Assembly: GCF_007176755.1 (NCBI RefSeq)
Contig: NZ_BJTV01000008.1
Coordinates: forward strand, 1-64,000
Length of the DNA stretch: 64,000 nt
Direction: 5' to 3'
Source: Streptomyces sp. 1-11
GTDB lineage: Bacteria; Actinomycetota; Actinomycetes; Streptomycetales; Streptomycetaceae
A model generated the notes under the pieces. It made no database searches and was not told where the DNA came from. It worked only from the letters and a program-made list of their open reading frames with translations. Below, piece after piece: positions 1 through 64,000 of this stretch (positions are counted from its first letter, which is position 1; the number at the start of each line of letters is the position of its first letter). The translations under genes were made by a program, and so were the position numbers.

Positions 1-198
1 CATCGTGAACGCCTGGTTGAACTGCTCGTTCGACATGATCTGCAGGCCCGGACGGGCCAGCTCGGCGCGCATCAGCAGCGCCATCACGCCGCCGATCAGG
101 AAGAACGCGAACGAGGTGACCAGGTACAGCGTCCCGATCGTCTTGTGGTCGGTGGTCGTCAGCCACCGCACGGCCCTGATGTCTCTGATCCTCTTCAC
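1..198 (-). CDS. ctaD: Cytochrome c oxidase subunit I, N-terminal part (cut by window edge)
   Basis: This is the first 66 codons of the haem-copper oxidase subunit I of the aa3 terminal oxidase, a polytopic membrane protein of the respiratory chain. The translated N-terminus contains [15 protein letters not shown], the hallmark start of CtaD, followed by the first membrane helix (about residues 20-42) and [13 protein letters not shown] chose the GTG at 198 because it opens the conserved region and stays in frame to the window edge. No strong ribosome binding site is visible. The gene diverges from the sigma factor gene at 305. Identity is secure; whether it is the main or a second ctaD copy cannot be told here. 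Confidence 0.93.
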
Positions 199-228
199 GT
201 CCCGCCTGTGTCGGCGGCCGGCCCCCCG

Positions 229-274
229 GTCACACTCGGACGGGGCGAGAAGGATCACGCAGGAGGGGTGTGAC
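229..274. promoter_or_regulatory. Inverted repeat between ctaD and the sigma factor gene
   Basis: Perfect 7-bp arms GTCACAC (229-235) and GTGTGAC (268-274) lie in the 106-bp divergent intergenic region, with centres about 39 bp apart. The position suits an operator or a promoter-flanking site for one or both genes. No regulator is assigned, and chance occurrence in GC-rich DNA cannot be excluded. Confidence 0.25.
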
Positions 275-304
275 GATCCGGGCGGTGCCGGACACGAACC
301 GGAC

Positions 305-868
305 ATGAGCAACGACGAGATCTTCGCCGCTGCCTATCGCGAGCACTACTGGGCGGTCAGCCGCTATGTCGCGAGGCGACTGCGGGGGCGGGCCGACGAG
401 GTGGAGGAAGTGGTGGCGGAGGTGTTCACGGTCGCCTGGCGCCGCCGTGCCGACCTGCCCGCGGCGCCGCTGCCCTGGCTGTACGGGGTGGCCCGCAACT
501 GCCTGGCGAACGCGGTACGCGGCCAGGGGCGACGGCGCCGCCTGGTGGACCGCATCGGCAACGACGAGGCCGCGCACGCCCGGCACATAGCCGCCGGCCC
601 CGACGCGGAGGCCCCCGGCGCCTGGGTGCACGAGGCCCTGGACCGGCTGTCCCCGGCGGACCAGGAGGTGCTGCGCCTCGCGGCGTGGGAGCAACTCGGC
701 GCCGACGAGATCGCCGTCGCCCTCGGCTGCGGCAGCCGGGCGGCGGCCATGCGGCTGCACCGGGCCCGGACCCGGCTCAGGACCGAGATCGACCGGCTGC
801 GGCCCCCGGTCGCGGCCGTGCCCGCCCCCGCCGACGCGACCCCCCGCGAGGACGACCGACATGGCTGA
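305..868 (+). CDS. ECF-like sigma-70 family RNA polymerase sigma factor
   Basis: A 187-aa sigma factor with the two-domain layout of ECF-type factors. Region 2 spans about residues 8-75 ([15 protein letters not shown], then a helix rich in E and V leading to FTVAWRRR). Region 4 spans about 110-160 ([17 protein letters not shown], then a helix-turn-helix ending [10 protein letters not shown]). The ATG at 305 is chosen because translation upstream of it reads through the ctaD promoter region. Its 3' end overlaps the start of the next gene by 8 bp, so the two are translationally coupled and the partner is likely a cognate regulator. Target promoters are unknown. Confidence 0.85.
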
Positions 869-1883
869 CGAACTCGAACTCCTGCGCCGCGCCGACCCGG
901 TGCCGGGCGACGGCTCCTGCTTCGCGGACGGGCCGCTGGACGGGCGGGCCGAGCAGCGGCTCCGGCGGCTGCTGGACGAACCCGGCCCACGCCGCCGTGT
1001 CCGGCTGATCCCGGCGTTCCCCGGCCGGAGCCGGCGCGCCCGGCTGGCCTGGGGCCTGGCCGCCACCGCCGCCGTGCTGGCGATCGCCGTCAACGCCGTG
1101 CTCGGCGAGGCCGGCACGTCACGGGCCGTGGCCGCGCCGCGGCCGCTGACCGTCCGCGCCGGCTCCGCGCCGGTGCCGCTCGGCGACCTGGTCGCCCTCG
1201 CCGACGCCGCCGCGGCGGCGGGCGCCCCGGGCCTGCGCAAGGGCACGCACGTGCAGTCCTGGAGCCTCGGCATGAGCGACGGCGAACCGCCCGTCACCCT
1301 GCCCGAGGAGCGGGTGGTGCGCTGGCGGGCGGACGCGAGCCACACCGAACTGGTGGTGGCGACGGACCCGCGCCGGCCCGGCCGGCCCGTCCTCACCGAC
1401 GAGGGCGACGAGCCGCACCTGGTGGCGGACGGCCATGTGATCAGCCGGACCACGTACCCGCCGATGTGGAGCGACGCCCCGCCCGGGAAGGCCCCGCCGC
1501 ACACCGAGGCGGGCCTGCGCGCCTACCTCACCGAGCTGGCCCGCCCCCCGGCCGACCGGGACACGGCGCCGCTGAGCACGGCCGAACTGCTGGACGCCGT
1601 CGCGGAACTGCTCGACAACTGGACCCTGGGCGCCCGTGAGTCGGCGGCCGTCGTCCGGGTGCTCGCGCGCGCCGGGGGACTCCGGCCGGCCGGCGAGGTG
1701 ACCGACCGCCTGGGCCGCCCCGGACGCGCCTACGTGTACGGGACCAACGGCGTCCGGCACATGCTGATCCTGCAACCGCGCACCGGCGCCGTCCTCGGCA
1801 TGGAGGACACCTTCACCGAGGACGACCCCCGGTACGGCGTGCGGGCCGGGGACGTCATGGCCTACCGCGCCTGGCTGCGCTGA
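861..1883 (+). CDS. Membrane-anchored sigma-factor partner (CU044_5270-type)
   Basis: A 340-aa protein with a cytoplasmic N-terminal segment of about 55 residues, one membrane helix (about 56-76, LAWGLAATAAVLAIAV) and an extracytoplasmic domain of about 260 residues. The layout is that of the CU044_5270 family commonly encoded directly after ECF-like sigma factors. It carries no obvious zinc-binding anti-sigma (ZAS) HxxxCxxC motif. The start overlaps the sigma gene by 8 bp. I infer a sensor or anti-sigma role from context; the extracytoplasmic domain (residues 90-340) shows no catalytic motif I recognise. Confidence 0.7.
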   Translation: MADELELLRRADPVPGDGSCFADGPLDGRAEQRLRRLLDEPGPRRRVRLIPAFPGRSRRARLAWGLAATAAVLAIAVNAVLGEAGTSRAVAAPRPLTVRAGSAPVPLGDLVALADAAAAAGAPGLRKGTHVQSWSLGMSDGEPPVTLPEERVVRWRADASHTELVVATDPRRPGRPVLTDEGDEPHLVADGHVISRTTYPPMWSDAPPGKAPPHTEAGLRAYLTELARPPADRDTAPLSTAELLDAVAELLDNWTLGARESAAVVRVLARAGGLRPAGEVTDRLGRPGRAYVYGTNGVRHMLILQPRTGAVLGMEDTFTEDDPRYGVRAGDVMAYRAWLR

Positions 1884-2289
1884 GCGCCTCCCGGCGGGGT
1901 GCGCGGCCCCGGTGCGGCCACCGCGACGTCCGCCTGCGCGGGGCTGCGCCCTGCTCGGCCCGGCCGCCGCCCCGCGCGGGCGGGCCGGCTCGCCCGGCAC
2001 CGTCCGCCCACGGCGTGACCGGCGCCCCCGGACCGCCTCGCGGGCGGCGCCGTGCCCCGCCCGCGGCCCGGCTCACCGGGGAAGGCTCACTGGGCCCGGC
2101 TCACCGGGGTCGTATCCGCCGGTGCCGGATACGGCGGGTCCGGGGCGCGCGGGGCAGCGCGGGGCGGCGGCGCGGGCGCACGGCGCGCAGCAACGACCGG
2201 ACCACGGCGGCGGACAGGTGCACACCCGCGGCGGACACCGGGGCCGACCGTCGCGGGCGGGCCCGTCCCAGTGCGGCCCGGGCCGAGAA
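1884..2289. other. Noncoding stretch with direct repeat and hairpin
   Basis: About 400 bp with no convincing gene. It holds a perfect 17-bp direct repeat, GGCCCGGCTCACCGGGG, at 2065-2081 and 2093-2109 (28-bp period, with a third partial GGCTCAC between them). A hairpin follows, with arms CGTATCCG (2111-2118) and CGGATACG (2126-2133) and a 7-nt loop. Short frames here are arginine/proline-rich, lack ribosome binding sites and look like shadows. The repeats could form the 3' end of the upstream message or a small RNA. Confidence 0.4.
2065..2109. repeat. 17-bp tandem direct repeat, 28-bp period
   Basis: Two identical copies of GGCCCGGCTCACCGGGG at 2065-2081 and 2093-2109, in noncoding DNA just before the 8-bp-stem hairpin at 2111-2133. 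Function unknown. Confidence 0.6.
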
Positions 2290-2320
2290 GGTCCAGGTCA
2301 GCCGCGAGCTGACCTGGACC
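2290..2320. terminator. Strong bidirectional stem-loop terminator
   Basis: A perfect 13-bp stem, GGTCCAGGTCAGC (2290-2302) with its complement (2308-2320) and loop CGCGA. It sits 17 bp beyond the stop codon of the minus-strand SnoaL-like gene and also downstream of the sigma operon, so it probably serves both directions. No U-tract follows, as is usual in Streptomyces. Confidence 0.75.
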
Positions 2321-2336
2321 CTCGCGGTCTTCCTCC

Positions 2337-2702
2337 CTACTCGTCCCATGCCTGGATCATGATCTGCTCGGCGATCTTTCCGTCATGCAGGGTGATCATC
2401 GACTCGGCGAGGACACGGGTGCCGTCCTCGTACTCGCACGACTCGCAGTAGGCCGCGTGGTCGCCCTGGACGACGCACCGGTCCAGCCTGTGCGTCATGT
2501 CGCGGCTGTAGACGTCGTCGAGCATCGCGGCTATCTCGCCCCGGCCGCGCAGGATCTTGGGATGGCTCGGCTGGGTGTTGCGGTCGATGATGCGGATCTG
2601 CGCGTCGTCCGCGTAGAGGCACAGCAGGTTGTTCCCGGTGTTCCCCTCTATGCCGCGGCGCAGTGTCTCGGTGTCGAAGCTGGAGCCTGTCGCGGTGCCC
2701 AT
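2337..2702 (-). CDS. SnoaL-like / NTF2-fold protein
   Basis: A 121-aa single-domain protein with the NTF2-like cone-fold pattern: an N-terminal helix (TETLRRGIEG), the phrase LLCLYADDAQIRIIDRN, a region PKILRGRGEIAAMLDD, and late beta strands ending AESMITLHDGKIAEQIMIQAWDE. Members of this superfamily are small ketosteroid-isomerase/polyketide-cyclase-like enzymes or binding proteins, and no substrate can be deduced. The ATG at 2702 is preceded by an excellent ribosome binding site (AAGGAGGT, about 8 nt upstream), which excludes the longer upstream reading. It is monocistronic and ends at the strong terminator. Confidence 0.8.
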   Translation of the reverse strand: MGTATGSSFDTETLRRGIEGNTGNNLLCLYADDAQIRIIDRNTQPSHPKILRGRGEIAAMLDDVYSRDMTHRLDRCVVQGDHAAYCESCEYEDGTRVLAESMITLHDGKIAEQIMIQAWDE

Positions 2703-2875
2703 GGTGTGACCTCCTTCAGGCGCCCGCGGCCCGGCGGAAACAGGGCCGCCCGGGCCCACCTCCGAGGCTCCTCCGCCCCGGCGGGGTCGGCAAGCGCAGC
2801 CGGGGTGGTCCGCCTGACGGGTGAGCGGCGTCCGGCGCCCGTGTCCGGCCGGGCCCCGGTCCCGTTGCTGAGGAC

Positions 2876-3181
2876 ATGATCTCAACACGACGCATCGTCA
2901 CCGCAGTCGGCCTCGCCGCCGGGGTCCTCGGCCTCGCCGCTCCCATGGCCGCCGCGGCCGGCACCGCCGCACCGGAGAGCGGCCGGCTCGACCCGGTCAC
3001 CGCGCTGGACTCGCTCGCCGACACCGGGCTCCCCGCCGAGCAGCGGGACCAGGTCCCGGCCGTCTCCGAACAACTGGGCGGGCTGAACCAGCTCACCTCA
3101 CCGGACGGTCTCGGGCAACTGGGCCGGATCACCGATCTGGTCGGTCCCACGAACGGGCTGCTGCCCGGCCTCGGAGGCTGA
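2876..3181 (+). CDS. Small secreted protein
   Basis: A 101-aa protein with a clear Sec signal peptide: MISTRR, then a hydrophobic core [18 protein letters not shown] with likely cleavage after the alanine run near residue 28. The mature part is about 72 residues, mildly acidic, rich in L, D and G, and ends in LLPGLGG. I see no cysteine pairs or catalytic motif. The gene is monocistronic and followed by a strong stem-loop. Function unknown; it resembles the small secreted proteins widespread in Streptomyces. Confidence 0.65.
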
Positions 3182-3189
3182 ACCGCCCG

Positions 3190-3228
3190 CGGCCCGGGGC
3201 CGTCCCGCCCGGCGGCGGCCCCGGGCCG
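3190..3228. terminator. Stem-loop terminator after the small secreted protein
   Basis: A 13-bp perfect stem (3190-3202 with 3216-3228; core GGCCCGGGGCCG) and 13-nt loop, starting 8 bp after the stop codon. Confidence 0.65.
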
Positions 3229-3332
3229 GAGCACTGGACCGAAAGATCCACTCCTCCCGTCGTGGCCCGTGCCGGCGCCTGCCGCCGGAGCGTAGGGTCG
3301 CACCGATAGCACTACGAGGAAGGGGCCAGGCA

Positions 3333-4421
3333 ATGGCGCAGGAAGTACGCGGCGTGATCGCACCGGGGAAGGACGAGCCCGTACGGATCGAGACGATCGT
3401 GGTTCCGGATCCCGGACCCGGTGAAGCCGTCGTACGCGTCCAGGCCTGCGGCGTCTGCCACACCGATCTGCACTACAAGCAGGGTGGTATTTCGGACGAC
3501 TTCCCCTTCCTGCTCGGTCATGAGGCCGCCGGTGTCGTGGAGTCGGTCGGCGAGGGCGTCACGGACGTGGCCCCCGGCGACTTCGTGATCCTCAACTGGC
3601 GTGCCGTGTGCGGGAACTGCCGGGCCTGTCTGCGCGGCCGCCCCTGGTACTGCTTCAACACCCACAACGCCACGCAGAAGATGACCCTGGCCGGCACCGG
3701 CCAGGAGCTCTCCCCGGCGCTGGGCATCGGCGCGTTCGCGGAGAAGACGCTGGTCGCCGCGGGCCAGTGCACCAAGGTCGACCCGGCGGTCTCGCCGGCC
3801 GTGGCCGGGCTGCTCGGCTGCGGTGTCATGGCCGGCATCGGCGCCGCGATCAACACCGGCAACGTGGGCCGCGGCGACTCCGTCGCCGTCATCGGCTGCG
3901 GCGGCGTCGGGGACGCGGCGGTCGCCGGGGCGAGGCTCGCCGGCGCGGCCAGGATCATCGCCGTCGACATCGACGACCGCAAGCTGGAGAAGGCCCGCAC
4001 GCTGGGCGCCACCCACACCGTCAACTCCAAGGAGAACGACGCGGTCGAGGCCGTCCGCGAGCTGACCGGCGGCTTCGGCGCCGACGTCGTCATCGAGGCG
4101 GTCGGCCGCCCCGAGACCTACCAGCAGGCCTTCTACGCCCGCGACCTGGCCGGCACGGTCGTCCTCGTCGGCGTGCCCACCCCGGAGATGAAGCTCGAAC
4201 TGCCCCTGCTGGACGTCTTCGGCCGCGGCGGCTCCCTGAAGTCCTCCTGGTACGGCGACTGCCTGCCCTCCCGGGACTTCCCCATGCTGGTCGACCTGCA
4301 CCTGCAGGGCCGGCTGCCGCTCGACGCGTTCGTCACCGAGACGATCCAGCTCGACCAGGTGGAGCAGGCCTTCGAGCGCATGCACCACGGCGACGTACTG
4401 CGCTCGGTGGTGGTGCTCTGA
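3333..4421 (+). CDS. mscR: S-(hydroxymethyl)mycothiol dehydrogenase (mycothiol-dependent formaldehyde dehydrogenase)
   Basis: A 362-aa zinc-dependent medium-chain dehydrogenase that oxidises the formaldehyde-mycothiol adduct with NAD. The catalytic zinc site is visible as C39-G-V-C42-H-T-D and G62-H63-E64. The structural-zinc loop has C93, C96, C99 and C107. The Rossmann motif GCGGVG lies at about 188-193. The class-specific insert [17 protein letters not shown] is characteristic of the mycothiol enzyme rather than ordinary alcohol dehydrogenases. The ATG at 3333 has a good upstream GAGGAAGGGG. The gene overlaps the MBL hydrolase by one base (TGATG), the same pairing as mscR and its neighbour in mycobacteria. 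Confidence 0.92.
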
Positions 4422-5050
4422 TGACCGTGCGCATCGAACGCCTGGTGACGTCCGGCCAGTTCAGCCTGGACGGCGGCACCTGGGACGTGGAGAACAACGT
4501 GTGGATCGTCGGCGACGAGCGCGAGGTGATCGTCATCGACGCCGCCCACGACGCCGAGGCGATCGCCCGGGCCGTCGACGACCGGCGCCTGACCGCCATC
4601 GTGTGCACCCACGCCCACAACGACCACATCGACGCCGCCCCCGCGCTCGCCGAGCTGACCGGCGCCACCATCTGGCTGCACGCCGACGACCTGCCGCTGT
4701 GGCGGCTCACCCACCCGGACCGCGAGCCCGACCGGCATCTTGTCGACGGCCAGGTGATCGAGACCGCCGGCGCCGATCTGACCGTCCTGCACACCCCGGG
4801 CCACGCGCCCGGCGCGGTCTGCCTGTACGACCCCGGGCTCGGGGCCGTGTTCACCGGCGACACCCTCTTCCAGGGCGGCCCCGGCGCCACCGGGCGCTCG
4901 TTCTCCCACTTCCCGACGATCATCGACTCCATCCGGGACCGGCTGCTCACCCTGCCGCCGGAGACCAAGGTCCTCACCGGACACGGCGAGTCCACGACCA
5001 TCGGGGACGAGGCGCCCCACCTCGAGGAGTGGATCAAGCGGGGGCACTGA
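4421..5050 (+). CDS. MBL-fold hydrolase, probable S-formylmycothiol hydrolase partner
   Basis: A 209-aa metallo-beta-lactamase-fold protein with the complete metal-binding set: H64-A-H66-N-D68-H69-I-D, H near 131 in TPGHAPGA, D near 148 in GDTLFQGG, and the late His in LTGHGEST. Glyoxalase-II-like members act on thioesters. Coupled to the mycothiol-dependent dehydrogenase by a one-base overlap, it probably hydrolyses S-formylmycothiol to formate and mycothiol. That assignment is inferred from context; the fold and metal site are direct. Confidence 0.85.
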   Translation: MTVRIERLVTSGQFSLDGGTWDVENNVWIVGDEREVIVIDAAHDAEAIARAVDDRRLTAIVCTHAHNDHIDAAPALAELTGATIWLHADDLPLWRLTHPDREPDRHLVDGQVIETAGADLTVLHTPGHAPGAVCLYDPGLGAVFTGDTLFQGGPGATGRSFSHFPTIIDSIRDRLLTLPPETKVLTGHGESTTIGDEAPHLEEWIKRGH

Positions 5051-5111
5051 TCCCCGGCGCCGCCGAAAGGGCGGTGAAAGGCGACAGGAGATGTCCGGCT
5101 TCCCCGTGAGG

Positions 5112-5136
5112 GTGGACGACGACAGCAGTCGTCCAC
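5112..5136 (+). promoter_or_regulatory. Hairpin 5 bp upstream of the SDR ribosome binding site
   Basis: A perfect 9-bp stem, GTGGACGAC (5112-5120) and GTCGTCCAC (5128-5136), with a 7-nt loop. It lies between the MBL hydrolase and the SDR and ends just before AAGGAGG. It could end the upstream message or modulate translation of the SDR; the sequence does not decide. Confidence 0.45.
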
Positions 5137-5153
5137 GGACAAGGAGGCCGGAC

Positions 5154-6068
5154 ATGTCAGGTTCACTGCGGGGCAGGGTCGCACTGGTGGCAGGGGCGAC
5201 CCGGGGCGCGGGGCGGGGCATCGCCGTGGAACTCGGGGCGGCCGGCGCGACCGTCTACGTCACCGGGCGCAGCACCCGCGCCCGCCGCTCCGAGTACGAC
5301 CGTCCCGAGACCATCGAGGACACCGCCGACCTGGTCACCGAGGCCGGCGGCAACGGCGTCGCCGTCCCCGTCGACCACCTCGACCCCGCCGCGGTGCGGG
5401 CCCTGGTGGACCGGATCGCCGACGAGCGGGGCCGCCTGGACCTGCTGGTGAACGACATCTGGGGCGGCGAGAAGCTCTTCGAGTGGGACACCCCGGTGTG
5501 GGAGCACGACCTGGACAACGGGCTCAGGCTGCTCCGCCTCGCCGTGGAGACGCACGCGATCACCAGCCACTTCGCGCTGCCGCTGCTGCTGCGCCACCCC
5601 GGCGGCCTGGTGGTCGAGGTCACCGACGGCACCGCCGACCACAACCGCGACACCTACCGCGTCAACCTCTTCTACGACCTCGCCAAGGCCTCCGTGCTGC
5701 GCATGGCCTTCGCCCTGGGCCACGAGCTGGGCCCGCGCGGCGCGAGCGCGGTCGCGCTCACCCCCGGCTGGATGCGCTCGGAGATCATGCTGGACGCCTT
5801 CGGAGTGCGCGAGGACAACTGGCGCGACGCCCTGGACCGCGAACCGCACTTCGCGATCTCCGAGACCCCGCGCTACACCGGCCGCGCCGTCGCGGCCCTG
5901 GCCGCCGACCCCGGCGTGTCCCGCTTCAACGGGCAGTCCCTGTCCAGCGGCGGGCTCGCCCGGGAGTACGGCTTCACCGACCTGGACGGCAGCCGCCCCG
6001 ACGCCTGGCGGTACATGGCCGAGGTGCAGGGCCCGGGACGGCCGGCCGACGTCACCGGATACCGGTGA
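5154..6068 (+). CDS. SDR-family oxidoreductase
   Basis: A 304-aa short-chain dehydrogenase. The cofactor glycine motif is GATRGAGRGIA near residue 13, followed by YVTGRSTRARRSEYDRP, whose basic residues suggest NADPH. LVNDIWGGE replaces the usual NNAG. The catalytic YxxxK appears as YDLAKAS, followed by the loop LTPGWMRSE. It is longer than the classical 250 aa. The ATG at 5154 is chosen over 5091 because AAGGAGG sits about 6 nt upstream and the family N-terminus starts here. Substrate unknown. Confidence 0.85.
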   Translation: MSGSLRGRVALVAGATRGAGRGIAVELGAAGATVYVTGRSTRARRSEYDRPETIEDTADLVTEAGGNGVAVPVDHLDPAAVRALVDRIADERGRLDLLVNDIWGGEKLFEWDTPVWEHDLDNGLRLLRLAVETHAITSHFALPLLLRHPGGLVVEVTDGTADHNRDTYRVNLFYDLAKASVLRMAFALGHELGPRGASAVALTPGWMRSEIMLDAFGVREDNWRDALDREPHFAISETPRYTGRAVAALAADPGVSRFNGQSLSSGGLAREYGFTDLDGSRPDAWRYMAEVQGPGRPADVTGYR

Positions 6069-6163
6069 GCGCGGCGTCGCCGTCCCGAGCGGGCACGGCC
6101 CCGGCGCCCCCGTCCCGTGACGGCGCCCAGTTCACCGTTTCGTCACAGCCTGGCCGGAACCAC

Positions 6164-6190
6164 AACCCTCCGGCGCCCGGGCGGGTCTAG
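6164..6190 (+). promoter_or_regulatory. Candidate ECF-type promoter for the L,D-transpeptidase
   Basis: AACC at 6164-6167, a 16-nt gap, then GGTCTA from 6184. This resembles the AAC / GTC pattern of envelope-stress ECF sigma promoters, known for SigE of Streptomyces. A hairpin, CCCGGGC (6225-6231) and GCCCGGG (6235-6241), lies in the presumed leader. Suggestive only. Confidence 0.3.
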
Positions 6191-6269
6191 TAGTCAGGAA
6201 CCGCGGGAATCGCGAAGGGGACCACCCGGGCAGAGCCCGGGCGCAAGGGGACAAGGGGAAGAGGCCGAC

Positions 6270-6965
6270 ATGGGGGACATACGCAGACGCGGTGTCGTCG
6301 CACTGGGCGTCACCGGACTGGTGGCGCCGCTCACACTCGCCTTCGGCGCGGCGCCGGCCCAGGCCGCGAGCTGCACCACACAGGCGGGTCCGTACCAGAA
6401 GCAGGTGGAGAAGTTCCTCGGCCGGCCGGTCGACGGCAGGCAGTCCGCCACCGACTGCAAGGCCATCCAGGCCTTCCAGAACAAGCACGGCATCACGCCC
6501 AACATCGGCTACGCCGGTCCCGTCACCTGGGGCGTGATGGATCTCATGAACAAGCAGAAGGCCGTCGGGAACAACCCGAACAAGGCCGGCAAGTGCCCGG
6601 TGAACAAGGGCCGGATCGCCTGCGTGAACCTCACGCTCCAGCTCAGCTGGATCCAGGACGGCAGCCGGCTGGTCTACGGGCCGGTGCCGGTGCGCACCGG
6701 CCGCGACGGCTACGAGACCCGCACGGGCCTGAAGAAGATCTACTGGCGGGACATCGACCACGTCTCCAACATCTACGACGTGCCGATGCCCTACAGCCAG
6801 TTCTTCGACGGCGGTCAGGCCTTCCACTCGGTGGGCCTGAGCATGTGGAACCCGCCCGGGTCCCACGGCTGCGTCAACATGACCACCACCACCGCCAAGA
6901 AGTACTGGTCGCTGCTGAAGAAGGGCGACGACGTCTACGTGTACGGCCGCAAGCCGGGCACCTGA
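6270..6965 (+). CDS. Secreted L,D-transpeptidase with peptidoglycan-binding domain
   Basis: A 231-aa exported cell-wall enzyme. It has a signal peptide (RRR, hydrophobic core VALGVTGLVAPLTLAFG, AQA cleavage near 32), a peptidoglycan_binding_1-like domain (about 40-95; VEKFLGRPVDGRQSATDCKA), then a YkuD catalytic domain (about 115-228). The active-site signature is HSVGLS...SHGCVNM, with H186 and the nucleophile C201. It would form 3-3 crosslinks or attach proteins to peptidoglycan. The ATG at 6270 has AAGGGGAAGAGG upstream. It is monocistronic, ended by the stem-loop at 7011-7039. A cell-envelope stress promoter is possible. Confidence 0.9.
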   Translation: MGDIRRRGVVALGVTGLVAPLTLAFGAAPAQAASCTTQAGPYQKQVEKFLGRPVDGRQSATDCKAIQAFQNKHGITPNIGYAGPVTWGVMDLMNKQKAVGNNPNKAGKCPVNKGRIACVNLTLQLSWIQDGSRLVYGPVPVRTGRDGYETRTGLKKIYWRDIDHVSNIYDVPMPYSQFFDGGQAFHSVGLSMWNPPGSHGCVNMTTTTAKKYWSLLKKGDDVYVYGRKPGT

Positions 6966-7010
6966 GCCTGCGGGCGAGGCGGCGCTGTGATGACGGTCAC
7001 GGCTTCGCCG

Positions 7011-7039
7011 CCCGGGCCGCCGCGCCACGGCGGCCCGGG
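7011..7039 (+). terminator. Terminator after the L,D-transpeptidase
   Basis: A perfect 12-bp stem, CCCGGGCCGCCG (7011-7022) with its complement (7028-7039) and a 5-nt loop, 45 bp past the stop codon. Confidence 0.7.
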
Positions 7040-7067
7040 ACGCCAACTGGCATGCCCCTCTGTCCCA

Positions 7068-7097
7068 TTGACGTGATGAGTAACACGGTCCGATATG
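7068..7097 (+). promoter_or_regulatory. Probable promoter of the 57-aa protein gene
   Basis: TTGACG at 7068-7073 with GATATG at 7092-7097 (18-nt spacer), in a locally AT-richer segment upstream of the small gene at 7157. The -35 is close to the housekeeping consensus and the -10 is weaker. Confidence 0.45.
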
Positions 7098-7156
7098 TCC
7101 ACATCGGGGGTACTTACTCACAGCGTCTTCACGCCGGGCGGCATATGCTTCACAAC

Positions 7157-7330
7157 ATGTCCACCACTGTTGCAGCCGCCTCCGAGCGATCGGCCGCGGA
7201 GGTCAACGAGGAGATCAGGGCCCTGTGGCGCCGGTCGGGCGGGACACTGACCACCGAGCAGCGCGCGGAGTACCAGCGCCTCGTACTGGAGTGGGCCCTG
7301 GCGGCCCCGCAGTCCGACCAGGCCGCCTAG
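7157..7330 (+). CDS. 57-aa conserved-looking small protein
   Basis: A 57-aa protein, predicted mostly helical (EVNEEIRALWRRSGG, then TEQRAEYQRLVLEWALAA), without signal peptide or cysteine. Support for a real gene comes from its own TTGACG promoter-like element, strong codon bias and a dedicated 13-bp terminator 40 bp after the stop. No Shine-Dalgarno element is obvious, so the transcript may be short-leadered. Function unknown; it looks like a small regulatory or adaptor protein. Confidence 0.65.
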   Translation: MSTTVAAASERSAAEVNEEIRALWRRSGGTLTTEQRAEYQRLVLEWALAAPQSDQAA

Positions 7331-7369
7331 GCCCTGGAACCGACCGGCGGCCGTCCCGGCCGTACCGCC

Positions 7370-7398
7370 AAGGGCACCCGTGAGCCACGGGTGCCCTT
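7370..7398. terminator. Bidirectional terminator between convergent genes
   Basis: A perfect 13-bp stem, AAGGGCACCCGTG (7370-7382) with its complement (7386-7398) and loop AGC. The A/T ends supply a U-run on either strand. It lies between the 57-aa gene (+) and the protease gene (-). Confidence 0.85.
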
Positions 7399-7463
7399 CT
7401 CGTCGTTCGCCCCGGGCCGGTCGTCGCGCTCATGGCCGGCCGGCCCCCTCCGTCGCCGCCCGC

Positions 7464-8849
7464 TCAGCCCCACGTCGCCGAGTAGTGCCGCTGGTACGCC
7501 CTGCGGTCCTGCTCGGAGCGGATGTACCGGGTCGCGACGAGAGCGATCAGGCTGCCCGCGACGACCAGCAGACCGGGCCCCACGGTCCGGGTGTCCGTGA
7601 GCCGTGCCAGCAGCGTCCGCCCCTCGTCGCCGCCCGTGACGGGCGCCGCGGAGCCGGGCGAGGCGGCGCTCGGCGCGGCGGCGCCCCGCGAGGCCGGGGC
7701 GGACGGCGCGGGGGAGGACGCCGCGCCCTGCCCGCCGCCGGCGTTCCCCGCCGACACCAGGAGCCGGACGTTCAGCGCGGTCAGCGCCTTGGTCACCGGC
7801 TGGAAGAACGTCGTGCCGCCCGTGGTGCAGTCGCCGCTGCCGCCCGAGGTGACGCCCAGCGCGACGCCCTCGGAGAACAGCGGGCCGCCGCTGTCGCCGG
7901 GTTCGGCGCACACATCGGTCTCGATGAGCCCGGTGACGGTGCCTTCCGGGTAGTTCACGGTCGCGTTCAGGGCGGTCACCCGGCCGTCGTGCAGCCCGCT
8001 GGTGCTGCCGCTGCGGAACACCCGCTGGCCCACCGACGGATCGGCGGCCCCGGTGATCCGCACGCCCTTGCCGCCGCCCACCGCGACCACGTCCGCGCCG
8101 GGACCCGCCCGGCCCGAGTCGTACCGGACCAGCGAGAAGTCGCTGCCGGGGAAGGCGCTGTTCACCGTCGTGCCGAGCCGGCGGTCGCCCCCGTTGTCGG
8201 CGAACCAGGTCGAGCCGGCGGGCCCGCAGTGGCCGGCGGTCAGGATGAAGTCCCGCTGCCCGTCGGTGACGTTGAACCCCGCCGAGCAGCGGCCGCCGGT
8301 GGACAGGATCGGCTGCGCCCCGTTCAGCCGCGCGGTGAAGGCGCCCTTCGTACGCTCCATGTGCACGAAGCCGCCGATGCCCGAGGCCACTCGGCTCATC
8401 CGGGACCAGTCGGCCGCCGACACGGTGCGGTCGGCCCGCACCACGACCCGGTTGGTGCGGTAGTCCACCGCCCACGCGGTGCCCGCGACCCGGGGCGCCG
8501 AACTCAGCGTGCCGGTGGCCGACTTGAGCTCGTCCATGCTGTGCGCCACGACCTTGGCCTCGGCCCCCGCGCCGCGCACCGTCCGAGCCGCCCGCTCGTC
8601 CGTCACCGCCACCACCGGACGGCCGTCGGCGCCCAGCCAGCTCCCCGCCGTGCGCGCCGTGCCGAGCCGGGCCACGAGCGCGGCCCCGGGACCGCCCTCC
8701 GCGCCCGCCGAGCGCAGCGGCCGGGCGGATGCCGGGGGAGTCTCGCTCGCCATCGCGGCCTGCGCGGCCATCGCACCCCCCAGCAGGAGTCCGCCGACCG
8801 CCGCCAGCCGTGTCACCCGCCTCACGACCCGTCGTCGTGCGTGCCTCAT
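7464..8849 (-). CDS. Membrane-anchored S1-family (chymotrypsin-like) serine protease
   Basis: A 461-aa exported protease. It has a signal peptide (about 1-35), a pro-region (about 36-175), and a streptogrisin/alpha-lytic-type catalytic domain (about 180-365) with H207 in TAGHC, D237 in SDFSLV and S320 in GDSGGP. Disulfide-forming cysteines include C188/C208 and C314/C343. Unlike freely secreted streptogrisins it continues into a Ser/Ala/Pro-rich linker (370-415) and a C-terminal membrane helix (about 427-446, GLLVVAGSLIALVATRYI) with a basic tail. The protease should therefore stay tethered outside the membrane. Substrate unknown. Confidence 0.88.
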   Translation of the reverse strand: MRHARRRVVRRVTRLAAVGGLLLGGAMAAQAAMASETPPASARPLRSAGAEGGPGAALVARLGTARTAGSWLGADGRPVVAVTDERAARTVRGAGAEAKVVAHSMDELKSATGTLSSAPRVAGTAWAVDYRTNRVVVRADRTVSAADWSRMSRVASGIGGFVHMERTKGAFTARLNGAQPILSTGGRCSAGFNVTDGQRDFILTAGHCGPAGSTWFADNGGDRRLGTTVNSAFPGSDFSLVRYDSGRAGPGADVVAVGGGKGVRITGAADPSVGQRVFRSGSTSGLHDGRVTALNATVNYPEGTVTGLIETDVCAEPGDSGGPLFSEGVALGVTSGGSGDCTTGGTTFFQPVTKALTALNVRLLVSAGNAGGGQGAASSPAPSAPASRGAAAPSAASPGSAAPVTGGDEGRTLLARLTDTRTVGPGLLVVAGSLIALVATRYIRSEQDRRAYQRHYSATWG

Positions 8850-9001
8850 GCATGGCTCCCGAACACCGGACGCGCGATGCCCGTACCGGCATCGCGGGGG
8901 TCCCGACCGGCGTCGGGCGCCCGGCGTTCAGTACGCGGCCCGGCCCGGCGGCGTTCACCGGCGGAGACGATCGGTCCCACCGGTCCGGCGGAGCCGTGCG
9001 C

Positions 9002-9832
9002 TCAGCGCTTGCGCGCCACCGCGCCGAACATGGCGACCTCCTCCGGCTCCGGCCCGGCGTCGGCGTCCGGGCGCCAGCGCGAGCAGGACACCACACCCGG
9101 CTCCAGCAGCTCCAGACCGTCGAAGAACCGGGCCACGTCCTCGGGCGTGCGCTGGGTCAGCTTCGGAGTGCCGTGCTCGTTCCAGAACTTGACGGCCTCG
9201 TCCACGTCCGGCATCGCCGGACTGGTGACGGTGTGCGACAGCACCAGGTGGCTGCCGGCCGGCAGCCGGTCGGTCAACTGCCGCACCAGGCCGTACGGGT
9301 CCTCGTCGTCGCCGATGAAGATGACCACGCCGAGCAGCATCAGCGCCACCGGCCTGCTGAAGTCCAGCGTCCTGGAGGCGTGTTCGAGGACGGCGTCCAC
9401 GTTGCGCAGATCCTCGTCCAGGTAGTCGGTGCGCCCCTCCGGCGTGCTGGTGAGCAGCGCCCGGGCGTGCGCGAGCACCAGCGGGTCGTTGTCGACGTAC
9501 ACGATCCGCGCCTCCGGCGCGATCCGCTGGGCGACCTCGTGCGTGTTGTCGGCGGTGGGCAGCCCGGTGCCGATGTCCAGGAACTGCCGGATGCCGACCT
9601 CGCCGACCAGGTGCCGTACCGCCCGGCCCAGGAACAGCCGGTCGGCGCGCGCGTAGTCCCCGATGCCCGGGTGGAGCCCGCGGATCTGGTCGCCGGCCGC
9701 GCGGTCGACCTCGTAGTTGTCCTTGCCGCCGAGCCAGTAGTTCCATATCCGGGCCGTGTGCGGCCGGCCCGTGTCGATGCGGGCGCGCAGCGACACGGCC
9801 ACGTCGTTGGTGGCTGCCGGGTTGTCGGTCAC
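9002..9832 (-). CDS. SAM-dependent methyltransferase, DUF574 family
   Basis: A 276-aa protein of the actinobacterial DUF574 methyltransferase-like family. The opening RARIDTGRPHTARIWNYWLGGKDNYEVDR is the family's signature N-terminus. The SAM-binding glycine motif is FLDIGTGLPTADNTHEVAQ, with the acidic end of beta-2 at YVDNDP. I chose the GTG at 9832 because AGGAGC lies 9 nt upstream and the conserved part begins shortly after. Such proteins are numerous in Streptomyces, often near regulators, and their substrates are mostly unknown. It diverges from the MalY-type aminotransferase across a palindrome. Confidence 0.85.
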   Translation of the reverse strand: MTDNPAATNDVAVSLRARIDTGRPHTARIWNYWLGGKDNYEVDRAAGDQIRGLHPGIGDYARADRLFLGRAVRHLVGEVGIRQFLDIGTGLPTADNTHEVAQRIAPEARIVYVDNDPLVLAHARALLTSTPEGRTDYLDEDLRNVDAVLEHASRTLDFSRPVALMLLGVVIFIGDDEDPYGLVRQLTDRLPAGSHLVLSHTVTSPAMPDVDEAVKFWNEHGTPKLTQRTPEDVARFFDGLELLEPGVVSCSRWRPDADAGPEPEEVAMFGAVARKR

Positions 9833-9866
9833 GTGGGTCAGCTCCTGGTCGCCTGGTGGGGATGGT

Positions 9867-9909
9867 GCACCGGTCAAGACGCAATCTAGACGCCCGAGTT
9901 GACCGGTGC
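9867..9909. promoter_or_regulatory. 11-bp inverted repeat in a divergent promoter region
   Basis: GCACCGGTCAA (9867-9877) and TTGACCGGTGC (9899-9909) are perfect complements with 21 bp between, so the half-site centres are 32 bp apart (three helical turns). Each arm also carries a TTGACC -35-like hexamer pointing outward into its own strand, so a dimeric regulator here could control both the methyltransferase and the aminotransferase. Confidence 0.5.
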
Positions 9910-10033
9910 GGCGGACCCGGGAATTCCACGGGCGCCGCGCGTCCGCCCGGCCCGCCGCGCTGCCCGCACCACGTGCCCCACCTGCCCGGCCTGCCCCGTT
10001 TCCGCACGGAGCGCGGGAGCCTATCTTGGGCCC

Positions 10034-11212
10034 ATGACCAGCATCCCGCACGGCACTCCAGGCGAACCCGACCCGCTGCGCGCCCTCGGACTCGAGCGGC
10101 TGCGCCGGCGTACGAGCATGAAGTGGCGCACCTACCCCGAGGACGTGCTGCCGCTGTGGGTGGCCGAGATGGACGTCCCGCTCGCCGGGCCCGTCGTCCG
10201 CGCCCTCACCGACGCGCTCGCCCTCGGCGACACCGGCTACCCGGCCGGCACGGCGTACGCCGAGGCGCTGGCCCGCTTCGCCGCCGAGCGCTGGAACTGG
10301 GACGGGATCGACATCGGGCGCACCGCGATCGTGCCGGACGTGATGCTCGGCGTGGTCGAGATGCTGAAGCTGGTCACGGGACCCGGCGATCCGGTCGTCG
10401 TCAACTCGCCCGTGTACCCGCCGTTCTACCAGTTCGTCACCCATCTGGACCGCCGGGTGGTGGAGGCCCCGCTCGGCCCCGGCGGGCGCCTCGACCTCGA
10501 CCTGCTGGCGCGCACCTTCCGGGAGGCGGCGGCCGGCGGCGGCCGGGCCGCCTTCCTGCTGTGCAGCCCGCACAACCCCACCGGCACGGTGCACACCGCC
10601 GCGGAGCTCGCCGCCGTCGCGGACCTCGCCGAGCGGTACGGCGTCCGGGTCGTCGCGGACGAGATCCACGCCCCGCTCGTCGCCCCCGGCGTCACCTTCA
10701 CGCCGTACCTCGGCGTGCCGGGCGCCGAGCGCGGGCTGTCGCTGATGTCCGCCTCCAAGGGCTGGAACCTGGCCGGCCTCAAGGCCGCGCTCGCCCTCGC
10801 CGGACCCGGTGCCGCCGCCGACCTGGCCCGCATGCCCGAGGAGGTGAGCCACGGTCCCAGCCACCTCGGGGTGATCGCCCACACCGCCGCCCTGAACGAG
10901 GGCGCCGGCTGGCTCGACGCCCTGCTGGCCGGGCTCGACGCCAACCGGCGGCTGCTCGTCCGCCTGCTGGCCGAGCACCTCCCGGCGATCCGCTACGACC
11001 CGGCCGAGGCCACCTACCTGGCCTGGCTCGACTGCCGGGCGCTCGGCCTCGGCGACGACCCCGCCGCGGTGTTCCTGGAGCGCGGCCGGGTCGCGCTCAG
11101 CTCCGGCCTGCCCTTCGGCACCGGCGGGGCGGGGCACGCCCGTCTGAACCTGGCGACCTCGCCGGAGATCCTCACCGAGGGGGTGCGCCGGATGGCCGCG
11201 GCGGTGGCCTGA
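10034..11212 (+). CDS. PLP-dependent aminotransferase, MalY/PatB (C-S lyase) type
   Basis: A 392-aa fold-type-I PLP enzyme of the MalY/PatB group, which cleaves cystathionine-like C-S bonds or transaminates. Visible family marks are [13 protein letters not shown] near residue 42, NSPVYPPFY near 124, SPHNPTGTV near 178, ADEIHAPL near 208, and the Schiff-base lysine K242 in [12 protein letters not shown]. Length is normal. The ATG at 10034 has only a weak GGGAGC upstream. It shares a divergent control region with the DUF574 methyltransferase, which might link it to sulfur or methionine metabolism (inference). Confidence 0.87.
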
Positions 11213-11294
11213 GTCCGCCGTCGGCCGGCCGCGCGTGTGCCCCGGGCGGCCGCACGTGTGCCCGGACGGCACGGGTGCTCCTAGACTGCCGGAC

Positions 11295-11681
11295 ATGGAC
11301 GACACACGGCCCGAGCGGCTCGCCGCCGGCAAGTACCTGCTGGTCACCAGCTACCGCAAGGACGGCACCCCGGTCGCCACCCCCGTGTGGGTCGTCGGGG
11401 ACGGGGACGGCCTGGGCGTGTGGACCACCGCCGACAGCTACAAGGTCAAGCGGATCCGCCGGCGCGCCGACGTCCTGGTCGGCCCCTGCGACGTGCGCGG
11501 CCGTCCCACCGGCGAGCAGGTTCCGGGGACCGCCGAGATCGCCGACGCGGCCACCACCGCCCGGTACCGCGGGCTCATCGCCCGCAAGTACGGCATCGTC
11601 GGCCGGCTCACCCTGCTGGGCAGCCGGCTGCGGCGCGGCACGGACGGCACGGTCGGCATCCGGGTGACCCTCGCGCCCTGA
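11295..11681 (+). CDS. PPOX-class (F420- or FMN-dependent) oxidoreductase
   Basis: A 128-aa protein of the split-barrel PPOX class: LAAGKYLLVTSYRKDGTPVATPVWVV, then the phosphate/flavin-contacting stretch TADSYKVKRIRRRADVLVGPCD, then RYRGLIARKYGIVGRL. The pattern matches actinobacterial F420-binding PPOX-like reductases more than pyridoxamine phosphate oxidases, but the cofactor is not proven by sequence. The start ATG is at 11295. It is monocistronic and convergent with the DUF35 gene; only a weak 7-bp hairpin separates them. Confidence 0.8.
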   Translation: MDDTRPERLAAGKYLLVTSYRKDGTPVATPVWVVGDGDGLGVWTTADSYKVKRIRRRADVLVGPCDVRGRPTGEQVPGTAEIADAATTARYRGLIARKYGIVGRLTLLGSRLRRGTDGTVGIRVTLAP

Positions 11682-11734
11682 GCGGGCCGCCGCCCCGGCA
11701 GCGGCCGTGACGAGGGCGGCCGTCCGTCGCGGCG

Positions 11735-12151
11735 TCAGCTCCAGGCGCGGAAGGGCTCGTCGACGAGCTGGAACACCGGCTCGCCGCGCACCGGGTCCTT
11801 GGCCGTGGAGAGCCGTACCCGGTCCCCGCTGTGGATGCCGATCGGCGGTCCCATGACCCGGCCCCGGACGACGAACCCCTCGCTCATCTCGATCAGCGAA
11901 ACGTTGCGCGCGGCGGGGGTGTTGCGGTGGACCACGGTGGAGTGGCGCACCGTGCCGGTGCCCTCGCTGCGCTCGGTGCGCAGTTCGCTGCCCTGGCACA
12001 CCGGACACAGCAGCCGGTGGTACGTGGCGGTGCCGCACCAGGTGCAGCGCTGGAAGTGGATGGCGTCCCTGGAGTCCGCGGCGGTGGGTTCGAGCAGGCC
12101 CGTCGCGGAGCCGGCCGCCGGATGCGAGGTGCTTGCTGAGTGGTGGTACAC
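11735..12151 (-). CDS. Zn-ribbon OB-fold protein (DUF35 family)
   Basis: A 138-aa protein with a zinc ribbon, C36-x2-C39 and C49-x2-C52, followed by an OB-fold half (about 65-138; TGTVRHSTVVHRN, FVVRGRVMGPP, GDRVRL). DUF35 proteins commonly partner thiolases or acyl-CoA enzymes, though some are annotated as nucleic-acid binding. The GTG at 12151 is supported by GGGAG about 9 nt upstream. It lies downstream of, and in the same direction as, a TetR gene but has its own promoter, CATAAT at 12245-12250, directly against a palindrome shared with the TetR promoter. TetR control is therefore likely. Confidence 0.8.
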   Translation of the reverse strand: MYHHSASTSHPAAGSATGLLEPTAADSRDAIHFQRCTWCGTATYHRLLCPVCQGSELRTERSEGTGTVRHSTVVHRNTPAARNVSLIEMSEGFVVRGRVMGPPIGIHSGDRVRLSTAKDPVRGEPVFQLVDEPFRAWS

Positions 12152-12244
12152 GCTGGTCAACTCCCTGCGCTCGGCCGGAATCCCGCGTGCCCGGCGTGAA
12201 CCGGGCACGTCGCACGGCCCCGGTGCCACCGTGCACGCCCACAG

Positions 12245-12263
12245 ATTATGGCACTCAGTGTCA
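12245..12263 (-). promoter_or_regulatory. TetR-type operator and -10 box of the DUF35 gene
   Basis: Read on the minus strand, TGACACTGAGTGCCA (12263-12249) runs into CATAAT (12250-12245). The same arrangement occurs upstream of the TetR gene, with the shared core CACTGAGTG followed by a T/C and CATA. An operator filling the -35/-10 spacer is typical of repression. A degenerate GGCACTCGGTACC lies next to it at 12272-12284. Confidence 0.65.
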
Positions 12264-12333
12264 CTCGTAAAGGCACTCGGTACCCCGAACTTGTGGAGGT
12301 CCGGTGCGCCACGAGCGGCCGGGCGCGACCGGG

Positions 12334-13056
12334 TCAGACGTGGCCGGCCAGCGCCTCGAACTCCTGCACCACCCGCCACAGCGGGGTGGCCCGGCGGGCC
12401 ACGAGCACGACCACGTCGTCGGGGCCGTCGTCGCCCGGCCGCGCGGCGGGGCTCACCCGCACCGGCTGGGCGAAGGCGGCCTGCACGTGTGCGAGGGCGT
12501 GGTCCACCTCGGCGCCCGCGTCGCCCCTGCCGTCCGAACGCAGCCAGGAGCGCAGGGCGTTGTTGTGCGCGGCGACCACGGCGGCCGCGACCACGTCGGC
12601 GCGCAGCGTTCCGTCGGGCCGCCCGGCGAACCGCCGGCGCAGGTACTCGGCCAGCGCGCGCTCGTAGCGCCACACCACCGACAGCTCGTAGGCGCGCAGT
12701 CCTGGAACCCGCTTGGTGAGGCGGTAGCGCTGCACGGAGAAGGTCGGGTTCTCCGCGTACATCCCGAGCACCAGCCGGGCCGCGTCGCACACCCGCCGCA
12801 CCGGTTCGTCGTCCTCCGCGCTCGCGGCGAGGAACGCGGTCATGTCGGCGAGGCAGCCCTCGTGGTCGGGGAAGACCACGTCCTCCTTGGACGGGAAGTA
12901 GCGGAAGAACGAGCGGCGGCCGACCCCGGCCAGCGCCACGATGTCGTCCACGGTGGTCTGTTCGTACCCGCGTTCCAGGAAGAGCCGGAAGGCCGCCGCG
13001 ACCAGGGCCTCCCGCATCGGCGGCTTCGCGGCCGGCGCCGCGCTGCTGGAGCTCAT
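12334..13056 (-). CDS. TetR-family transcriptional regulator
   Basis: A 240-aa regulator. The N-terminal helix-turn-helix (about 15-60) is typical: REALVAAAFRLFLERGYEQTTVDDIVALAGVGRRSFFRYFPSKEDV. The C-terminal ligand domain (about 70-240) is helical. I place the start at 13056, not at the upstream ATG at 13086, because that upstream codon lies inside the -10 element (CATATG) of the promoter. The operator core next to that -10 is repeated in front of the DUF35 gene, which points to autorepression plus control of its neighbour. The ligand is unknown. Confidence 0.85.
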   Translation of the reverse strand: MSSSSAAPAAKPPMREALVAAAFRLFLERGYEQTTVDDIVALAGVGRRSFFRYFPSKEDVVFPDHEGCLADMTAFLAASAEDDEPVRRVCDAARLVLGMYAENPTFSVQRYRLTKRVPGLRAYELSVVWRYERALAEYLRRRFAGRPDGTLRADVVAAAVVAAHNNALRSWLRSDGRGDAGAEVDHALAHVQAAFAQPVRVSPAARPGDDGPDDVVVLVARRATPLWRVVQEFEALAGHV

Positions 13057-13083
13057 GGACGCGAACGTAGCACCAGAACCAGT

Positions 13084-13102
13084 CATATGACACTCAGTGC
13101 AG
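13084..13102 (-). promoter_or_regulatory. Autoregulatory operator and -10 box of the TetR gene
   Basis: On the minus strand, CTGCACTGAGTGT (13102-13090) is followed by CATATG (13089-13084). The layout is the same as at the DUF35 gene. A further partial copy, ACTGAGTGC, lies at 13124-13132. Confidence 0.6.
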
Positions 13103-13226
13103 CCCTCGGTCCCCGAGGAGGGAACTGAGTGCTTTTTCGGGCCGGTCAGGGCGGGAGTACGAGGGGCGTAACCTTTCCGCAGCCGCCGCCGGCCCCGTTC
13201 CGCGTCACGTTCCGCCAGGAGACCGC

Positions 13227-14069
13227 ATGCCCGCCGCCCGCCCCAGCGTTCTCTACGTCACCGACCTGGCGTACCCGGCCCGCGGCCGCCGCTACTGCGA
13301 CGAGGACATCCTCCTCACCTCCCGGCTGCGCGAGCGCTTCGACCTCGCCCTGTGCCACCCGCTGGACGCGGTGGCTCTCATGGACGGCTTCGACGCCGTC
13401 GTCGTCCGCAACAGCGGGCCCGTGCTCGGCTACCAGAAGGAGTACGAGGCCTTCCGCGAGCGGGCGCTCGCCACCGGGGCCCGGGTGTACAACCCGCTCA
13501 CCGGCAAGGCGGACATGGCGGGCAAGCAGTACCTGCTCGACCTGAGCGCGGCCGGCTTCCCCGTCATACCGACCGTCGACCGCGCCGCGGACCTGCACCG
13601 GCTGCCCGCGGCCGAGCGCTACGTCGTCAAGCCCAAGCTCGGCGCCGACTCCCTGGGCCTGCGGATCCTGCCCGCCGGCCGGCTCGACGGGCTCGCCGAC
13701 GGCACGGTCCTCGTCCAGCCGTGCGTCGACTTCGCCTACGAGGTGTCCTTCTACTTCATGGACGACGACTTCCAGTACGCCCTGTACGCCCCCGACCCGG
13801 AACGCCGCTGGGAGCTCACGCCGTACCCGGCCACCGCCGCCGACCTCGAGTTCGCCCGGCGCTTCGTGGACTGGAACGGTCTCGGCCAGGGCATCCAGCG
13901 CGTCGACGCCTGCCGCGCCCCCGACGGCGAGCTGCTGCTGGTCGAGCTGGAGGACCTCAACCCCTACCTGTCCCTGGACGCGCTGCCGGAGGAGGCCCGG
14001 GAGGCCTTCGTCGGCGCGCTGACCTCGTCCCTGGTCCGGTTCGTCCAGCAGGCGCCCGTCCCGGCCTGA
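13227..14069 (+). CDS. ATP-grasp-like protein
   Basis: A 280-aa protein resembling ATP-grasp ligases: an N-terminal pre-ATP-grasp region (SVLYVTDLAYPARGRRYCDEDILL), a central YVVKPKLGADSLGL that matches the phosphate-binding grasp loop, VLVQPCVDFAYEVSFYFM, and a metal-binding end ELLLVELEDLNPYLSLD. The acidic residues of the last motif suit magnesium binding. It is a short, stand-alone member, so it probably ligates an amino acid or peptide to an unknown acceptor. The ATG at 13227 has AGGAGA about 6 nt upstream. No partner peptide or biosynthetic gene is adjacent, so its product is not predictable. Confidence 0.65.
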   Translation: MPAARPSVLYVTDLAYPARGRRYCDEDILLTSRLRERFDLALCHPLDAVALMDGFDAVVVRNSGPVLGYQKEYEAFRERALATGARVYNPLTGKADMAGKQYLLDLSAAGFPVIPTVDRAADLHRLPAAERYVVKPKLGADSLGLRILPAGRLDGLADGTVLVQPCVDFAYEVSFYFMDDDFQYALYAPDPERRWELTPYPATAADLEFARRFVDWNGLGQGIQRVDACRAPDGELLLVELEDLNPYLSLDALPEEAREAFVGALTSSLVRFVQQAPVPA

Positions 14070-14145
14070 ACGGGGCCGCCGCCCGCGCCGTATCCCAGGC
14101 CGGGGACCGCGCACGTGCGTACGCACGGGACGGAAGGAGAGCAGG

Positions 14146-15066
14146 GTGCCGACACCGCCCGAGCCTGAACAGCCGCGCCCCGGACCGGTGCTTGAGCCGG
14201 TCCGCGTCCTGCGCCCGCGCCGCTTCGACGCCCTCGCCGAGCTGATGCGCGAGATGCACCCGGACCCGGGGCCGCCCGAGCCGGGGCCGCCCCGGCCAGG
14301 GCCTGGGGGACCGGGGGCGGACCGGCCTGGACCGAGGGGGCCTGGAGCGGACCGGGCCGGACCGAGGGAGCCGGGAGCCGACCGGCTTACACCGCGGGAC
14401 CCGGGAGCCGACCGGGCAGGACCGAAAGAGCCGGGAGCGGACCGGCGGTTGCCGCACGCAAGCGTGCCGCACGGTCCGGTCGCCCGGCACGGGGTGTACG
14501 AGTCCTTCGGCCCGGCGCCCGGCGCGCCCCCGGCCGCCGAGGACGAGACCCAGGAACTGCCGCCTGTCCCCGCCGCCCCGCGAGCCGCCGCCCCGCGAGC
14601 CGGCGGCCCCGGCCCCGGCCCCGGAGCGCGCCGTGCCGCCCTCGCCCTCGCGGTCGCCGCGGCCGCGCTCGTCGGCTTCGGCTGCGCCCTGCTGCTGCCC
14701 GCCCGCCAGGACGCCACCGCCGCCCCGCGGCCCTCCCGCTCCGCGGCGCCGGCCCCGGCCGACCCCGCCCCGGCCACCCCCGCCCCGGCCGACCCAGCGG
14801 GCACCGCCTCCACCGACCCGGACGGCCCCGGCACGCTCCGGCAGGGCGACACCGGACCCGAGGTCACCGAACTGCAGCAGCGGCTGCTGCGCGTCCCCGA
14901 CGTCTACCGCGACGGCTCCACCAGCGGCACCTACGACGCCCCGCTCACCGAGGCAGTGGCCCGCTTCCAGCTCTGGTACGGCATCAGCGGCGACGAGACC
15001 GGCGTCTACGGGGACGACACCCGCCGGGCGCTGGAGTCCCGCACGGTACCCGGCGCCGACGGCTGA
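14146..15066 (+). CDS. Membrane protein with decapeptide repeats and extracellular peptidoglycan-binding domain
   Basis: A 306-aa bitopic protein. The N-terminal half is cytoplasmic, proline-rich and contains four to five tandem decapeptides of the form GPR-x-PGADR-x (about residues 55-101). A membrane helix follows (about 165-187, ALALAVAAAALVGFGCALLL), then an Ala/Pro linker, then a peptidoglycan_binding_1 domain (about 228-300, LRQGDTGPEVTELQQRLL...YGDDTRRALESR). The GTG at 14146 has GGAAGGAG about 8 nt upstream. No catalytic domain is present, so it may anchor a cytoplasmic process to the wall. Function unknown. Confidence 0.75.
   Translation: MPTPPEPEQPRPGPVLEPVRVLRPRRFDALAELMREMHPDPGPPEPGPPRPGPGGPGADRPGPRGPGADRAGPREPGADRLTPRDPGADRAGPKEPGADRRLPHASVPHGPVARHGVYESFGPAPGAPPAAEDETQELPPVPAAPRAAAPRAGGPGPGPGARRAALALAVAAAALVGFGCALLLPARQDATAAPRPSRSAAPAPADPAPATPAPADPAGTASTDPDGPGTLRQGDTGPEVTELQQRLLRVPDVYRDGSTSGTYDAPLTEAVARFQLWYGISGDETGVYGDDTRRALESRTVPGADG
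14329..14448 (+). repeat. Four 30-bp in-frame tandem repeats
   Basis: Units 14329-14358, 14359-14388, 14389-14418 and 14419-14448, each around GGACCGAGGGAGCC plus GGGAGCGGACCGG, encode the decapeptide repeat of the membrane protein. A degenerate fifth unit precedes them. Confidence 0.75.
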
Positions 15067-15206
15067 CCCGGCGGGGCCGCGACACGCTGCTGGCGCCTGC
15101 GGTTCGGCCCGGCCCCGCCGGGGCACTCCGACCGCATCCGACGCCTCCGGCAGGGCGTCCGCGACCCCGGAGCGCGGAGCGCCGGTGCGGAGGGGAGCTG
15201 GGTGGC

Positions 15207-15689
15207 ATGACGGACGTGAAGGGCTTCTTCCGGCGGCTGGATCCGGACCTGTGCGTGGTGACGGCCGCCGCGGGCGGCGAGCGGGCCGGCTGTCTCGTGG
15301 GCTTCGCCTCGCAGTGCTCCATGCGGCCGCCGAGGTTCACCGTGTGGCTGTCCAAGGCCAACCGCACCTACGAGGTCGCCCGGGCCGCACGCTGCCTCGC
15401 CGTGCACCTGCTCACCGCCGACCAGCGGGCACTGCTGGAGATCTTCGGCGGCGAGACCGGCGACGAGGTCGACAAGTTCGCGCGGGTGCCCTGGCATGAG
15501 GGGCCGGACAGCGCCGTCGTGCTGCGCGACGCGGCGGCCTGGTTCGTCGGCACCGTCCTGAGCCGCACCGACGGCGGCGACCACGTCGGCTTCGTCCTCG
15601 ACCCGGTGCGGGGCGGCGGGGGCCGCGGCGGGCCGCTGCTCCGGCTGTCCGACGCCAAGCCCGTCGAGCCCGGCCACCCGGTGGCCTGA
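15207..15689 (+). CDS. Flavin reductase-like (FMN-binding split barrel) protein
   Basis: A 160-aa protein of the flavin reductase domain family. It shows LDPDLCVVTAAAGGERAGCLVGFASQCSMRPPRFTVWLSKANRTYEVAR, the usual FMN-binding opening in which a residue pair after the first strand contacts the flavin, then FGGETGDEVDKFARVPW, the substrate-loop motif found in HpaC/ActVB-like reductases. Such enzymes supply reduced flavin to monooxygenases or act on small quinones. No monooxygenase is adjacent. The ATG at 15207 has GGAGGGGAG upstream. Confidence 0.8.
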   Translation: MTDVKGFFRRLDPDLCVVTAAAGGERAGCLVGFASQCSMRPPRFTVWLSKANRTYEVARAARCLAVHLLTADQRALLEIFGGETGDEVDKFARVPWHEGPDSAVVLRDAAAWFVGTVLSRTDGGDHVGFVLDPVRGGGGRGGPLLRLSDAKPVEPGHPVA

Positions 15690-15729
15690 ACCGCCGGCCC
15701 GCACGGGCGCGGCCGGCACACGCCGCCCC

Positions 15730-15793
15730 GCTACCCCTCTGCCGGCGGCATCCGGATGCGACCGGCTACTCCTCCGCCGACGGCATCCGGATG
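15730..15793. repeat. Tandem duplication of the 3' end of the SpoIIE phosphatase gene
   Basis: Copies at 15730-15758 and 15765-15793 (29 bp, 35-bp period) differ at only 4 positions. The second is the real end of the minus-strand gene (codons for IRMPSAEE and stop). The first would encode RMPPAEG and stop but lies out of frame beyond the real stop. Confidence 0.65.
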
Positions 15794-18162
15794 TCCAGCA
15801 CGCACACGTCGTCCCGCCGCTCGCCGGGCACCATGGCGGCGAGCAGCGCCTCCAGCGACCCGTCCGCGCCGTGCTCGTGCGCGTGCACCGCGTCGGCCAT
15901 GCGGGCCAGGCCGGTGTCGATGCCCTCGCCGGGGCGCTCCACCAGGCCGTCGGTGTACAGCAGCAACCGGTCCCCGGGCTCCAGGCGGAGCTGGGCCGAC
16001 TCGTAGACCGGCTCCGCGGTCGCGCCGAGCAGGATGCCGCGGGGGCGGTCGAGGTAGCGCACCTCGCCGTCGCGCACCAGCAGCGGCGGCGGATGGCCGG
16101 CCTGGGTCCAGGCGAGGACGCGGGCCGTCCGGTCGTAGCGGGCGAGCACCATGGTGGCCGTGGACCGGGCGTCCCGCGTCTGCAGCAGGAGCTGGTTCAG
16201 CCGCGCCAGCGCCCCGGTCAGCGAGGAACCCGTGCTGACCATGCCCTTGGCGGTGAACCGGAGCTGCGCCATGGTGGCCACCGCGCCGACGCCGTGACCG
16301 GCCACGTCGCCCACCACGAACAGCGCGGCGTCGTCGGGGAGTTCTATGGCGCTGAACCAGTCCCCGCCGACGTGCACGCCGGACTGGGCGGGCAGGTAGG
16401 CGACCTCCACGCGCAGCCCGGCCAGCCGCACCGGCTCGCTGGGCAGCGGCAGCAGCGCGTGCTGCAGCCGGGTGGCCAGCGCCCGCTCGGCCTGCAGGAC
16501 CCCGCGCTGCAGCAGCATCTCGCGTTCGCTCTCGGCCAGGGCGAGTTCGGCGCTGCGCTGCGCGGTGAGGTCCTGGACGAAGCCGTGCACCTCGGCGAGG
16601 GCGCCGTCCGGAGCCGTCACCGCCTCGGCGACCATCCGGAGGTGCCGCACCTCCCGCGGGCCCTGGACGCGGAACGGCACGTCGAACCACTTCGCCCGCC
16701 GGGCGAGTTCGGTGACCGCGCGGCGCAGCGCCGGCGCGTCCTCGGGCAGCGCGAGGCCGGGCAGGTCCTCCAGGGCGACCGGTCCGCGCGCGGGGTCGCG
16801 GCCGAGCACCGCGTAGACCTGCGCGGACCAGGTGATCTCCTCGTTGACCAGGTTCCAGTTGGCCCAGCCGAGGTTGCCGAGCCGCTGGACGTCGGCCAGC
16901 CGCTGCTTCTGCAGCTCCGCGGGGTCGTGCCGCAGCCAGGACACCAGGAGTCCGTCGCCGTACGCCGCCGCCCGCACCGAGTAGATGCCGCTCACGGGCA
17001 CCCGGTCGGTGATGTCCTGGTAGGCGAACGGCTCGCTCTCGAACGGCGTCCCGGTGGTGAGCGCGTCCAGGTAGCCCTGCCACAGCGGCTCGCCCGCGAC
17101 GGTCGGATAGCTCTCCAGGATGTGGCTGCCGACCATCTCCCGGCCCGCCCGGCCGAACACGTCGACCGCTTCGGGGGTGGCGGCGTCGATGCGGTAGTCC
17201 TCCACCTCGCCGGAGGCGGCGCGTAGCGGGGTCAGCAGGATCGCCGCCCCGGGCAGGGCGTCGAGCACCGGCTGCACGGTACGGGCGGCGGCGTGGACGA
17301 GGTGTTCCGGCGGGGCGTCGAAGGCGCGCAGCCGGCCCGCGCACAGCCGGGCGACGGCCCGCAGCAGCTCCCGCTCACGGGTGTCGAACGGTCCGTCCTG
17401 CCGGCGCAGCACGCCGAGCGCGGCACCGGACGCGTCCCCGCCCGGCACCGGCAGCCAGGCCCGCGACGGCCAGCGCTCGGGCGGATCGCCGATCAGCAGG
17501 AAGCGCTCCCGGTCCGCGGCCGGGTCCTCGAGCCAGCGCGGCTCGCCGGCCCGCAGGGCGTCGAGCGGGGGGATGCCGGAGAGCGGCGGTACGTGGTGCC
17601 ACTGGGCGGCGAGGGTCGGCTCGATCCCGGCGTGCCCGAGCAGTTCGAGTCCGCCCGCGGGCAGCCGCCCGTAGAGCATGACGGCGTCGGCGCCGGCCTC
17701 GGGCGCCAGGTGCTCCAGCAGGCACGCGGCCAGCTCCTGCGGCGAGCCGACCCGGACCAGGGCCCGGCCCACGCGCCCCAGGACGTCGATCAGGTCGCCG
17801 GTGCCGGCGGCCGGGGGGTCCCAGCGGCCGGCGGCCGGGGGCAGGGCGGGTTCCGCGGCGGCGGCCCGCTTGACCGGCAGCAGGGCGCCGAGGGTGAGCC
17901 AGCACTCCTCCAGGAGCGTGCGGCGCCCGGTCTTGGCGCGCCGCACCAGTTCGTCGTGCGCGGCGTCCGGGGAGCAGCCGGTCGTCGCCATGAGGGCGCC
18001 CGTGGCCCGCTCCAGCAGGGCCGACGTCGCCGCCTGGTCCCGCAGCCGCTCGAGCTGCGCGCGTTGCCGGGCCACGACTCTGGCCAGCGCCGCCACGTCG
18101 GCGCGCGTGCCGGGGTCCGCTGGGGGCACGGGCTCGCTCGTCACGGGTCGAGCATCGCACAT
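15766..18162 (-). CDS. Multi-sensor SpoIIE-type serine phosphatase
   Basis: A roughly 798-aa soluble regulator. Regions in order: a helical ANTAR-like N-terminus (about 15-85), a GAF-like sensor (about 100-280), two PAS-like domains (about 295-400 and 415-530; WANWNLVNEEITWSAQVY), and a C-terminal PP2C/SpoIIE phosphatase (about 560-795). Metal-binding marks are VGGDWF, VVGDVAGHG, YTDGLVE and RRDDVCVLD. Such proteins dephosphorylate anti-anti-sigma factors. The start is uncertain: ATG 18162 is preferred over ATG 18192 (longer) and GTG 18144 because AGGGG lies just upstream. Its 3' end has been tandemly duplicated. Confidence 0.85.
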   Translation of the reverse strand: MCDARPVTSEPVPPADPGTRADVAALARVVARQRAQLERLRDQAATSALLERATGALMATTGCSPDAAHDELVRRAKTGRRTLLEECWLTLGALLPVKRAAAAEPALPPAAGRWDPPAAGTGDLIDVLGRVGRALVRVGSPQELAACLLEHLAPEAGADAVMLYGRLPAGGLELLGHAGIEPTLAAQWHHVPPLSGIPPLDALRAGEPRWLEDPAADRERFLLIGDPPERWPSRAWLPVPGGDASGAALGVLRRQDGPFDTRERELLRAVARLCAGRLRAFDAPPEHLVHAAARTVQPVLDALPGAAILLTPLRAASGEVEDYRIDAATPEAVDVFGRAGREMVGSHILESYPTVAGEPLWQGYLDALTTGTPFESEPFAYQDITDRVPVSGIYSVRAAAYGDGLLVSWLRHDPAELQKQRLADVQRLGNLGWANWNLVNEEITWSAQVYAVLGRDPARGPVALEDLPGLALPEDAPALRRAVTELARRAKWFDVPFRVQGPREVRHLRMVAEAVTAPDGALAEVHGFVQDLTAQRSAELALAESEREMLLQRGVLQAERALATRLQHALLPLPSEPVRLAGLRVEVAYLPAQSGVHVGGDWFSAIELPDDAALFVVGDVAGHGVGAVATMAQLRFTAKGMVSTGSSLTGALARLNQLLLQTRDARSTATMVLARYDRTARVLAWTQAGHPPPLLVRDGEVRYLDRPRGILLGATAEPVYESAQLRLEPGDRLLLYTDGLVERPGEGIDTGLARMADAVHAHEHGADGSLEALLAAMVPGERRDDVCVLDIRMPSAEE

Positions 18163-18276
18163 CCGGGCCCCTGGATCACTCGTCTGCCGCATCGGCCTCT
18201 CCGGCTCGCGGAGGCTGTGCGCACCGGCCGTGGAAGGGCGGCCCTTGGCCAGGGGCGGAGTGCCCGGCCGTCGCGT

Positions 18277-18651
18277 TCAGCGTCCGGCGCCGCGTCCGGC
18301 CAGTGCCTCGCTGACCGCGCGGACACTGCGCGCGATGTGCTGGAGCTGCATGACCTCGGCGGCGTACAGCTTGATCGTGTGTTCGATGACCGACTCCGGC
18401 AGTCCGAGCACGGGCAGTTCGGACCGGGCCGTCTGCAGCGCGGTCCGCGCCACCCGGATCTCCTGCCCGACCTGGATCTGAGCGTGCCGCGCGAGCAGGA
18501 CGGGATGCCGGATCATCGCCGGGTAGCTGCCGTAGCGCGCCGGGACCAGTTCGCGCAGCCACTTGGCCGCCGAGCGTTCCCAGTCGTAGGTGCCCGGTGT
18601 CTTGACCTGACAGGGCCAGTCGGGACTGATGCGCGTGGTGGTCAGGGGCAT
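18277..18651 (-). CDS. Uncharacterised 124-aa helical protein
   Basis: A 124-aa soluble protein, not recognised. It begins MPLTTTRISPDWPC and is largely alpha-helical, with a middle section HPVLLARHAQIQVGQEIRVARTALQTARSEL and a C-terminal amphipathic stretch KLYAAEVMQLQHIARSVRAVSEAL. There is no signal peptide or metal site. The start has GGAAGCGAAG about 8 nt upstream. The gene precedes the SpoIIE phosphatase in the same direction with a 114-bp gap, so they may share a message. Real by codon bias and ribosome binding site; role unknown. Confidence 0.65.
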   Translation of the reverse strand: MPLTTTRISPDWPCQVKTPGTYDWERSAAKWLRELVPARYGSYPAMIRHPVLLARHAQIQVGQEIRVARTALQTARSELPVLGLPESVIEHTIKLYAAEVMQLQHIARSVRAVSEALAGRGAGR

Positions 18652-18711
18652 GGGTCTTCGCTTCCGGTGTGCGGCTCGTGCGGGTGGTCCGCCGGTCGGG
18701 GCGGCCCCGGC

Positions 18712-18864
18712 CTAGGGGATGACCGGGGCCGCCACGGGCGCGCCGCCGGGGCGGTGCGCCACCGGACGTCCCTGGCGCCGCCGTGGGTAGGGAACGGCGG
18801 CTCGGGGCGTCCGAGCGGGAGCCCCGGACGAGGACCGGCGCGTCGTGCGGGCTTGGCTGCGCAT
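18712..18864 (-). CDS. Possible 50-aa basic protein
   Basis: A short frame encoding a very basic 50-residue protein (MRSQARTTRRSSSGAPAR..., ending VAAPVIP). Support comes from GAGAAGGA about 11 nt before the ATG and from an AT-rich promoter-like island about 90-115 bp upstream on the same strand. Against it are low-complexity composition and short length. A longer in-frame version starting at 18999 would begin inside the promoter island, so 18864 is the better start. It could instead be a leader transcript. Confidence 0.35.
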   Translation of the reverse strand: MRSQARTTRRSSSGAPARTPRAAVPYPRRRQGRPVAHRPGGAPVAAPVIP

Positions 18865-18951
18865 GCGGTACGTCGTCCTTCTCGGGGCGGTTCGCGGGGC
18901 GGGCCCGCGGAGGCGGACCTCCCCGGAGCGGGCCGGGTGCGATCCGTGAGC

Positions 18952-18999
18952 AGTATTTATATATGCCATCGGCTTGGCAAGACGTATGAAAACATTCAT
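18952..18999 (-). promoter_or_regulatory. AT-rich promoter island with two small palindromes
   Basis: On the minus strand TTGCCA (18980-18975) is followed by an AT-rich run TATATAAATACT (about 18963-18952) giving -10 options at 15-17 nt spacing. TGCCA/TGGCA arms (18964-18968, 18975-18979) overlap the -35. ATGAA/TTCAT arms (18986-18990, 18995-18999) lie just upstream. The local AT content is far above the surroundings. The neighbouring RpiR regulator is a candidate binder. Confidence 0.5.
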
Positions 19000-19100
19000 G
19001 CGCGGTATGGGCTGAATGATCCCCGTACGGCGAAAGATTTGCGTGCCGGTGGCCCGCGGCGGGGAAGATCTGGCCCGGACCGGGCCGCCCGGCGGAAGGA

Positions 19101-20048
19101 TCAGTCCCGGAGGAAGAAGTGGTGCTGGTCCGCGCCCTGTTCGTACTTCTCCAGACGCGCCTGGGTGCGCTCGGGGTCGGCGTCGGTCATGGCCTGCAGG
19201 ATCGCCGAGGCCAGCACACCGGGCGCGGCGTAGGAGTCGAACACCAGCCGGGAACCGGTGCCGGTGGCGAAGACGGTGTCGGCCTCCTCGGCCAGCGGGC
19301 CGAGCGCCAGGTCGGTGATCAGGGCGACCTTCAGCCCCGCCTCCCTGGCCACCCGCAGCGCGGTGAGCGTCTCCTTCGCGTGCCGTGGCATGGAGAACGC
19401 CAGCATCCAGGTACCGCCCGCCTCACGGGCCTGCAGCAGGGTGTCGTAGGCCACGCTGCCCCCGCGCGTCACCAGCCGCACGTCGGGATGGATGCGGCGG
19501 GCGGCATAGCCGAAGTACTCCGCCAGCGACACCGAGATGCGCAGGCCCAGAACGGTCAGCGGGGTGGAGCGGGACAGCTCCCGGCCGACCCGGATCACCC
19601 GGTCGGGGTCGGCGACGTCGCGACGCAGGTTCTCCAGGTTCTGGATCTCGGCGTCCACCGCGGCCTGCAGCTCGTTCGCCCGGTTCTCCTCGCCGGGCCC
19701 GCCGGCCAGGGCGCTCAGCGCGATCGACTGGAGCTTCTCCCGCAGCGCCGGGTAGCCGCTGAAACCGACGGCGGCCGCGAAGCGGGTGACGGAGGGCTGG
19801 CTGACGCCGACGCGGTCCGCCAGCTCGGTGATCGACAGGAAGGCGGCCTCGGTGATGTGCTCGATCAGGTACTGGGCGACCCGGCGCTGCCCCGGCGACA
19901 GTTGCGGGCCGTCGAAGAGCTCCCTGAGCTGGGAGGTCGGAGCCGCCTCGGCCTCCGGCACCGCCTTGCCCGAGGTGATCGCTGATGCCTGGGCGCGTGC
20001 CTGCTGCGGCGAGGGCACCGGTCCGCCTCCATTGTCTCCCACGACCAC
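19101..20048 (-). CDS. MurR/RpiR-family transcriptional regulator
   Basis: A 315-aa regulator. An N-terminal HTH_6 domain (about 45-115; LSPGQRRVAQYLIEHITEAAFLSITELADRVGVSQPSVTRFAAAVGFSGYPALREKL) is followed by a SIS sugar-phosphate-binding domain (about 150-290; LTVLGLRISVSLAEYF, SFSMPRHAKETLTALRVAREAGLKVALITD). RpiR proteins sense sugar phosphates. I take the GTG at 20048; no strong ribosome binding site is visible and the first 35 residues are low complexity, so a shorter start is possible. An AT-rich island with palindromes lies just downstream. Confidence 0.87.
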   Translation of the reverse strand: MVVGDNGGGPVPSPQQARAQASAITSGKAVPEAEAAPTSQLRELFDGPQLSPGQRRVAQYLIEHITEAAFLSITELADRVGVSQPSVTRFAAAVGFSGYPALREKLQSIALSALAGGPGEENRANELQAAVDAEIQNLENLRRDVADPDRVIRVGRELSRSTPLTVLGLRISVSLAEYFGYAARRIHPDVRLVTRGGSVAYDTLLQAREAGGTWMLAFSMPRHAKETLTALRVAREAGLKVALITDLALGPLAEEADTVFATGTGSRLVFDSYAAPGVLASAILQAMTDADPERTQARLEKYEQGADQHHFFLRD

Positions 20049-20099
20049 TCAACATAGCTCACCGGCCTTCATGAGCAGGGGGTTTACCGGGCTGCGGAC

Positions 20100-21881
20100 T
20101 CACCGCCGGTACAGGGTGATGGAGTGCCCGACCTCGCCGACCGGACGGCTGGAGCCGATCAGTTCCGCCAGCCCGCCGCGCGCCTTCGCGGCCGCGGAGT
20201 CGGACACGGCCAGCAGCCCGTGCACCCGCTCCGGCGCCACCGCGCGCGGATCGCGGGCGGTGATCCCGTAGTACGACGGCACCCCGCTGCCCTTGTAGAC
20301 CAGCCACATCCGCTCGCCCGGGTACCGCTGCCGCAGCCGGGCGGCGAGCCGGCCCAGGTCCTGGCCCCAGTCCACGTTGGAGTCGTGCAGCAGCCGGTGG
20401 GTGCGGGCGGGACCGCCGAACGCCTCGTTGGCGTACGGCAGGTAGTACGGGAAGGTGCGCAGCGAACTCACCGCCACCAGCAGCACCAGCAGCCCCACCG
20501 GGGCACCGGTCCGCCGCCGGCGCACCGCGAGCACGCACGCTCCGGCCACCGCGAGGAACACCGGCACGAACACCGCGTACCGGGTGCCGAGGTCGCGGGA
20601 GCCGGTCATCGCCGCCGCCAGCAGCACGGCGGGCGGCAGGAGCAGGTACGGCGCCACCGGCCGCAGTCGCCGCACCGCCACGGCCAGGACGGCGCCCGCC
20701 GCGCCCAGCGCCAGCAGCCCGAGCGGCGTCTTCACCAGCAGCGCGGCCGGCAGGTAGTACCAGCGCGAGCCCGTGTAGACGTGCCCGAAGAGGTAGCCCT
20801 GCCAGTGCTGGTTCTCCAGGCCGAACTGCAGCCGCATCCCGGCCCGGTACGCGGGCGGCAGCGGCAGCAGGTCCGTGAGGAGCCCGCGCAGGCCGTGCAC
20901 GGCCGGCACCGGCTCGGTCGGGTCGAACCGCAGCCGCGGATCGACCGCCAGATAGCTCGCCCAGACCACTGCCACCGCCGCCACCGCCACGGCCGTGGCC
21001 GCCCCGGCCGACCGGAGCGCCCGCCCGCCGCGGCCCGCACCCCACACCGACACCACCGCCAGCAGCATCACGACCGGTACGGCCGGCAACGTGCTCATCC
21101 TGGTCGCCACCGCCGCCCCGAGCGCCACGCCGGACAACGGCAGGCAGAGCAGGGGCCGGCGCCGCGCCCGCCACACCAGCCACGCCGACGCCAGCACGAA
21201 ACCCGCCGCCGGCACGTCGAGGGTGGCCAGCGAGCCGTGCGCGATCACATCGGGGGAGAAGGAGTACAGCGCGAGCCCGGCCAGCCCGCCCGCCGTGCCC
21301 GCCACGTCCCGTGCGAACGCGAACACCACCAGACCGGACAGCAGGGTCAGCGCGATCACCGGGAGCCGGGCCCACAGCATCAGCCGCCAGGGGTCGTTGC
21401 CCGACTCGTACAGCAGGTGCCGGCCCACCTCGCCCTGGTCGCCGGCGAAGGCCGGGTCGTAGCGCGGATCCGCGACCGCCACCCCGGCCGCGATCAGCAG
21501 CTTGCCGAGCGGCGGATGCTCGGGGTTGTAACGCACCCGGTGCTCGCGCAGGTAGTCGGTGGCCGTGGCCACGTACACGGGCTCGTCGATGGTGGGCGTC
21601 TGCTGGACGGCAGCCGTGACCATCGCGGCCGCCATCTGGCCCAGCAGCAGCGCCACCAGCAGCGGCACCGGCCACCTCCGGTACCGCGACAGCCGGGCGA
21701 GCCGGCCCGGCCACATCCGGACCCACGCCGGACCGCGGTCACCGGCCGCCTCCGGCACCAGGACCGCATCGGCCGCGCGGCTTCCCGGCACGGGGGCCTT
21801 ATCGGGCGTGGGGCCCGTGCGGCTGCCCGGCGTGGCGGTCGTCCCGCCCGCGTCGGCCCCGTGCTGTTCGCGCGCCGTCAT
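20100..21881 (-). CDS. GT39-like membrane mannosyl/glycosyltransferase
   Basis: A 593-aa polytopic membrane protein of the GT-C fold. The first luminal loop carries the catalytic-type acidic pair D99-E100 in TPTIDEPVYVATATDYL, followed by YNPEHPPLGKLL, the hallmark of dolichyl/polyprenyl-phosphate mannosyltransferases (PMT/ArnT-like). Around ten hydrophobic helices follow. A C-terminal loop with LLHDSNVDWGQDLGRLAARL resembles other actinobacterial GT39-like proteins. It would transfer a sugar from a polyprenyl-phosphate donor on the outer face of the membrane. The acceptor is unknown. Confidence 0.82.
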   Translation of the reverse strand: MTAREQHGADAGGTTATPGSRTGPTPDKAPVPGSRAADAVLVPEAAGDRGPAWVRMWPGRLARLSRYRRWPVPLLVALLLGQMAAAMVTAAVQQTPTIDEPVYVATATDYLREHRVRYNPEHPPLGKLLIAAGVAVADPRYDPAFAGDQGEVGRHLLYESGNDPWRLMLWARLPVIALTLLSGLVVFAFARDVAGTAGGLAGLALYSFSPDVIAHGSLATLDVPAAGFVLASAWLVWRARRRPLLCLPLSGVALGAAVATRMSTLPAVPVVMLLAVVSVWGAGRGGRALRSAGAATAVAVAAVAVVWASYLAVDPRLRFDPTEPVPAVHGLRGLLTDLLPLPPAYRAGMRLQFGLENQHWQGYLFGHVYTGSRWYYLPAALLVKTPLGLLALGAAGAVLAVAVRRLRPVAPYLLLPPAVLLAAAMTGSRDLGTRYAVFVPVFLAVAGACVLAVRRRRTGAPVGLLVLLVAVSSLRTFPYYLPYANEAFGGPARTHRLLHDSNVDWGQDLGRLAARLRQRYPGERMWLVYKGSGVPSYYGITARDPRAVAPERVHGLLAVSDSAAAKARGGLAELIGSSRPVGEVGHSITLYRR

Positions 21882-21998
21882 CCGTACCGCTCCCGCCGCC
21901 GGGGCGCCGCCGCTGCCCGGGTCGCACCGGCCGGTCCTCCGCCCCGCACACGGGTACGGCCGGCGGCCCGGAGCGGTTCAACCCCGGCGTCGCGCCGC

Positions 21999-22646
21999 CT
22001 ACGGCGTGGGCAGCGCACCGGCCGGCACCACCAGGTCCGCCCGGTCCCGCGTCGTCGCGATCAGGTCGGCGTTGCGCTGGTCCGTGCCGCGCACCCAGGC
22101 CTCCGCCGCCGCGCGCTCCTTGCCGAACTCCACGTGCCGGTCAACGAGCCGCCGGATCCGCTCCTCCTCGTCGATCTCGCAGAACCACACCTCGTCCAGG
22201 CACGCCCGCACCCGGCCCCACGAACCCTCGCGCAGCAGCAGGTAGTTGCCCTCGGTCACCACCAGCCGCGCGGTCGGCGGCACCGGGATCGAGCCCGCGA
22301 GCGGCTGCTCCAGCACCCGCTCGAAGCCGGGCGCGTACACCACCTCGCCGGTCTCCTCGCGCAGCCGCCGCAGCAGGGCCGCGTACCCGGCCGCGTCGAA
22401 CGTGTCCGGTGCGCCCTTGCGGTCTCGGCGGCCCAGCCGGTCGAGTTCGGCGTCGGCCAGGTGGAAGCCGTCCATCGGCACGTGCGCCACCCAGGGCGGC
22501 CCGCCGGAGTTCAGGGCCCGTACCAGATGTTCGGCCAGGGTCGTCTTGCCGGCGCCCGGACCGCCCGTGACACCGAGCAGGGCGCGCCGCCCGTGGCCGG
22601 CGAGGGCGCGGGCACGGACGAGGAGGTCGTCGAAGGTCAGCGGCAC
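21999..22646 (-). CDS. Nucleoside/nucleotide kinase family protein (uridine kinase-like P-loop)
   Basis: A 215-aa P-loop kinase. It shows Walker A GVTGGPGAGKTTLAEHL (about 21-37), substrate loop HVPMDGFHLADAELDRLGRRDRKGAPDTFDAAGY, Walker-B-like RLVVTEGNYLLL, and the lid region VDRHVEFGKERAAAEAWVRGTDQRNADLI. This is the pantothenate/uridine-kinase-like group often found beside sugar utilisation genes. The start is the GTG at 22646. It diverges from the HAD/GH65 operon, suggesting that it phosphorylates a sugar or nucleoside in the same pathway (inference). Confidence 0.82.
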   Translation of the reverse strand: MPLTFDDLLVRARALAGHGRRALLGVTGGPGAGKTTLAEHLVRALNSGGPPWVAHVPMDGFHLADAELDRLGRRDRKGAPDTFDAAGYAALLRRLREETGEVVYAPGFERVLEQPLAGSIPVPPTARLVVTEGNYLLLREGSWGRVRACLDEVWFCEIDEEERIRRLVDRHVEFGKERAAAEAWVRGTDQRNADLIATTRDRADLVVPAGALPTP

Positions 22647-22759
22647 ACCGGAGAGTCTGTCACCCGCGGTCCGGCCGGGTGGGACCGCGGTGTGCGGGCG
22701 CACTTCCTTCGGCCGTGTGGTCCGCGACACCCACTGGACCGCGCCCGACGGGGAACAGT

Positions 22760-22776
22760 GCTGAGTATGACTCAGC
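22760..22776 (+). promoter_or_regulatory. Hairpin holding the HAD start codon in its loop
   Basis: GCTGAGT (22760-22766) and ACTCAGC (22770-22776) form a perfect 7-bp stem whose 3-nt loop is exactly the ATG start codon. GGGGAA about 12 nt upstream is the likely ribosome binding site and remains outside the stem. Confidence 0.5.
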
Positions 22777-23507
22777 TCGGTCTGCCCGATTCCATCCAGG
22801 CCTGCCTCTTCGACCTCGACGGGGTCGTCACCAGGACGGCCGTCGTGCACGCGGCCGCCTGGAAGGAGACCTTCGACGCCTTCCTCAGTTCCTACGAGGG
22901 CGAGCGGGGAAGGCCGTTCGACGAGGTCGCCGACTACGACGAGTACGTCGACGGACGCCCGCGCGCCGACGGGGTCCGCGCCTTCCTCGAATCGCGTGGC
23001 ATCCACCTGCCCGAGGGCGGTCCCGACGACCCGCCGGACGCCTCCACCGTGCACGGCCTCGGCAACCGCAAGAACGTGCTGCTGCTGGAGAAGATCCGCA
23101 CCGGCGGCGTGGAGGCCTACGAGGGCACCCTGCGCTACCTGGAGGCGGTGCGCGCCGCCGGACTGCGCACCGCGATCGTCTCCTCCAGCGCCAACTGCCG
23201 TGACGTACTGCGGTCCGTCGGCGCCGAGCACTTCTTCGACGTGCGCATCGACGGCGTCGTCGCCGCCGAGCGGAGCCTGCCGGGCAAGCCCCGCCCCGAC
23301 ACCTTCCTCGCCGCCGCCCGCGACCTGGGCGTCGAGGCGGACCGGGCGGCCGTCTTCGAGGACGCGCTGGCCGGCATGGACGCGGGCCGGGCGGGCGGCT
23401 TCGGATACGTCGTCGGCGTCGACCGGACCGGACAGGGCGAGGCGCTGTACGCGCACGGCGCGAGCGTCGTCGTCAAGGACCTCGCCGAGCTGGGAGGCAA
23501 GCGGTGA
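22767..23507 (+). CDS. HAD-family hydrolase, beta-phosphoglucomutase-like
   Basis: A 246-aa HAD protein of the beta-phosphoglucomutase subgroup. Motif I is CLFDLDGVVT with D16 (nucleophile) and D18 (acid/base). The cap domain spans about 25-110, motif II is AIVSSS, motif III is the lysine in LPGKPRPDTF, and motif IV is AAVFEDALAGMDAG. It would convert the beta-glucose-1-phosphate released by the next gene's phosphorylase into glucose-6-phosphate. It overlaps the GH65 gene by 4 bp (GTGA). The start codon sits in a hairpin loop. Confidence 0.9.
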   Translation: MTQLGLPDSIQACLFDLDGVVTRTAVVHAAAWKETFDAFLSSYEGERGRPFDEVADYDEYVDGRPRADGVRAFLESRGIHLPEGGPDDPPDASTVHGLGNRKNVLLLEKIRTGGVEAYEGTLRYLEAVRAAGLRTAIVSSSANCRDVLRSVGAEHFFDVRIDGVVAAERSLPGKPRPDTFLAAARDLGVEADRAAVFEDALAGMDAGRAGGFGYVVGVDRTGQGEALYAHGASVVVKDLAELGGKR

Positions 23508-25846
23508 TCACCCACCGGTCGTACACGGTCGAGCCGTGGGCGGTACGCGAGACGGAGCTGAACCTCGACGTCCTCGCGCAGAGCGAGTCGGTGTTCGCGC
23601 TGTCCAACGGGCACGTCGGCTGGCGCGGCAACCTGGACGAGGGCGAACCGCACGGCCTGCCCGGCAGCTACCTCAACGGGGTGCACGAGCTGCACCCGCT
23701 GCCGTACGCCGAGGCCGGCTACGGCTATCCGGAGTCCGGGCAGACGGTCATCAACGTCACCAACGGCAAGATCATCCGGCTGCTGGTCGACGACGAGCCG
23801 TTCGACCTGCGCTACGGCCGGCTGGTCCGGCACGAGCGGGTGCTGGACCTGCGCCGCGGGGTGCTGGAGCGCACCTGCGAGTGGACGTCCCCGGCCGGTT
23901 CGACGGTCCGGGTGCGCTCCACCCGGCTGGTGTCGCTGACCCAGCGGGCGGTCGCCGCGGTGGCGTACGAGGTGGAGGCGGTGGGCAGCCGCAGCCGGGT
24001 GGTGATCCAGTCCGAGCTGGTCGCCAACGAACAGCTCCCCGGCGCGAGCGGCGACCCGCGCGCGGCGATGGCGCTGCAGTCGCCGCTGGAGCAGGAGGAC
24101 GGCTTCGCCTCCGGCGACCGGCTGCGGCTGGTGCACCGCACCCGACGCAGCGGCCTGCGGGTGGCGGTGGCCGCCGACCACGTGGTCACCGGCCCCGAGC
24201 GCACCACGACCCGCAGCGAGGCGGACATCGACGTGGCCCGGCTGACCGTCACCTCCGTGCTGGAGCCCGGCCAGACGCTGCGGATGGAGAAGATCGTCGC
24301 CCACGGCTGGTCCGGCACCCGCTCGCTGCCCGCGATGGCCGACCAGGTCGACGCGGCCCTCGCGGCCGCCGCGCACGACGGCTGGCGGGGGCTGCTGGAC
24401 GACCAGCGGGCCCACCTGGACGACTTCTGGGACCGCGCGGACGTCGAGGTGGACGGCGACGAGGAGATCCAGCAGGCCGTGCGGTTCGCGCTCTTCCACG
24501 TGCTGCAGGCGGGGGCGCGCGCCGAGCGGCGCGCCATACCCGCCAAAGGGCTGACCGGCTCCGGGTACGACGGGCACGCCTTCTGGGACACCGAGATGTT
24601 CGTGCTGCCCGTCCTCACCCACTCCGCCCCCGAGGCGGTCGCCCAGGCGCTGCGCTGGCGGCACAGCACCCTGGACGAGGCCCGCGAGCGCGCCGCCCAA
24701 CTCGGGCTCGGCGGGGCCGCGTTCCCCTGGCGGACCATCCAGGGCGCGGAGGGTTCGGCCTACTGGCCGGCCGGCACCGCGGCCTTCCACGTGAACGCCG
24801 GCATAGCCGACGCCGTCCTGCGCTACGTCGAGGCCACCGGGGACCTGGACTTCGAGCGCGAGGCGGGGGTGGAGCTGCTGGTGGAGACGGCCCGCCTGTG
24901 GCGCTCGCTGGGCCACCACGACCACCACGGCGTCTTCCACATCGACGGTGTCACCGGACCCGACGAGTACAGCGCGGTCGCCGACGACAACACGTACACC
25001 AACCTGATGGCACGCCAGAACCTGCTCGCCGCGGCGGACTGCGTCGAGCGGCACGGGCGCGAGGCGCAGCGCCTCGGTGTGGACGAGGAGGAGAGCGCGG
25101 CCTGGCGGGACGCCGCCCAGGCCATCCATATCCCCTTCAACGACGAACTCGGCGTGCACGAGCAGCACGCCGGCTTCACCCGCTACCAGCGCTGGGACTT
25201 CGCCGGCACCCGCCCCGAGCAGTACCCGCTGCTGCTGAACTTCCCCTACTTCGACCTCTACCGCAAACAGGTCGTCAAGCAGGCCGACCTGGTGCTGGCG
25301 ATGTACACGTGCGGCGCCTTCTTCGACGACGAGCAGGTGGCCCGCAACTTCGCCTACTACGAGCCGCTGACCGTGCGCGACTCCTCCCTGTCCGCCTGTG
25401 TCCAGGCCGTCGTCGCCGCCCAGGCCGGGCACCTGCGGCTCGCCTACGACTACACGGCCGAGGCGGCCCTGATGGACCTCGCGGACCTGGAGCACAACAC
25501 CCGCGACGGGCTGCACATCGCCTCCCTGGCCGGTACGTGGATGGCGCTGGTCGCGGGCTTCGGCGGGATGCGCCAGGACGGCGAGGGCCTGCGCTTCACG
25601 CCCCGCCTGCCGGAGCGGCTGCGCCGGGTCGCGTTCCGCCTGCAGTACCGCACCCGCCGCCTGCACGTGGAGATCGGCGCCGAGAAGGCCACCTACACGC
25701 TCCTCGCCGGGCCCCCGCTCAGGCTCCACCACCACGGGGAGGCGCTGACGGTCGCCGCGGACGAGCCGGCCGTGCGCGCCGTGCCGCCGGTGCGCCCGCG
25801 TACCGTTCCCCGGCAGCCCGCGCACCGGGCGCCGAGCAACCGGTGA
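23504..25846 (+). CDS. Glycoside hydrolase family 65 disaccharide phosphorylase
   Basis: A 780-aa cytoplasmic GH65 protein. The N-terminal beta-sandwich (about 1-270) carries the FALSNGHVGWRGNLDEGEPHGLPGSYLNG signature. The (alpha/alpha)6 barrel follows (about 320-690), with GYDGHAFWDTEMFVLPVL and the catalytic acid E488 in TGPDEYSAVADDN. KQADLV (about 590) contacts phosphate in the phosphorylases. A C-terminal beta domain closes the protein. GH65 enzymes phosphorolyse trehalose, maltose, kojibiose or nigerose, and the exact disaccharide cannot be read from sequence. Coupling to a phosphoglucomutase supports phosphorolysis rather than hydrolysis. Confidence 0.92.
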   Translation: MITHRSYTVEPWAVRETELNLDVLAQSESVFALSNGHVGWRGNLDEGEPHGLPGSYLNGVHELHPLPYAEAGYGYPESGQTVINVTNGKIIRLLVDDEPFDLRYGRLVRHERVLDLRRGVLERTCEWTSPAGSTVRVRSTRLVSLTQRAVAAVAYEVEAVGSRSRVVIQSELVANEQLPGASGDPRAAMALQSPLEQEDGFASGDRLRLVHRTRRSGLRVAVAADHVVTGPERTTTRSEADIDVARLTVTSVLEPGQTLRMEKIVAHGWSGTRSLPAMADQVDAALAAAAHDGWRGLLDDQRAHLDDFWDRADVEVDGDEEIQQAVRFALFHVLQAGARAERRAIPAKGLTGSGYDGHAFWDTEMFVLPVLTHSAPEAVAQALRWRHSTLDEARERAAQLGLGGAAFPWRTIQGAEGSAYWPAGTAAFHVNAGIADAVLRYVEATGDLDFEREAGVELLVETARLWRSLGHHDHHGVFHIDGVTGPDEYSAVADDNTYTNLMARQNLLAAADCVERHGREAQRLGVDEEESAAWRDAAQAIHIPFNDELGVHEQHAGFTRYQRWDFAGTRPEQYPLLLNFPYFDLYRKQVVKQADLVLAMYTCGAFFDDEQVARNFAYYEPLTVRDSSLSACVQAVVAAQAGHLRLAYDYTAEAALMDLADLEHNTRDGLHIASLAGTWMALVAGFGGMRQDGEGLRFTPRLPERLRRVAFRLQYRTRRLHVEIGAEKATYTLLAGPPLRLHHHGEALTVAADEPAVRAVPPVRPRTVPRQPAHRAPSNR

Positions 25847-25851
25847 ACGCC

Positions 25852-25879
25852 GGTCCGGCGGGGTCCGTCCCGCCGGACC
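25852..25879. terminator. Bidirectional terminator between GH65 and BlaI genes
   Basis: A perfect 11-bp stem, GGTCCGGCGGG (25852-25862) with its complement (25869-25879) and a 6-nt loop. It lies 6 bp after the GH65 stop and directly against the stop codon of the convergent regulator gene. Confidence 0.75.
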
Positions 25880-26263
25880 TCAGGCGCCGTTCGCGGTGAG
25901 CAGTTCGCGCAGCGTCCGCTCCTGCTCGGCGCTCAGGCCGGTCACGAACTGCCGGAGCGCGCCGATCGGGTCCGGTCCCCGGTCCAGCGCCTCGCGCATC
26001 GCCTCGGCGGTGGCCTGGGCCGCGTCCTTCGCCGGGCGGTAGCCGCCCCGCCGGCCGTCGGTGTCCCGCAGCACCAGTCCTTTGTCGTACAGGCGTTTGA
26101 GGATGGTGTGCACGGTGTTGTAGGCGAGCGCCCCGTCGACCTCGGTCTGCACCTCCGCCGGGGTCAGCGGCCGGTCGGCGGCCCACAGCGCGGCCAGCAC
26201 CTCGCTCTCCAGCTCCCCGGCGCCGCGCCGCTGCGCCCGGTCGCGGGGCCCTCTGCCAGCCAT
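25880..26263 (-). CDS. BlaI/MecI/CopY-family transcriptional repressor
   Basis: A 127-aa winged-helix repressor: LESEVLAALWAADRPLTPAEVQTEVDGALAYNTVHTILKRLYDKGLVLRDTDGRRGGYRPAKD (about 17-80), then a C-terminal dimerisation helix region ending LRELLTANGA. BlaI-type repressors are usually relieved by a BlaR/MecR-type metalloprotease sensor. None is in the window, so this may respond differently or to a distant sensor. The gene diverges from the GT-C-like membrane protein gene at 26373; that or itself is the simplest target. Confidence 0.88.
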   Translation of the reverse strand: MAGRGPRDRAQRRGAGELESEVLAALWAADRPLTPAEVQTEVDGALAYNTVHTILKRLYDKGLVLRDTDGRRGGYRPAKDAAQATAEAMREALDRGPDPIGALRQFVTGLSAEQERTLRELLTANGA

Positions 26264-26372
26264 GGCCCAACCTTACAGCGCGTAGGGCCGTCGGCCGGAC
26301 GGTCCCGCCCGCCGGGCACGGCGGGATGGTTCGCGCTACTTTGGCCGTGTTTTGGCCGAGGGAGAGGTGACC

Positions 26373-27881
26373 ATGGCCGGCATCGCACAGGCGACACGCG
26401 AGGCGGCCCGGCGGGCGCGCACACGCCGCGAATCCGCCGGCGCGCGCCGGGCCCGCCGCGCCGGGCGCACCCGCCCGGCCCGGTCGCTCGCCGCCGTCGC
26501 GGCGGCCTTCACCCTGGCCCAACTGCTGCTGGTGCGCCCCGGCATGGGCCTCGGCTGGGACGAGACGGTGTACGTCAGCCAGGTCAGCGCGCACGCCCCC
26601 GCCGCCTTCTTCAGCGCACCCCGCGCCCGCGGGATCTCCCTGCTCGTCGCCCCCGTGGCGGCCTGGTCCTCGTCCACGGCCCTGCTGCGGATCTATCTCG
26701 CCCTGCTGTCCGGCCTCGCCCTGTACCTGGCCCTGCGGGCCTGGCGCGGGCTGTTCCCGGACCGTGTCCTCGCCCTGGCCGGCGCCCTGTTCGCGTCCCT
26801 GTGGGTAACCCTGTTCTACGGTCCGCAGGCCATGCCCAACTACTGGGTGGCCGTCGGCGCCCTGGCCGCCGTCGCCTGCGCCCTGCGGGCCCGCGCGGAC
26901 CGCCGGGACCGGGCCGCGCTGTGGGGCCTGGCCGCGAGCGGCGCGCTGATGGCCTGGATGCGCCCCATGGACGCGGTCTGGGCCGCCCTGCCGCTGCTCG
27001 CGCTCGGCCTGTCGCGCCGCCACTGGCGGCTTCTGGCGGTCCTCCTGGCCGGACTCGCCGCCGGGGCCCTGGAATGGGTGGTCGAGGCGTACGCCGGCTA
27101 CGGCGGGCTCGCGCGGCGCCTGGCCGACGGCTCGGCGATCCAGGGCGGGTTGGGCCTGCACATGGCGGTCGTCGACCAGTTCCGCAGCCTCGGCGGGCGG
27201 GCCCTGTGCCGGCCCTGCACCGGCCCGCCGCCGCACCCGCTGGTCACCGCCTGGTGGTTCGCGCTGCCCGTGGCCGCCGGGGCCGGTCTGGCGATCGCGG
27301 TCCGGGCCCGGCGGACCGCGCCCACCCTGCTGCCGCTGGCCTGCGGGGTGACGGCGGCCTTCCCCTACCTGTTCATGATCGGCTACGCCGCGCCCCGCTT
27401 CCTGCTCCCTGCCTACGCCCTGCTCGCCATCCCCGTCGCCGAGGCCCTGCTCCACCCGCTGGCCATGCGGCCGGGAACCCGGCGCACGGCGGCCGCGACC
27501 CTGGTCGCGCTCTGTCTCGCCGCCCATTTCGCCGTCCAGCTCGCCGTCCTGACGGCCGTCGTCGGGCGTACCACCGCCGCGCACCGGGACTGGTCCCGCA
27601 CCGCCGCCGCCCTGCACCGGGTCGGCGTCCGCCCGCCCTGTCTGCTCACCGGCCCCGAGGCCATCCCGGTCGCGTTCTACGCCGGCTGCTCCTCGGCGGC
27701 GACGTCGGGCCACAACGCCAACAGCACGGACGCGACGATCACCCGCACCGCCCGCCGCACCCCCGTCGCCGCGCTGGTGCCCACGGGCTCGCGCCCACCC
27801 GGGTACGCCCGCACCTGGCCCTTCGTCCCGCTCACAGGGGTGCGCCTCTACTACGCCGTACCGGGGCCGCCCGGCGCCTGA
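26373..27881 (+). CDS. GT-C-like polytopic membrane protein
   Basis: A 502-aa integral membrane protein. A basic cytoplasmic N-terminus of about 38 residues precedes some ten hydrophobic helices. The first extracytoplasmic loop carries D63-E64 in GLGWDETVYVSQVS, the acidic pair of GT-C glycosyltransferases, and TSGHNANSTD lies in a late loop. It is more divergent than the GT39 protein at 20100. The ATG at 26373 is chosen over TTG 26352 because GAGGGAGAGG lies just upstream. It diverges from the blaI-like gene (110 bp between). Confidence 0.72.
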   Translation: MAGIAQATREAARRARTRRESAGARRARRAGRTRPARSLAAVAAAFTLAQLLLVRPGMGLGWDETVYVSQVSAHAPAAFFSAPRARGISLLVAPVAAWSSSTALLRIYLALLSGLALYLALRAWRGLFPDRVLALAGALFASLWVTLFYGPQAMPNYWVAVGALAAVACALRARADRRDRAALWGLAASGALMAWMRPMDAVWAALPLLALGLSRRHWRLLAVLLAGLAAGALEWVVEAYAGYGGLARRLADGSAIQGGLGLHMAVVDQFRSLGGRALCRPCTGPPPHPLVTAWWFALPVAAGAGLAIAVRARRTAPTLLPLACGVTAAFPYLFMIGYAAPRFLLPAYALLAIPVAEALLHPLAMRPGTRRTAAATLVALCLAAHFAVQLAVLTAVVGRTTAAHRDWSRTAAALHRVGVRPPCLLTGPEAIPVAFYAGCSSAATSGHNANSTDATITRTARRTPVAALVPTGSRPPGYARTWPFVPLTGVRLYYAVPGPPGA

Positions 27882-28020
27882 GCCGGACGGCCGGATGGGC
27901 GGGGCGGCAGCGCGCGCGCCGGGGGAAGGCCGGCCGGTGACGAGATCGACGAGCGAGATTAGGCAGCGGACCTGCGGGAACGCGGACCGGGACCGAGCGC
28001 GTGCCGAGACGGAGGCGACG

Positions 28021-28509
28021 ATGAGCGATCAGCAGGCCGGCCAGAGCCCGATGGCGGACGACGCCTACCAGCCCACCGGGAGCAACGAGGAACAGGAGGA
28101 CGCCGGCCCCCTCGACCTGCAGGACGCGCTGGACGAGCGCGGCTACGACGACATCCTCGACGAGGGCTACTCCCCGCCCGAGCGGCCCCTCGGCGTCACC
28201 AAGCACGGCACCACCGCCGCCGAGCAGCACGAGGGTGAGACGCTCGACGAGCGGCTCCGCCAGGAGGTGCCGGACGTGCAGCCGCCGGCGGGCGACGAGA
28301 CCGGGGACCTCCCCGGCGGCGAGGGCGAGCCCGTCGACCCGGAGGCGGGCGACGCCAGGGCGGGCCGGCTGGTCGCCCCCGACGAGGGAGCCCACACCGA
28401 CACCACGAAGGAGGAGGTCGCCTCCGACGTCGGGATCGACGGGGGAGCGGCCGGCGCCGAGGAGGCGGCCATGCACATCACCGAGGAGCCGGAGGGTGAG
28501 GCGCCCTAG
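28021..28509 (+). CDS. DUF5709-family acidic protein
   Basis: A 162-aa, highly acidic, low-hydrophobicity protein, likely disordered. Family-like segments are DLQDALDERGYDDILDEGYSPPERPLGVTKHGTTAAEQHEGETLDERLRQEVPD and ARAGRLVAPDEGAHTDTTKEEVASDVGIDGGAAGAEEAAMHI. These match the actinobacterial DUF5709 pattern. The ATG at 28021 follows GACGGAGGCGACG. Its TAG stop codon is the loop of a 12-bp terminator stem. Its function in the family is not established; acidic disordered proteins like this are often stress-related. Confidence 0.8.
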   Translation: MSDQQAGQSPMADDAYQPTGSNEEQEDAGPLDLQDALDERGYDDILDEGYSPPERPLGVTKHGTTAAEQHEGETLDERLRQEVPDVQPPAGDETGDLPGGEGEPVDPEAGDARAGRLVAPDEGAHTDTTKEEVASDVGIDGGAAGAEEAAMHITEEPEGEAP

Positions 28510-28521
28510 GGGCGCCTCACC
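28495..28521 (+). terminator. Terminator whose loop is the stop codon
   Basis: GGTGAGGCGCCC (28495-28506), loop TAG (28507-28509, the stop codon of the DUF5709 gene), then the exact complement (28510-28521): a 12-bp perfect stem. Confidence 0.7.
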
Positions 28522-28533
28522 GTTGGACCGCCG

Positions 28534-28638
28534 GACCGGAGCCGGCCGTGGGCAGCGCGCCGCAGCGCGGGTCCACGGCCGGCTCCGGTCGTTCGGCGGC
28601 GCGGGTTCCCGGCCGGCTCCGGTCCTGTTCGGCGGCGC
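28534..28638. repeat. Composite inverted and direct repeat cluster
   Basis: An 18-bp perfect inverted repeat (28534-28551 with 28573-28590) is followed by a direct copy of its right arm plus flank. GGCCGGCTCCGGTC then GTTCGGCGGCGC occurs at 28577-28602 and again at 28611-28638, the second with a CT insertion. The cluster lies between the convergent DUF5709 (+) and 68-aa (-) genes. Confidence 0.6.
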
Positions 28639-28734
28639 AGGCACGACTCGGCGCCGGGCGGGCGCGCCCTGCGACGACGCGCGCCCGCCCGGCTCCTCCC
28701 CGTTGGTCTCCTCGGTGCTTCCCGGAACGCCCTG

Positions 28735-28941
28735 TCAGGGCAGGAGCTTCTCGATGGCCGACGGACCCTCGGTCTCCAGCTTGCGGCGCGCCCAGTCGAG
28801 GGTCGCCGGGGTGACGTCCCTGCCCGTCGCCATCACCAGGTCCTCCGGGGTCAGATCCTGCGAAGGAGCGGAGTGGAGCAGGGCGTCCGGGGTGCAGTGG
28901 TCGTCGGACGACCGGGACCCCTCGGGTGTGGATGTCGACAT
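28735..28941 (-). CDS. 68-aa small protein
   Basis: A 68-aa soluble protein: a Ser/Thr/Asp-rich N-terminus (MSTSTPEGSRSSDDHCTPDALLHS) followed by a compact helical section, SQDLTPEDLVMATGRDVTPATLDWARRKLETEGPSAIEKLLP. The start is supported by an excellent GAGGAGGAGG about 6 nt upstream. The C-terminal segment resembles a small helix-hairpin unit. Not recognised further. It diverges from the GH15 gene across a 217-bp region in which I see no clear operator. Confidence 0.7.
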   Translation of the reverse strand: MSTSTPEGSRSSDDHCTPDALLHSAPSQDLTPEDLVMATGRDVTPATLDWARRKLETEGPSAIEKLLP

Positions 28942-29158
28942 GATGCCTCCTCCTCGGTCCGGATGACCGCATCCGTGCCGGTGCCGCCGAACGGGGCACC
29001 CTCTCACCATTCACCCCGGCGGCGGACCCTGCATCCGGAAGGGGCCGCGGGACGGGGTGAGGACCGCCTGCCCAGCCCACGCCGGAGCACTCGCCCGTAA
29101 GCTGGGAATCCACCCATACCGGGGAAAACAGCAGTGTCCCGCACCGGGGAGGCCCACG

Positions 29159-31000
<1,842 letters not shown>

Positions 31001-31125
31001 CCCGGCGCAGGCCGCCCGCGCCGCCCGCGCCGCCCGCGCCGGCGCCGTGTGCCCGCGGGCCGCACGGGTACCCGGGGTCTGCCCCGAGGGCACCACACAG
31101 GGTCCGCAGAGGGAGGAGACCCCGT

Positions 31126-31362
31126 ATGACCAGCACCAGTGAGACCGGCGACGTCACCGGAACCCGCGACAAGGACTACAACCTCATCTGGTACGTCGAG
31201 GCGTGCCTGAAGAACGCGCTGCGCCTGGAGCAGTACATCCAGGACGCCGAGCGCGAGAAGGACGACGAGGTCGTGGAGCTGTTCCGCAAGGCCCAGTCGG
31301 ACAGCCGCAAGGGCGCCGAGATGGGCAAGCAGCTGCTGCGCTCCCGGCTCGGCGGCGGCTGA
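31126..31362 (+). CDS. 78-aa charged helical protein
   Basis: A 78-aa soluble protein dominated by one or two charged helices: DKDYNLIWYVEACLKNALRLEQYIQDAEREKDDEVVELFRKAQSDSRKGAEMGKQLLRSRL. The pattern suits a small helical-bundle or coiled-coil protein. GGGAGGAG lies about 9 nt upstream of the ATG. A large stem-loop follows the stop. It sits 125 bp after the GH15 gene, so it may be cotranscribed. Not recognised; function unknown. Confidence 0.7.
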   Translation: MTSTSETGDVTGTRDKDYNLIWYVEACLKNALRLEQYIQDAEREKDDEVVELFRKAQSDSRKGAEMGKQLLRSRLGGG

Positions 31363-31387
31363 CCGGGCCCACGCCGGACGTACCGCG

Positions 31388-31427
31388 AGCCCCCGCGGGC
31401 GGGGCGCATCCGCCCCCCGCAGGGGCT
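31388..31427 (+). terminator. Long stem-loop terminator
   Basis: Arms from 31388 (AGCCCCCGCGGGCGG) and to 31427 (CCGCAGGGGCT) pair with minor mismatch around the short loop GGCGCAT. It lies 26 bp past the stop of the 78-aa gene and between it and the convergent phosphatase gene. Confidence 0.65.
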
Positions 31428-31477
31428 TGTCGCGTCCCCGGCGGTGGACCGGCCCACGCGCCCCCGGGCCGGTGCGG

Positions 31478-34204
31478 TCAGGGCAGCGGCTGCTCCGCCC
31501 AGATGATCTTCCCGTTGGGCGTGTACCTCGTACCCCAGCGGTCGGCGAGCTGCGCCACCAGGAACAGGCCCCGGCCGCCCTCGTCGGTGCTCGCCGCGTA
31601 CCGCAGGTGCGGCGAGGTGGTGCTGCCGTCGGAGACCTCGCAGATCAGCGTCCGCTCGCGCAGCAGCCGCACCCCGATCGGACCGCGCCCGTACCGGATG
31701 GCGTTGGTCACCAGTTCGCTGAGGATCAGCTCCGTGGTGAACGACAGCTCCGTCAGCCCCCAGTCGTCGAGCTGCCGGACCACCGAGGCCCGCACCTCGG
31801 CCACGGCCGCCGGGTCGGACGGCACCTGCCACTCGGCGACCCGGTCGGCGCCCAGGACCCGGGTGCGGGCCACGATCAGCGCCACGTCGTCGCTGGGCCG
31901 GGCCGGGAGGCGGTCCAGGACGGTCCGGCAGGTCTCCTCGGGCGAGGCGCCCGGCGTCCGGCGCAGCGCGTCGCGCAGCAGCTCCAGGCCGACGTCGATG
32001 TCCCGGTCGCGGTCCTCCACCAGACCGTCGGTGTAGAGCACCAGACTGCTGCCCTCCGGCAGTTCGAGGTCGACCGTCTCGAACGGCATCCCGCCCAGGC
32101 CCAGCGGCGGACCCGCGGGCACCTCGGGGAACTCCACCTCGCCGTCCGGGCGCACCAGCACGGGCGGCGGGTGCCCCGCCCGGGCGATGGTGCAGCGCCG
32201 GGACACCGGGTCGTACACCGCGTACAGACAGGTCGCGCCGGTGACCGCGGCCCCGTCGGCCGGGGTCTCGTCCTGGTCGATGCGGCCCACCAGCTCGTCC
32301 AGCAGGCCGAGCAGTTCGTCCGGCGGCAGATCCAGCGCGGAGAAGTTGTGCACCGCCGTGCGCAGCCGGCCCATCGTCGCCGCCGCGTGCAGCCCGTGCC
32401 CCACCACGTCGCCCACCACCAGCGCCACCCGGGCGCCGGACAGCGGCAGCACGTCGAACCAGTCGCCGCCCACCCCGGACTGGGCCGGCAGGTAGCGGTA
32501 GGCGATCTCCAGGGCGCCCTGGTCGGGCAGCGAACGCGGCAGCAGGCTGCGCTGGAGGGCCACCGCCATGCTGTGCTCCCGCGTGTAGCGGCGCGCGTTG
32601 TCGATGGACACGGCCGCCCGCGCCACCAGCTCCTCGGCGAGAGCCAGTTCCTCGGCGTCGAACGGCTGCGGCTTCTCCGAGCGCCAGAAGTTGGCGAGGC
32701 CCAGGACCAGGCTGCCCGCCCGCAGCGGCACGGTGATCAGCGAGTGGATCCCGTACGCCATGATCTGCCGGGTGCGCTCAAGGTCCTGCGCGTGCCAGCC
32801 GGGCGCCTCGCGCAGCACCGGCTCCACGACGGCCTGCCCGGTCGTCAGGCTCCGGGCCTGCGGCGACGTCGACACGAACCGGATGCGCTCGCCCATCGGG
32901 TACAGCGGGGCGTCCTTGCGGACGCCGCTGAACGCCGCCCGGCGCAGCGCGGTGCCCGGTTTCGGCTCCTCGCCCTTCAGCACCGCGTCGAACAGGTCCA
33001 CGGTGACGAAGTCCGCGAACCGGGGCACGGCCAGCTCCGCCAGTTCCTCCGCCGTACGGGCCACGTCCAGACTCGTGCCGATGCCCACCCCGGCGTCGTA
33101 CAGCATGTTCAGCCGCTCGCGCGCCACCTCCGCGCGGCCGGACAGCGCGCGCAGTTCCGTGGAGTCGCGCAGCGTGGTGACACTGCCCGGCGGCCCGCCG
33201 CGCAGGTCGGTGGGCCGCTGGTTGATGGCCAGCAGCCGGTCCTTGACCAGATGCACCTCGTCGGTCGCGACCCGCCCGGAGGCCAGCAGCCCGGCCGTCT
33301 CGTCGTCGAGCCCCAGCTCCAGCACGTGCCGCTGCTCGGCGTCCTCGGGCAGGTCCAGCAGCCGCTGCGCCTCGTCGTTGGCGAGCAGCAGCCGGCCGCC
33401 GCCGCCGACGATCAGGACGCCCTCCCGCACCGAGTGCAGCACCGCGTCGTGGTGTTCGTACATGCGGGTCATCTCGGACGGGCCGAGGCCGTGCGTCTGG
33501 CGCAGCAGCCGTCTGCTGACCAGGGCCGTGCCCGCGGTGGCCAGCGCCATCGCGGCCGCGGCCGCCGCGAGCAGCAGCGGGAGCTGCTGGTCGGCGGTAC
33601 CGCCCACGTGCGCGGTGGTGATGCCGGACGCCACCAGGCCCACCACCTTGCCAGCCTGGTCCCTGACCGGCACCACCACCTGCACCAGCGGGCCGATGGT
33701 GCCGTTGACCTCCTCGACGACCGTGCCGCCGGCCACGGCCGGCGCGATCGTCCCGACGAACTGCTGGCCGATCCGGCTGGTGTTGGGATGGGTGTACCGG
33801 GTGCCGTCGGTCGACATCACGACGACGAAGTCCACGCCGGTTGCCTTGCGGGTGGCCTCGGTGCGCGGCTGCAGGACGGCCGTCGGGTCCGGGGCGCGCA
33901 GCGCGGCCGCCGTGCCGGGCGCGTTGGCGAACGACTGGGCGACGGCGAGCGAGCGGTTGCGCGCCTCCTGGTCGCTGTCGTGCCGCACCTGGAGCACCTG
34001 GGCCACCACCGCCGACACGACGAGCAGCAGCACGATCACCACTTGCAGCAGGAACACCTGTCCGGCGACGCTGCGCCCGGTCACCGCCGACCGCAGCATC
34101 CCGGGCGGCGCGCCGTTCGTGCCGGATGTCCGCTGCCTCGGCGCGCGCGGATGCCCAAAGGAACGGGGCGGCCGAGTCTCGGACCGGCCGGGCAGTCGGA
34201 CCAT
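31478..34204 (-). CDS. Membrane sensor SpoIIE phosphatase with C-terminal anti-sigma-type kinase domain
   Basis: A 908-aa transmembrane regulator. Domains in order: TM1 (about 45-70), an extracytoplasmic CitA/DcuS-like Cache domain (about 75-195), TM2 (about 210-230), PAS (about 250-345), GAF (about 370-540), PP2C/SpoIIE phosphatase (about 555-770; VGGDWFDVLPL, VVGDVVGHG, YTDGLVED, SDDVALIV) and an RsbW-like HATPase domain (about 785-908; ELILSELVTNAIRYG, DEGGRGLFLV). It thus carries both the phosphatase and the kinase of a partner-switching system in one chain, and probably acts on an anti-anti-sigma factor. A small-molecule ligand outside is likely. Confidence 0.9.
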   Translation of the reverse strand: MVRLPGRSETRPPRSFGHPRAPRQRTSGTNGAPPGMLRSAVTGRSVAGQVFLLQVVIVLLLVVSAVVAQVLQVRHDSDQEARNRSLAVAQSFANAPGTAAALRAPDPTAVLQPRTEATRKATGVDFVVVMSTDGTRYTHPNTSRIGQQFVGTIAPAVAGGTVVEEVNGTIGPLVQVVVPVRDQAGKVVGLVASGITTAHVGGTADQQLPLLLAAAAAAMALATAGTALVSRRLLRQTHGLGPSEMTRMYEHHDAVLHSVREGVLIVGGGGRLLLANDEAQRLLDLPEDAEQRHVLELGLDDETAGLLASGRVATDEVHLVKDRLLAINQRPTDLRGGPPGSVTTLRDSTELRALSGRAEVARERLNMLYDAGVGIGTSLDVARTAEELAELAVPRFADFVTVDLFDAVLKGEEPKPGTALRRAAFSGVRKDAPLYPMGERIRFVSTSPQARSLTTGQAVVEPVLREAPGWHAQDLERTRQIMAYGIHSLITVPLRAGSLVLGLANFWRSEKPQPFDAEELALAEELVARAAVSIDNARRYTREHSMAVALQRSLLPRSLPDQGALEIAYRYLPAQSGVGGDWFDVLPLSGARVALVVGDVVGHGLHAAATMGRLRTAVHNFSALDLPPDELLGLLDELVGRIDQDETPADGAAVTGATCLYAVYDPVSRRCTIARAGHPPPVLVRPDGEVEFPEVPAGPPLGLGGMPFETVDLELPEGSSLVLYTDGLVEDRDRDIDVGLELLRDALRRTPGASPEETCRTVLDRLPARPSDDVALIVARTRVLGADRVAEWQVPSDPAAVAEVRASVVRQLDDWGLTELSFTTELILSELVTNAIRYGRGPIGVRLLRERTLICEVSDGSTTSPHLRYAASTDEGGRGLFLVAQLADRWGTRYTPNGKIIWAEQPLP

Positions 34205-34403
34205 GAGCCCATGTCTACACTGCGCGGCCCCCGGAGGCGAGGGCGTCGGCGGAGCCGGCTCCCGCGGGGGCCGCCCGGCGGTCCCCGTTCACCGCCACCG
34301 GGCCGCCGTCGGGCCGCCGCCGGGCAGCGCGCGGCGGCGCGGCGCCGTCGGGGCGGGCGGCCGCGTGGCGTGCGGCGGCCGTGGATGATGCGCGGGTCCG
34401 AGT

Positions 34404-34727
34404 TCAGGACTTGCGGGTCTTCGGCGGCAGGGCGCCGCCGGCCTCCAGCCCGGTCCCGCCCGGCAGGACGCGACCGGCCCGCAGGCTGCGCAGGGCGAGC
34501 AGCAGGACGGCGATGTCGTCCAGGTAGACCGGGTCCGGCAGCAGATCGGTGGGCAGCACCAGGTACGCGATGGCGCCCCAGAACACCCAGCGCGGTCCGG
34601 TGGGCAGCCCGGCGCGCCTGAGGTCGCGCCGGGCGCGGACCAGGCGCACCAGCAGGACGACGGCGACGGCGAGCAGCGCCGCCGCGACCACGGCGCCGAT
34701 CACCAGCCAGGTCGCGGTGGAATCCAT
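34404..34727 (-). CDS. YkvA/DUF1232-type small membrane protein
   Basis: A 107-aa protein with an N-terminal membrane helix (about 6-30, WLVIGAVVAAALLAVAVVLLVRLV) and a second hydrophobic hairpin containing WGAIAYLVLPTDLLPDPVYLDDIAVLLLALRSL. The phrase YLxxPxDLxPD is the DUF1232 (YkvA) signature. It has GGAGGCC about 4-10 nt before the ATG. The biochemical role of the family is not known. It is in the same direction as the upstream 401-aa gene (111-bp gap) and may be cotranscribed. Confidence 0.85.
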   Translation of the reverse strand: MDSTATWLVIGAVVAAALLAVAVVLLVRLVRARRDLRRAGLPTGPRWVFWGAIAYLVLPTDLLPDPVYLDDIAVLLLALRSLRAGRVLPGGTGLEAGGALPPKTRKS

Positions 34728-34838
34728 GCGGCCTCCAGACCCTCGTGACGGACGGGGCGGGCCGGTACGGACCCGTTCACTTCCCCTTCCCCTCCCTCTG
34801 CCCGCTCCCGGCCGCCGTACCGCCCCGCGGTGGGCGCG

Positions 34839-36044
34839 CTACCCCGGCTCCACCGCGCCGGCGCCGTCCGTGCCGGGCGCTCCGGGTGCTCCCGGAGCCT
34901 CCGGCGAGCCGTCCGGTACCGGTGCCGGACGCGGTCCCTTGGCGGTGAGGCGCAGCCGTTCGAAGGTCCGCGTGAGCTGCTGCAGCGCTGCGGGCGCCTT
35001 GGCGCCGGACCGCTGCTGCTGGGGCAGGGGGGCGGGCGCGGGAGCGTCGCGGAGGGCGGCCAGCGCCTGGTGCGCCTGCTCGGCGGCCTCCCGGTACAGG
35101 TCCCGGGACTTCGTCATGGCCTCCAGCGCGTCCGCGTACATGGCGACCAGCTCCCGCTGCCGGTCCAGCTCCTCCTGGAGGGTCGTCAGCGTCCAGTTCT
35201 CGCGCAGGTCCGTGAGCGCCTCCCCGGCGCCGCGCGGCAGCGGCCGGGGGAGGGCCACGAAGTGACGCAGCGCCGCCACCAGCCCGGCCGGCTCCGCCCC
35301 GTCCAGGAAGACGGTGCGCACGCTGTGCTCCCGGCCGTCGTAGTCCGCGGGGGCCGGGTCCGGGGGCAGCAGCACGGCGCCGCCGCGCGGCACCTCGACA
35401 CCGAGGTCCTTCAGCGCCCAGTTGACGGCACGGAACTGCTGCGGCGCCGCCCGGTGCTCCATCACGCGGTGCCGCAGTCCCGGCGGCAGCAGCCGTGCGA
35501 GGGGCAGCCGGCCCTGCTCGTCGGGCGTCATCGCCTCGTGCACGACCACGTGGACGCACCAGGACTCACGGGCCGCGTCCTTCAGCCGCCGCCGCGTCTC
35601 CTTGTCGTCCTCGGGCAGTGCGTTGACCTGGCGGAAGCGCAGGCCGGCGATGGTCGGGTGGTGGTCCCAGGCGCCCTCGGCGCCCTCCGCCGGCCCGGCC
35701 TCGGGCCAGAACAGGGTCGCGGGCGAGGGCCAGGCGTCGTCCCAGGGGCGTTCCGCCTCGGCGACGAGCGTCCACTCCTGCCCCTCGGGGCGGCCGGCCC
35801 GGGGTACGAGGGTGAGCCGGGCGCGCACGGTCACCGTGCCCCCGGCCCGCCAGCGGGCCTCGAAGATCCGTTCGGGGGAGTCGTCGGGCGCGGGCGGCTC
35901 GGCGAAGTCGTCGATGTCCCCGCTCTCCTTGTGCCGTCCGAGGGTGCGGCGGACGACGTCCTCGGCGGCGGGGCCGGGGTGGCGGCCGCGGGCCGCCCAG
36001 AGGGTCTGCGGGATGGTGGCGCGGTCGGTGGCGGAGTTCGACAT
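34839..36044 (-). CDS. Uncharacterised 401-aa protein with coiled-coil C-terminal part
   Basis: A 401-aa soluble protein, not recognised. Residues 1-280 look globular (SPERIFEARWRAGGTVTVRARLTLVPRAG, WCVHVVVHEAMTPDEQGRLPLARLLPPGL, HSVRTVFLDGAEPAGLVAALRHFVAL). Residues 285-350 form a likely coiled coil (LTTLQEELDRQRELVAMYADALEAMTKSRDLYREAAEQAHQALAAL), ending in a Pro/Gly/Ala-rich tail. No signal peptide or TM. No clear Shine-Dalgarno sequence precedes ATG 36044. Strong codon bias supports a real gene. Confidence 0.6.
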   Translation of the reverse strand: MSNSATDRATIPQTLWAARGRHPGPAAEDVVRRTLGRHKESGDIDDFAEPPAPDDSPERIFEARWRAGGTVTVRARLTLVPRAGRPEGQEWTLVAEAERPWDDAWPSPATLFWPEAGPAEGAEGAWDHHPTIAGLRFRQVNALPEDDKETRRRLKDAARESWCVHVVVHEAMTPDEQGRLPLARLLPPGLRHRVMEHRAAPQQFRAVNWALKDLGVEVPRGGAVLLPPDPAPADYDGREHSVRTVFLDGAEPAGLVAALRHFVALPRPLPRGAGEALTDLRENWTLTTLQEELDRQRELVAMYADALEAMTKSRDLYREAAEQAHQALAALRDAPAPAPLPQQQRSGAKAPAALQQLTRTFERLRLTAKGPRPAPVPDGSPEAPGAPGAPGTDGAGAVEPG

Positions 36045-36369
36045 GGGCCAATCTGCTGATGGGGGCCGGTGCGCTACCCAGTATCACCGTCGGCGGCCGG
36101 AAACCGACGCCGGGGCCCCGGGCGGCGCGCCGCGCCACCGGTGACAGAGGCGCGGAGCGTGGCACGAGCGGGCTCGCGGTGGCGGAACGGTGCGCCCGGC
36201 GCGCGGTCGGGAGACTCGGCGCACGATGGGGCGCGCGTCTTGCGCAGTGCACGCCGTGCGGCGCGGGGCGGCACCGACGACGAGCGCCGGCGAACGTGAT
36301 GTACGCCCGCACCAGGCCGGAACGCCGGCGCGGTGACGCCCGCGGTCCGCACCGCTCGCCCGCGGTGGT
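36045..36369. other. Noncoding region upstream of the 401-aa gene
   Basis: About 325 bp between the minus-strand 401-aa gene and the terminator of the ferredoxin reductase gene. Frames on both strands are arginine-rich without start signals. I see no repeat or operator in it; it should hold the promoter of the 401-aa gene. Confidence 0.4.
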
Positions 36370-36421
36370 CCGGCGGAGGGGGCCCGCCCGTCATCCGCGC
36401 GGGGCGGGGCCCCTCCGCCGG
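36370..36421 (-). terminator. 20-bp stem terminator of the ferredoxin reductase gene
   Basis: Arms 36370-36389 and 36402-36421 pair over 20 bp with one mismatch around a 12-nt loop, starting 5 bp after the stop codon of the minus-strand gene. One of the strongest stems in the window. Confidence 0.8.
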
Positions 36422-36425
36422 GGAG

Positions 36426-37790
36426 TCACGCGCCGCTCTCCCGCAGCATGTCCTCGCGCTCGACCAGCTTCACCCGCTCGCGGCCCTGCGGCTCGCCCAG
36501 CGCCCGCTCGGCGGCGTCCAGCTTGTACCAGCCCTCCCAGGTGGTGAAGCGGACCGCGCGCTCGGCGAGGAAGGCGTCCACGGCCTCGGGCGCGGGCGAG
36601 GCAGGGGTCTGCAGACGGCCGTTCGCGTAGTCGTCCAGCAGGTTGGCCACGGTCTCGTTGGCGTCGCCCTTGGTGTGGCCGATGAGGCCGATGGGGCCGC
36701 GCCGGATCCAGCCGGTGACGTACGTCGACTGCAGGTGGCCGCCGCTCTCCTCGACGACCCGGCCGCCCTCGTCCGGGACGGTGCCGGTCTCCAGGTCCCA
36801 GGGGAGCTTGGGCAGCTTGTCGGAGAGGTAGCCTACCGCCCGGTAGACGGCGGTGACGTCCCAGTCCTTGAACTCGCCGGTGCCCTTGACGTTCCCGGTG
36901 CCGTCGAGGGCGGTCCGCTCGGTGCGCAGGCCGACGACCCTGCCGTCCTCGCCGAGGATCTCCGCCGGCGACTCGAAGAAGTGCAGGAACAGCTTGTGCG
37001 GCCGGTCGCCGACGTCGCGGATCGCCCAGTTCTCCAGGGTCTTGGCGACCATGTCGGCCTGCTTGTTGCCGCGGCGGGTCTCGATGGAGCCCGCGTCGTA
37101 GTCGATGTCCTCGGGGTCGACGATGACCTCGATGTTGGGCGAGTGGTCCAGCTCGCGCAGCTCCATCGGGCTGAACTTCGCCTGCGCCGGGCCGCGGCGG
37201 CCGAAGACGTGGATCTCCTTGGCCCGGTTCGCCTTCAGGCCGTCGTACACGTTCGGCGGGATCTCGGTCGGCAGCAGTTCGTCGGCCGTCTTGGCGAGGA
37301 CGCGGGCGACGTCGAGCGCCACGTTGCCGACGCCGAGCACCGCGACCTTCTCGGCCTCCAGCGGCCAGGTGCGCGGCACGTCCGGGTGGCCGTCGTACCA
37401 GGAGACGAAGTCGGCGGCGCCGTGGGAGCCGTCCAGTTCGATGCCGGGTATGGACAGCTCGCGGTCGGCCGTGGCGCCGGTCGAGAAGATCACCGCGTCG
37501 TAGAACGCCCGCAGGTCGTCCAGGCTGATGTCGGTGGGGTAGTCGACGTTGCCGAAGAGGCGGATCTGCGGCTTGTCGAGGACCTGGTGCAGGGCGGTGA
37601 TGATGCCCTTGATGCGCGGGTGGTCGGGCGCCACGCCGTAGCGGATCAGGCCGAACGGGGCGGGCATCCGCTCGAAGAGGTCGATGGAGACGCCGGGCTC
37701 GGCGGCCACCTCGGACTTGAGCAGGGCGTCGGCGGCGTAGATCCCGGCCGGGCCGGCTCCGACGATGGCTACCCGCAGGGGGCGCGGCAT
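36426..37790 (-). CDS. fprA: Ferredoxin-NADP+ reductase, adrenodoxin reductase type
   Basis: A 454-aa flavoprotein that passes electrons between NADPH and ferredoxin. The FAD-binding GAGPAGIYAADALL lies at the N-terminus (about 11-25), then LFERMPAPFGLIRYGVAPDHP, the class signature. The NADP-binding AVLGVGNVALDVARVL lies at about 155-170 with HVFGRRGPAQAKF for phosphate recognition. C-terminal GWIRRGPIGLIGHTKGDANETVANLLDD is typical of FprA. Length is normal. AAGGGAA precedes ATG 37790. It could feed the P450s at 58-60 kb. Upstream lie a possible iron box and a palindrome; a strong terminator follows. Confidence 0.92.
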   Translation of the reverse strand: MPRPLRVAIVGAGPAGIYAADALLKSEVAAEPGVSIDLFERMPAPFGLIRYGVAPDHPRIKGIITALHQVLDKPQIRLFGNVDYPTDISLDDLRAFYDAVIFSTGATADRELSIPGIELDGSHGAADFVSWYDGHPDVPRTWPLEAEKVAVLGVGNVALDVARVLAKTADELLPTEIPPNVYDGLKANRAKEIHVFGRRGPAQAKFSPMELRELDHSPNIEVIVDPEDIDYDAGSIETRRGNKQADMVAKTLENWAIRDVGDRPHKLFLHFFESPAEILGEDGRVVGLRTERTALDGTGNVKGTGEFKDWDVTAVYRAVGYLSDKLPKLPWDLETGTVPDEGGRVVEESGGHLQSTYVTGWIRRGPIGLIGHTKGDANETVANLLDDYANGRLQTPASPAPEAVDAFLAERAVRFTTWEGWYKLDAAERALGEPQGRERVKLVEREDMLRESGA

Positions 37791-37842
37791 GATCAGTTCC
37801 CTTCGAGCGTGAACATTCGAGCCTGAACAGGAGACTCGCTCG

Positions 37843-37861
37843 ATCGGGAAGCCTAAGCTAA
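37843..37861 (-). promoter_or_regulatory. Possible iron box (DmdR/IdeR type) upstream of fprA
   Basis: On the minus strand TTAGCTTAGGCTTCCCGAT (37861-37843) matches 14 of 19 positions of the DmdR1/IdeR consensus as I recall it. A second TTAGG-containing element lies directly upstream (about 37862-37876). It sits 53-71 bp upstream of the start codon. Plausible but unproven. Confidence 0.35.
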
Positions 37862-37898
37862 GGCAGCCCTAAGTTAGTACGCGGGTCCGGTCTATGAC

Positions 37899-37919
37899 CT
37901 CATAAGTCCATCTTATGAG
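37899..37919. promoter_or_regulatory. AT-rich palindrome between fprA and the NlpC/P60 gene
   Basis: Perfect 8-bp arms CTCATAAG (37899-37906) and CTTATGAG (37912-37919) flank TCCAT. It lies about 110-130 bp upstream of fprA and 60 bp beyond the 3' end of the NlpC/P60 gene. The AT-rich composition is unusual here. It looks like an operator for a dimeric regulator of fprA. Confidence 0.5.
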
Positions 37920-37978
37920 AAGGCAAGGAGCCGCTTATGTGCCGGCCCTGGGCCGGGCCGGCGCGGCGGTGCCGGGGG

Positions 37979-39571
37979 TCAGACCGGCCGGATCACCCGG
38001 TGGATCGCGGACTCCCCGGCGCCGTAGACGGACTCCTCGCGGATGGTCGATCCCGGGCCCGGCGCGTGGATCATCATGCCGTCGCCGACGTGCAGGCCCA
38101 CGTGCCGGTCGTCGTCGAAGAAGAGGACGAGGTCTCCCGGTTCCAGCGCGGCGAGGGTGACCGGGGTGCCGGCCAGCGCCTGCTCGTGGGCGGCGCGCGG
38201 CAGCGCGACCCCGGCGGCCTGCCACGCGGCCCGGGTGAGGCTGGAGCAGTCGTAGGAGCCCGGCCCGGTGGCGCCCCAGACGCAGGGCTTGCCGATCTGT
38301 GCCCGGGCGAACGCGATGGCCCTGGCGGCGCGGGAGGTGTCGGTGGCGGACCGGGCGTGGGTGCCGGTGGCCGGGGACGGGGGGAGCGGGTCGGTGGAGG
38401 TCGCCGGGGTCGGGGGGAGCGAGCCGGCGAAGGTGACCGGGGGAAGCGGGTCGGCGGTGGTCACCGTGGGTGAGGGGAGTGGGCCGGTGGAGGTCGCCGT
38501 GGCGAAGGCGCCGGTGGTGGAGGGCAGTGGAAAGGCGCCGGTGGTGGAGGGCAGCGGGAGGGAGCCGCTGGTGGCAGCCGGTATGAAGGTGTCGGCGGCG
38601 GCCGGCGGAGTGTACGTGTCGGTGAGGGCGTCACCGGTGATGGGCCGCGCGAAAGAGCCCGTGTCCGTCGAAGGCGCCGGGGCGGCGACGGAGGCGGGCG
38701 CGCTCGGTGCCGTCCACCAGGGCTGCTGCCACTGCTCGGCCGGCGCAGCGAACTCCGTTGTCGCCGCCGGGGGTTGAAGGGCGTGCCGGGCCAGCAGGTC
38801 GCGGGCCGCGGCCAGTTTGCGGCGGTGGTCCGTCTTGGACTCGGCGGGGGAGGGGTGCCTGGGCGCGGCGCCGGGCAGTTCCCTCGGCATGCGCGCCGGG
38901 GTGGTCGGCGGCACGGGAAGTGCGGCGACGGGCAGTACCGCCGTTCCCGCCGGGCCGGGGCCGCTCGCCTCCATGACGGCGGGGGCGCCCTGCTCCGCCG
39001 TACCCCACTCGACCGGCCGAGGCGGAAGCGGTACGGGCAACTCGGCCGGGGCCGACGGCAGTTCGGAGGCGAGGGGGGCCGGACGCTCGGCGGCGTCCGT
39101 GGGCGGAAGCGCCGGCCGGGTGCCGACCGGGCCGGACGGTCCCGCTTCCAGGGCGGCCCGGGGGCGGCCGTACGGCGCCGTCGAGGGCCCGCTCGTCAGC
39201 TCTGCCACCGCACGGCCGGCGGAGCCCGGCGCCAGCTCGGGCAGCGCGACGCTCAGGGCGTCCCGTTCACCGGCGTCCGCACGGTCCCACGAGCGGGCCG
39301 GGACGGCAGGGGGCGCGGGCAGCCGGTCAGCGGGGAGCGCGGCCGGGACCGTCGGGCCGACACTGGCGCGCGCCATGTCGAACCACTGCCGGGCCACCGC
39401 GTCGACCCCCGGCTCCGGACGCCGCCCGGAGCCCTTGGCGAGCGCGACCCCCCGGTTCCTGGCGGCCGCGGACATCGCCCGGGTCGCGTTGTAGTTACCG
39501 GTCGCGTTCTCCGCGTGTTCGTAGAGGGAGTCGATCCGCCGCCGAACCTCGTCGCGGCCCTCCGGCACCAT
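37979..39571 (-). CDS. NlpC/P60 (C40) peptidase with long Pro/Thr-rich linker and no signal peptide
   Basis: A 530-aa protein. The C-terminal NlpC/P60 domain (about 415-530) has the catalytic Cys in GSYDCSSLTRAAW, His in DRHVGLHVGDG and a third polar residue in MIHAPGPGS, as expected for peptidoglycan D,L-endopeptidases. Residues 1-85 are helical (REVRRRIDSLYEHAENATGNY-like opening). About 90-410 is low-complexity Ala/Pro/Thr with a 9-residue tandem repeat (LPSTTGAFP). There is no Sec or Tat signal peptide, which is odd for a wall hydrolase. GAGGAAGGAG precedes ATG 39571. Confidence 0.82.
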   Translation of the reverse strand: MVPEGRDEVRRRIDSLYEHAENATGNYNATRAMSAAARNRGVALAKGSGRRPEPGVDAVARQWFDMARASVGPTVPAALPADRLPAPPAVPARSWDRADAGERDALSVALPELAPGSAGRAVAELTSGPSTAPYGRPRAALEAGPSGPVGTRPALPPTDAAERPAPLASELPSAPAELPVPLPPRPVEWGTAEQGAPAVMEASGPGPAGTAVLPVAALPVPPTTPARMPRELPGAAPRHPSPAESKTDHRRKLAAARDLLARHALQPPAATTEFAAPAEQWQQPWWTAPSAPASVAAPAPSTDTGSFARPITGDALTDTYTPPAAADTFIPAATSGSLPLPSTTGAFPLPSTTGAFATATSTGPLPSPTVTTADPLPPVTFAGSLPPTPATSTDPLPPSPATGTHARSATDTSRAARAIAFARAQIGKPCVWGATGPGSYDCSSLTRAAWQAAGVALPRAAHEQALAGTPVTLAALEPGDLVLFFDDDRHVGLHVGDGMMIHAPGPGSTIREESVYGAGESAIHRVIRPV

Positions 39572-39688
39572 GGAAGACGTGCTCCTTCCTCGCCCCGCGG
39601 GGCGGTCGGGCCGGTCCCGGGGTCGGTCGAGCCCCGGCCCCGGACGCCACGGCGGATTCGCTGGGGGCAGCCGGGCGGCCTGGCGGTC

Positions 39689-39718
39689 AACCTAGCCAAC
39701 TTGTGTGCTCGGTGTGAA
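39689..39718 (-). promoter_or_regulatory. Candidate promoter of the NlpC/P60 gene; 39572-39968 otherwise noncoding
   Basis: TTCACA (39718-39713), an 18-nt spacer, then TAGGTT (39694-39689) on the minus strand, about 118 bp upstream of the start codon. The rest of the 397-bp divergent region has a locally AT-rich patch (ATACATATGTGTGATG near 39739) and a 62-codon plus-strand frame (39705-39893) that I do not consider a gene. Confidence 0.4.
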
Positions 39719-39968
39719 GGTTGCAGGGCGGAATGCCCGATACATATGTGTGATGTTCGCGGCGCCGTTCGAGTGGGAAGACTGTTCCGTTCTCCTGCGT
39801 GGCCCTGCCACCCGTCTCGCGCTGCCGTACGCTGCCGCCGCCGGTGTGACCGCGGTTTCCTGTGAGATCCCGGTGAATTCCCGTTGCGGTTGAACGCCGC
39901 GGTCCCGCCCTGCGTATGGGACGCGGGAACGCCATGCCCGACCGACCGCTCCACACAAGGGGACCACC

Positions 39969-42083
39969 TTGGCAAGCAGCAGGCGCAGACGCCCGACCGG
40001 CGCACGACGCGCGACCTTCGCAGCGGTCGCCCTGATGCTGGGCGGAGGCGGCCTCGCCGCCGTGAACGTCTACGCCTCGGCCACGGAGGGCGGTTGGGGC
40101 GGCGGGCCGGACCAGGCCGCCACCGGACAGGTCAGGTCCGCGGGCGTGACCACGATCGACTGCCCGGACGTGGGGAGCCGGCTGACGTCGGTCCCGGACG
40201 ACGCCCGTGCCGACGTGGACCGCGAACTCGCCGCGCTCGACCAGCAGACGGCCGCCGCCTACCGGCAACTCCAGGCGTCGGCCGGGCAGATCAGCCAGGA
40301 CCCGGGCGCGGCCGACGGACCGATCATGAACCCGCTGAAGGAGAAGCGGGCGGCGGCGATCGAGCGTATCGCCGCCGCCGTGGACCGGACCGGGGACCGG
40401 CCGGAGGGCCTGGAGTCCCTGGCCGCCTGCACCCTGCGCCCGGGCCAGGACGGCGCGGGCGCCGGAGCGGGCGACGCCGGCCAGACCACCGCCGCACCGG
40501 CGACCGGCGGCCGACAGGACGGCGGCCAGGGGCAGAACGGCGCCGGGCAGGCGGGCGCGGGACAGGGCGGCAACGGGCCCGTGGTCTCGGACTACGCTGA
40601 CATCACCGCCGTACAGCCCAACGCCCCCGCCCCGCCGCAGCGGGACGGCGCCTCGCGCGGCACCTTCACCACCGAGTGCGGCGTCAACGCGAACGGCCTG
40701 TTCAACTCCGACAACGTCATCGTGGCCCCCGGAGTCTCCAACGGCGCCCACCACTTCCACGACTACGTCGGCAACCAGTCCAACACCGCCTTCGCCAGCG
40801 ACGACGACCTGGCCAAGGCCGACACGAGCTGCGTCGACAAGGGCGACAGATCGACGTACTACTGGCCGGTGGTGCGCCTGCAGAACGGTAAGCAGGAGCG
40901 GGACGCCGGTGCGCCCGGCGGCGGCACGGAAGGCAACGCGGGCCAGATCGTCACCCCCAAGGACGTCACGCTGACCTTCGTCGGCAGCCCGCAGGGCAAG
41001 GTCACCGCCATGCCGCGCCTGCTGCGCATCATCACCGGCGACGCCAAGGCCTTCGTCAACGGCCCCGCCAACGCCAACGCCTCCTGGAGCTGCACCGGTT
41101 TCGAGGACCGGCAGCTCAAGGACAAGTACCCGCTGTGCCCGGCCGGCAGCGACGTGGTGCGCACCTTCCGCTTCCAGAGCTGCTGGGACGGCCGCAACAT
41201 CGACAGCGCCAACCACCGTACGCACGTGGCGTTCGCGACGCCGGACGGCGCGTGCCCCGCGGGCTTCCAGGCGATTCCGCAGCTCGTCCAGCGCATCGTC
41301 TACGACGTCAAGGCGCCGAGCCTGAACGACGGCGGGCGGACGGTGCCGCTGTTCGCCGTGGACTCCTTCCCGGAGCAGCTGCACAAGCCGGTCACCGACC
41401 ACGGCGACTTCATCAACGTCTTCGACGAGGGCCTGATGCGCGAGATGGTCGACTGCATCAACTCCGGCCGCACCTGCGGTCCGGGCGGCGACTCCGGCGC
41501 CACCGCGGCCCCCAGCCGGAGCCCCGGGGCCGGTGCGACGGACGAACCGGGCGGCGGCGCCTCGGCCGAGCCCAGCACGAGTGCCACGGCTTCGGCCGAG
41601 CCCGGCCCGGGTGATACGGCCACGGCCGAGCCGTCCTCCTCCGCCCCGGCCGAGGAGCCCAGGACCGACGCGACGACCGCACCGGCGAACACCACGAAGC
41701 ACGGCAAGCCGGCCGAGGACGGCAGGCGGACCGAACACGCCGACGGCGACAGGCGGACCGAGGCAGGCGGCGGCGACGCGAACTCCGGTGGCACTCCGGC
41801 CACTTCGTCCGGTTCGGGCGGCGCCGGCAAGACCGGGCGGGCCACCGGGACCTCAGCCGCGCCGGCGGCCGACGGCGGCGGCCAGCCCACGGCCGCCCAG
41901 CCCACGGCCGCCCAGCCCACGGCCGTCCAGCCCGAGGCGCCGGTCGCCCAGCCGGAACCGCAGGCAGCCGGCCGGGGCGGACTCGCCGAGACCGGGGCCG
42001 ACCTGTGGCCCGCCGGCATCGGCGTCCTGCTGGCGCTCGCCGGTCTGTTCATGCTGCTCAGGGCCAAGCGCCTGACCCACTGA
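39969..42083 (+). CDS. Sortase-anchored DUF1996 surface protein
   Basis: A 704-aa exported protein. The signal peptide spans about 1-38 (RRRRPTGARRATFAAVALMLGGGGLAAVNVYASA). A helical region follows (60-160), then a Gly/Gln-rich linker, then a DUF1996 domain (about 205-495; FTTECGVNANGLFNSDNVIVAPG, HHFHDYVGN, WDGRNIDSANHRTHVAF). The Ser/Thr/Pro/Ala-rich stalk (495-665) contains AAQPT repeats. The end is LAETGADLWPAGIGVLLALAGLFMLLRAKR, a class-E sortase signal LAETG with a TM helix and basic tail. It starts with TTG at 39969, with AAGGGGA 7 nt upstream. It is covalently attached to the wall by sortase; the domain's activity is unknown. Confidence 0.88.
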   Translation: MASSRRRRPTGARRATFAAVALMLGGGGLAAVNVYASATEGGWGGGPDQAATGQVRSAGVTTIDCPDVGSRLTSVPDDARADVDRELAALDQQTAAAYRQLQASAGQISQDPGAADGPIMNPLKEKRAAAIERIAAAVDRTGDRPEGLESLAACTLRPGQDGAGAGAGDAGQTTAAPATGGRQDGGQGQNGAGQAGAGQGGNGPVVSDYADITAVQPNAPAPPQRDGASRGTFTTECGVNANGLFNSDNVIVAPGVSNGAHHFHDYVGNQSNTAFASDDDLAKADTSCVDKGDRSTYYWPVVRLQNGKQERDAGAPGGGTEGNAGQIVTPKDVTLTFVGSPQGKVTAMPRLLRIITGDAKAFVNGPANANASWSCTGFEDRQLKDKYPLCPAGSDVVRTFRFQSCWDGRNIDSANHRTHVAFATPDGACPAGFQAIPQLVQRIVYDVKAPSLNDGGRTVPLFAVDSFPEQLHKPVTDHGDFINVFDEGLMREMVDCINSGRTCGPGGDSGATAAPSRSPGAGATDEPGGGASAEPSTSATASAEPGPGDTATAEPSSSAPAEEPRTDATTAPANTTKHGKPAEDGRRTEHADGDRRTEAGGGDANSGGTPATSSGSGGAGKTGRATGTSAAPAADGGGQPTAAQPTAAQPTAVQPEAPVAQPEPQAAGRGGLAETGADLWPAGIGVLLALAGLFMLLRAKRLTH

Positions 42084-42118
42084 CGACCCGGCCGGCCCCG
42101 ACGCCGACCCTGGTGCGC

Positions 42119-42155
42119 GAACGGCGGCCCTCCCCTCACGGGGTGGCCGCCGTTC
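42119..42155 (+). terminator. Terminator after the DUF1996 gene
   Basis: GAACGGCGGCC (42119-42129) and its complement (42145-42155), with an inner CCCC/GGGG extension, 35 bp past the stop codon. Confidence 0.75.
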
Positions 42156-42182
42156 CGTCGCCCTGGCCGGACGTACCCCTTG

Positions 42183-42196
42183 TGGGAGCGCTCCCA
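42183..42196 (+). promoter_or_regulatory. CebR-type operator
   Basis: TGGGAGCGCTCCCA is a perfect 14-bp palindrome identical to the described binding site of CebR, the LacI-family cellobiose repressor of Streptomyces. It ends 19 bp before the start codon of the GNAT gene, a position that would block transcription or lie over the initiation region. Confidence 0.75.
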
Positions 42197-42215
42197 GGGG
42201 CGGGAGCATGTCTCC

Positions 42216-42848
42216 ATGCCGACCAACGCCCCGAGCCCGTTCGTCCGCCCCTACCGCCCGGCCGACCGCGACGCGGTCGCCGACGTCTGCGTCCGCACCG
42301 CGCACAACGGCGGTGACTCCCGGGCGATCCATCCCGACCCGCGCCTGATGCCGACGATCTTCGCCGAGCCTTATTGCCACTTCGACCCGGACCTCGCCTT
42401 CGTGCTGGACGACGGTGCGGGCCGGGCCGTGGGCTACGTGGTCGGCACGGCGGACACCGAACGCTTCGTGAAGGACTGCCGGCAGGTGTGGATCCCCCTG
42501 GTGGCCGAGCGTTACCCGGCCCCGGTGGCGCCACCGCGCACGCCCAGCGAGGAGATGATCGGCCTGCTGCACCACCCCGAGCGCATGCTCCTCCCCGAAC
42601 TCGTCGCCTACCCGGCCCACTTGCACATCGACCTGCTTCCGCCCTGGCAGCGGCGCGGACACGGGCGCCGGTTGATGGGCGCGCTGCTCGACGCCCTGCA
42701 CCGGCAGGGCGTTCCCGCCGTCCACCTCGGCATGGTCACCGCCAACACGGCCGCCCGCGCCTTCTACGACCGCCTCGGCTTCCATGTGATCCCGGTCCGC
42801 GACCCGGGCCCGCTCACCTATCTGGGCCGGGCCACGGCGGACGCCTGA
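42216..42848 (+). CDS. GNAT-family acetyltransferase
   Basis: A 210-aa GCN5-related N-acetyltransferase. The opening RPYRPADRDAVADVCVRTAHNGGDSR and the middle DPDLAFVLDDGAGRAVGYVVGTADTERF are followed by the acetyl-CoA loop LHIDLLPPWQRRGHGRRLMGALLDAL and LGMVTANTAARAFYDRLGFHVI. The overall pattern recalls the bacterial homologues of the human O-GlcNAcase acetyltransferase-like domain (from memory). The ATG at 42216 has CGGGAG about 9 nt upstream and sits 19 bp after a perfect CebR operator, so expression probably follows cello-oligosaccharide availability. Substrate unknown. Confidence 0.87.
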   Translation: MPTNAPSPFVRPYRPADRDAVADVCVRTAHNGGDSRAIHPDPRLMPTIFAEPYCHFDPDLAFVLDDGAGRAVGYVVGTADTERFVKDCRQVWIPLVAERYPAPVAPPRTPSEEMIGLLHHPERMLLPELVAYPAHLHIDLLPPWQRRGHGRRLMGALLDALHRQGVPAVHLGMVTANTAARAFYDRLGFHVIPVRDPGPLTYLGRATADA

Positions 42849-42873
42849 ACCGGACGCCCGCCGGAGCGGTGCG

Positions 42874-43575
42874 TCAGCGGACGCGCAGGGTCCGCTTGGC
42901 GAGTTCCCAGGCTGGCCGCATCTCCTCGTGCTCCTCGGTGTCCATCCCGCCGAGGTGCAGCACGACCGGCCCGTCCGGAGTGCTCACCGCGAGGGCGGTC
43001 TCCTTCTTCGTCTCGTCGAGGAGCTTGCTCGTGTACAGGTACTCGACCTCGACGCCGGGCACGCCGGAGGTCGTCCGGAAGGAGTGGTACTTCGCCTCGC
43101 CGGCGTTGTCCTCGGCCGCCACGAACTCCCGCAGCACGGTGCGCGCGTCCGTGTCGCCGGGCTTGCCGGTCCATACGCGCAGGTAGCCGATGTTGCCGGC
43201 CGGCTTGGCGTCGATCTCGCAGGCGGCGGTGACCGGTCCCTGCCGCAGGAGGGCGTCGGCGAGGTCGCCCGTCAGGCCGCCGTCCGCGCCCTTCGACGCC
43301 TTCGACAGCTCCGCCCCGGCGTCGACGCCCTTGGCCTTCCAGTGCTCGGCGACGTCGAAGCTGACGGGCAGTTCGCAGGCCGAGCCGGCCGCGCCGACCG
43401 TGCCTCCGCCGGCCGCCGTCGCGGCACTCGCCGCCGACTTCGCCGGCCGGCCCGGCTCGCCCCCGTCCTGCGCCGTGGACGACTCGGTGCATCCGCTCAG
43501 CACCGCCGCCAGGAGCGCCGAGCCGGCCGCCAGACCCACTGCCCCGCCGCGCATGATCCCCACCTTGACCTGCAC
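42874..43575 (-). CDS. Lipoprotein of unknown function
   Basis: A 233-aa exported lipoprotein. A short basic start, a hydrophobic core (AVGLAAGSALLAAVL) and lipobox LSGC place the lipidated cysteine near residue 29. The mature part has a Gly/Ala linker and then a globular domain (about 65-233) with CELPVSFDVAEHWKAKGVD and VLREFVAAEDNAGEAKYHSF, ending AWELAKRTLRVR. The pattern is common among uncharacterised Streptomyces lipoproteins. I choose GTG 43575 because GGGGAGGGG lies 4-5 nt upstream; ATG 43554 is a possible alternative. Function unknown. Confidence 0.75.
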   Translation of the reverse strand: MQVKVGIMRGGAVGLAAGSALLAAVLSGCTESSTAQDGGEPGRPAKSAASAATAAGGGTVGAAGSACELPVSFDVAEHWKAKGVDAGAELSKASKGADGGLTGDLADALLRQGPVTAACEIDAKPAGNIGYLRVWTGKPGDTDARTVLREFVAAEDNAGEAKYHSFRTTSGVPGVEVEYLYTSKLLDETKKETALAVSTPDGPVVLHLGGMDTEEHEEMRPAWELAKRTLRVR

Positions 43576-43682
43576 CGTCCCCTCCCCGGTCATCCGGCCG
43601 GACACTGTAGCGCAGGGGTCGAGGGCAGGGCGGGGAGCGGCGTCGCACCGCCGTTGCTGACGCGGCGTCTCATTACCCAACC

Positions 43683-43726
43683 GTGACCTCCCGTGGGCTA
43701 CCGCCGGTAACTTACTCGACAGTAAG
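43683..43726 (+). promoter_or_regulatory. Lipase promoter with TetR-like palindrome
   Basis: CTTACT (43711-43716), CGAC, AGTAAG (43721-43726) is a perfect 16-bp palindrome in the 203-bp divergent region. GTGACC (43683-43688) and TAACTT (43708-43713) with a 19-nt spacer may be the -35/-10, so the palindrome overlaps the -10 and start point. TTACT-type palindromes are typical of TetR regulators of acyl-CoA and lipid genes; the regulator itself is not in the neighbourhood. Confidence 0.5.
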
Positions 43727-43778
43727 GTCCGTGCCACCCACCTCGGTACCCCCTGCCCCACCACTCGGGAGGTCCGCC

Positions 43779-45104
43779 ATGCCCGCACGCACCCGTCTTC
43801 CGGTGCTCGCCCTCGCCGTCGCCGCCTGTCTGGGCGCACAGGCCACCGCGGCGCTGCCCGCCGCCGCCTCGGACACCGTCGTGTCCCGGGGCGTCACCAT
43901 CCCCGCCTTCTACGACCCGCCCGCCACCCTGCCCGCCGCGGACGGCGCCCTCGTGCGCAGCGAGCACCTTCCGCTCGCGCTGAGCCTGCCCGGCCTCGAC
44001 GGCCCGCTGCCCGGCCGCGCCACCCGGCTGATGTACAAGTCGACCGACTCGACCGGGAGTCCGGTCGCCGTGACCGGCGCCTACATCGAACCGGCCGCCG
44101 TCTGGAAGCACGGCGGAGCGCGCCCCCTGGTCGCCGTCGCGCCCGGCACCATGGGGCAGGGCGACCAGTGCGCCGCCTCACTCGGCCTGGAACACCCGCT
44201 GAGCGTCAACGCCCGGACGCTGTCGGTCGGTTACGAGGACCTGGCGATCTACCGCCTGCTCGCCAGGGGCGTCGCCGTCGTCGTCACCGACTACGCCGGC
44301 CTGGGCGCCACCGACCGGCTGCACACCTACGTCAACCGCCTCGACGGCGGGCACGCCGTGCTGGACGCCGTGCGCGCAGCCCGGAACCTGCCGGGCACGT
44401 CCGTGACGGCCGCCTCGCCCGTCGGACTGTACGGCTACAGCCAGGGCGGCGGCGCCACGGCCTCCGCCGCCGAACTCCAGCCGGCCTACGCCCCCGACGT
44501 CACCCTGGCCGGCACCTACTCGGGCGCCCCGCCCGCCGATCTGACCGCCGTCACCAGGGCGATCGACGGCAGCGACCTGGCCGGCGCCCTCGCCTGGGCC
44601 GTCAACGGCTTCCTGCAGGCCGACCCCGCCCTGCGGCCGATCGCCGACAAGCATCTCGACGCGGCGGGCAAGGCGGCGCTCCGAGACCTGTCGACCATGT
44701 GCGTCGGAGACGCCATCCTCTCCTACAACTCGGCGCACAGCACCGCCTGGACGACGGACGGCTCCTCCCTCAGCGACGTCATCGCGGCCGAGCCCGCGCT
44801 GCGGGACTTCCTCGACCGGCAGCGCATCGGCCGGGCGAAGCCGGCCGGGCCGGTCCGGGTGGCGACCGGGGTCAACGACGACCTGGTCCCGCACGCGCAG
44901 GCCCGCGCCCTCGCCGTCGACTGGTGCCGCAAGGGCGCCGACGTCACCTACGCGCCGGTCGTGGCGCCCCCGTTGGGCCGCTCCCTGCTCAACCACTTCG
45001 CACCGCTGATCGCCGACCAGGGCGACGCCATCGACTGGCTGACCGACCGCCTGGCCGGCAAGCCCGCCGGTTCCACCTGCTGGTCGCTGCCCGTCCGGCC
45101 CTGA
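43779..45104 (+). CDS. Secreted LIP-family lipase/esterase
   Basis: A 441-aa exported alpha/beta-hydrolase of the LIP (secretory lipase) family. The signal peptide ends near residue 31 (ALPAAASD). The mature enzyme shows PLVAVAPGTMGQGDQCAAS (oxyanion region), VVVTDYAGLGATDRLHTYVN and the nucleophile elbow GLYGYSQGGGATASAA with Ser near 228. The acidic residue is probably in VATGVNDDLVPH and the His in LNHFAPL near 410. CGGGAGG precedes the ATG. It should hydrolyse triacylglycerols or other esters outside the cell. A palindrome overlaps its promoter. Confidence 0.88.
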   Translation: MPARTRLPVLALAVAACLGAQATAALPAAASDTVVSRGVTIPAFYDPPATLPAADGALVRSEHLPLALSLPGLDGPLPGRATRLMYKSTDSTGSPVAVTGAYIEPAAVWKHGGARPLVAVAPGTMGQGDQCAASLGLEHPLSVNARTLSVGYEDLAIYRLLARGVAVVVTDYAGLGATDRLHTYVNRLDGGHAVLDAVRAARNLPGTSVTAASPVGLYGYSQGGGATASAAELQPAYAPDVTLAGTYSGAPPADLTAVTRAIDGSDLAGALAWAVNGFLQADPALRPIADKHLDAAGKAALRDLSTMCVGDAILSYNSAHSTAWTTDGSSLSDVIAAEPALRDFLDRQRIGRAKPAGPVRVATGVNDDLVPHAQARALAVDWCRKGADVTYAPVVAPPLGRSLLNHFAPLIADQGDAIDWLTDRLAGKPAGSTCWSLPVRP

Positions 45105-45109
45105 CCACG

Positions 45110-45139
45110 GCCGGCGCGCTCAGCCGGACGCGCGCCGGC
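45110..45139. terminator. Terminator between convergent lipase and methyltransferase genes
   Basis: GCCGGCGCG (45110-45118) and CGCGCCGGC (45131-45139) form a perfect 9-bp stem that spans the methyltransferase stop codon. Confidence 0.55.
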
Positions 45140-45761
45140 AGTGCAGGAACAGGTGCGGCTCGGGCACGGCGCCGGGATGGGCCGGGGCGAACTCTGCGTG
45201 CTCCGCCGCCAGGACCGTCAGACCCGCCCCGGTCACCAGCGCGGTGAAGTCCCCGGCCGCGAAGCTGGTCACCCGTACCGGCTGCCCCATGAACAGCCCC
45301 TCGGCGCCCTCCAGGTCGAGGGGCACGGTGGCCAGCACCGCGTACCCGCCCGGCCGCAGCGCCCGGGCCAGCCGCGCCACCACGGCCGACTGCTCGGCGC
45401 GGGTCATCTGCAGCAGCGAGAAGTAGACGCACACCGCGTCGAACGAAGCCTCGTCGAGGGGCAGTTCACGGATGTCGCCGAGACGGAAGACGGCCTCGGG
45501 CACCTGCCGGGAGGCGAGGTCGACCATCACCGGGGAGACGTCGACGCCGAGCACCTCGTGCCCGGCGTCGACGAGGGCCCGCGCGGTCGGCCGCCCCGTG
45601 CCGCTGCCCACGTCCAGCACCCTGCTGCCCGGCTCCAGGCGGTCCAGCAGCCGGCGCAGGGAGTCGCGGTGCGCCTCGGAGGCGGCGAACGCGTTCTCGT
45701 AGTCGAGGCCGAGCGTGTCGAACAGCACGGCGGCCGGCGCCCGGTGGTCGTCCTCGGTCAA
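45120..45761 (-). CDS. Class I SAM-dependent methyltransferase
   Basis: A 213-aa methyltransferase of the Rossmann class. Motif I is RVLDVGSGTGRPTARAL (about 48-64), beta-2 acidic end VLGVDVSPVMVDLA, motif II/III DIRELPLDEASFDAVCVYFSLLQM, then LARALRPGGYAVL. No family-specific substrate motif is visible. I infer a TTG start at 45761 because AGAGGAG lies 6 nt upstream and the sequence before it is not conserved-looking. It faces the lipase gene tail to tail and diverges from the flavodoxin-like gene. Confidence 0.82.
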   Translation of the reverse strand: MTEDDHRAPAAVLFDTLGLDYENAFAASEAHRDSLRRLLDRLEPGSRVLDVGSGTGRPTARALVDAGHEVLGVDVSPVMVDLASRQVPEAVFRLGDIRELPLDEASFDAVCVYFSLLQMTRAEQSAVVARLARALRPGGYAVLATVPLDLEGAEGLFMGQPVRVTSFAAGDFTALVTGAGLTVLAAEHAEFAPAHPGAVPEPHLFLHCRRASG

Positions 45762-45882
45762 GACGGCTCCTCTGTCGTCACGTGCGGGTGCCGGGCATCG
45801 TCGCACCCCCGGTCCGCGTCCCACAACGCCGCGCGCCGGGCGCGGTTTGCGGGTCCGGCACCGGCAGGGCAGGGTTCGGGGC

Positions 45883-46341
45883 GTGCCCACCTTGCTGATC
45901 GTGCATCACACCCCCTCGCCCAACTGCCAGGAACTGTTCGAGGCCGTCGTCTCCGGCGCGACCACACCGGAGATCGAGGGCGTCCGCGTCGTGCGGCGGG
46001 CGGCGCTGTCCGCCACCGCCACCGACGTCCTGGAGGCCGACGGCTACCTCCTCGGCACCCCGGCGAACCTCGGCTACATGTCCGGCGCCCTCAAGCACTT
46101 CTTCGACCAGATCTACTACCCGTGCCTGGACGAGACCCGGGGACGGCCCTTCGGCTACTGGGTCCACGGCGGCAACGACGTCACGGGCGCCGTCCGCGCC
46201 GTCGAGACCGTCACCACCGGCCTCGGCTGGCGCCGTGCCGTCGATGCGGTGACCGTCACCGGCGCACCCGGCAGGCCCGACGTCCAGGCCTGCTGGGAAC
46301 TGGGCGCCACGGTCGCGGCCGGGCTCATGGACGAGGCCTGA
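45883..46341 (+). CDS. Flavodoxin-like / NADPH-dependent FMN reductase-family protein
   Basis: A 152-aa flavodoxin-fold protein. It opens TLLIVHHTPSPNCQELFEAVVSGA, a phosphate-loop region for FMN, and continues DGYLLGTPANLGYMSGALKHFFDQIYYPCLDETRGRPFGYWVHGGNDVTGAVRAVETVTTGL, the usual order in NAD(P)H-dependent FMN reductases and WrbA-like proteins. The GTG at 45883 follows GGCAGGGTTCGGGGC. It diverges from the methyltransferase (121 bp apart). Electron acceptor unknown. Confidence 0.85.
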   Translation: MPTLLIVHHTPSPNCQELFEAVVSGATTPEIEGVRVVRRAALSATATDVLEADGYLLGTPANLGYMSGALKHFFDQIYYPCLDETRGRPFGYWVHGGNDVTGAVRAVETVTTGLGWRRAVDAVTVTGAPGRPDVQACWELGATVAAGLMDEA

Positions 46342-46392
46342 CGGCGGCACCGCACCGGGGACCGCCGTCCCGCCCGCCCCTCGGGACCTGTT

Positions 46393-46444
46393 CGTCCGCC
46401 CGGCGCCGGCCCTCCGGGCGGACGACACGCCCTCCGGGCGGACG
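46393..46444 (+). terminator. Stem-loop with two alternative right arms
   Basis: CGTCCGCCCGG (46393-46403) can pair perfectly with CCGGGCGGACG at 46414-46424 or with the identical copy at 46434-46444. The right arms are a 14-bp direct repeat, CCTCCGGGCGGACG, with a 20-bp period. It lies 50 bp after the flavodoxin-like gene. The remaining bases to 46617 hold no gene I can support. Confidence 0.5.
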
Positions 46445-46616
46445 GTGGGCCGTCCGGGTGGCCTGCCGGCCGGCCCGTATCCCGTGTTCCGCCCGGTCGG
46501 GCGGGCGCGGGCCGGCGGGTGGAGGTGCGGGCGTGGTGTCCCTCGCCCACGATGGGACCGCGGCCGGCCTTCGGGTCCGGCCGCGTACGCACGTCGTCGA
46601 CCCCAGGGAGCGTCGG

Positions 46617-48776
46617 ATGCGAGCGGACGGCCATGCCCCCGGACGGCCAGCGCCGGACGGCCAGGACCCCGGGGAACTGCTGCGCCGGTGCGCCGAGGAC
46701 GTACGGGACGTCGCCGAGGGCATCGGCGCGGTGGCCGCGCGCACCGGCGCGGCCCTGCTCGACCCGCGGCTCACCGGCTCCCCGCACCGCCGCCGCGGGA
46801 CCGCCCTCGCCGCCCGCTGGGCGCTCCTGCGCGCCCTGACCGGCGGGCAGGGCCTCGGCCGTCCGGCGGCCGGGCCGCCGCGCGGCCCGGCACGGCTGCC
46901 CGGCCGTGCCGGACTGCCCGCCTGGGTGGCGGTCACCGCGCTGCGGCTGAGGGTCGCCGCCGTGCTGGCCGGGCACCCCGAGTTCGCCCGCGACCCGGGC
47001 ACCCGGCGGCTGACGGACGCCCTCGCGGCCGGCGGCGACCCGGCGGCCGTACGGTCCCTGCGCGCCCTGTTCCGCGACCCGGGAGCACAGCGCGCCCTGG
47101 CCGGCCTCACCCCCCTGATGGCCGAACTCTTAGCCGTCAGGCGGCTTCTGGCAGGCGAGGCCGGGCCCGGCGACGGACCCGGCTGGGCGCTCGTCCCCGG
47201 CCCGCCGGACGGAGCGCCGCCCGCCGCCCCCGTGCCGCCCGTCCACGCCCGGGACAGGGGCGAGGCCGCGGCCGAGGCCGTCGACCTCACCGAACAGGAA
47301 CGGCAGACCATCGCCGCCGAAGGGTCCTTCCTCGGCTTTCTGCGCAACATCCACGTGCTGTCCGGCGACGGACGGATCCTGGTGCAGAACGTGCGCGGCC
47401 CCGACGGCGTCGTCCGCTACGTCGTCCAGGCCCCCGGCACCCCGCCCGGACGGCCCCGCGACGACGGCCCGCGCGACTTCGCCGACGCCTGGCACGACCT
47501 GTTCGCCACCGACTCGCCCCACACGCGCTCGATCCGGCTCGCCCTCGAGGAGTACGGCATCCCGCGCGGCGCCGAGCTCGCCCTGATCGGGCACGGCGAG
47601 GGCGGCACCGCGCTGCTCAACCTCGCCCGGGACCCGGAATTCTGCCGCGCCCACCGGGTCACCCACGTCATCACCGTCGGCTCCCCGGACGCCGGGCTCC
47701 CCGCCGCCGACCCGGGCACCTGGATCGCCGCCATCACCGACCAGCACGACATGGCGCACGCCTCCGACGGCCGGCCCGGCGGCACCGGGACCGGCCCGGA
47801 CCCCAACCGGTACGCACTCGACTACGCCGGACCCGCCGGCCCGTTCCCGCTGCGCCACACGGTCCGCGACTACATCGAGCACCTGCGGGCCGTCGTCCCC
47901 CAGGCCCGCGAGACCGTCGACGACGCGCTCACGCCCTACCGGGGACCCGTCGTGCGCACCCGGGCCTACCGGCTCAGGAACCGCGCCCACCCGCCCGAGG
48001 GGCACCCCTTCCTCACCCTGCCGACCGCCTCCGTCGCCACCACGGCCGGACCGGTGGACGTACCGGTGCGCTACTACGACTCCTCCGCCGCCCACCTGTG
48101 CTACCTCGTCGACGCCGGGGCGGCGCAGGCCCTGCTGCCCGCCGGCGGCCGGACCGTGCCAGGCCGGGCACGGTCCGGCCGGGCACCCGGCCGGGCGCTG
48201 GCGGTGCTGTCGCTGTACGAGCACCGCTGCTCGACCATCGGGCCCTACACCGAGGTCGCCCTGACGGTGCCGGTGGCCGACCTGTGGCGGCCGCGCCGGT
48301 ACGATCTCGCCGCCGACCTGCTGCGCCGTGCCGACCTGCGCCGTACCGGCCGGCACGTCCTCTCCCTCGCCGTCAGCAGCGAGGAGGCCCGTGCCGTCGC
48401 CCGGGAGGTCTGGGGCCAGCCCGCCACCCTCGGCTCGGCCGTGGCCGACCTGATGGGGCGTCACCTCGGGTTCGCCACCATGGAGACCGGCCTCGTGGTG
48501 ACCGGCCGTCTCGGTCCCGGCGTCCGCTGCCCGCAGCCGGACTGGGCGCTGTACGGCCGGCGCGACGGCTCCACGGTGCGCACCCTCGTCCGCGCCCACG
48601 GCGCACCGCGCCTGCACGCCGGCGCCCGGGTGCGGCTGCGCCTGGACACGGCGGCGGCCGAACCCATGGCCGGACAGCTGCGCCGGCTCGGCCTCGACCG
48701 GGCCCGGCCGCTCCTCGTGCTGCACCAACCGCGGTTCACGGCCCACCGCAGCGCCGGCGCCGTGCTGCCGCGCTGA
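46617..48776 (+). CDS. Two-domain protein: alpha/beta-hydrolase-like plus acetoacetate-decarboxylase-like, both lacking catalytic residues
   Basis: A 719-aa soluble protein. An Ala/Arg-rich helical N-terminal region (1-225) precedes an alpha/beta-hydrolase-like core (about 235-430). The nucleophile elbow reads ALIGHGEGGTALLNLA, with G327 where the catalytic Ser should be. A C-terminal domain (about 480-715) resembles acetoacetate decarboxylase-like proteins (VPVRYYDSSAAHLCYLVDAG, GPYTEVALTVPV, REVWGQPATLG). There the GYPKK catalytic lysine is replaced by GQPAT. Codon 172 is TTA (47130-47132), so translation should need the bldA tRNA. CAGGGAG precedes the ATG. A two-gene pair (small helical protein, acylphosphatase) follows 34 bp later. 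Probably a binding protein or pseudoenzyme. Confidence 0.7.
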   Translation: MRADGHAPGRPAPDGQDPGELLRRCAEDVRDVAEGIGAVAARTGAALLDPRLTGSPHRRRGTALAARWALLRALTGGQGLGRPAAGPPRGPARLPGRAGLPAWVAVTALRLRVAAVLAGHPEFARDPGTRRLTDALAAGGDPAAVRSLRALFRDPGAQRALAGLTPLMAELLAVRRLLAGEAGPGDGPGWALVPGPPDGAPPAAPVPPVHARDRGEAAAEAVDLTEQERQTIAAEGSFLGFLRNIHVLSGDGRILVQNVRGPDGVVRYVVQAPGTPPGRPRDDGPRDFADAWHDLFATDSPHTRSIRLALEEYGIPRGAELALIGHGEGGTALLNLARDPEFCRAHRVTHVITVGSPDAGLPAADPGTWIAAITDQHDMAHASDGRPGGTGTGPDPNRYALDYAGPAGPFPLRHTVRDYIEHLRAVVPQARETVDDALTPYRGPVVRTRAYRLRNRAHPPEGHPFLTLPTASVATTAGPVDVPVRYYDSSAAHLCYLVDAGAAQALLPAGGRTVPGRARSGRAPGRALAVLSLYEHRCSTIGPYTEVALTVPVADLWRPRRYDLAADLLRRADLRRTGRHVLSLAVSSEEARAVAREVWGQPATLGSAVADLMGRHLGFATMETGLVVTGRLGPGVRCPQPDWALYGRRDGSTVRTLVRAHGAPRLHAGARVRLRLDTAAAEPMAGQLRRLGLDRARPLLVLHQPRFTAHRSAGAVLPR

Positions 48777-48810
48777 ACCGAACGCACCCGCAAGGGAGTT
48801 GGGAGCCGTC

Positions 48811-49152
48811 GTGGTCACCGAGTTGCTGCCCCGCACGATGCCCTCGCCTGCCGAGATCCTCGACCGGGCGGTCGCGTTGCGCACCGACGCAGACCTGCTG
48901 GACGGCTACGCCCGGCGGCTGCTCACCACCGCCCGGGCGCTGACCGGCACCGCGGCGCCCGAGTCGAGCCGCCGCGCCCTGGAACGCCAGGCGGCCGCCT
49001 GCCGTGTCGCGGCGCGCAGGCTGCGCACCGCCGCCGACGCGCTGCTCGCCCACCGGCGGACCACCGCGGGCAAACGGGGCAGCCCGCCGGCTGGCGCCGG
49101 CCGCTACGAGCCGTGGGCGGTGCCGGGCGAGGACAGAGGTGCGCGGGGATGA
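48811..49152 (+). CDS. 113-aa helical protein between the two-domain protein and acylphosphatase
   Basis: A 113-aa soluble protein, predicted mainly helical: PSPAEILDRAVALRTDADLLDGYARRLLTTARALTG, then ESSRRALERQAAACRVAARRLRTAADALLAHRR, ending in a Gly/Pro-rich tail. This is a two-helix antiparallel pattern without catalytic residues. I choose GTG 48811 because GGGAG lies about 5 nt upstream; the TTG at 48799 has no room for one. It starts 34 bp after the two-domain protein and overlaps the acylphosphatase by 4 bp (ATGA). Not recognised. Confidence 0.65.
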   Translation: MVTELLPRTMPSPAEILDRAVALRTDADLLDGYARRLLTTARALTGTAAPESSRRALERQAAACRVAARRLRTAADALLAHRRTTAGKRGSPPAGAGRYEPWAVPGEDRGARG

Positions 49153-49448
49153 CGGTACGGCGGCATGTGCGCGTCAGCGGCCGCGTCCAAGGGGTCTTCT
49201 ACCGCGACACCTGCCGACGGCTCGCCGAGGAGCGCGGTGTGGCCGGGTGGGTGCGCAACCTGTACGACGGTGACGTGGAGGCCGTGTTCGAGGGGCGCCC
49301 CGACGACGTCGCCCACCTCGTGCGGTGGGCGGAGCATGGCCCGCCGGCGGCCACGGTGACGCGCTGCACGGACGTCACCGAGACCCCCGAGAGCCTGTCC
49401 GGCTTCCGCGTACTGCCCGACGCGGCGCCCGGCGACGACCCCGGCTAG
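49149..49448 (+). CDS. acyP: Acylphosphatase
   Basis: A 99-aa acylphosphatase, which hydrolyses carboxyl-phosphate bonds in the cytoplasm. The phosphate-binding loop is RVSGRVQGVFYRDTCRRLA with catalytic R19, and N37 lies in GVAGWVRNLYDGDVEAVFEG, matching both invariant catalytic residues. Length is exactly typical (about 90-100). ATG 49149 overlaps the TGA of the previous gene (ATGA), so it is translationally coupled to the 113-aa helical protein. A GGCGAGGAC element lies upstream. The last 10 residues are low complexity. Confidence 0.92.
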   Translation: MTVRRHVRVSGRVQGVFYRDTCRRLAEERGVAGWVRNLYDGDVEAVFEGRPDDVAHLVRWAEHGPPAATVTRCTDVTETPESLSGFRVLPDAAPGDDPG

Positions 49449-49633
49449 GCAGCCGCCACGCGGGCGCCCCGTGCCCGTGTCCGGCTCCCGTCGAGCGCGC
49501 CGGCGTCGCCTCCCCCGGCTGCCCGCCCGGTCGGTGAACGGGTCGGCCCGAACGCACCGCGAACCGGAGCGCGGGTACGGCGACGGCCGGCCGCGACCGG
49601 CACTCCGACGGGGGTTCACATCGTGGTCCCACG

Positions 49634-50836
49634 TCACCGGGTGGTCGCCGGCGGGGACGCCCGGGCGGTACGGCGGTCCGTCAGGACGGGCGCGAGGGCG
49701 CCGAGCATGACGACGCCGGTCAGGGCGAAGGCCCAGGGGTAGCCGGTGCCGGCCGCGAGCCAGCCGAACGCGACCGCTCCGGCTCCCATGCCCGCGTCGT
49801 AGGCGCAGTTCCACAGTGCGCTGACGGTGCCGTATCCGGCGGCGGGAACGCGCGCGTACATCAATGTCAGCGTGGCGTTCTGCGCGATCCCGAAACCGGT
49901 CCCGAACAGGACGACGGCGGCGATGACGGCGGCCGGGCTGCCCGTCAGCGCCATCAGCAGCGTGCCGGCGGCCGACAGCAGCAGACCGGGGAGCAGCAGG
50001 GCGGCGGGGCCGCGCCGGTCCGCATGACGTCCGGCGATCCAGCGTGCCAGGGTGGCCGCCGCCGGCTGGACGAACAGGGCCACGGCGACGCAGCCCCTGG
50101 CCGGCCCGGACGCGGCGAGCGGCAGGAAGGTGACCACGATGCCGGCGGCGACTGCCGTGACCGTGAAAACCGCGGCGGGGCGCAGCAGTTCGGGTCTGCG
50201 CAGTCCCTCGGTCATGGCGACGGGGCGCCCGGATGTACGAAGACGTTCCGGCAGGCCGGGGACGGCCGGGAGGGCGGCGAGCGCGGCCACCGCCGCGGCG
50301 CCGAAGACCGCGCCGGGACCCGCGTGCGCGGCGAGCCACACGCCCAGCGGCAGAGCCACCAGCGACGGAACGCCCCCGACGACACCGACCAACGCCAGCC
50401 CCTCACCGCGCCGTTCGGCCGGAATGAGCGACGCCGTCAACGCACCGCCCGCGACCACGGTGAACGCGAAACCCAAGCCGCGCAGCACGCAGACCGCGAC
50501 GACGCACCACAGGTCCCTGGAGAACACCAGCGCCGGCGCCGGCGCGCCCAGCAGCCCCAGGCCGAAAGCCAGGACGACGCGGTAGCCGTAGCGATTGACC
50601 AGGGCGGGAGTGGCGAACTCGCCCACCACCGTGGCCAGCATCAACGTGCCGGTGGCCAACCCGGCCCGCCCGCCGCCCCCGCCGCCGCTCGCCGCGTAGC
50701 CGGGAACGACCGACAGCAGCAGGTAGAAGCTGGTCGAGGCGCCCAGGATCGAGACGAAACGCAGCAGCAGAGGTCGAGTCACCAGGGGTGGGCGCCCCGC
50801 GGGACCAGAGGGAATCACTTCGAGCGTATCGGCCAT
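49634..50836 (-). CDS. MFS transporter
   Basis: A 400-aa major facilitator with about twelve hydrophobic segments. The loop-2/3 motif is seen as LATVVGEFATPALVNRYGYRVVLAFGLGLLG, and the second half has WIAGRHADRRGPAALLLPGLLL. It resembles drug-exporting or small-metabolite MFS proteins with single-domain length. It diverges from a MocR-type regulator (47 bp between the start codons) that almost surely controls it. The substrate cannot be deduced, although MocR regulators often govern amine, GABA, taurine or vitamin B6 functions. Confidence 0.85.
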   Translation of the reverse strand: MADTLEVIPSGPAGRPPLVTRPLLLRFVSILGASTSFYLLLSVVPGYAASGGGGGGRAGLATGTLMLATVVGEFATPALVNRYGYRVVLAFGLGLLGAPAPALVFSRDLWCVVAVCVLRGLGFAFTVVAGGALTASLIPAERRGEGLALVGVVGGVPSLVALPLGVWLAAHAGPGAVFGAAAVAALAALPAVPGLPERLRTSGRPVAMTEGLRRPELLRPAAVFTVTAVAAGIVVTFLPLAASGPARGCVAVALFVQPAAATLARWIAGRHADRRGPAALLLPGLLLSAAGTLLMALTGSPAAVIAAVVLFGTGFGIAQNATLTLMYARVPAAGYGTVSALWNCAYDAGMGAGAVAFGWLAAGTGYPWAFALTGVVMLGALAPVLTDRRTARASPPATTR

Positions 50837-50844
50837 GACCGGAC

Positions 50845-50877
50845 GTTAAGATCCCTCACCGGCCCTCGGTAAGCTCC
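50845..50877. promoter_or_regulatory. Direct-repeat operator of the MocR-type regulator
   Basis: GTTAAGATCC (50845-50854) and GGTAAGCTCC (50868-50877) are direct repeats matching at 8 of 10 positions with a 23-bp period (about two turns), in the 47-bp gap between the divergent MFS and MocR genes. MocR proteins such as PdxR, GabR and TauR bind direct repeats. Confidence 0.6.
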
Positions 50878-50883
50878 AGTTCC

Positions 50884-52392
50884 ATGCCTCTGGAGTGGTC
50901 CGGTTCCTCACCTGATCTGCTGCTGGCCGTCGACCGGACCAGCGGCCGCCCGCTGCGCGCCCAGCTGGAACACGGCCTGCGGGACGCCATCCGCAACGGC
51001 CGCCTGGAGCTCGGTGAACGGCTGCCCTCGTCACGGGAACTCGCCCGCGCGCTCGGCCTGTCCCGCGGGCTGGTACAGGAGTGCTACGCCCAACTGCAGG
51101 CAGAGGGCTACCTGGTGACCCGCCCCGGATCGGCCACCCGGGTGGCGGCCGGTGCGACGGCGCCCCCTGTGACCGCCCCCTCCCAGCCCGCCGCCCCCCG
51201 TCTGCTCGCCGATTTCCGCAGCGGAGTACCGGACTTGAGATCCTTCCCCGTGCACGACTGGTCGCGGGCCATGAGGGAGGCGGCCGCCGGGATGCCCACC
51301 GAGGAGTTCGACTACGGCGACCCGCGCGGCACCAGGGCGCTGCGCGAGGTCCTGGCCGGCTACCTGCGCAGGGTGCGCGCCGCGGCGGCCGCGCCCGACC
51401 ACATCGTGGTCTGCAACGGCTACGCCCAGGGCCTCGGCCTCGCGCTGCGTGCCCTCGCGGACGCGGGGGTGCGAACGGTCGCCTTCGAGGACCCCGGCTC
51501 ACCCGCGACCGTTGCCGCGGCCGCCGCAGCCGCGGGTATGCGGACGGTTGCCGTACCGGTCGACGAACGCGGCATCGACGTCCGGGCCCTGGCAGCCACC
51601 GACGCCCGAGCCGTCCTGGTCACCCCCGCCCACCAGTGGCCGACCGGCGTCGCCCTCGCCCCGGAACGCCGGCTCGCCCTGATCGAGTGGGCCAGGGACC
51701 GCGACGCCCACATCCTGGAGGACGACTACGACGCCGAGTTCCGCTACGACCGCGAGCCCGTCGGTGTGCTCCAGGGCCTGGAACCACGCCGGGTCATCGG
51801 ACTGGGCACCGTCAGCAAGTCCCTCGCCCCCGCGCTGCGGATCGGCTGGATGACCTGCCCGCCCGATCTGGCCGAACCCCTGGCCGAGCAGAAGCACCGC
51901 AGCGACCGCGGCGCACCCGGGCTCGACCAGCACGCGCTGGCACGACTGATCGAGTCCGGACGCTTCGACCGCCACCTGCGCCGTATGCGCGTCACCTACG
52001 CCGCCCGTCGGACCGCCCTGCTCGCCGCACTCGCCGAACACGCCCCCACGTTGCCGGTCACCGGCCTCGCAGCGGGCTTCCACGCGGTCGCCCACCTGCC
52101 CGCCGGCACCGGCGAAGACGATGTCATCGCCGCCGCCCGCGCCCGCGGGGTGGGCCTGTACGGCATGAGCACCTGCCGCGCCTCGCGCGCCGACACGCCG
52201 GCCCAACTCGTCCTGGGCTTCGGCAACGTCAGCGAACGGGGGATAACGGCAGGCGTCGCCGCCATCGGCGATCTGCTCACCGGGCGACCGGAAAGGAGAG
52301 GGCGCGGAAAGGGAACCGGCGGGAGGGATTCGGGGTCTTACGGTCCGTCGACGCCCGGGATCGGCCCGGTCGCGAATAAAACGGGGGAATGA
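50884..52392 (+). CDS. MocR-family (GntR-HTH plus aminotransferase) regulator
   Basis: A 502-aa chimeric regulator. The N-terminal GntR winged helix (about 14-85) contains PLRAQLEHGLRDAIRNGRLELGERLPSSRELARALGLSRGLVQECYAQLQAEGYL. The C-terminal fold-I aminotransferase domain (about 110-475) has PLP marks GYAQGLGLAL, LEDDYDAEFRYDREP and the Schiff-base K312 in GTVSKSLAPALRIGW. It should bind PLP, sense an amine or vitamin B6, and control the divergent MFS gene. The last 30 residues are low complexity and overlap the leader of the next gene. Confidence 0.92.
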   Translation: MPLEWSGSSPDLLLAVDRTSGRPLRAQLEHGLRDAIRNGRLELGERLPSSRELARALGLSRGLVQECYAQLQAEGYLVTRPGSATRVAAGATAPPVTAPSQPAAPRLLADFRSGVPDLRSFPVHDWSRAMREAAAGMPTEEFDYGDPRGTRALREVLAGYLRRVRAAAAAPDHIVVCNGYAQGLGLALRALADAGVRTVAFEDPGSPATVAAAAAAAGMRTVAVPVDERGIDVRALAATDARAVLVTPAHQWPTGVALAPERRLALIEWARDRDAHILEDDYDAEFRYDREPVGVLQGLEPRRVIGLGTVSKSLAPALRIGWMTCPPDLAEPLAEQKHRSDRGAPGLDQHALARLIESGRFDRHLRRMRVTYAARRTALLAALAEHAPTLPVTGLAAGFHAVAHLPAGTGEDDVIAAARARGVGLYGMSTCRASRADTPAQLVLGFGNVSERGITAGVAAIGDLLTGRPERRGRGKGTGGRDSGSYGPSTPGIGPVANKTGE

Positions 52393-52397
52393 GAAAC

Positions 52398-52895
52398 ATG
52401 CCCGTCCGCAGTCGCAGGACCCTTCTGACCGCCGTCGCCGTCACGGCCGGCCTCACCCTGGCCGCCGTCACACCCGCCCTCGCCGGCACCGGCGCGAGCC
52501 ACACCCGTACCGCCGCCGTGTCCTCGGCCCAGGGCGACCCGCGTGACGCCACCCAGCGCGTGGCCGACTTCTACGGCGCCTACATCGACTCCGTCTGGGC
52601 CGCCGACGACCCGGCGGCCGCCGCCAACGCCAAGGCGCTGCGCGCCTTCTACCTGTCCGCCGCCGCCCAGAAGAAGGCCGGCGCCTACGAGCGGAGGAAC
52701 CACGCCGACGGCATCCTGTTCGCGCAGAACGTGCCGGTGAAGTGGAAGGTCGCGTATACCGGGTCCGGCATGGGCCACGCCACCAGCAGGGTCACGCTGA
52801 CCTGGAGCGACGGCGACCACGCCGAGGTCACCAGGATCGACGTCCAGTCCGACCTGCGGACCCTGAAGATCACCGGCCTCAAGCCGGCGGGCTGA
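52398..52895 (+). CDS. Secreted protein of unknown function
   Basis: A 165-aa exported protein with a good Sec signal peptide (RSRRTLLTAVAVTAGLTLAAVTPALA, cleavage near 29). The mature part, about 130 residues, contains DATQRVADFYGAYIDSVWAADDPAAAANAKALRAFYLSAAAQKK, a helical segment, then a beta-rich end TSRVTLTWSDGDHAEVTRIDVQSDLRTLKITGL. I prefer ATG 52398 because GGGGGA lies 10 nt upstream; ATG 52389 overlaps the MocR stop (ATGA) and is an alternative that adds three residues. Short AT-rich GAATAAAA precedes it. Function unknown. Confidence 0.75.
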   Translation: MPVRSRRTLLTAVAVTAGLTLAAVTPALAGTGASHTRTAAVSSAQGDPRDATQRVADFYGAYIDSVWAADDPAAAANAKALRAFYLSAAAQKKAGAYERRNHADGILFAQNVPVKWKVAYTGSGMGHATSRVTLTWSDGDHAEVTRIDVQSDLRTLKITGLKPAG

Positions 52896-52916
52896 TCCGG
52901 GGAGCGGGCCCGCGGT

Positions 52917-52941
52917 CCCGCCCCGCCCCACCCGGGGCGGG
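52917..52941 (+). terminator. Terminator after the secreted-protein gene
   Basis: CCCGCCCC (52917-52924) and GGGGCGGG (52934-52941), 8 bp, 21 bp past the stop codon. Extra GCGGGCCCGC palindromes flank it. Confidence 0.5.
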
Positions 52942-53096
52942 CCCGCGCGGCCGTCAGGTCCGGCGGTGTCGGGCGGCCGCCCGCCCCCGTCCCGCCGGTC
53001 CGGCCAGGACTGAGCGGCGCCGCCCCGGGTACCCGACGGGTCCCCGGGGCCGTCCCGGCCGCCCGGGGAGAGCAGGGCGCCGCGAATGGAGAGACC

Positions 53097-53780
53097 ATGA
53101 CGCAGAACGGGGAGGGAACCGCCCCCGCCCGGCGGACGGAGGTCACCGGGATCCGCCTCGCCGGCGACGGACCGGAGCGGGCGCCGGCCGCATCGGCCGC
53201 GGATCCCCTGCCGCACGACCGCAGCCAGGCGATCCTGGAGGCCGCCAAGCAGATCGGCGCCCTGCTCAAGAGGAAGGGACACCCGTTCGCCCTCGCCGGC
53301 AGCGTGGCCGTCTACGCCCACGGCGGGAGCCGCGACCTCCAGCACGACGCCGACTTCGCCGTGCTCCCGGAGGACTCCGACGCGGTGGCCGCCACTCTGC
53401 ACGAGGCCGGCCTGCCCGTGCGCACTCCGCCGGAGGACTGGCTGCTGAAGACGACCTGCCACGGGCAGGACATCGACATCATCTACCAGCTCGCGCACCA
53501 GCCCGTCACCAAGGACATGCTCGCCCGGGCGACGTGCCTGCCGGTCGACTCCGTCCTCATGCCCGTGCTCTCCCCGACCGATCTGATCCGCAGCCTGATC
53601 AGCGCCTTCTCGGAGCACTACTGCGACTTCGGCGCGGTCCTGCCGGTGGCCCGCGCCGTGCGCGAGAAGGTCGACTGGGACGAGGTGCGCGACTCGTGCG
53701 GGGACCAGGCCATGCCCGCCGCCTTCCTCTTCCTGCTCGAACGGCTGAACGTCATCGCACCCCGGGAGGCGCAGTCATGA
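53097..53780 (+). CDS. Nucleotidyltransferase-fold protein
   Basis: A 227-aa protein of the nucleotidyltransferase (NTase) superfamily. FALAGSVAVYAHGGSRDLQHDADFAVL (about 62-88) matches the GS motif plus the following acidic DxD pair that binds metal-NTP. DIDIIYQLAHQP supplies the third acidic position. The helical C-terminus (about 140-220; LSPTDLIRSLISAFSEHYCDF) resembles AbiEii-like or MNT-like domains. GGAGAG precedes ATG 53097. It overlaps the BON-like gene by 4 bp, and that one overlaps the phosphoesterase by 4 bp. It may modify RNA or protein, or be a toxin-type NTase; the substrate is unknown. Confidence 0.75.
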   Translation: MTQNGEGTAPARRTEVTGIRLAGDGPERAPAASAADPLPHDRSQAILEAAKQIGALLKRKGHPFALAGSVAVYAHGGSRDLQHDADFAVLPEDSDAVAATLHEAGLPVRTPPEDWLLKTTCHGQDIDIIYQLAHQPVTKDMLARATCLPVDSVLMPVLSPTDLIRSLISAFSEHYCDFGAVLPVARAVREKVDWDEVRDSCGDQAMPAAFLFLLERLNVIAPREAQS

Positions 53781-54064
53781 CCGACCAGGACGCACACCGG
53801 CCGCCGGCCCCGCCGGCCGCCGAGAACCTCGACTACCGCGTCGCCCACCTGGCGGAACAGATCGCCGCCGGACCGTTCGGCGAACTGGGCGTACGGCTCG
53901 TTCCGCACGGCGGCTCCGTGCTGCTGACGGGCACCGTGCCCTCCACCGAGTGCCGGGACCAGATCCTCGGCATGGCCCGCGAGGTGCTGGCGGGGCACCC
54001 CGTGCACTGCGACATCCTCGTCGCCGGGACGTCCTCGCCCGATCACGGGGAGGACCTGACATGA
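53777..54064 (+). CDS. BON-domain-like small protein
   Basis: A 95-aa soluble protein. The core NLDYRVAHLAEQIAAGPFGELGVRLVPHGGSVLLTGTVPSTECRDQILGMAREVLAGHPVHCDILVAG has the BON alpha-beta-beta-alpha-beta pattern, including the characteristic LLTGTVPS turn. Unlike most BON proteins it has no signal peptide, so it is cytoplasmic. It is linked by ATGA overlaps to the nucleotidyltransferase before and the metallophosphoesterase after, which implies equal synthesis and probably a physical complex. Confidence 0.75.
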   Translation: MTDQDAHRPPAPPAAENLDYRVAHLAEQIAAGPFGELGVRLVPHGGSVLLTGTVPSTECRDQILGMAREVLAGHPVHCDILVAGTSSPDHGEDLT

Positions 54065-54801
54065 TCCGCGTCGCCGCCGTCGGGGACATCCACATGGGGC
54101 CGGACAGCCAGGGCACGCTGCGCCCCGCCTTCGAGACCCTGCCCGAGTGCGCCGACGTCCTGCTGCTCGCCGGGGACCTCACCCGGCACGGCACGCCCGA
54201 GGAGGCGCAGGTCGTCGCCCGGGAGATCAAGGACCTCGCGGTGCCCGTCGTCGCCGTGCTCGGCAACCACGACCACCACGACGACCGCCCCGAAGAGGTC
54301 ACCGCCATCCTGCGGGACGCCGGCGCGCACGTCCTCGAAGGACAGGCCGCCGTCGTCACCAGTGGCGGCGCGCGCATCGGGGTGGCCGGGACGAAGGGCT
54401 TCGGCGGCGGATTCGTCGGACGCTGCGCCGGGGAGTTCGGCGAACCGATCATGAAGGAGTTCGTCCGCTACAGCCGCCGCTGCGCCGACGGACTGCTCGC
54501 CGGCCTGAAACAGCTCGACGACTGGAACTGCGACGTCCGGATCGCCCTGACCCACTTCTCACCCGTGCCGGACACCCTGGCGGGGGAGCCGCCGGAGATC
54601 TACCCCTTCCTCGGCAGCTACCTGCTCGCCGAGGCGATCGACACCGCCTGCCCCGACCTCGCCGTGCACGGGCACGCCCACGCGGGCACCGAGCACGGGA
54701 TGACCAGCGGCGGCGTCCGGGTCCGCAATGTGGCGCAGCCGGTGATCGGTCAGGCGTTCCACGTCTACAACCTGCCGGGCCGCGAGCCCGCGGCGGCCTG
54801 A
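54061..54801 (+). CDS. Metallophosphoesterase
   Basis: A 246-aa calcineurin-like phosphoesterase with the full metal-binding signature: GDIHMGP (D8, H10), LLLAGDLTRHG (D near 39), VLGNHDHHDD (N, H near 69-70), ALTHFSPVPD (H near 165) and VHGHAHAGTEHG (H near 203, 205). It would hydrolyse phosphomonoesters, diesters or a nucleotide-modified substrate in the cytoplasm. Placement after a nucleotidyltransferase in a triply coupled operon suggests that one enzyme adds and the other removes a nucleotide or phosphate. This is inference. Confidence 0.88.
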   Translation: MIRVAAVGDIHMGPDSQGTLRPAFETLPECADVLLLAGDLTRHGTPEEAQVVAREIKDLAVPVVAVLGNHDHHDDRPEEVTAILRDAGAHVLEGQAAVVTSGGARIGVAGTKGFGGGFVGRCAGEFGEPIMKEFVRYSRRCADGLLAGLKQLDDWNCDVRIALTHFSPVPDTLAGEPPEIYPFLGSYLLAEAIDTACPDLAVHGHAHAGTEHGMTSGGVRVRNVAQPVIGQAFHVYNLPGREPAAA

Positions 54802-54823
54802 CCCGGCGGCTCCCGGCGCGGGC

Positions 54824-56236
54824 TCAGGCGGCCGTGCCCAGGGCCTCGCGGCCCGTCACGTCGCCGTCCTTCGCGGGCAGCCTCAGCGCGGCGGGAACCG
54901 CGACGCCGCGCCTCACCAGGCCCGCGCCGATCGCACCGGCGATCAGCAGACCGCCCGCGACCAGGGCGCCCCGCGCTCCCGCCCACTCCATCAGCAGGCC
55001 GAGGGCGGGCGGCCCGCCCAGGCCCCAGACGGTGCCGATGCTGCTCCACACCCCGAGCACCCGGCCCCGCATGTGGGCGGGCGGGTCGGTCTGCAGCACG
55101 GCCGTGCCGGCGGTGTCGGAGACCGACTCCACCACGGCCATCGGCAGCACCAGCACCAGCAGGACGGCCAGGGAGGGCGAGAGGCCCGCCGCCGCCTGGA
55201 GCAGCCCGCCGGCCGTCGCGAGCACACCCACGGTGCGCACCGACGGGCTGCGCAGCCGCGCGCCCAGGACCGCGCCGAGGATGCCGCCGACGGCCAGCAC
55301 CGTGGACACCGTGCCGAACGCCCCGGCGCCGCCCGCGAGCGGCCCGGTGACCAGGACGGCGAGGGTGAGGCCGTAGTTGCGGCCGAAGACCGAGCTGAGG
55401 CCGGTGACGGCGGCGAGGGCGACCAGCCGGGGCCGGCGGACGAAGAAGGCCAGGCCCTGCCTGACGCTCAGCTCCGCCTTGTCCGGTACGGCGCGCTCGG
55501 CGGCCGCCCGCCCCCGGACCGCCCCGGCCACGGGGCGCAGGAACGGCACGACCGCCGCCACGAACAGGAACGACAGCCCGTTGGCGGCGTACGCGGCGGA
55601 GGTGCCGAGGAAGCCGACGGTCACTCCCGCCAGCGCCGTACCGGCCAGCCGGCCCGCGCTGTGCACCAGGGCGCCCACGCCGATCGCGGACGGCACGTCC
55701 GCCACCGGCACGAGGTCGTTGCCGAGCAGCGCGCACGCCGGTCCGTCGACGGTGGCGATGACGCCGGTCACCGCGGCCAGCACCAGCAGCGACGTCATGT
55801 CGATCCGGTCCACCGCCACGAGCAGGGCGGTGGTGAAGGCGACCGCGCCGAGCAGGGCCTGGCTGACGGCGACCGTCAGCTTCCGCGGCCAGCGGTCGAC
55901 GGCCGCGCCGCCCAGCAGGCTCACGAACAGCGCGGGCGCCGCCTGCACGGACATCGACAGGCCGGTCGCCGCGGCGGACCCGGTGATCTGCAGCACCAGC
56001 AGGTTCTGCACGGTGAGCTGCATCCAGGTGCCGGCGTTGGAGACGAGGTTCGCGACCGACCACCAGCGCATGCCGCGGTGACGCAGCGACCGCCACGGCG
56101 AACGCGAGGCGCTCGGGCGTGCGGCGGGGGTGGTTCTGGGCGTGGGCAGGGCAGGGGCAGTGGACAAGGCGGCTGCTCGACATCCGGGGGAGTCGGGAGA
56201 GCGACCGGCGGAACGCCTGAACCGGCTGCGCTGCAC
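54824..56236 (-). CDS. MFS transporter (MFS_3/EntS-like)
   Basis: A roughly 410-470-aa major facilitator with about twelve membrane segments starting near residue 55 (LRHRGMRWWSVANLVSNAGTWMQLTVQNLLVLQIT, the MFS_3/enterobactin-exporter-like first helix pair). Motif A is LLGGAAVDRWPRKLTVAVSQALLG. The C-terminal hydrophilic tail is short. The start is uncertain: the first 50 residues read as low-complexity Ser/Pro/Arg and there is no good Shine-Dalgarno sequence. 56236 is the longest reading and TTG 56167 an alternative. Likely an exporter of a small metabolite. It converges with the phosphoesterase operon, only 22 bp apart. Confidence 0.8.
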   Translation of the reverse strand: MQRSRFRRSAGRSPDSPGCRAAALSTAPALPTPRTTPAARPSASRSPWRSLRHRGMRWWSVANLVSNAGTWMQLTVQNLLVLQITGSAAATGLSMSVQAAPALFVSLLGGAAVDRWPRKLTVAVSQALLGAVAFTTALLVAVDRIDMTSLLVLAAVTGVIATVDGPACALLGNDLVPVADVPSAIGVGALVHSAGRLAGTALAGVTVGFLGTSAAYAANGLSFLFVAAVVPFLRPVAGAVRGRAAAERAVPDKAELSVRQGLAFFVRRPRLVALAAVTGLSSVFGRNYGLTLAVLVTGPLAGGAGAFGTVSTVLAVGGILGAVLGARLRSPSVRTVGVLATAGGLLQAAAGLSPSLAVLLVLVLPMAVVESVSDTAGTAVLQTDPPAHMRGRVLGVWSSIGTVWGLGGPPALGLLMEWAGARGALVAGGLLIAGAIGAGLVRRGVAVPAALRLPAKDGDVTGREALGTAA

Positions 56237-56686
56237 GGCTGGTCCGCCCGGTCGGGAGGGCGCCGACCATGGTGGCAGACGGGACGGGCGAGCCGCCGCC
56301 GCCCTGCCTTCCGGAGCGGCATGGAGTGCCTCAAGACCCGGTGCCGGTCACGGACTTGGACTCCAGGTGGGCTTCCTCACAGGCGCCGTGGCGCCCCCTG
56401 GGCGGCGGGCGTTCGCCCGGAGGCGCGCGGGCCGCGCGGAGGGCGGCCGGACCGCGCGGTCCGGCCGCCGTAGGTGTGACATGCGTGACAACGACCAGGC
56501 CGGCGACGGCCGTCCCGCGCGCCCGGCGCCGCCGGACACCCGCCCGGGCCCCGGCACGCCCACCCGCGGCTCGTCCCGCACCGGCACCGAACCGTTCACC
56601 GCCCGCAGTCCCCTGCGGCTGCGGCGGCTGCTCTCCGCGGTCTTCCTGGCGCCCGACGAGGGGTTCCGGCGGCCGGTCGGACCGCC

Positions 56687-57676
<990 letters not shown>

Positions 57677-57709
57677 GTGCAATTCCAGCCTTTCGCACAC
57701 TTCGGTCGG

Positions 57710-57739
57710 CGTCCGTGCCGCCCTCACGGCGCACGGACG
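57710..57739 (-). promoter_or_regulatory. Hairpin in the aldo/keto reductase leader
   Basis: CGTCCGTGC (57710-57718) and GCACGGACG (57731-57739), 9-bp perfect stem with a 12-nt loop, 34-63 bp upstream of the start codon. Confidence 0.4.
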
Positions 57740-57770
57740 GAAGGAACCACCCCACCATTCAGCGACGGAT

Positions 57771-57810
57771 CGGGCCGCCCGGCATCCCGTGGGGGACGCC
57801 GGGCGGCCCG
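57771..57810 (-). terminator. Terminator of the conservon/P450 operon
   Basis: CGGGCCGCCCGGC (57771-57783) and its exact complement (57798-57810) with a 14-nt loop: a 13-bp stem, 74 bp beyond the stop of the last P450 gene. It also lies downstream of the aldo/keto reductase promoter, so that transcript must pass it. Confidence 0.65.
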
Positions 57811-57834
57811 CCCTCGCGCGGCGGGAGGTTCCCG

Positions 57835-57865
57835 ACGTTACGACCTGAAGTGCGCTCCAACGCAA
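57835..57865 (-). promoter_or_regulatory. MerR-type promoter of the aldo/keto reductase
   Basis: On the minus strand TTGCGT (57865-57860), exactly 19 bp, then TAACGT (57840-57835). The spacer contains an imperfect dyad around TGGAGCGCACTTCAGG. The 19-bp spacer with a central dyad is the classic layout for activation by MerR-family regulators. Confidence 0.6.
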
Positions 57866-57883
57866 GCGCCGGGCGCCCAGGTG

Positions 57884-59110
57884 TCAGACGCCCAGCCGGA
57901 CCGGCAGCTCGAACAGGTCGTTCTGCGTGACCACCGGCTTGTTGCGCAGCTCGGCCGCCGGGACGGCCAGGTCCAGGCCGGGGAAGCGGGCGTACAGCGC
58001 GGGCAGCGCCACCCCCGCCTCCAGCCGGGACAGCGCCGCGCCCGGGCACACGTGCGGGCCGTGCCCGAAGGAGATGTGCCGGTTCACGGTCTCGCGGGTG
58101 ATGTCGAACTCCCCGGCGTCCGGGCCGTGCGCCTTCTCGTCGCGGCCGATCGCGGCGTACGACACGATCAGCGCGTCACCGGCGGGGATCACCCGGTCGC
58201 CGACCGGGACGTCCTCGGTCGCGAACCGGATCAGCACGTGCGAGGTCGGGGTTGACCAGCGCAGCGTCTCCTCGATCACCGCCGACCAGTCGGCCCCGCC
58301 GGACAGCACCAGGTCACGCTGCTCGGGGTGGGTGGAGAGGTTCACGACGGCGTTGACGATCAGCGAGATCGTGGTCTCGTGGCCCGCCGCCACCATCAGC
58401 TGGAGCGTGGAGACGATCTCCTGGTCGGTCAGGCGGTCGCCGTCCTGCGAGGCGAGGACCAGCGCGCTGGTGAGGTCGTCGCCCGGCTCGGCCCGCTTGG
58501 CCGCGACGGTCTCGGCCATGATCTGCGCCAGCTCGGTGAGGGTCGCGACGACCTCCTGCGGCGGGGTCTGCGTGGAGAAGAACTTCTCGAACAGCACCTT
58601 CAGCCGCGGCAGCCGCGCCTCCGGCAGGCCCATGAGGTCGGCGATGACGTACATGGGCAGCGGGTAGGCGAAGGCCGCCTTCAGGTCGACCGTCGAACCG
58701 TCCGCGGGCAGCGCGTCGAGCAGGTCCTGCGTGAGTTTCCCGATGCGCTCGCGCATCCGCTCCACCCGGCGCGGGGTGAGCGCCTGCGCGACCAGCGTGC
58801 GCAGCCGGCGGTGGTCGGCGCCGTCCACGGTGAGCATGGAGCGGCCCGGGTTGGCCAGGCCGATCAGCGGCCAGTCGGCGGGTATCTCGCCGCGCCGCCA
58901 GGCGCCCCACACCTCGATGTCCTTCACCAGACGCGGGTCGGTGAGCAGCGCCTTGGCCTCCGCGTGATGGGTGACGGCCCACACCGGGACACCGCCCGGC
59001 AGTTCGACGGCGGCGAGCGGGCCGGCCGCGCGCAGTGCGGCGCTCTCGCCGGCCAGGTCGGAGACGAAGGGGTCCAGGGCGATCCGCGGTGCTCCGGTAC
59101 CGGTGCTCAT
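57884..59110 (-). CDS. Cytochrome P450, CYP154-like, conservon-linked
   Basis: A 408-aa soluble bacterial P450. All core motifs are present: I-helix MVAAGHETTISL (about 237-248), K-helix EETLRW with an intact EXXR, the PERF-like region, and haem loop FGHGPHVCPGAALSRLEA with the proximal Cys near 354. The pattern matches CYP154 enzymes, which pair with CYP157 downstream of conservons in Streptomyces. GGGAGG precedes ATG 59110. It is last in the cvn operon, after a 99-bp gap with a hairpin, and is followed by a 13-bp terminator. Substrate unknown. Confidence 0.92.
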   Translation of the reverse strand: MSTGTGAPRIALDPFVSDLAGESAALRAAGPLAAVELPGGVPVWAVTHHAEAKALLTDPRLVKDIEVWGAWRRGEIPADWPLIGLANPGRSMLTVDGADHRRLRTLVAQALTPRRVERMRERIGKLTQDLLDALPADGSTVDLKAAFAYPLPMYVIADLMGLPEARLPRLKVLFEKFFSTQTPPQEVVATLTELAQIMAETVAAKRAEPGDDLTSALVLASQDGDRLTDQEIVSTLQLMVAAGHETTISLIVNAVVNLSTHPEQRDLVLSGGADWSAVIEETLRWSTPTSHVLIRFATEDVPVGDRVIPAGDALIVSYAAIGRDEKAHGPDAGEFDITRETVNRHISFGHGPHVCPGAALSRLEAGVALPALYARFPGLDLAVPAAELRNKPVVTQNDLFELPVRLGV

Positions 59111-59170
59111 CGTGACGTGCCTCCCAGGGGCGGGGTTAGGGGTGTCGCGCCTGTCCGGGGCAGCCCCGGG

Positions 59171-59198
59171 CCCCGGCCGGCGGACGGACCGGCCGGGG
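59171..59198 (-). promoter_or_regulatory. Hairpin between the two P450 genes
   Basis: CCCCGGCCGG (59171-59180) and CCGGCCGGGG (59189-59198), 10-bp perfect stem with 8-nt loop, 12 bp after the CYP157-like stop codon. It may attenuate or process the cvn message before the last gene. Confidence 0.5.
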
Positions 59199-59209
59199 TG
59201 ACGCGCTGA

Positions 59210-60421
59210 TCAGCGGGCGAGTACGGGGGTGAAGCGGACGGGCAGCCGGTTCAGTCCCCTGAGCCAGGGCGAGGGCCTGCGGGCGAGGGACCCGGCGGGC
59301 ACCGCCAGGTCGATGTCCGGCAGCCGGTCCAGGACCACCTCGATGCCGGTCCGGGCGATCACCTCGGCGATCTCCTGCGCGGGGAACGGGCAGGAGTGCT
59401 CGCCGTGACCGAAGGAGAAGTGCGCGCTGTTGCCGCCGGTCAGCGCCGAGGCGTCGGTGCGCACCTGCGGGTCGGAGTTGGCGCCCTGCAGCCCGAGCAG
59501 CACCAGGTCCCCGGCCCGGACCGAACGGCCGCCGAGATGGGTGTCGCGGGTGGCCCAGCGGCCGGCCACGTTCTGCGTGGGGGTGTCCTCCCACAGCACC
59601 TCGTTCATGGCCTCCGCGACGCTGTGCTGTCCTCCGAAGAGCGAGGCGGCGAAGCGGTCGTCGGTGAGCATCAGCCGCAGCGAGTTGCCGATCCAGTCGG
59701 CGGTCGGCTGGTGCCCGGCCGCCGTCATCACCATCAGGTCCTGGGCGATCTCCTCGTCGGTGAAGCCGCTGTCGTCGGCGAGCATCCGGGAGACCACGTC
59801 GTCGGCCGGCTCCTCGCGCCGGTCGGCGATCAGCCGCTGCATCGAACCGGCGAGATGGGACTGCCCGGCCAGCGCCCGCTCCCGGCCGTCGATCATGTCG
59901 TTGAGCGCGGTGACCAGGCCGGGGCCGTCCTCGTCCGGGAAACCGTAGAGCCGGGCGAGGACGCGCACCGGCAGCAGCATCGCGTACTGCCCGATCAGGT
60001 CCGCCTCGCCGGCCGTGCACAGCGCGTCGATCAGCTCGTCCGCGAACCGCTCGGCGTGCCGCCGCAGTTCGGACGGGTCGACCGCCTCCAGCGCGTTGCC
60101 CAGCATCGCCGCGCGCTGCCGGTGCCGTTCGCCGACCGTGTACAGGATGGACGGCTGCTTGTGCCCGATCATCGGCAGCAGGGGCCAGTCGGCGGGCACG
60201 TTCTCCCACTGGTTCCACAGGTCCGAGTCCCGGCTGAACAGCACCGGATCGCCGGTGACCTGGTGCAGCTCGCGGTAGCCCAGCACCAACCAGGCCGGGA
60301 GGCCGCCGTCGAGCAGCACGGGCACCACCGCGCCGTGGTCGCGCCGCATCTCGCGGTACAGCCGGGCGGGGTCGGTCCCGAACCCGGGTCCGCCGAGCGG
60401 GACGGCTTCGGGGATCGTCAC
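59210..60421 (-). CDS. Cytochrome P450 lacking the EXXR arginine, CYP157-like
   Basis: A 403-aa P450-like protein. The I-helix TAAGHQPTADW and haem loop FGHGEHSCPFPAQE (proximal Cys near 347) are intact. The K-helix reads AEAMNEVLWEDTPTQN (EVLW at 59602-59591), so the normally invariant Arg of EXXR is Trp. That is the known peculiarity of CYP157 enzymes. The GTG at 60421 overlaps the cvnD stop by 4 bp (GTGA) with AGGAG upstream, so it is tightly coupled. It probably works with the CYP154-like partner; its own catalytic competence is doubtful or special. Confidence 0.92.
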   Translation of the reverse strand: MTIPEAVPLGGPGFGTDPARLYREMRRDHGAVVPVLLDGGLPAWLVLGYRELHQVTGDPVLFSRDSDLWNQWENVPADWPLLPMIGHKQPSILYTVGERHRQRAAMLGNALEAVDPSELRRHAERFADELIDALCTAGEADLIGQYAMLLPVRVLARLYGFPDEDGPGLVTALNDMIDGRERALAGQSHLAGSMQRLIADRREEPADDVVSRMLADDSGFTDEEIAQDLMVMTAAGHQPTADWIGNSLRLMLTDDRFAASLFGGQHSVAEAMNEVLWEDTPTQNVAGRWATRDTHLGGRSVRAGDLVLLGLQGANSDPQVRTDASALTGGNSAHFSFGHGEHSCPFPAQEIAEVIARTGIEVVLDRLPDIDLAVPAGSLARRPSPWLRGLNRLPVRFTPVLAR

Positions 60422-61044
60422 ACGAACTCCTGTCGGGGCGAGCCCGCCCACGCGGACGGGTCGGCGTACCGGTTCCTGACGTGCTCCACCAGCGTGATCA
60501 GCGTGTGCTTGCCGGACTCGCGGGAGCGGGCGTCGCAGTCGATCAGCGGCACGCGCGGATCCAGGTCGAGCGCCTCGCGGACGTCCTCGCCCGCGCGCAC
60601 GGCGCCGCCGAAGTCGTTGCAGGCCACGATGAACGGGGTGCCGTGGTGTTCCAGCCGGTCGATGGCGTACCAGGAGTCGTCGATACGCCGGGTGTCGACG
60701 AGCACCACCGCGCCGAGCGTGCCCGAGAACAGCCGGTCCCACAGGAACCAGAACCGCTCCTGGCCCGGTGCGCCGAACAGGTACAGCACGTTGTGCGCGT
60801 CCAGGGTGATCCGGCCGAAGTCGAAGGCGACCGTGGTGGCGGACTTGCCGCGCACCTGACGGATGTCGTCGACGCCGGCGCCGGCCTGGGTCATCGTCTC
60901 CTCGGTGTTGAGGGGACGGATCTCGCTGACGGAGCGGACCAGCGTGGTCTTGCCGACGCCGAAGCCGCCCACGACCACGATCTTGAGACCGTTGTCGGCG
61001 GTGGCACCCAACGGGGTGCGCGCGTCAGAGGTTGCGTAGTCCAA
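60418..61044 (-). CDS. cvnD: Conservon GTP-binding protein CvnD
   Basis: A 208-aa Ras/MglA-like GTPase of the conservon. The P-loop is VVVGGFGVGKTTLVRSVSEI (about 23-42), switch-II FLFGAPGQERFWFLWD, then DTRRIDDSWYAIDRLE and the base-recognition region VACNDFGG in place of NKxD. It forms a membrane-associated complex with CvnA-C, resembling eukaryotic G-protein coupled signalling. I place the start at TTG 61044, 20 bp inside cvnC; GGAG lies about 11 nt upstream. It overlaps the CYP157-like gene by 4 bp. Confidence 0.92.
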   Translation of the reverse strand: MDYATSDARTPLGATADNGLKIVVVGGFGVGKTTLVRSVSEIRPLNTEETMTQAGAGVDDIRQVRGKSATTVAFDFGRITLDAHNVLYLFGAPGQERFWFLWDRLFSGTLGAVVLVDTRRIDDSWYAIDRLEHHGTPFIVACNDFGGAVRAGEDVREALDLDPRVPLIDCDARSRESGKHTLITLVEHVRNRYADPSAWAGSPRQEFV

Positions 61045-61372
61045 CGAGCACCTGCTCCAGGATGTCGGGGTCGGTCGGGGCCGGCCTGCGGGGATGACGG
61101 GCGCTGACCCGGCCCGCCGCGAGCAGGTCGGACAGCAGCACCTTGGTGATGCTCACCGGCAGCCGCAGTTCGGCGGCTATCTCCACCACGGAGGCCGGCG
61201 ACCGGCTCAGCTCGAGGATGGCCACGTGCTCCGACTGCATGCCGGACACCGGCTCCGACTCGGCGACCACGAGCGTGACCAGGTCGAAGGGGGTGTCCGG
61301 AGCTGACCGGCTGCGGCCCTGCGTGATGGTGTACAGGCGGTCGGGGGCGTCGTCCCTGCCCGGCCGGCTCAT
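61025..61372 (-). CDS. cvnC: Conservon protein CvnC (DUF742)
   Basis: A 115-aa DUF742 protein with a winged-helix-like core: LYTITQGRSRSAPDTPFDLVTLVVA, then HVAILELSRSPASVVEIAAELRLPVSITKVLLSDLLAAGRVSAR, ending DPDILEQVLVGLRNL. These are the diagnostic blocks of CvnC. It overlaps cvnB by 4 bp (ATGA) and cvnD by 20 bp, as in other conservons. In the family it interacts with the sensor and GTPase; no catalysis is expected. Confidence 0.93.
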   Translation of the reverse strand: MSRPGRDDAPDRLYTITQGRSRSAPDTPFDLVTLVVAESEPVSGMQSEHVAILELSRSPASVVEIAAELRLPVSITKVLLSDLLAAGRVSARHPRRPAPTDPDILEQVLVGLRNL

Positions 61373-61776
61373 GACGTGCGCGGCGGCGCGGTCAGGTGCT
61401 CGCCGAGCTGTTCCACCAGCTCGCTCATGGTGTGCCCGACGAGTCCGGCGTCCGCCTCCTCCGTGGTGACCACGGCCAGATGGGCGCCCGCGCCGGCCTC
61501 CACGATGAACAGCACACCGCCGTAGAACTCCGCCATCGCCGAGCGCACGCCGCCGCTGCCGTCGCCGAACTCGACGGACGCCCCGTGCGAGAGCGACTGG
61601 ATGCCGGCCGCGATGGCGGCGAGCTGGTCGGCCTGGTCGACGGACAGCTCCGGGGTACGGCACAGCTTCAGTCCGTCCCGGGAGAGCACGAGCGCGTGCA
61701 GGGCGCCCGGGGTCCGCTCCAGCAGGCCCTCCAGGAGCCAGGTGAGCTTGTCGTCGGCGGTGGTCGGGCCGGTCAT
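61369..61776 (-). CDS. cvnB: Conservon protein CvnB (roadblock/LC7)
   Basis: A 135-aa roadblock/LC7 protein: LTWLLEGLLERTPGALHALVLSRDGLKLCRTPELSVDQADQLAAIAAGIQSLSHGASVEFG, then MAEFYGGVLFIVEAGAGAHLAVVTTEEADAGLVGHTMSELVEQL. Roadblock proteins bind small GTPases and often act as their GAP or scaffold, here for CvnD. It is coupled by ATGA overlaps to cvnA upstream and cvnC downstream. Confidence 0.93.
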   Translation of the reverse strand: MTGPTTADDKLTWLLEGLLERTPGALHALVLSRDGLKLCRTPELSVDQADQLAAIAAGIQSLSHGASVEFGDGSGGVRSAMAEFYGGVLFIVEAGAGAHLAVVTTEEADAGLVGHTMSELVEQLGEHLTAPPRTS

Positions 61777-63389
61777 GACGTGGTGTCGCCTTCCAGGTGC
61801 GAGTGCGGTGGGCGGGTGCCGGGGGAGGGGGCTTCGTGTCCGGCCGGGTGACCGCCGGGTGCGTCCGGGCCGTCCGGCGCCGTGACGTGGGAGTCGGCGT
61901 CGGCGCCGTCCCGGCCGGCGTCCTGGGCGGAACCGGCGCGGCCGCGGGCGTCCGGCGCCGGGCGGACTGCCTGCCGGAAGCTGCCGAAGCGGGCGGCGCG
62001 GGCCCTGGCGTCACCGGCGGGCCGCCGGTCGCCGGGCGCTCCCTCCTCGCCGCCGGACGGGACCGGGGCGCCGTCGGTGCGGGGCGCCGGCCGGGAGCGT
62101 TCCGCGGCGGCGAGGGTACGGCCCCGGCGGCGCTTCGGCAGCCCGGCCGGACCCGGCGCGGCCGCGTCGTGGACCGCGTCCAGGTCCGGGGGAGCCGGAG
62201 CCGGCGAGGCCTTCGCGGGCTCCGGGCGGGGAGCCGGCACCGGCGCCGCCGGGGCGGCACCGGCGAGGATGTCCTGCGGGACGAGCATCAGCACACCGGT
62301 GCCGCCGCGGGCCGAGGGCCGGAACGACACCTTCAGACCGTGCTTGCGGGCCAGCCGGCCGACCACGGCGAGCCCCAGCCGGGTGCCGGTCAGACCGCCC
62401 AGCTCCGAGACGTCACCGGCGACCGCCCGCTCCGCACGGCGCAGCTGCACCTCGCCCATGACCAGCCCGCTGTCCTCCACCGAGACGATGACCCCGGCCG
62501 GGACCTCCTCCACGTAGACATGGACCTCGGCGGTCGGCGGCGAGAAGTTCGCGGCGTTGTCGAGGAGTTCGGCCAGCGCGTGCATCACGCCCTCGGCGGC
62601 GTGCCCGGCGACCGCGCTCTCGCTGACCGAGTGCACCCGCACCCGCCGGTATCCGGCGATCCGGCCCATCGCCCCGCGCAGGATGGACTCCATTCCGATG
62701 GGCCGTGCCCACCGGCGGCCCGAGCGTGCTCCGGTCAGCACGGCGATGGAGTCCGCCAGCCGTCCCGCCTGGGCGGTGCGGTGGTCGAGGTGCAGCAGGT
62801 CGGCGAGCACGTCCTCGTCGGTGTGCCGGTCCTCCATCGCGCGCAGGTCGGCGAGCGTGGCCGTGGCCAGGGCCTGCATCCGGGCGGCCGCGTTGGCGGT
62901 CGCGGACACCGCCGCGCCGCGCTCGCGCCGCGCGCGCTCCAGTTCGGCGGCCAGGGCGGCGTTCTCCGCGCGCAGCCGGTCCGCCGCACGCTCACCCTCC
63001 TCCAGCAGCCGGACCCGCTCGGCGGCGAACGACTCGGTCAGCTCCGTTCGCCCGCGCGCGAGTTCGTCGGCGAGCCGCTGCTGCTCCTGGCGCGCCTCCT
63101 CCGCGGTGCGGGCCTGTCGCTGCTCCAGCCGTGCGAGGTCCTGGGCCATGCTCTCCAGCCGGCGTCCGCCGGCGCGCGCGGCCCGCAGGGCGTGCGCGGC
63201 CGTGGCCACCGCGGCGCTGAGCACGGCCGCCGCCGCGCCGGCGCCCCAGGCGAGCGGGGCGCGCACCGGACCGGGTGCCGCCGCCACCGCCGTCCAGACG
63301 ACGAGAGCCGACAGGGCGGCGGTCGCGGCGAGGGCGACGGCGAACGTGCGGGAGGGGGAACGGTCGCCGGGATGCGTGGGCGGGGTCAT
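61773..63389 (-). CDS. cvnA: Conservon sensor histidine-kinase-like protein CvnA
   Basis: A 538-aa membrane protein. Two N-terminal membrane helices (about 15-37 and 45-65), a long coiled coil (about 75-155), a dimerisation-like region (165-225; HTDEDVLADLLHLDHRTAQAGRLADS), and a HATPase_c domain (about 255-375; ALAELLDNAANFS, VEDSGLVM, LGLAVVGRLARKHG). An Ala/Pro-rich, likely disordered tail follows (390-538). It should signal to CvnB-D. ATG 63389 is preferred over GTG 63464, because the latter would place 25 unlikely residues before MTPPTHPG, though a TATAGT -10 at 63490 is compatible with either. Confidence 0.9.
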   Translation of the reverse strand: MTPPTHPGDRSPSRTFAVALAATAALSALVVWTAVAAAPGPVRAPLAWGAGAAAAVLSAAVATAAHALRAARAGGRRLESMAQDLARLEQRQARTAEEARQEQQRLADELARGRTELTESFAAERVRLLEEGERAADRLRAENAALAAELERARRERGAAVSATANAAARMQALATATLADLRAMEDRHTDEDVLADLLHLDHRTAQAGRLADSIAVLTGARSGRRWARPIGMESILRGAMGRIAGYRRVRVHSVSESAVAGHAAEGVMHALAELLDNAANFSPPTAEVHVYVEEVPAGVIVSVEDSGLVMGEVQLRRAERAVAGDVSELGGLTGTRLGLAVVGRLARKHGLKVSFRPSARGGTGVLMLVPQDILAGAAPAAPVPAPRPEPAKASPAPAPPDLDAVHDAAAPGPAGLPKRRRGRTLAAAERSRPAPRTDGAPVPSGGEEGAPGDRRPAGDARARAARFGSFRQAVRPAPDARGRAGSAQDAGRDGADADSHVTAPDGPDAPGGHPAGHEAPSPGTRPPHSHLEGDTTS

Positions 63390-63484
63390 CGGTCCGGGGG
63401 GATCCTCGCGGCAGAGAGGGGCAACGGAGGGCAGGCGGAGACATCCGGGTGGGGGAGAAGACACTCGGGTGTGAACTGCCGGTC

Positions 63485-63490
63485 ACTATA
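63485..63490 (-). promoter_or_regulatory. Candidate -10 element of the conservon operon
   Basis: TATAGT on the minus strand within an AT-richer segment (about 63481-63525) of the 326-bp region between cvnA and pyc. The -35 (TCCTTT, 17 nt upstream) is poor. Start point near 63478, about 90 bp before the chosen cvnA start codon. Confidence 0.4.
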
Positions 63491-63715
63491 CGAGAGTTCG
63501 TGATCGAAAAGGAAAGAGTCCGTGTGCGTTCCAGGCATCGGACGGTCACCGGCCCGGACCGTCGGCCGATGCGGCCTGTGGTGTCGCCCACCTCGCCCGT
63601 GTGACGGTTCTCGCACGTCGAGACGTTTTGGCACCCCCTAATGTTGCCGCGACGTACGGCAGGGATGGCTGACACCATGGTGTTCGTCGCCGCCAGGCAG
63701 CTGAAGGGATCCAGG

Positions 63716-64000
63716 ATGTTCCGCAAGGTGCTGGTCGCCAACCGTGGGGAGATCGCGATCCGCGCGTTCCGCGCGGGTTACGAACTCGGTGCGCGCACGG
63801 TCGCCGTGTTCCCGCACGAGGACCGCAACTCACTGCACCGGCTGAAAGCCGACGAGGCGTACGAGATCGGTGAACCCGGACACCCCGTGCGGGCCTACCT
63901 CTCCGTCGAGGAGATCGTGGGCGCGGCCCGCCGGGCGGGCGCCGACGCCGTCTACCCCGGGTACGGGTTCCTGTCGGAGAACCCCGAGCTGGCCCGCGCC
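63716..64000 (+). CDS. pyc: Pyruvate carboxylase, N-terminal part (cut by window edge)
   Basis: First 95 codons of a biotin carboxylase-type enzyme. MFRKVLVANRGEIAIRAFRA is the universal opening of the biotin carboxylase domain. HEDRNSLHRLKADEAYEIGEPGHPVRAYLSVEEIV is specific to pyruvate carboxylase rather than acetyl-CoA carboxylase. It would form oxaloacetate from pyruvate, bicarbonate and ATP. ATG 63716 is chosen because family proteins start exactly here and AAGGGAT lies about 8 nt upstream; an in-frame ATG at 63665 would add 17 residues. It diverges from the conservon operon. Confidence 0.9.
   Translation, partial: MFRKVLVANRGEIAIRAFRAGYELGARTVAVFPHEDRNSLHRLKADEAYEIGEPGHPVRAYLSVEEIVGAARRAGADAVYPGYGFLSENPELARA

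Follow-up and report, generated by a model that had tools for sequence, protein, structure and literature searches.

The gene described here brings together elements that are each familiar from elsewhere. In Lactobacillus plantarum the protein CLA-DC, named an acetoacetate decarboxylase (ADC), isomerises an unsaturated 10-oxo fatty acid according to the portions of two reports drawn on here (PMC11719350, PMC13365329), and cyclooxygenases (COX) and dioxygenases (DOX) have the catalytic Tyr385, the proximal His388 and Tyr348 in common, as set out in the part used of a third (PMC13049297). Neither oxylipin systems nor ADC folds nor hydrolase pseudoenzymes are new kinds; what is new in the present case is their combination, together with a repeated, partner-linked disarming of one catalytic site. 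A literature search that took in few subscription papers found no description of a lipase-ADC fusion or of its actinobacterial locus.

We analysed a stretch of 64,000 nucleotides (the window) from Streptomyces sp. 1-11, in which a single gene encodes a protein of three domains:

46617..48776, forward strand: three-domain protein, 719 aa (open frame; single gene in relatives; structure model)
46662..47261, forward strand: helical N-terminal domain, about residues 16-215 (structure model and relatives)
47289..47951, forward strand: lipase-like alpha/beta-hydrolase domain, about residues 225-445 (fold match; Pfam matches in relatives)
47595..47597, forward strand: codon 327, GGC (Gly), at the nucleophile position (Ser in 22/36 fused relatives)
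47748..47750, forward strand: Asp378, predicted triad acid (kept in 36/36)
47856..47858, forward strand: His414, predicted triad base (kept in 36/36)
48024..48773, forward strand: ADC-like domain, about residues 470-719 (PF06314; Z 22.1 to the solved ADC 3c8w)
48423..48425, forward strand: Ala603, aligned with the ADC Schiff-base Lys (Lys in 0/36 fused relatives)

The translated frame contains no internal stops, and a chance reading frame is ruled out by its conservation in 36 distinct genomes. The sole Pfam match in the window copy is PF06314 (ADC), which scores 36.4 bits over residues 486-642 against a cut-off of 29.8; the hydrolase domain found no Pfam match, and a search of the whole protein against NCBIfam found none either. 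Among the 52 relatives of our alignment A2, 27 of which have the ADC domain, PF06314 matches 21 at E 0.01, and hydrolase families are matched as well (PGAP1 in 22/52, Abhydrolase_6 and Lipase_3 each in 20/52). PDB sequence searches with a whole-family profile, an ADC-only profile and the window ADC domain reached no ADC, and a fold search was therefore needed; the hits to AflY (E 0.0047, in the region of the N-terminal domain), 2dzd (E 1.1) and 4da9 (E 0.61) were taken as chance. An AlphaFold2 model built from the 52 relatives has a mean pLDDT of 78.8 (an earlier model from 22 sequences was poor, at 62.3, and was set aside). In this model residues 471-719 superimpose on solved ADCs, at best on 3c8w_B with Z 22.1 and an rmsd of 2.4 over 209 residues at 18% identity, and residues from about 215 to 441 resemble lipases, feruloyl esterases, plant PLA1 and EDS1/PAD4 at Z about 8-9.5, which argues for a genuine but diverged hydrolase domain. 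The helical N-terminal domain recurs in standalone hydrolases and in some proteins that lack the hydrolase. A preliminary description of the gene had proposed two real enzyme folds in one chain, each without its canonical catalytic residue, and for the window copy the model and the alignment bear this out: GHGEG starts at residue 325 and places Gly at 327, and WGQPATL starts at residue 599 and places Ala at 603. Pfam alone would call the protein a decarboxylase; the missing Lys speaks against that.

Nor is the arrangement unique, though that description named no other protein with it. A full or near-full fusion occurs in 16 of the 295 sampled genomes of the genus and, counting the window's own, in 6/394 sampled genomes of the class and 4/41 relatives, and a pattern search of named species returned 22 loci, every one titled Streptomyces. 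In all we recognise 36 distinct fused genomes, namely 35 that were aligned plus L030; seven further loci with an identical fusion gene were left out. Within this family the two catalytic positions have different histories. Searching with an ADC-domain profile brought up relatives from outside the fusion family, of which the standalone proteins L162, L163 and L164 read WGMPKH, so that their Schiff-base Lys aligns with Ala603. In the fused genomes this position is Ala in 30, Val in three, Thr in two, Pro in one and Lys in none, from which we take the loss to go back to the ancestor of the fusion family; none of the fused genomes departs from Asp573, Arg575 or Trp599 (36/36). Residue 327, by contrast, is Ser in 22 fused genomes and Gly in 14. 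Ser-bearing homologues are what the preliminary description had itself said would count against it, and for the hydrolase half they do so. The two centres are thus both lost in the window copy, as first proposed, but not in one event, and Gly327 is neither a conserved feature of the family nor a lone decayed exception, being found in 14 genomes across several lineages. Where the elbow pattern was found in standalone hydrolase relatives it reads GHSLGG, GHSQGG or GHSEGG, and Ser is accordingly taken as ancestral (the pattern was not found in L010, L046, L059 and L061). The paralogue L010 has GRGPGG at its elbow, a separate loss. At codon 327 the fused Ser forms use AGC and the listed Gly forms use GGC, with L030 read as GHGEGG, and Asp378 and His414, assigned by alignment, are present in every fused relative. 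Loss of the hydrolase nucleophile is recurrent and younger than the loss of Lys.

The surroundings of the gene also differ among relatives, and three neighbours in the window mark where a segment is missing:

45883..46341, forward strand: FMN-reductase-like gene, left edge of the missing segment (in L011 a desaturase-like gene, absent here, separates it from the fusion)
48799..49152, forward strand: small helical protein, conserved next gene downstream (start perhaps GTG 48811; many orthologues begin MVTES)
49149..49448, forward strand: acylphosphatase-like gene, right edge of the missing segment (named by inspection)

The small downstream protein found no match in Pfam; a WXG100-like nature was considered for it on appearance alone, and Pfam shows nothing of the kind. 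In L011 the order is desaturase (reverse strand), fusion, small gene, haem peroxidase (reverse), P450 (reverse), KAS (forward), desaturase (forward) and acylphosphatase, whereas in the window the FMN-reductase-like gene, the fusion and the small gene are followed directly by the acylphosphatase, an order shared by L021. L020 is intermediate, with KAS and desaturase still at the locus. Both peroxidase and P450 lie close to the fusion in the early-branching loci L103, L104, L105 and L107, and L106 carries the peroxidase; presence therefore looks ancestral, and we read the window arrangement as the product of loss. Of the five, L107 alone has KAS close to the fusion, L105 and L107 have a desaturase there, and the search of L103, L104 and L106 turned up neither beside the fusion, so that both are optional members of the locus outside Streptomyces.

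The locus peroxidase is a PF03098 member, and the nearest solved structure to the L011 protein in a PDB search is prostaglandin G/H synthase 2 (E 3.3e-60). Its YRWH motif aligns with YHWH of COX and is kept in all 27 peroxidase loci aligned, from 17 distinct genomes. The desaturases belong to PF00487 and the KAS is FabF-like. An acid-alcohol pair is usual in the P450 I-helix; the P450s of Streptomyces loci instead carry amides (QQN) in GYQQNATQ or GSQQNITQ, and a hydroperoxide-rearranging P450 is possible there, judging from this motif. Elsewhere the motif reads GFVES (L103, L104), GFAEN (L105) or GFLES (L120), and GF-x-E-S or GFAEN may represent the usual pair in some of these genera, so a single P450 chemistry for all genera seems doubtful.

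Across whole genomes, loss of Ser goes with absence of the oxygenases. A query with the L011 peroxidase against 41 genomes, six of them duplicates by fusion gene, gave a clear orthologue in 17 distinct genomes, to which L019, judged from its locus only, adds one. None of the 14 Gly genomes has the peroxidase and 18 of the 22 Ser genomes do, next to the fusion or at a distance from it (Fisher P 1.6e-6, ignoring kinship); the window genome gave no match at E 0.001 and the L020 genome only a 28% fragment match. The four Ser genomes without peroxidase (L013, L023, L026 and G169) indicate that partner loss does not force immediate loss of Ser. For P450 and KAS, thresholds of E 1e-60 and 1e-130 were chosen to separate orthologues from paralogues. 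Among the best 50 candidates per genome, a number reached by six Gly genomes (L020, L021, L024, L025, L028 and L029) but not by the window genome, a P450 orthologue at E 1e-60 was found in 16 of 35 genomes, all of them among the 21 Ser genomes searched, and in none of the 14 Gly genomes, the window's included; in L014 the match covers the C-terminal part only, and G586 has the peroxidase with no P450 match this strong. Among the best 51 KAS candidates per genome, an orthologue with 80% identity or more is present in 13/35, four of them Gly genomes (L020, L029, G201 and G575), and none was found in the window genome. Desaturases match at E 1e-40 in all 35, but the locus copies, of 83-100% and about 51-57% identity, are typical of most peroxidase-bearing Streptomyces genomes and were not found in the window genome at that threshold: its single match is 64% identical and lies on another contig. 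The remaining genomes also have an off-locus copy of 57-66%, with only a partial match in the L011 genome.

How often Ser gave way to Gly was estimated on protein, codon and third-position trees of the fusion gene and on an rpoB tree. L030 has a frame break and was left out of the fusion-gene trees, its open part serving for dN/dS only; the rpoB tree omits L036 (G353, no usable rpoB), L024 (no rpoB match) and L019 (represented by its locus only), and the rpoB of L030 is a fragment. In that order of trees an irreversible model gives 7, 6, 7 and 7 events and Fitch parsimony 4, 5, 7 and 7, and we estimate that the change arose between four and seven times, the number depending on the tree. Every inferred change falls on a peroxidase-less branch, with a crude chance by branch-length share of 0.034 to 0.0003.

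Taken together, the computed folds, fusion, family-wide absence of Lys, co-loss with the oxygenases, recurrence, synteny and purifying selection lead us to favour, with a probability of roughly 60%, the reading that the window protein is a remnant of an actinobacterial oxylipin-type pathway, in which the lipase half is now a pseudoenzyme and the Lys-less ADC-like half is kept for lipid binding or isomerisation. From them we infer substrates, reaction order, chemistry and present role. The identities of the neighbouring genes suggest a locus for fatty-acid oxygenation, although a common neighbourhood is not proof of a single pathway. Originally the lipase domain, with Ser-His-Asp, would have released a fatty acid for oxygenation by the COX/dioxygenase-like haem protein; the P450 would have acted on what resulted, and the ADC-like domain, lacking Lys, would have bound or isomerised the oxo-lipid. 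In Streptomyces the unsaturated chains would come from KAS and as many as two desaturases of the locus. In the window lineage the protein would have no partner left to feed, and its nucleophile would have changed from AGC to GGC and its Asp loop diverged, but the fold and the Asp-His pair stayed in place. Since the protein is still under selection, its hydrolase half would now be a pseudoenzyme module and its ADC-like half would retain a lipid-binding or isomerising role.

Plain decay, in which the protein as a whole lost its use once the pathway was gone and drifts towards a pseudogene, with Gly as just another neutral change among many, is unlikely but carries real weight. The partner genes were not found in the window genome, peroxidase-less branches are long (for example 0.141 in L020 against 0.048 in its sister L011), and the Asp loop has diverged. 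Scoring this loop (residues 352-396) against the consensus of ten Ser genomes with peroxidase, each left out in turn, puts identity at 0.49 for the window copy, at 0.58-0.87 for the 12 further Gly copies scored and at 0.87-0.98 within the ten. Peroxidase-less Ser forms reach 0.51 (L026), 0.53 (L023) and 0.82 (L013), and as L026 and L023 still have Ser, the pocket can change ahead of Ser loss. Against decay, the frame is open in 13 of the 14 Gly copies, and the break in the fourteenth, L030, occurs in an assembly whose rpoB is also in pieces. Moreover, single-base changes of AGC can give Gly, Asn, Thr, Ile, Cys or Arg, and the replacement seen is Gly in 14/14. The nucleophile elbow is strained; Gly would be the residue that best keeps it folded, and this uniform outcome can be read as selection for the fold. 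The unchanged Asp378 and His414 in all 14 copies would likewise be odd under simple decay.

Selection on the two domains points the same way. We compared pairs by the NG86 method, five of Ser genomes with peroxidase and six without peroxidase (five Gly-Gly and the Ser-Ser pair L023/L026). Omega is below 1 for both domains in 6/6 peroxidase-less pairs, contrary to what decay would lead one to expect. Pooled omega is 0.26 for the hydrolase and 0.30 for the ADC-like domain with peroxidase, and 0.36 and 0.25 without it; for the window protein and its nearest relative L030 the values are 0.44 and 0.33. Without peroxidase the hydrolase/ADC ratio of dN rises from 0.80 to 1.38, or 1.72-fold (bootstrap 95% 1.23-2.44; 11 pairs), and that of omega rises 1.65-fold (1.07-2.62; 11 pairs). 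Single-pair dN ratios overlap (0.61-1.03 with and 0.91-2.36 without peroxidase), and L011/L014, with a ratio of 4.12 and low dS, is an outlier in the opposite direction for omega. Both domains are under purifying selection, which in peroxidase-less lineages is relatively stronger on the ADC-like domain.

A more far-reaching proposal, which we hold to be rather improbable, is that a single locus in Actinobacteria encodes an undescribed pathway resembling those of prostaglandins or jasmonates, made up of the lipase-ADC fusion, a COX/DOX-like oxygenase, a P450 and, in Streptomyces, KAS and desaturases. The Lys-less ADC would then be a new oxo-lipid isomerase or cyclase, and after loss of the oxygenases selection would repeatedly swap Ser for Gly and so turn the fusion into a receptor or carrier for the oxylipins of others.

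We consider it very unlikely that transfer or recombination carried the Gly allele from one species to another, in place of its repeated origin. Most Gly lineages do group together in the protein tree, perhaps through attraction of fast branches, but the codon trees break this group up, L020 stands apart from L025, L028 and L029 in all four trees, and rpoB repeatedly pairs Gly with Ser species (L020 with L011, support 100; L032 with L026, 98; L033 and L072 with L064, 98). Similarly little credence attaches to the view of the preliminary description that this is an old ligand-binding or scaffold protein with both centres lost by design: both residues are missing in the window copy, the fold is intact, and non-enzymatic proteins of the alpha/beta-hydrolase fold do exist, NDRG3 among them in the part used of PMC7022630, but Ser persists in 22/36 fused relatives and in standalone relatives with the elbow pattern, and the two losses are separate in time. 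What survives of that view is that a ligand-binding role is plausible for the Gly copies; for the family, the genomic context points to a pathway of fatty-acid oxygenation in which a lipase is joined to an ADC-like domain that modifies lipids. That the Gly form is still a catalyst, its Asp-His pair activating water or substrate without a serine nucleophile, is scarcely credible, for while the pair is invariant in its 14 copies and the change is repeatedly to the same residue, Asp-loop residues diverge in most of them and the higher relative dN of the hydrolase domain points to relaxed constraint.

The family offers a natural experiment: one catalytic residue has been lost repeatedly and in parallel, always on branches without its likely metabolic partners, so that genomes reveal in what sequence the steps towards a pseudoenzyme took place. 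In addition, a conserved bacterial locus with a COX-like protein, a P450 and a lipase-ADC fusion is a testable candidate for oxylipin synthesis.

Compared with known systems, the protein shares with the ADC superfamily (PF06314; 3c8w, 3bh2, 5upb and 4jmc) the fold over residues 471-719, at Z about 19-22, and a profile match above the curated cut-off, and differs in that fused relatives are without the Schiff-base Lys at 603 (36/36) and the domain sits behind a lipase-like one. CLA-DC, as portrayed in the parts of its reports drawn on here, is similar in its ADC-family name and its place in oxygenated fatty-acid metabolism. As in the fungal DOX-P450 fusions and the cyclooxygenase cascade described in the part used of PMC13049297, the loci of relatives pair a COX/DOX-like haem protein with a P450; here these are separate bacterial genes with an added lipase-ADC fusion, both oxygenases were not found in the window genome at the thresholds given, and the P450 motif differs in other genera. 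With class-3 lipases, the plant PLA1 AtDSEL (7x0c) and the lipase-like EDS1/PAD4 proteins it has the alpha/beta fold in common (Z 8-9.5), but identity is low (9-17%), the extra domains are others and the window nucleophile is Gly. Finally, the NDRG family likewise kept a hydrolase fold after losing catalytic residues, yet in NDRG3, by the portion used of PMC7022630, the whole triad is lost, whereas the window protein lost its nucleophile alone and its Asp and His stay.

Two genes lie close to the fusion gene in the window:

43779-45104, lipase-like gene (named by inspection), near the fusion gene
48799-49152, small helical protein, directly 3' of the fusion gene

The lipase-like gene has matches in only 6 of the 32 compared loci, many of which are too short to judge, and all six (L016, L021, L025, L028, L029 and L030, the last a partial match) are loci of the Gly form, in which Gly replaces the Ser of the nucleophile elbow. 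Relatives of the small protein occupy the same position at many fused loci, and weak profile matches to it were also found close to distant loci; it has no Pfam family, and judged by eye it looks WXG100-like.

In the paralogue at L010 (G012:C1:8680896-8681879) the elbow is changed to GRGPGG and a large part of the hydrolase domain's second half is absent, and here the nucleophile is lost independently. In the Gly-form copy at L032 (8001-10616), an insertion of ~150 residues with a high content of Ala, Pro and Thr separates the Asp of this domain from its His. A further locus is L014:

L014, 8001-10166 and 12104-12589, elbow GYSEGG; partial P450

Here the P450 is only partial and the adjoining peroxidase match is full-length, so that the pathway has perhaps been caught mid-decay.

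Separately, the region around L046 (G416:C1:695397-696008) encodes the N-domain of the fusion family with the hydrolase elbow absent. After it comes a helical tail, with relatives adjoining other hydrolase loci. Outside the fusion family, two open frames of 647 codons have an ADC domain with a Lys close to the C-terminal end:

L162, 466-2406
L163, 285-2225

In a Pfam scan of L162, its first ~370 codons matched no family.

Standalone hydrolases of the family at L088, L091, L092, L093 and L099 lie near weak haem peroxidase matches (24-32% identity), with Pfam An_peroxidase confirmed in L099 only. The hydrolase-peroxidase association may predate the fusion.
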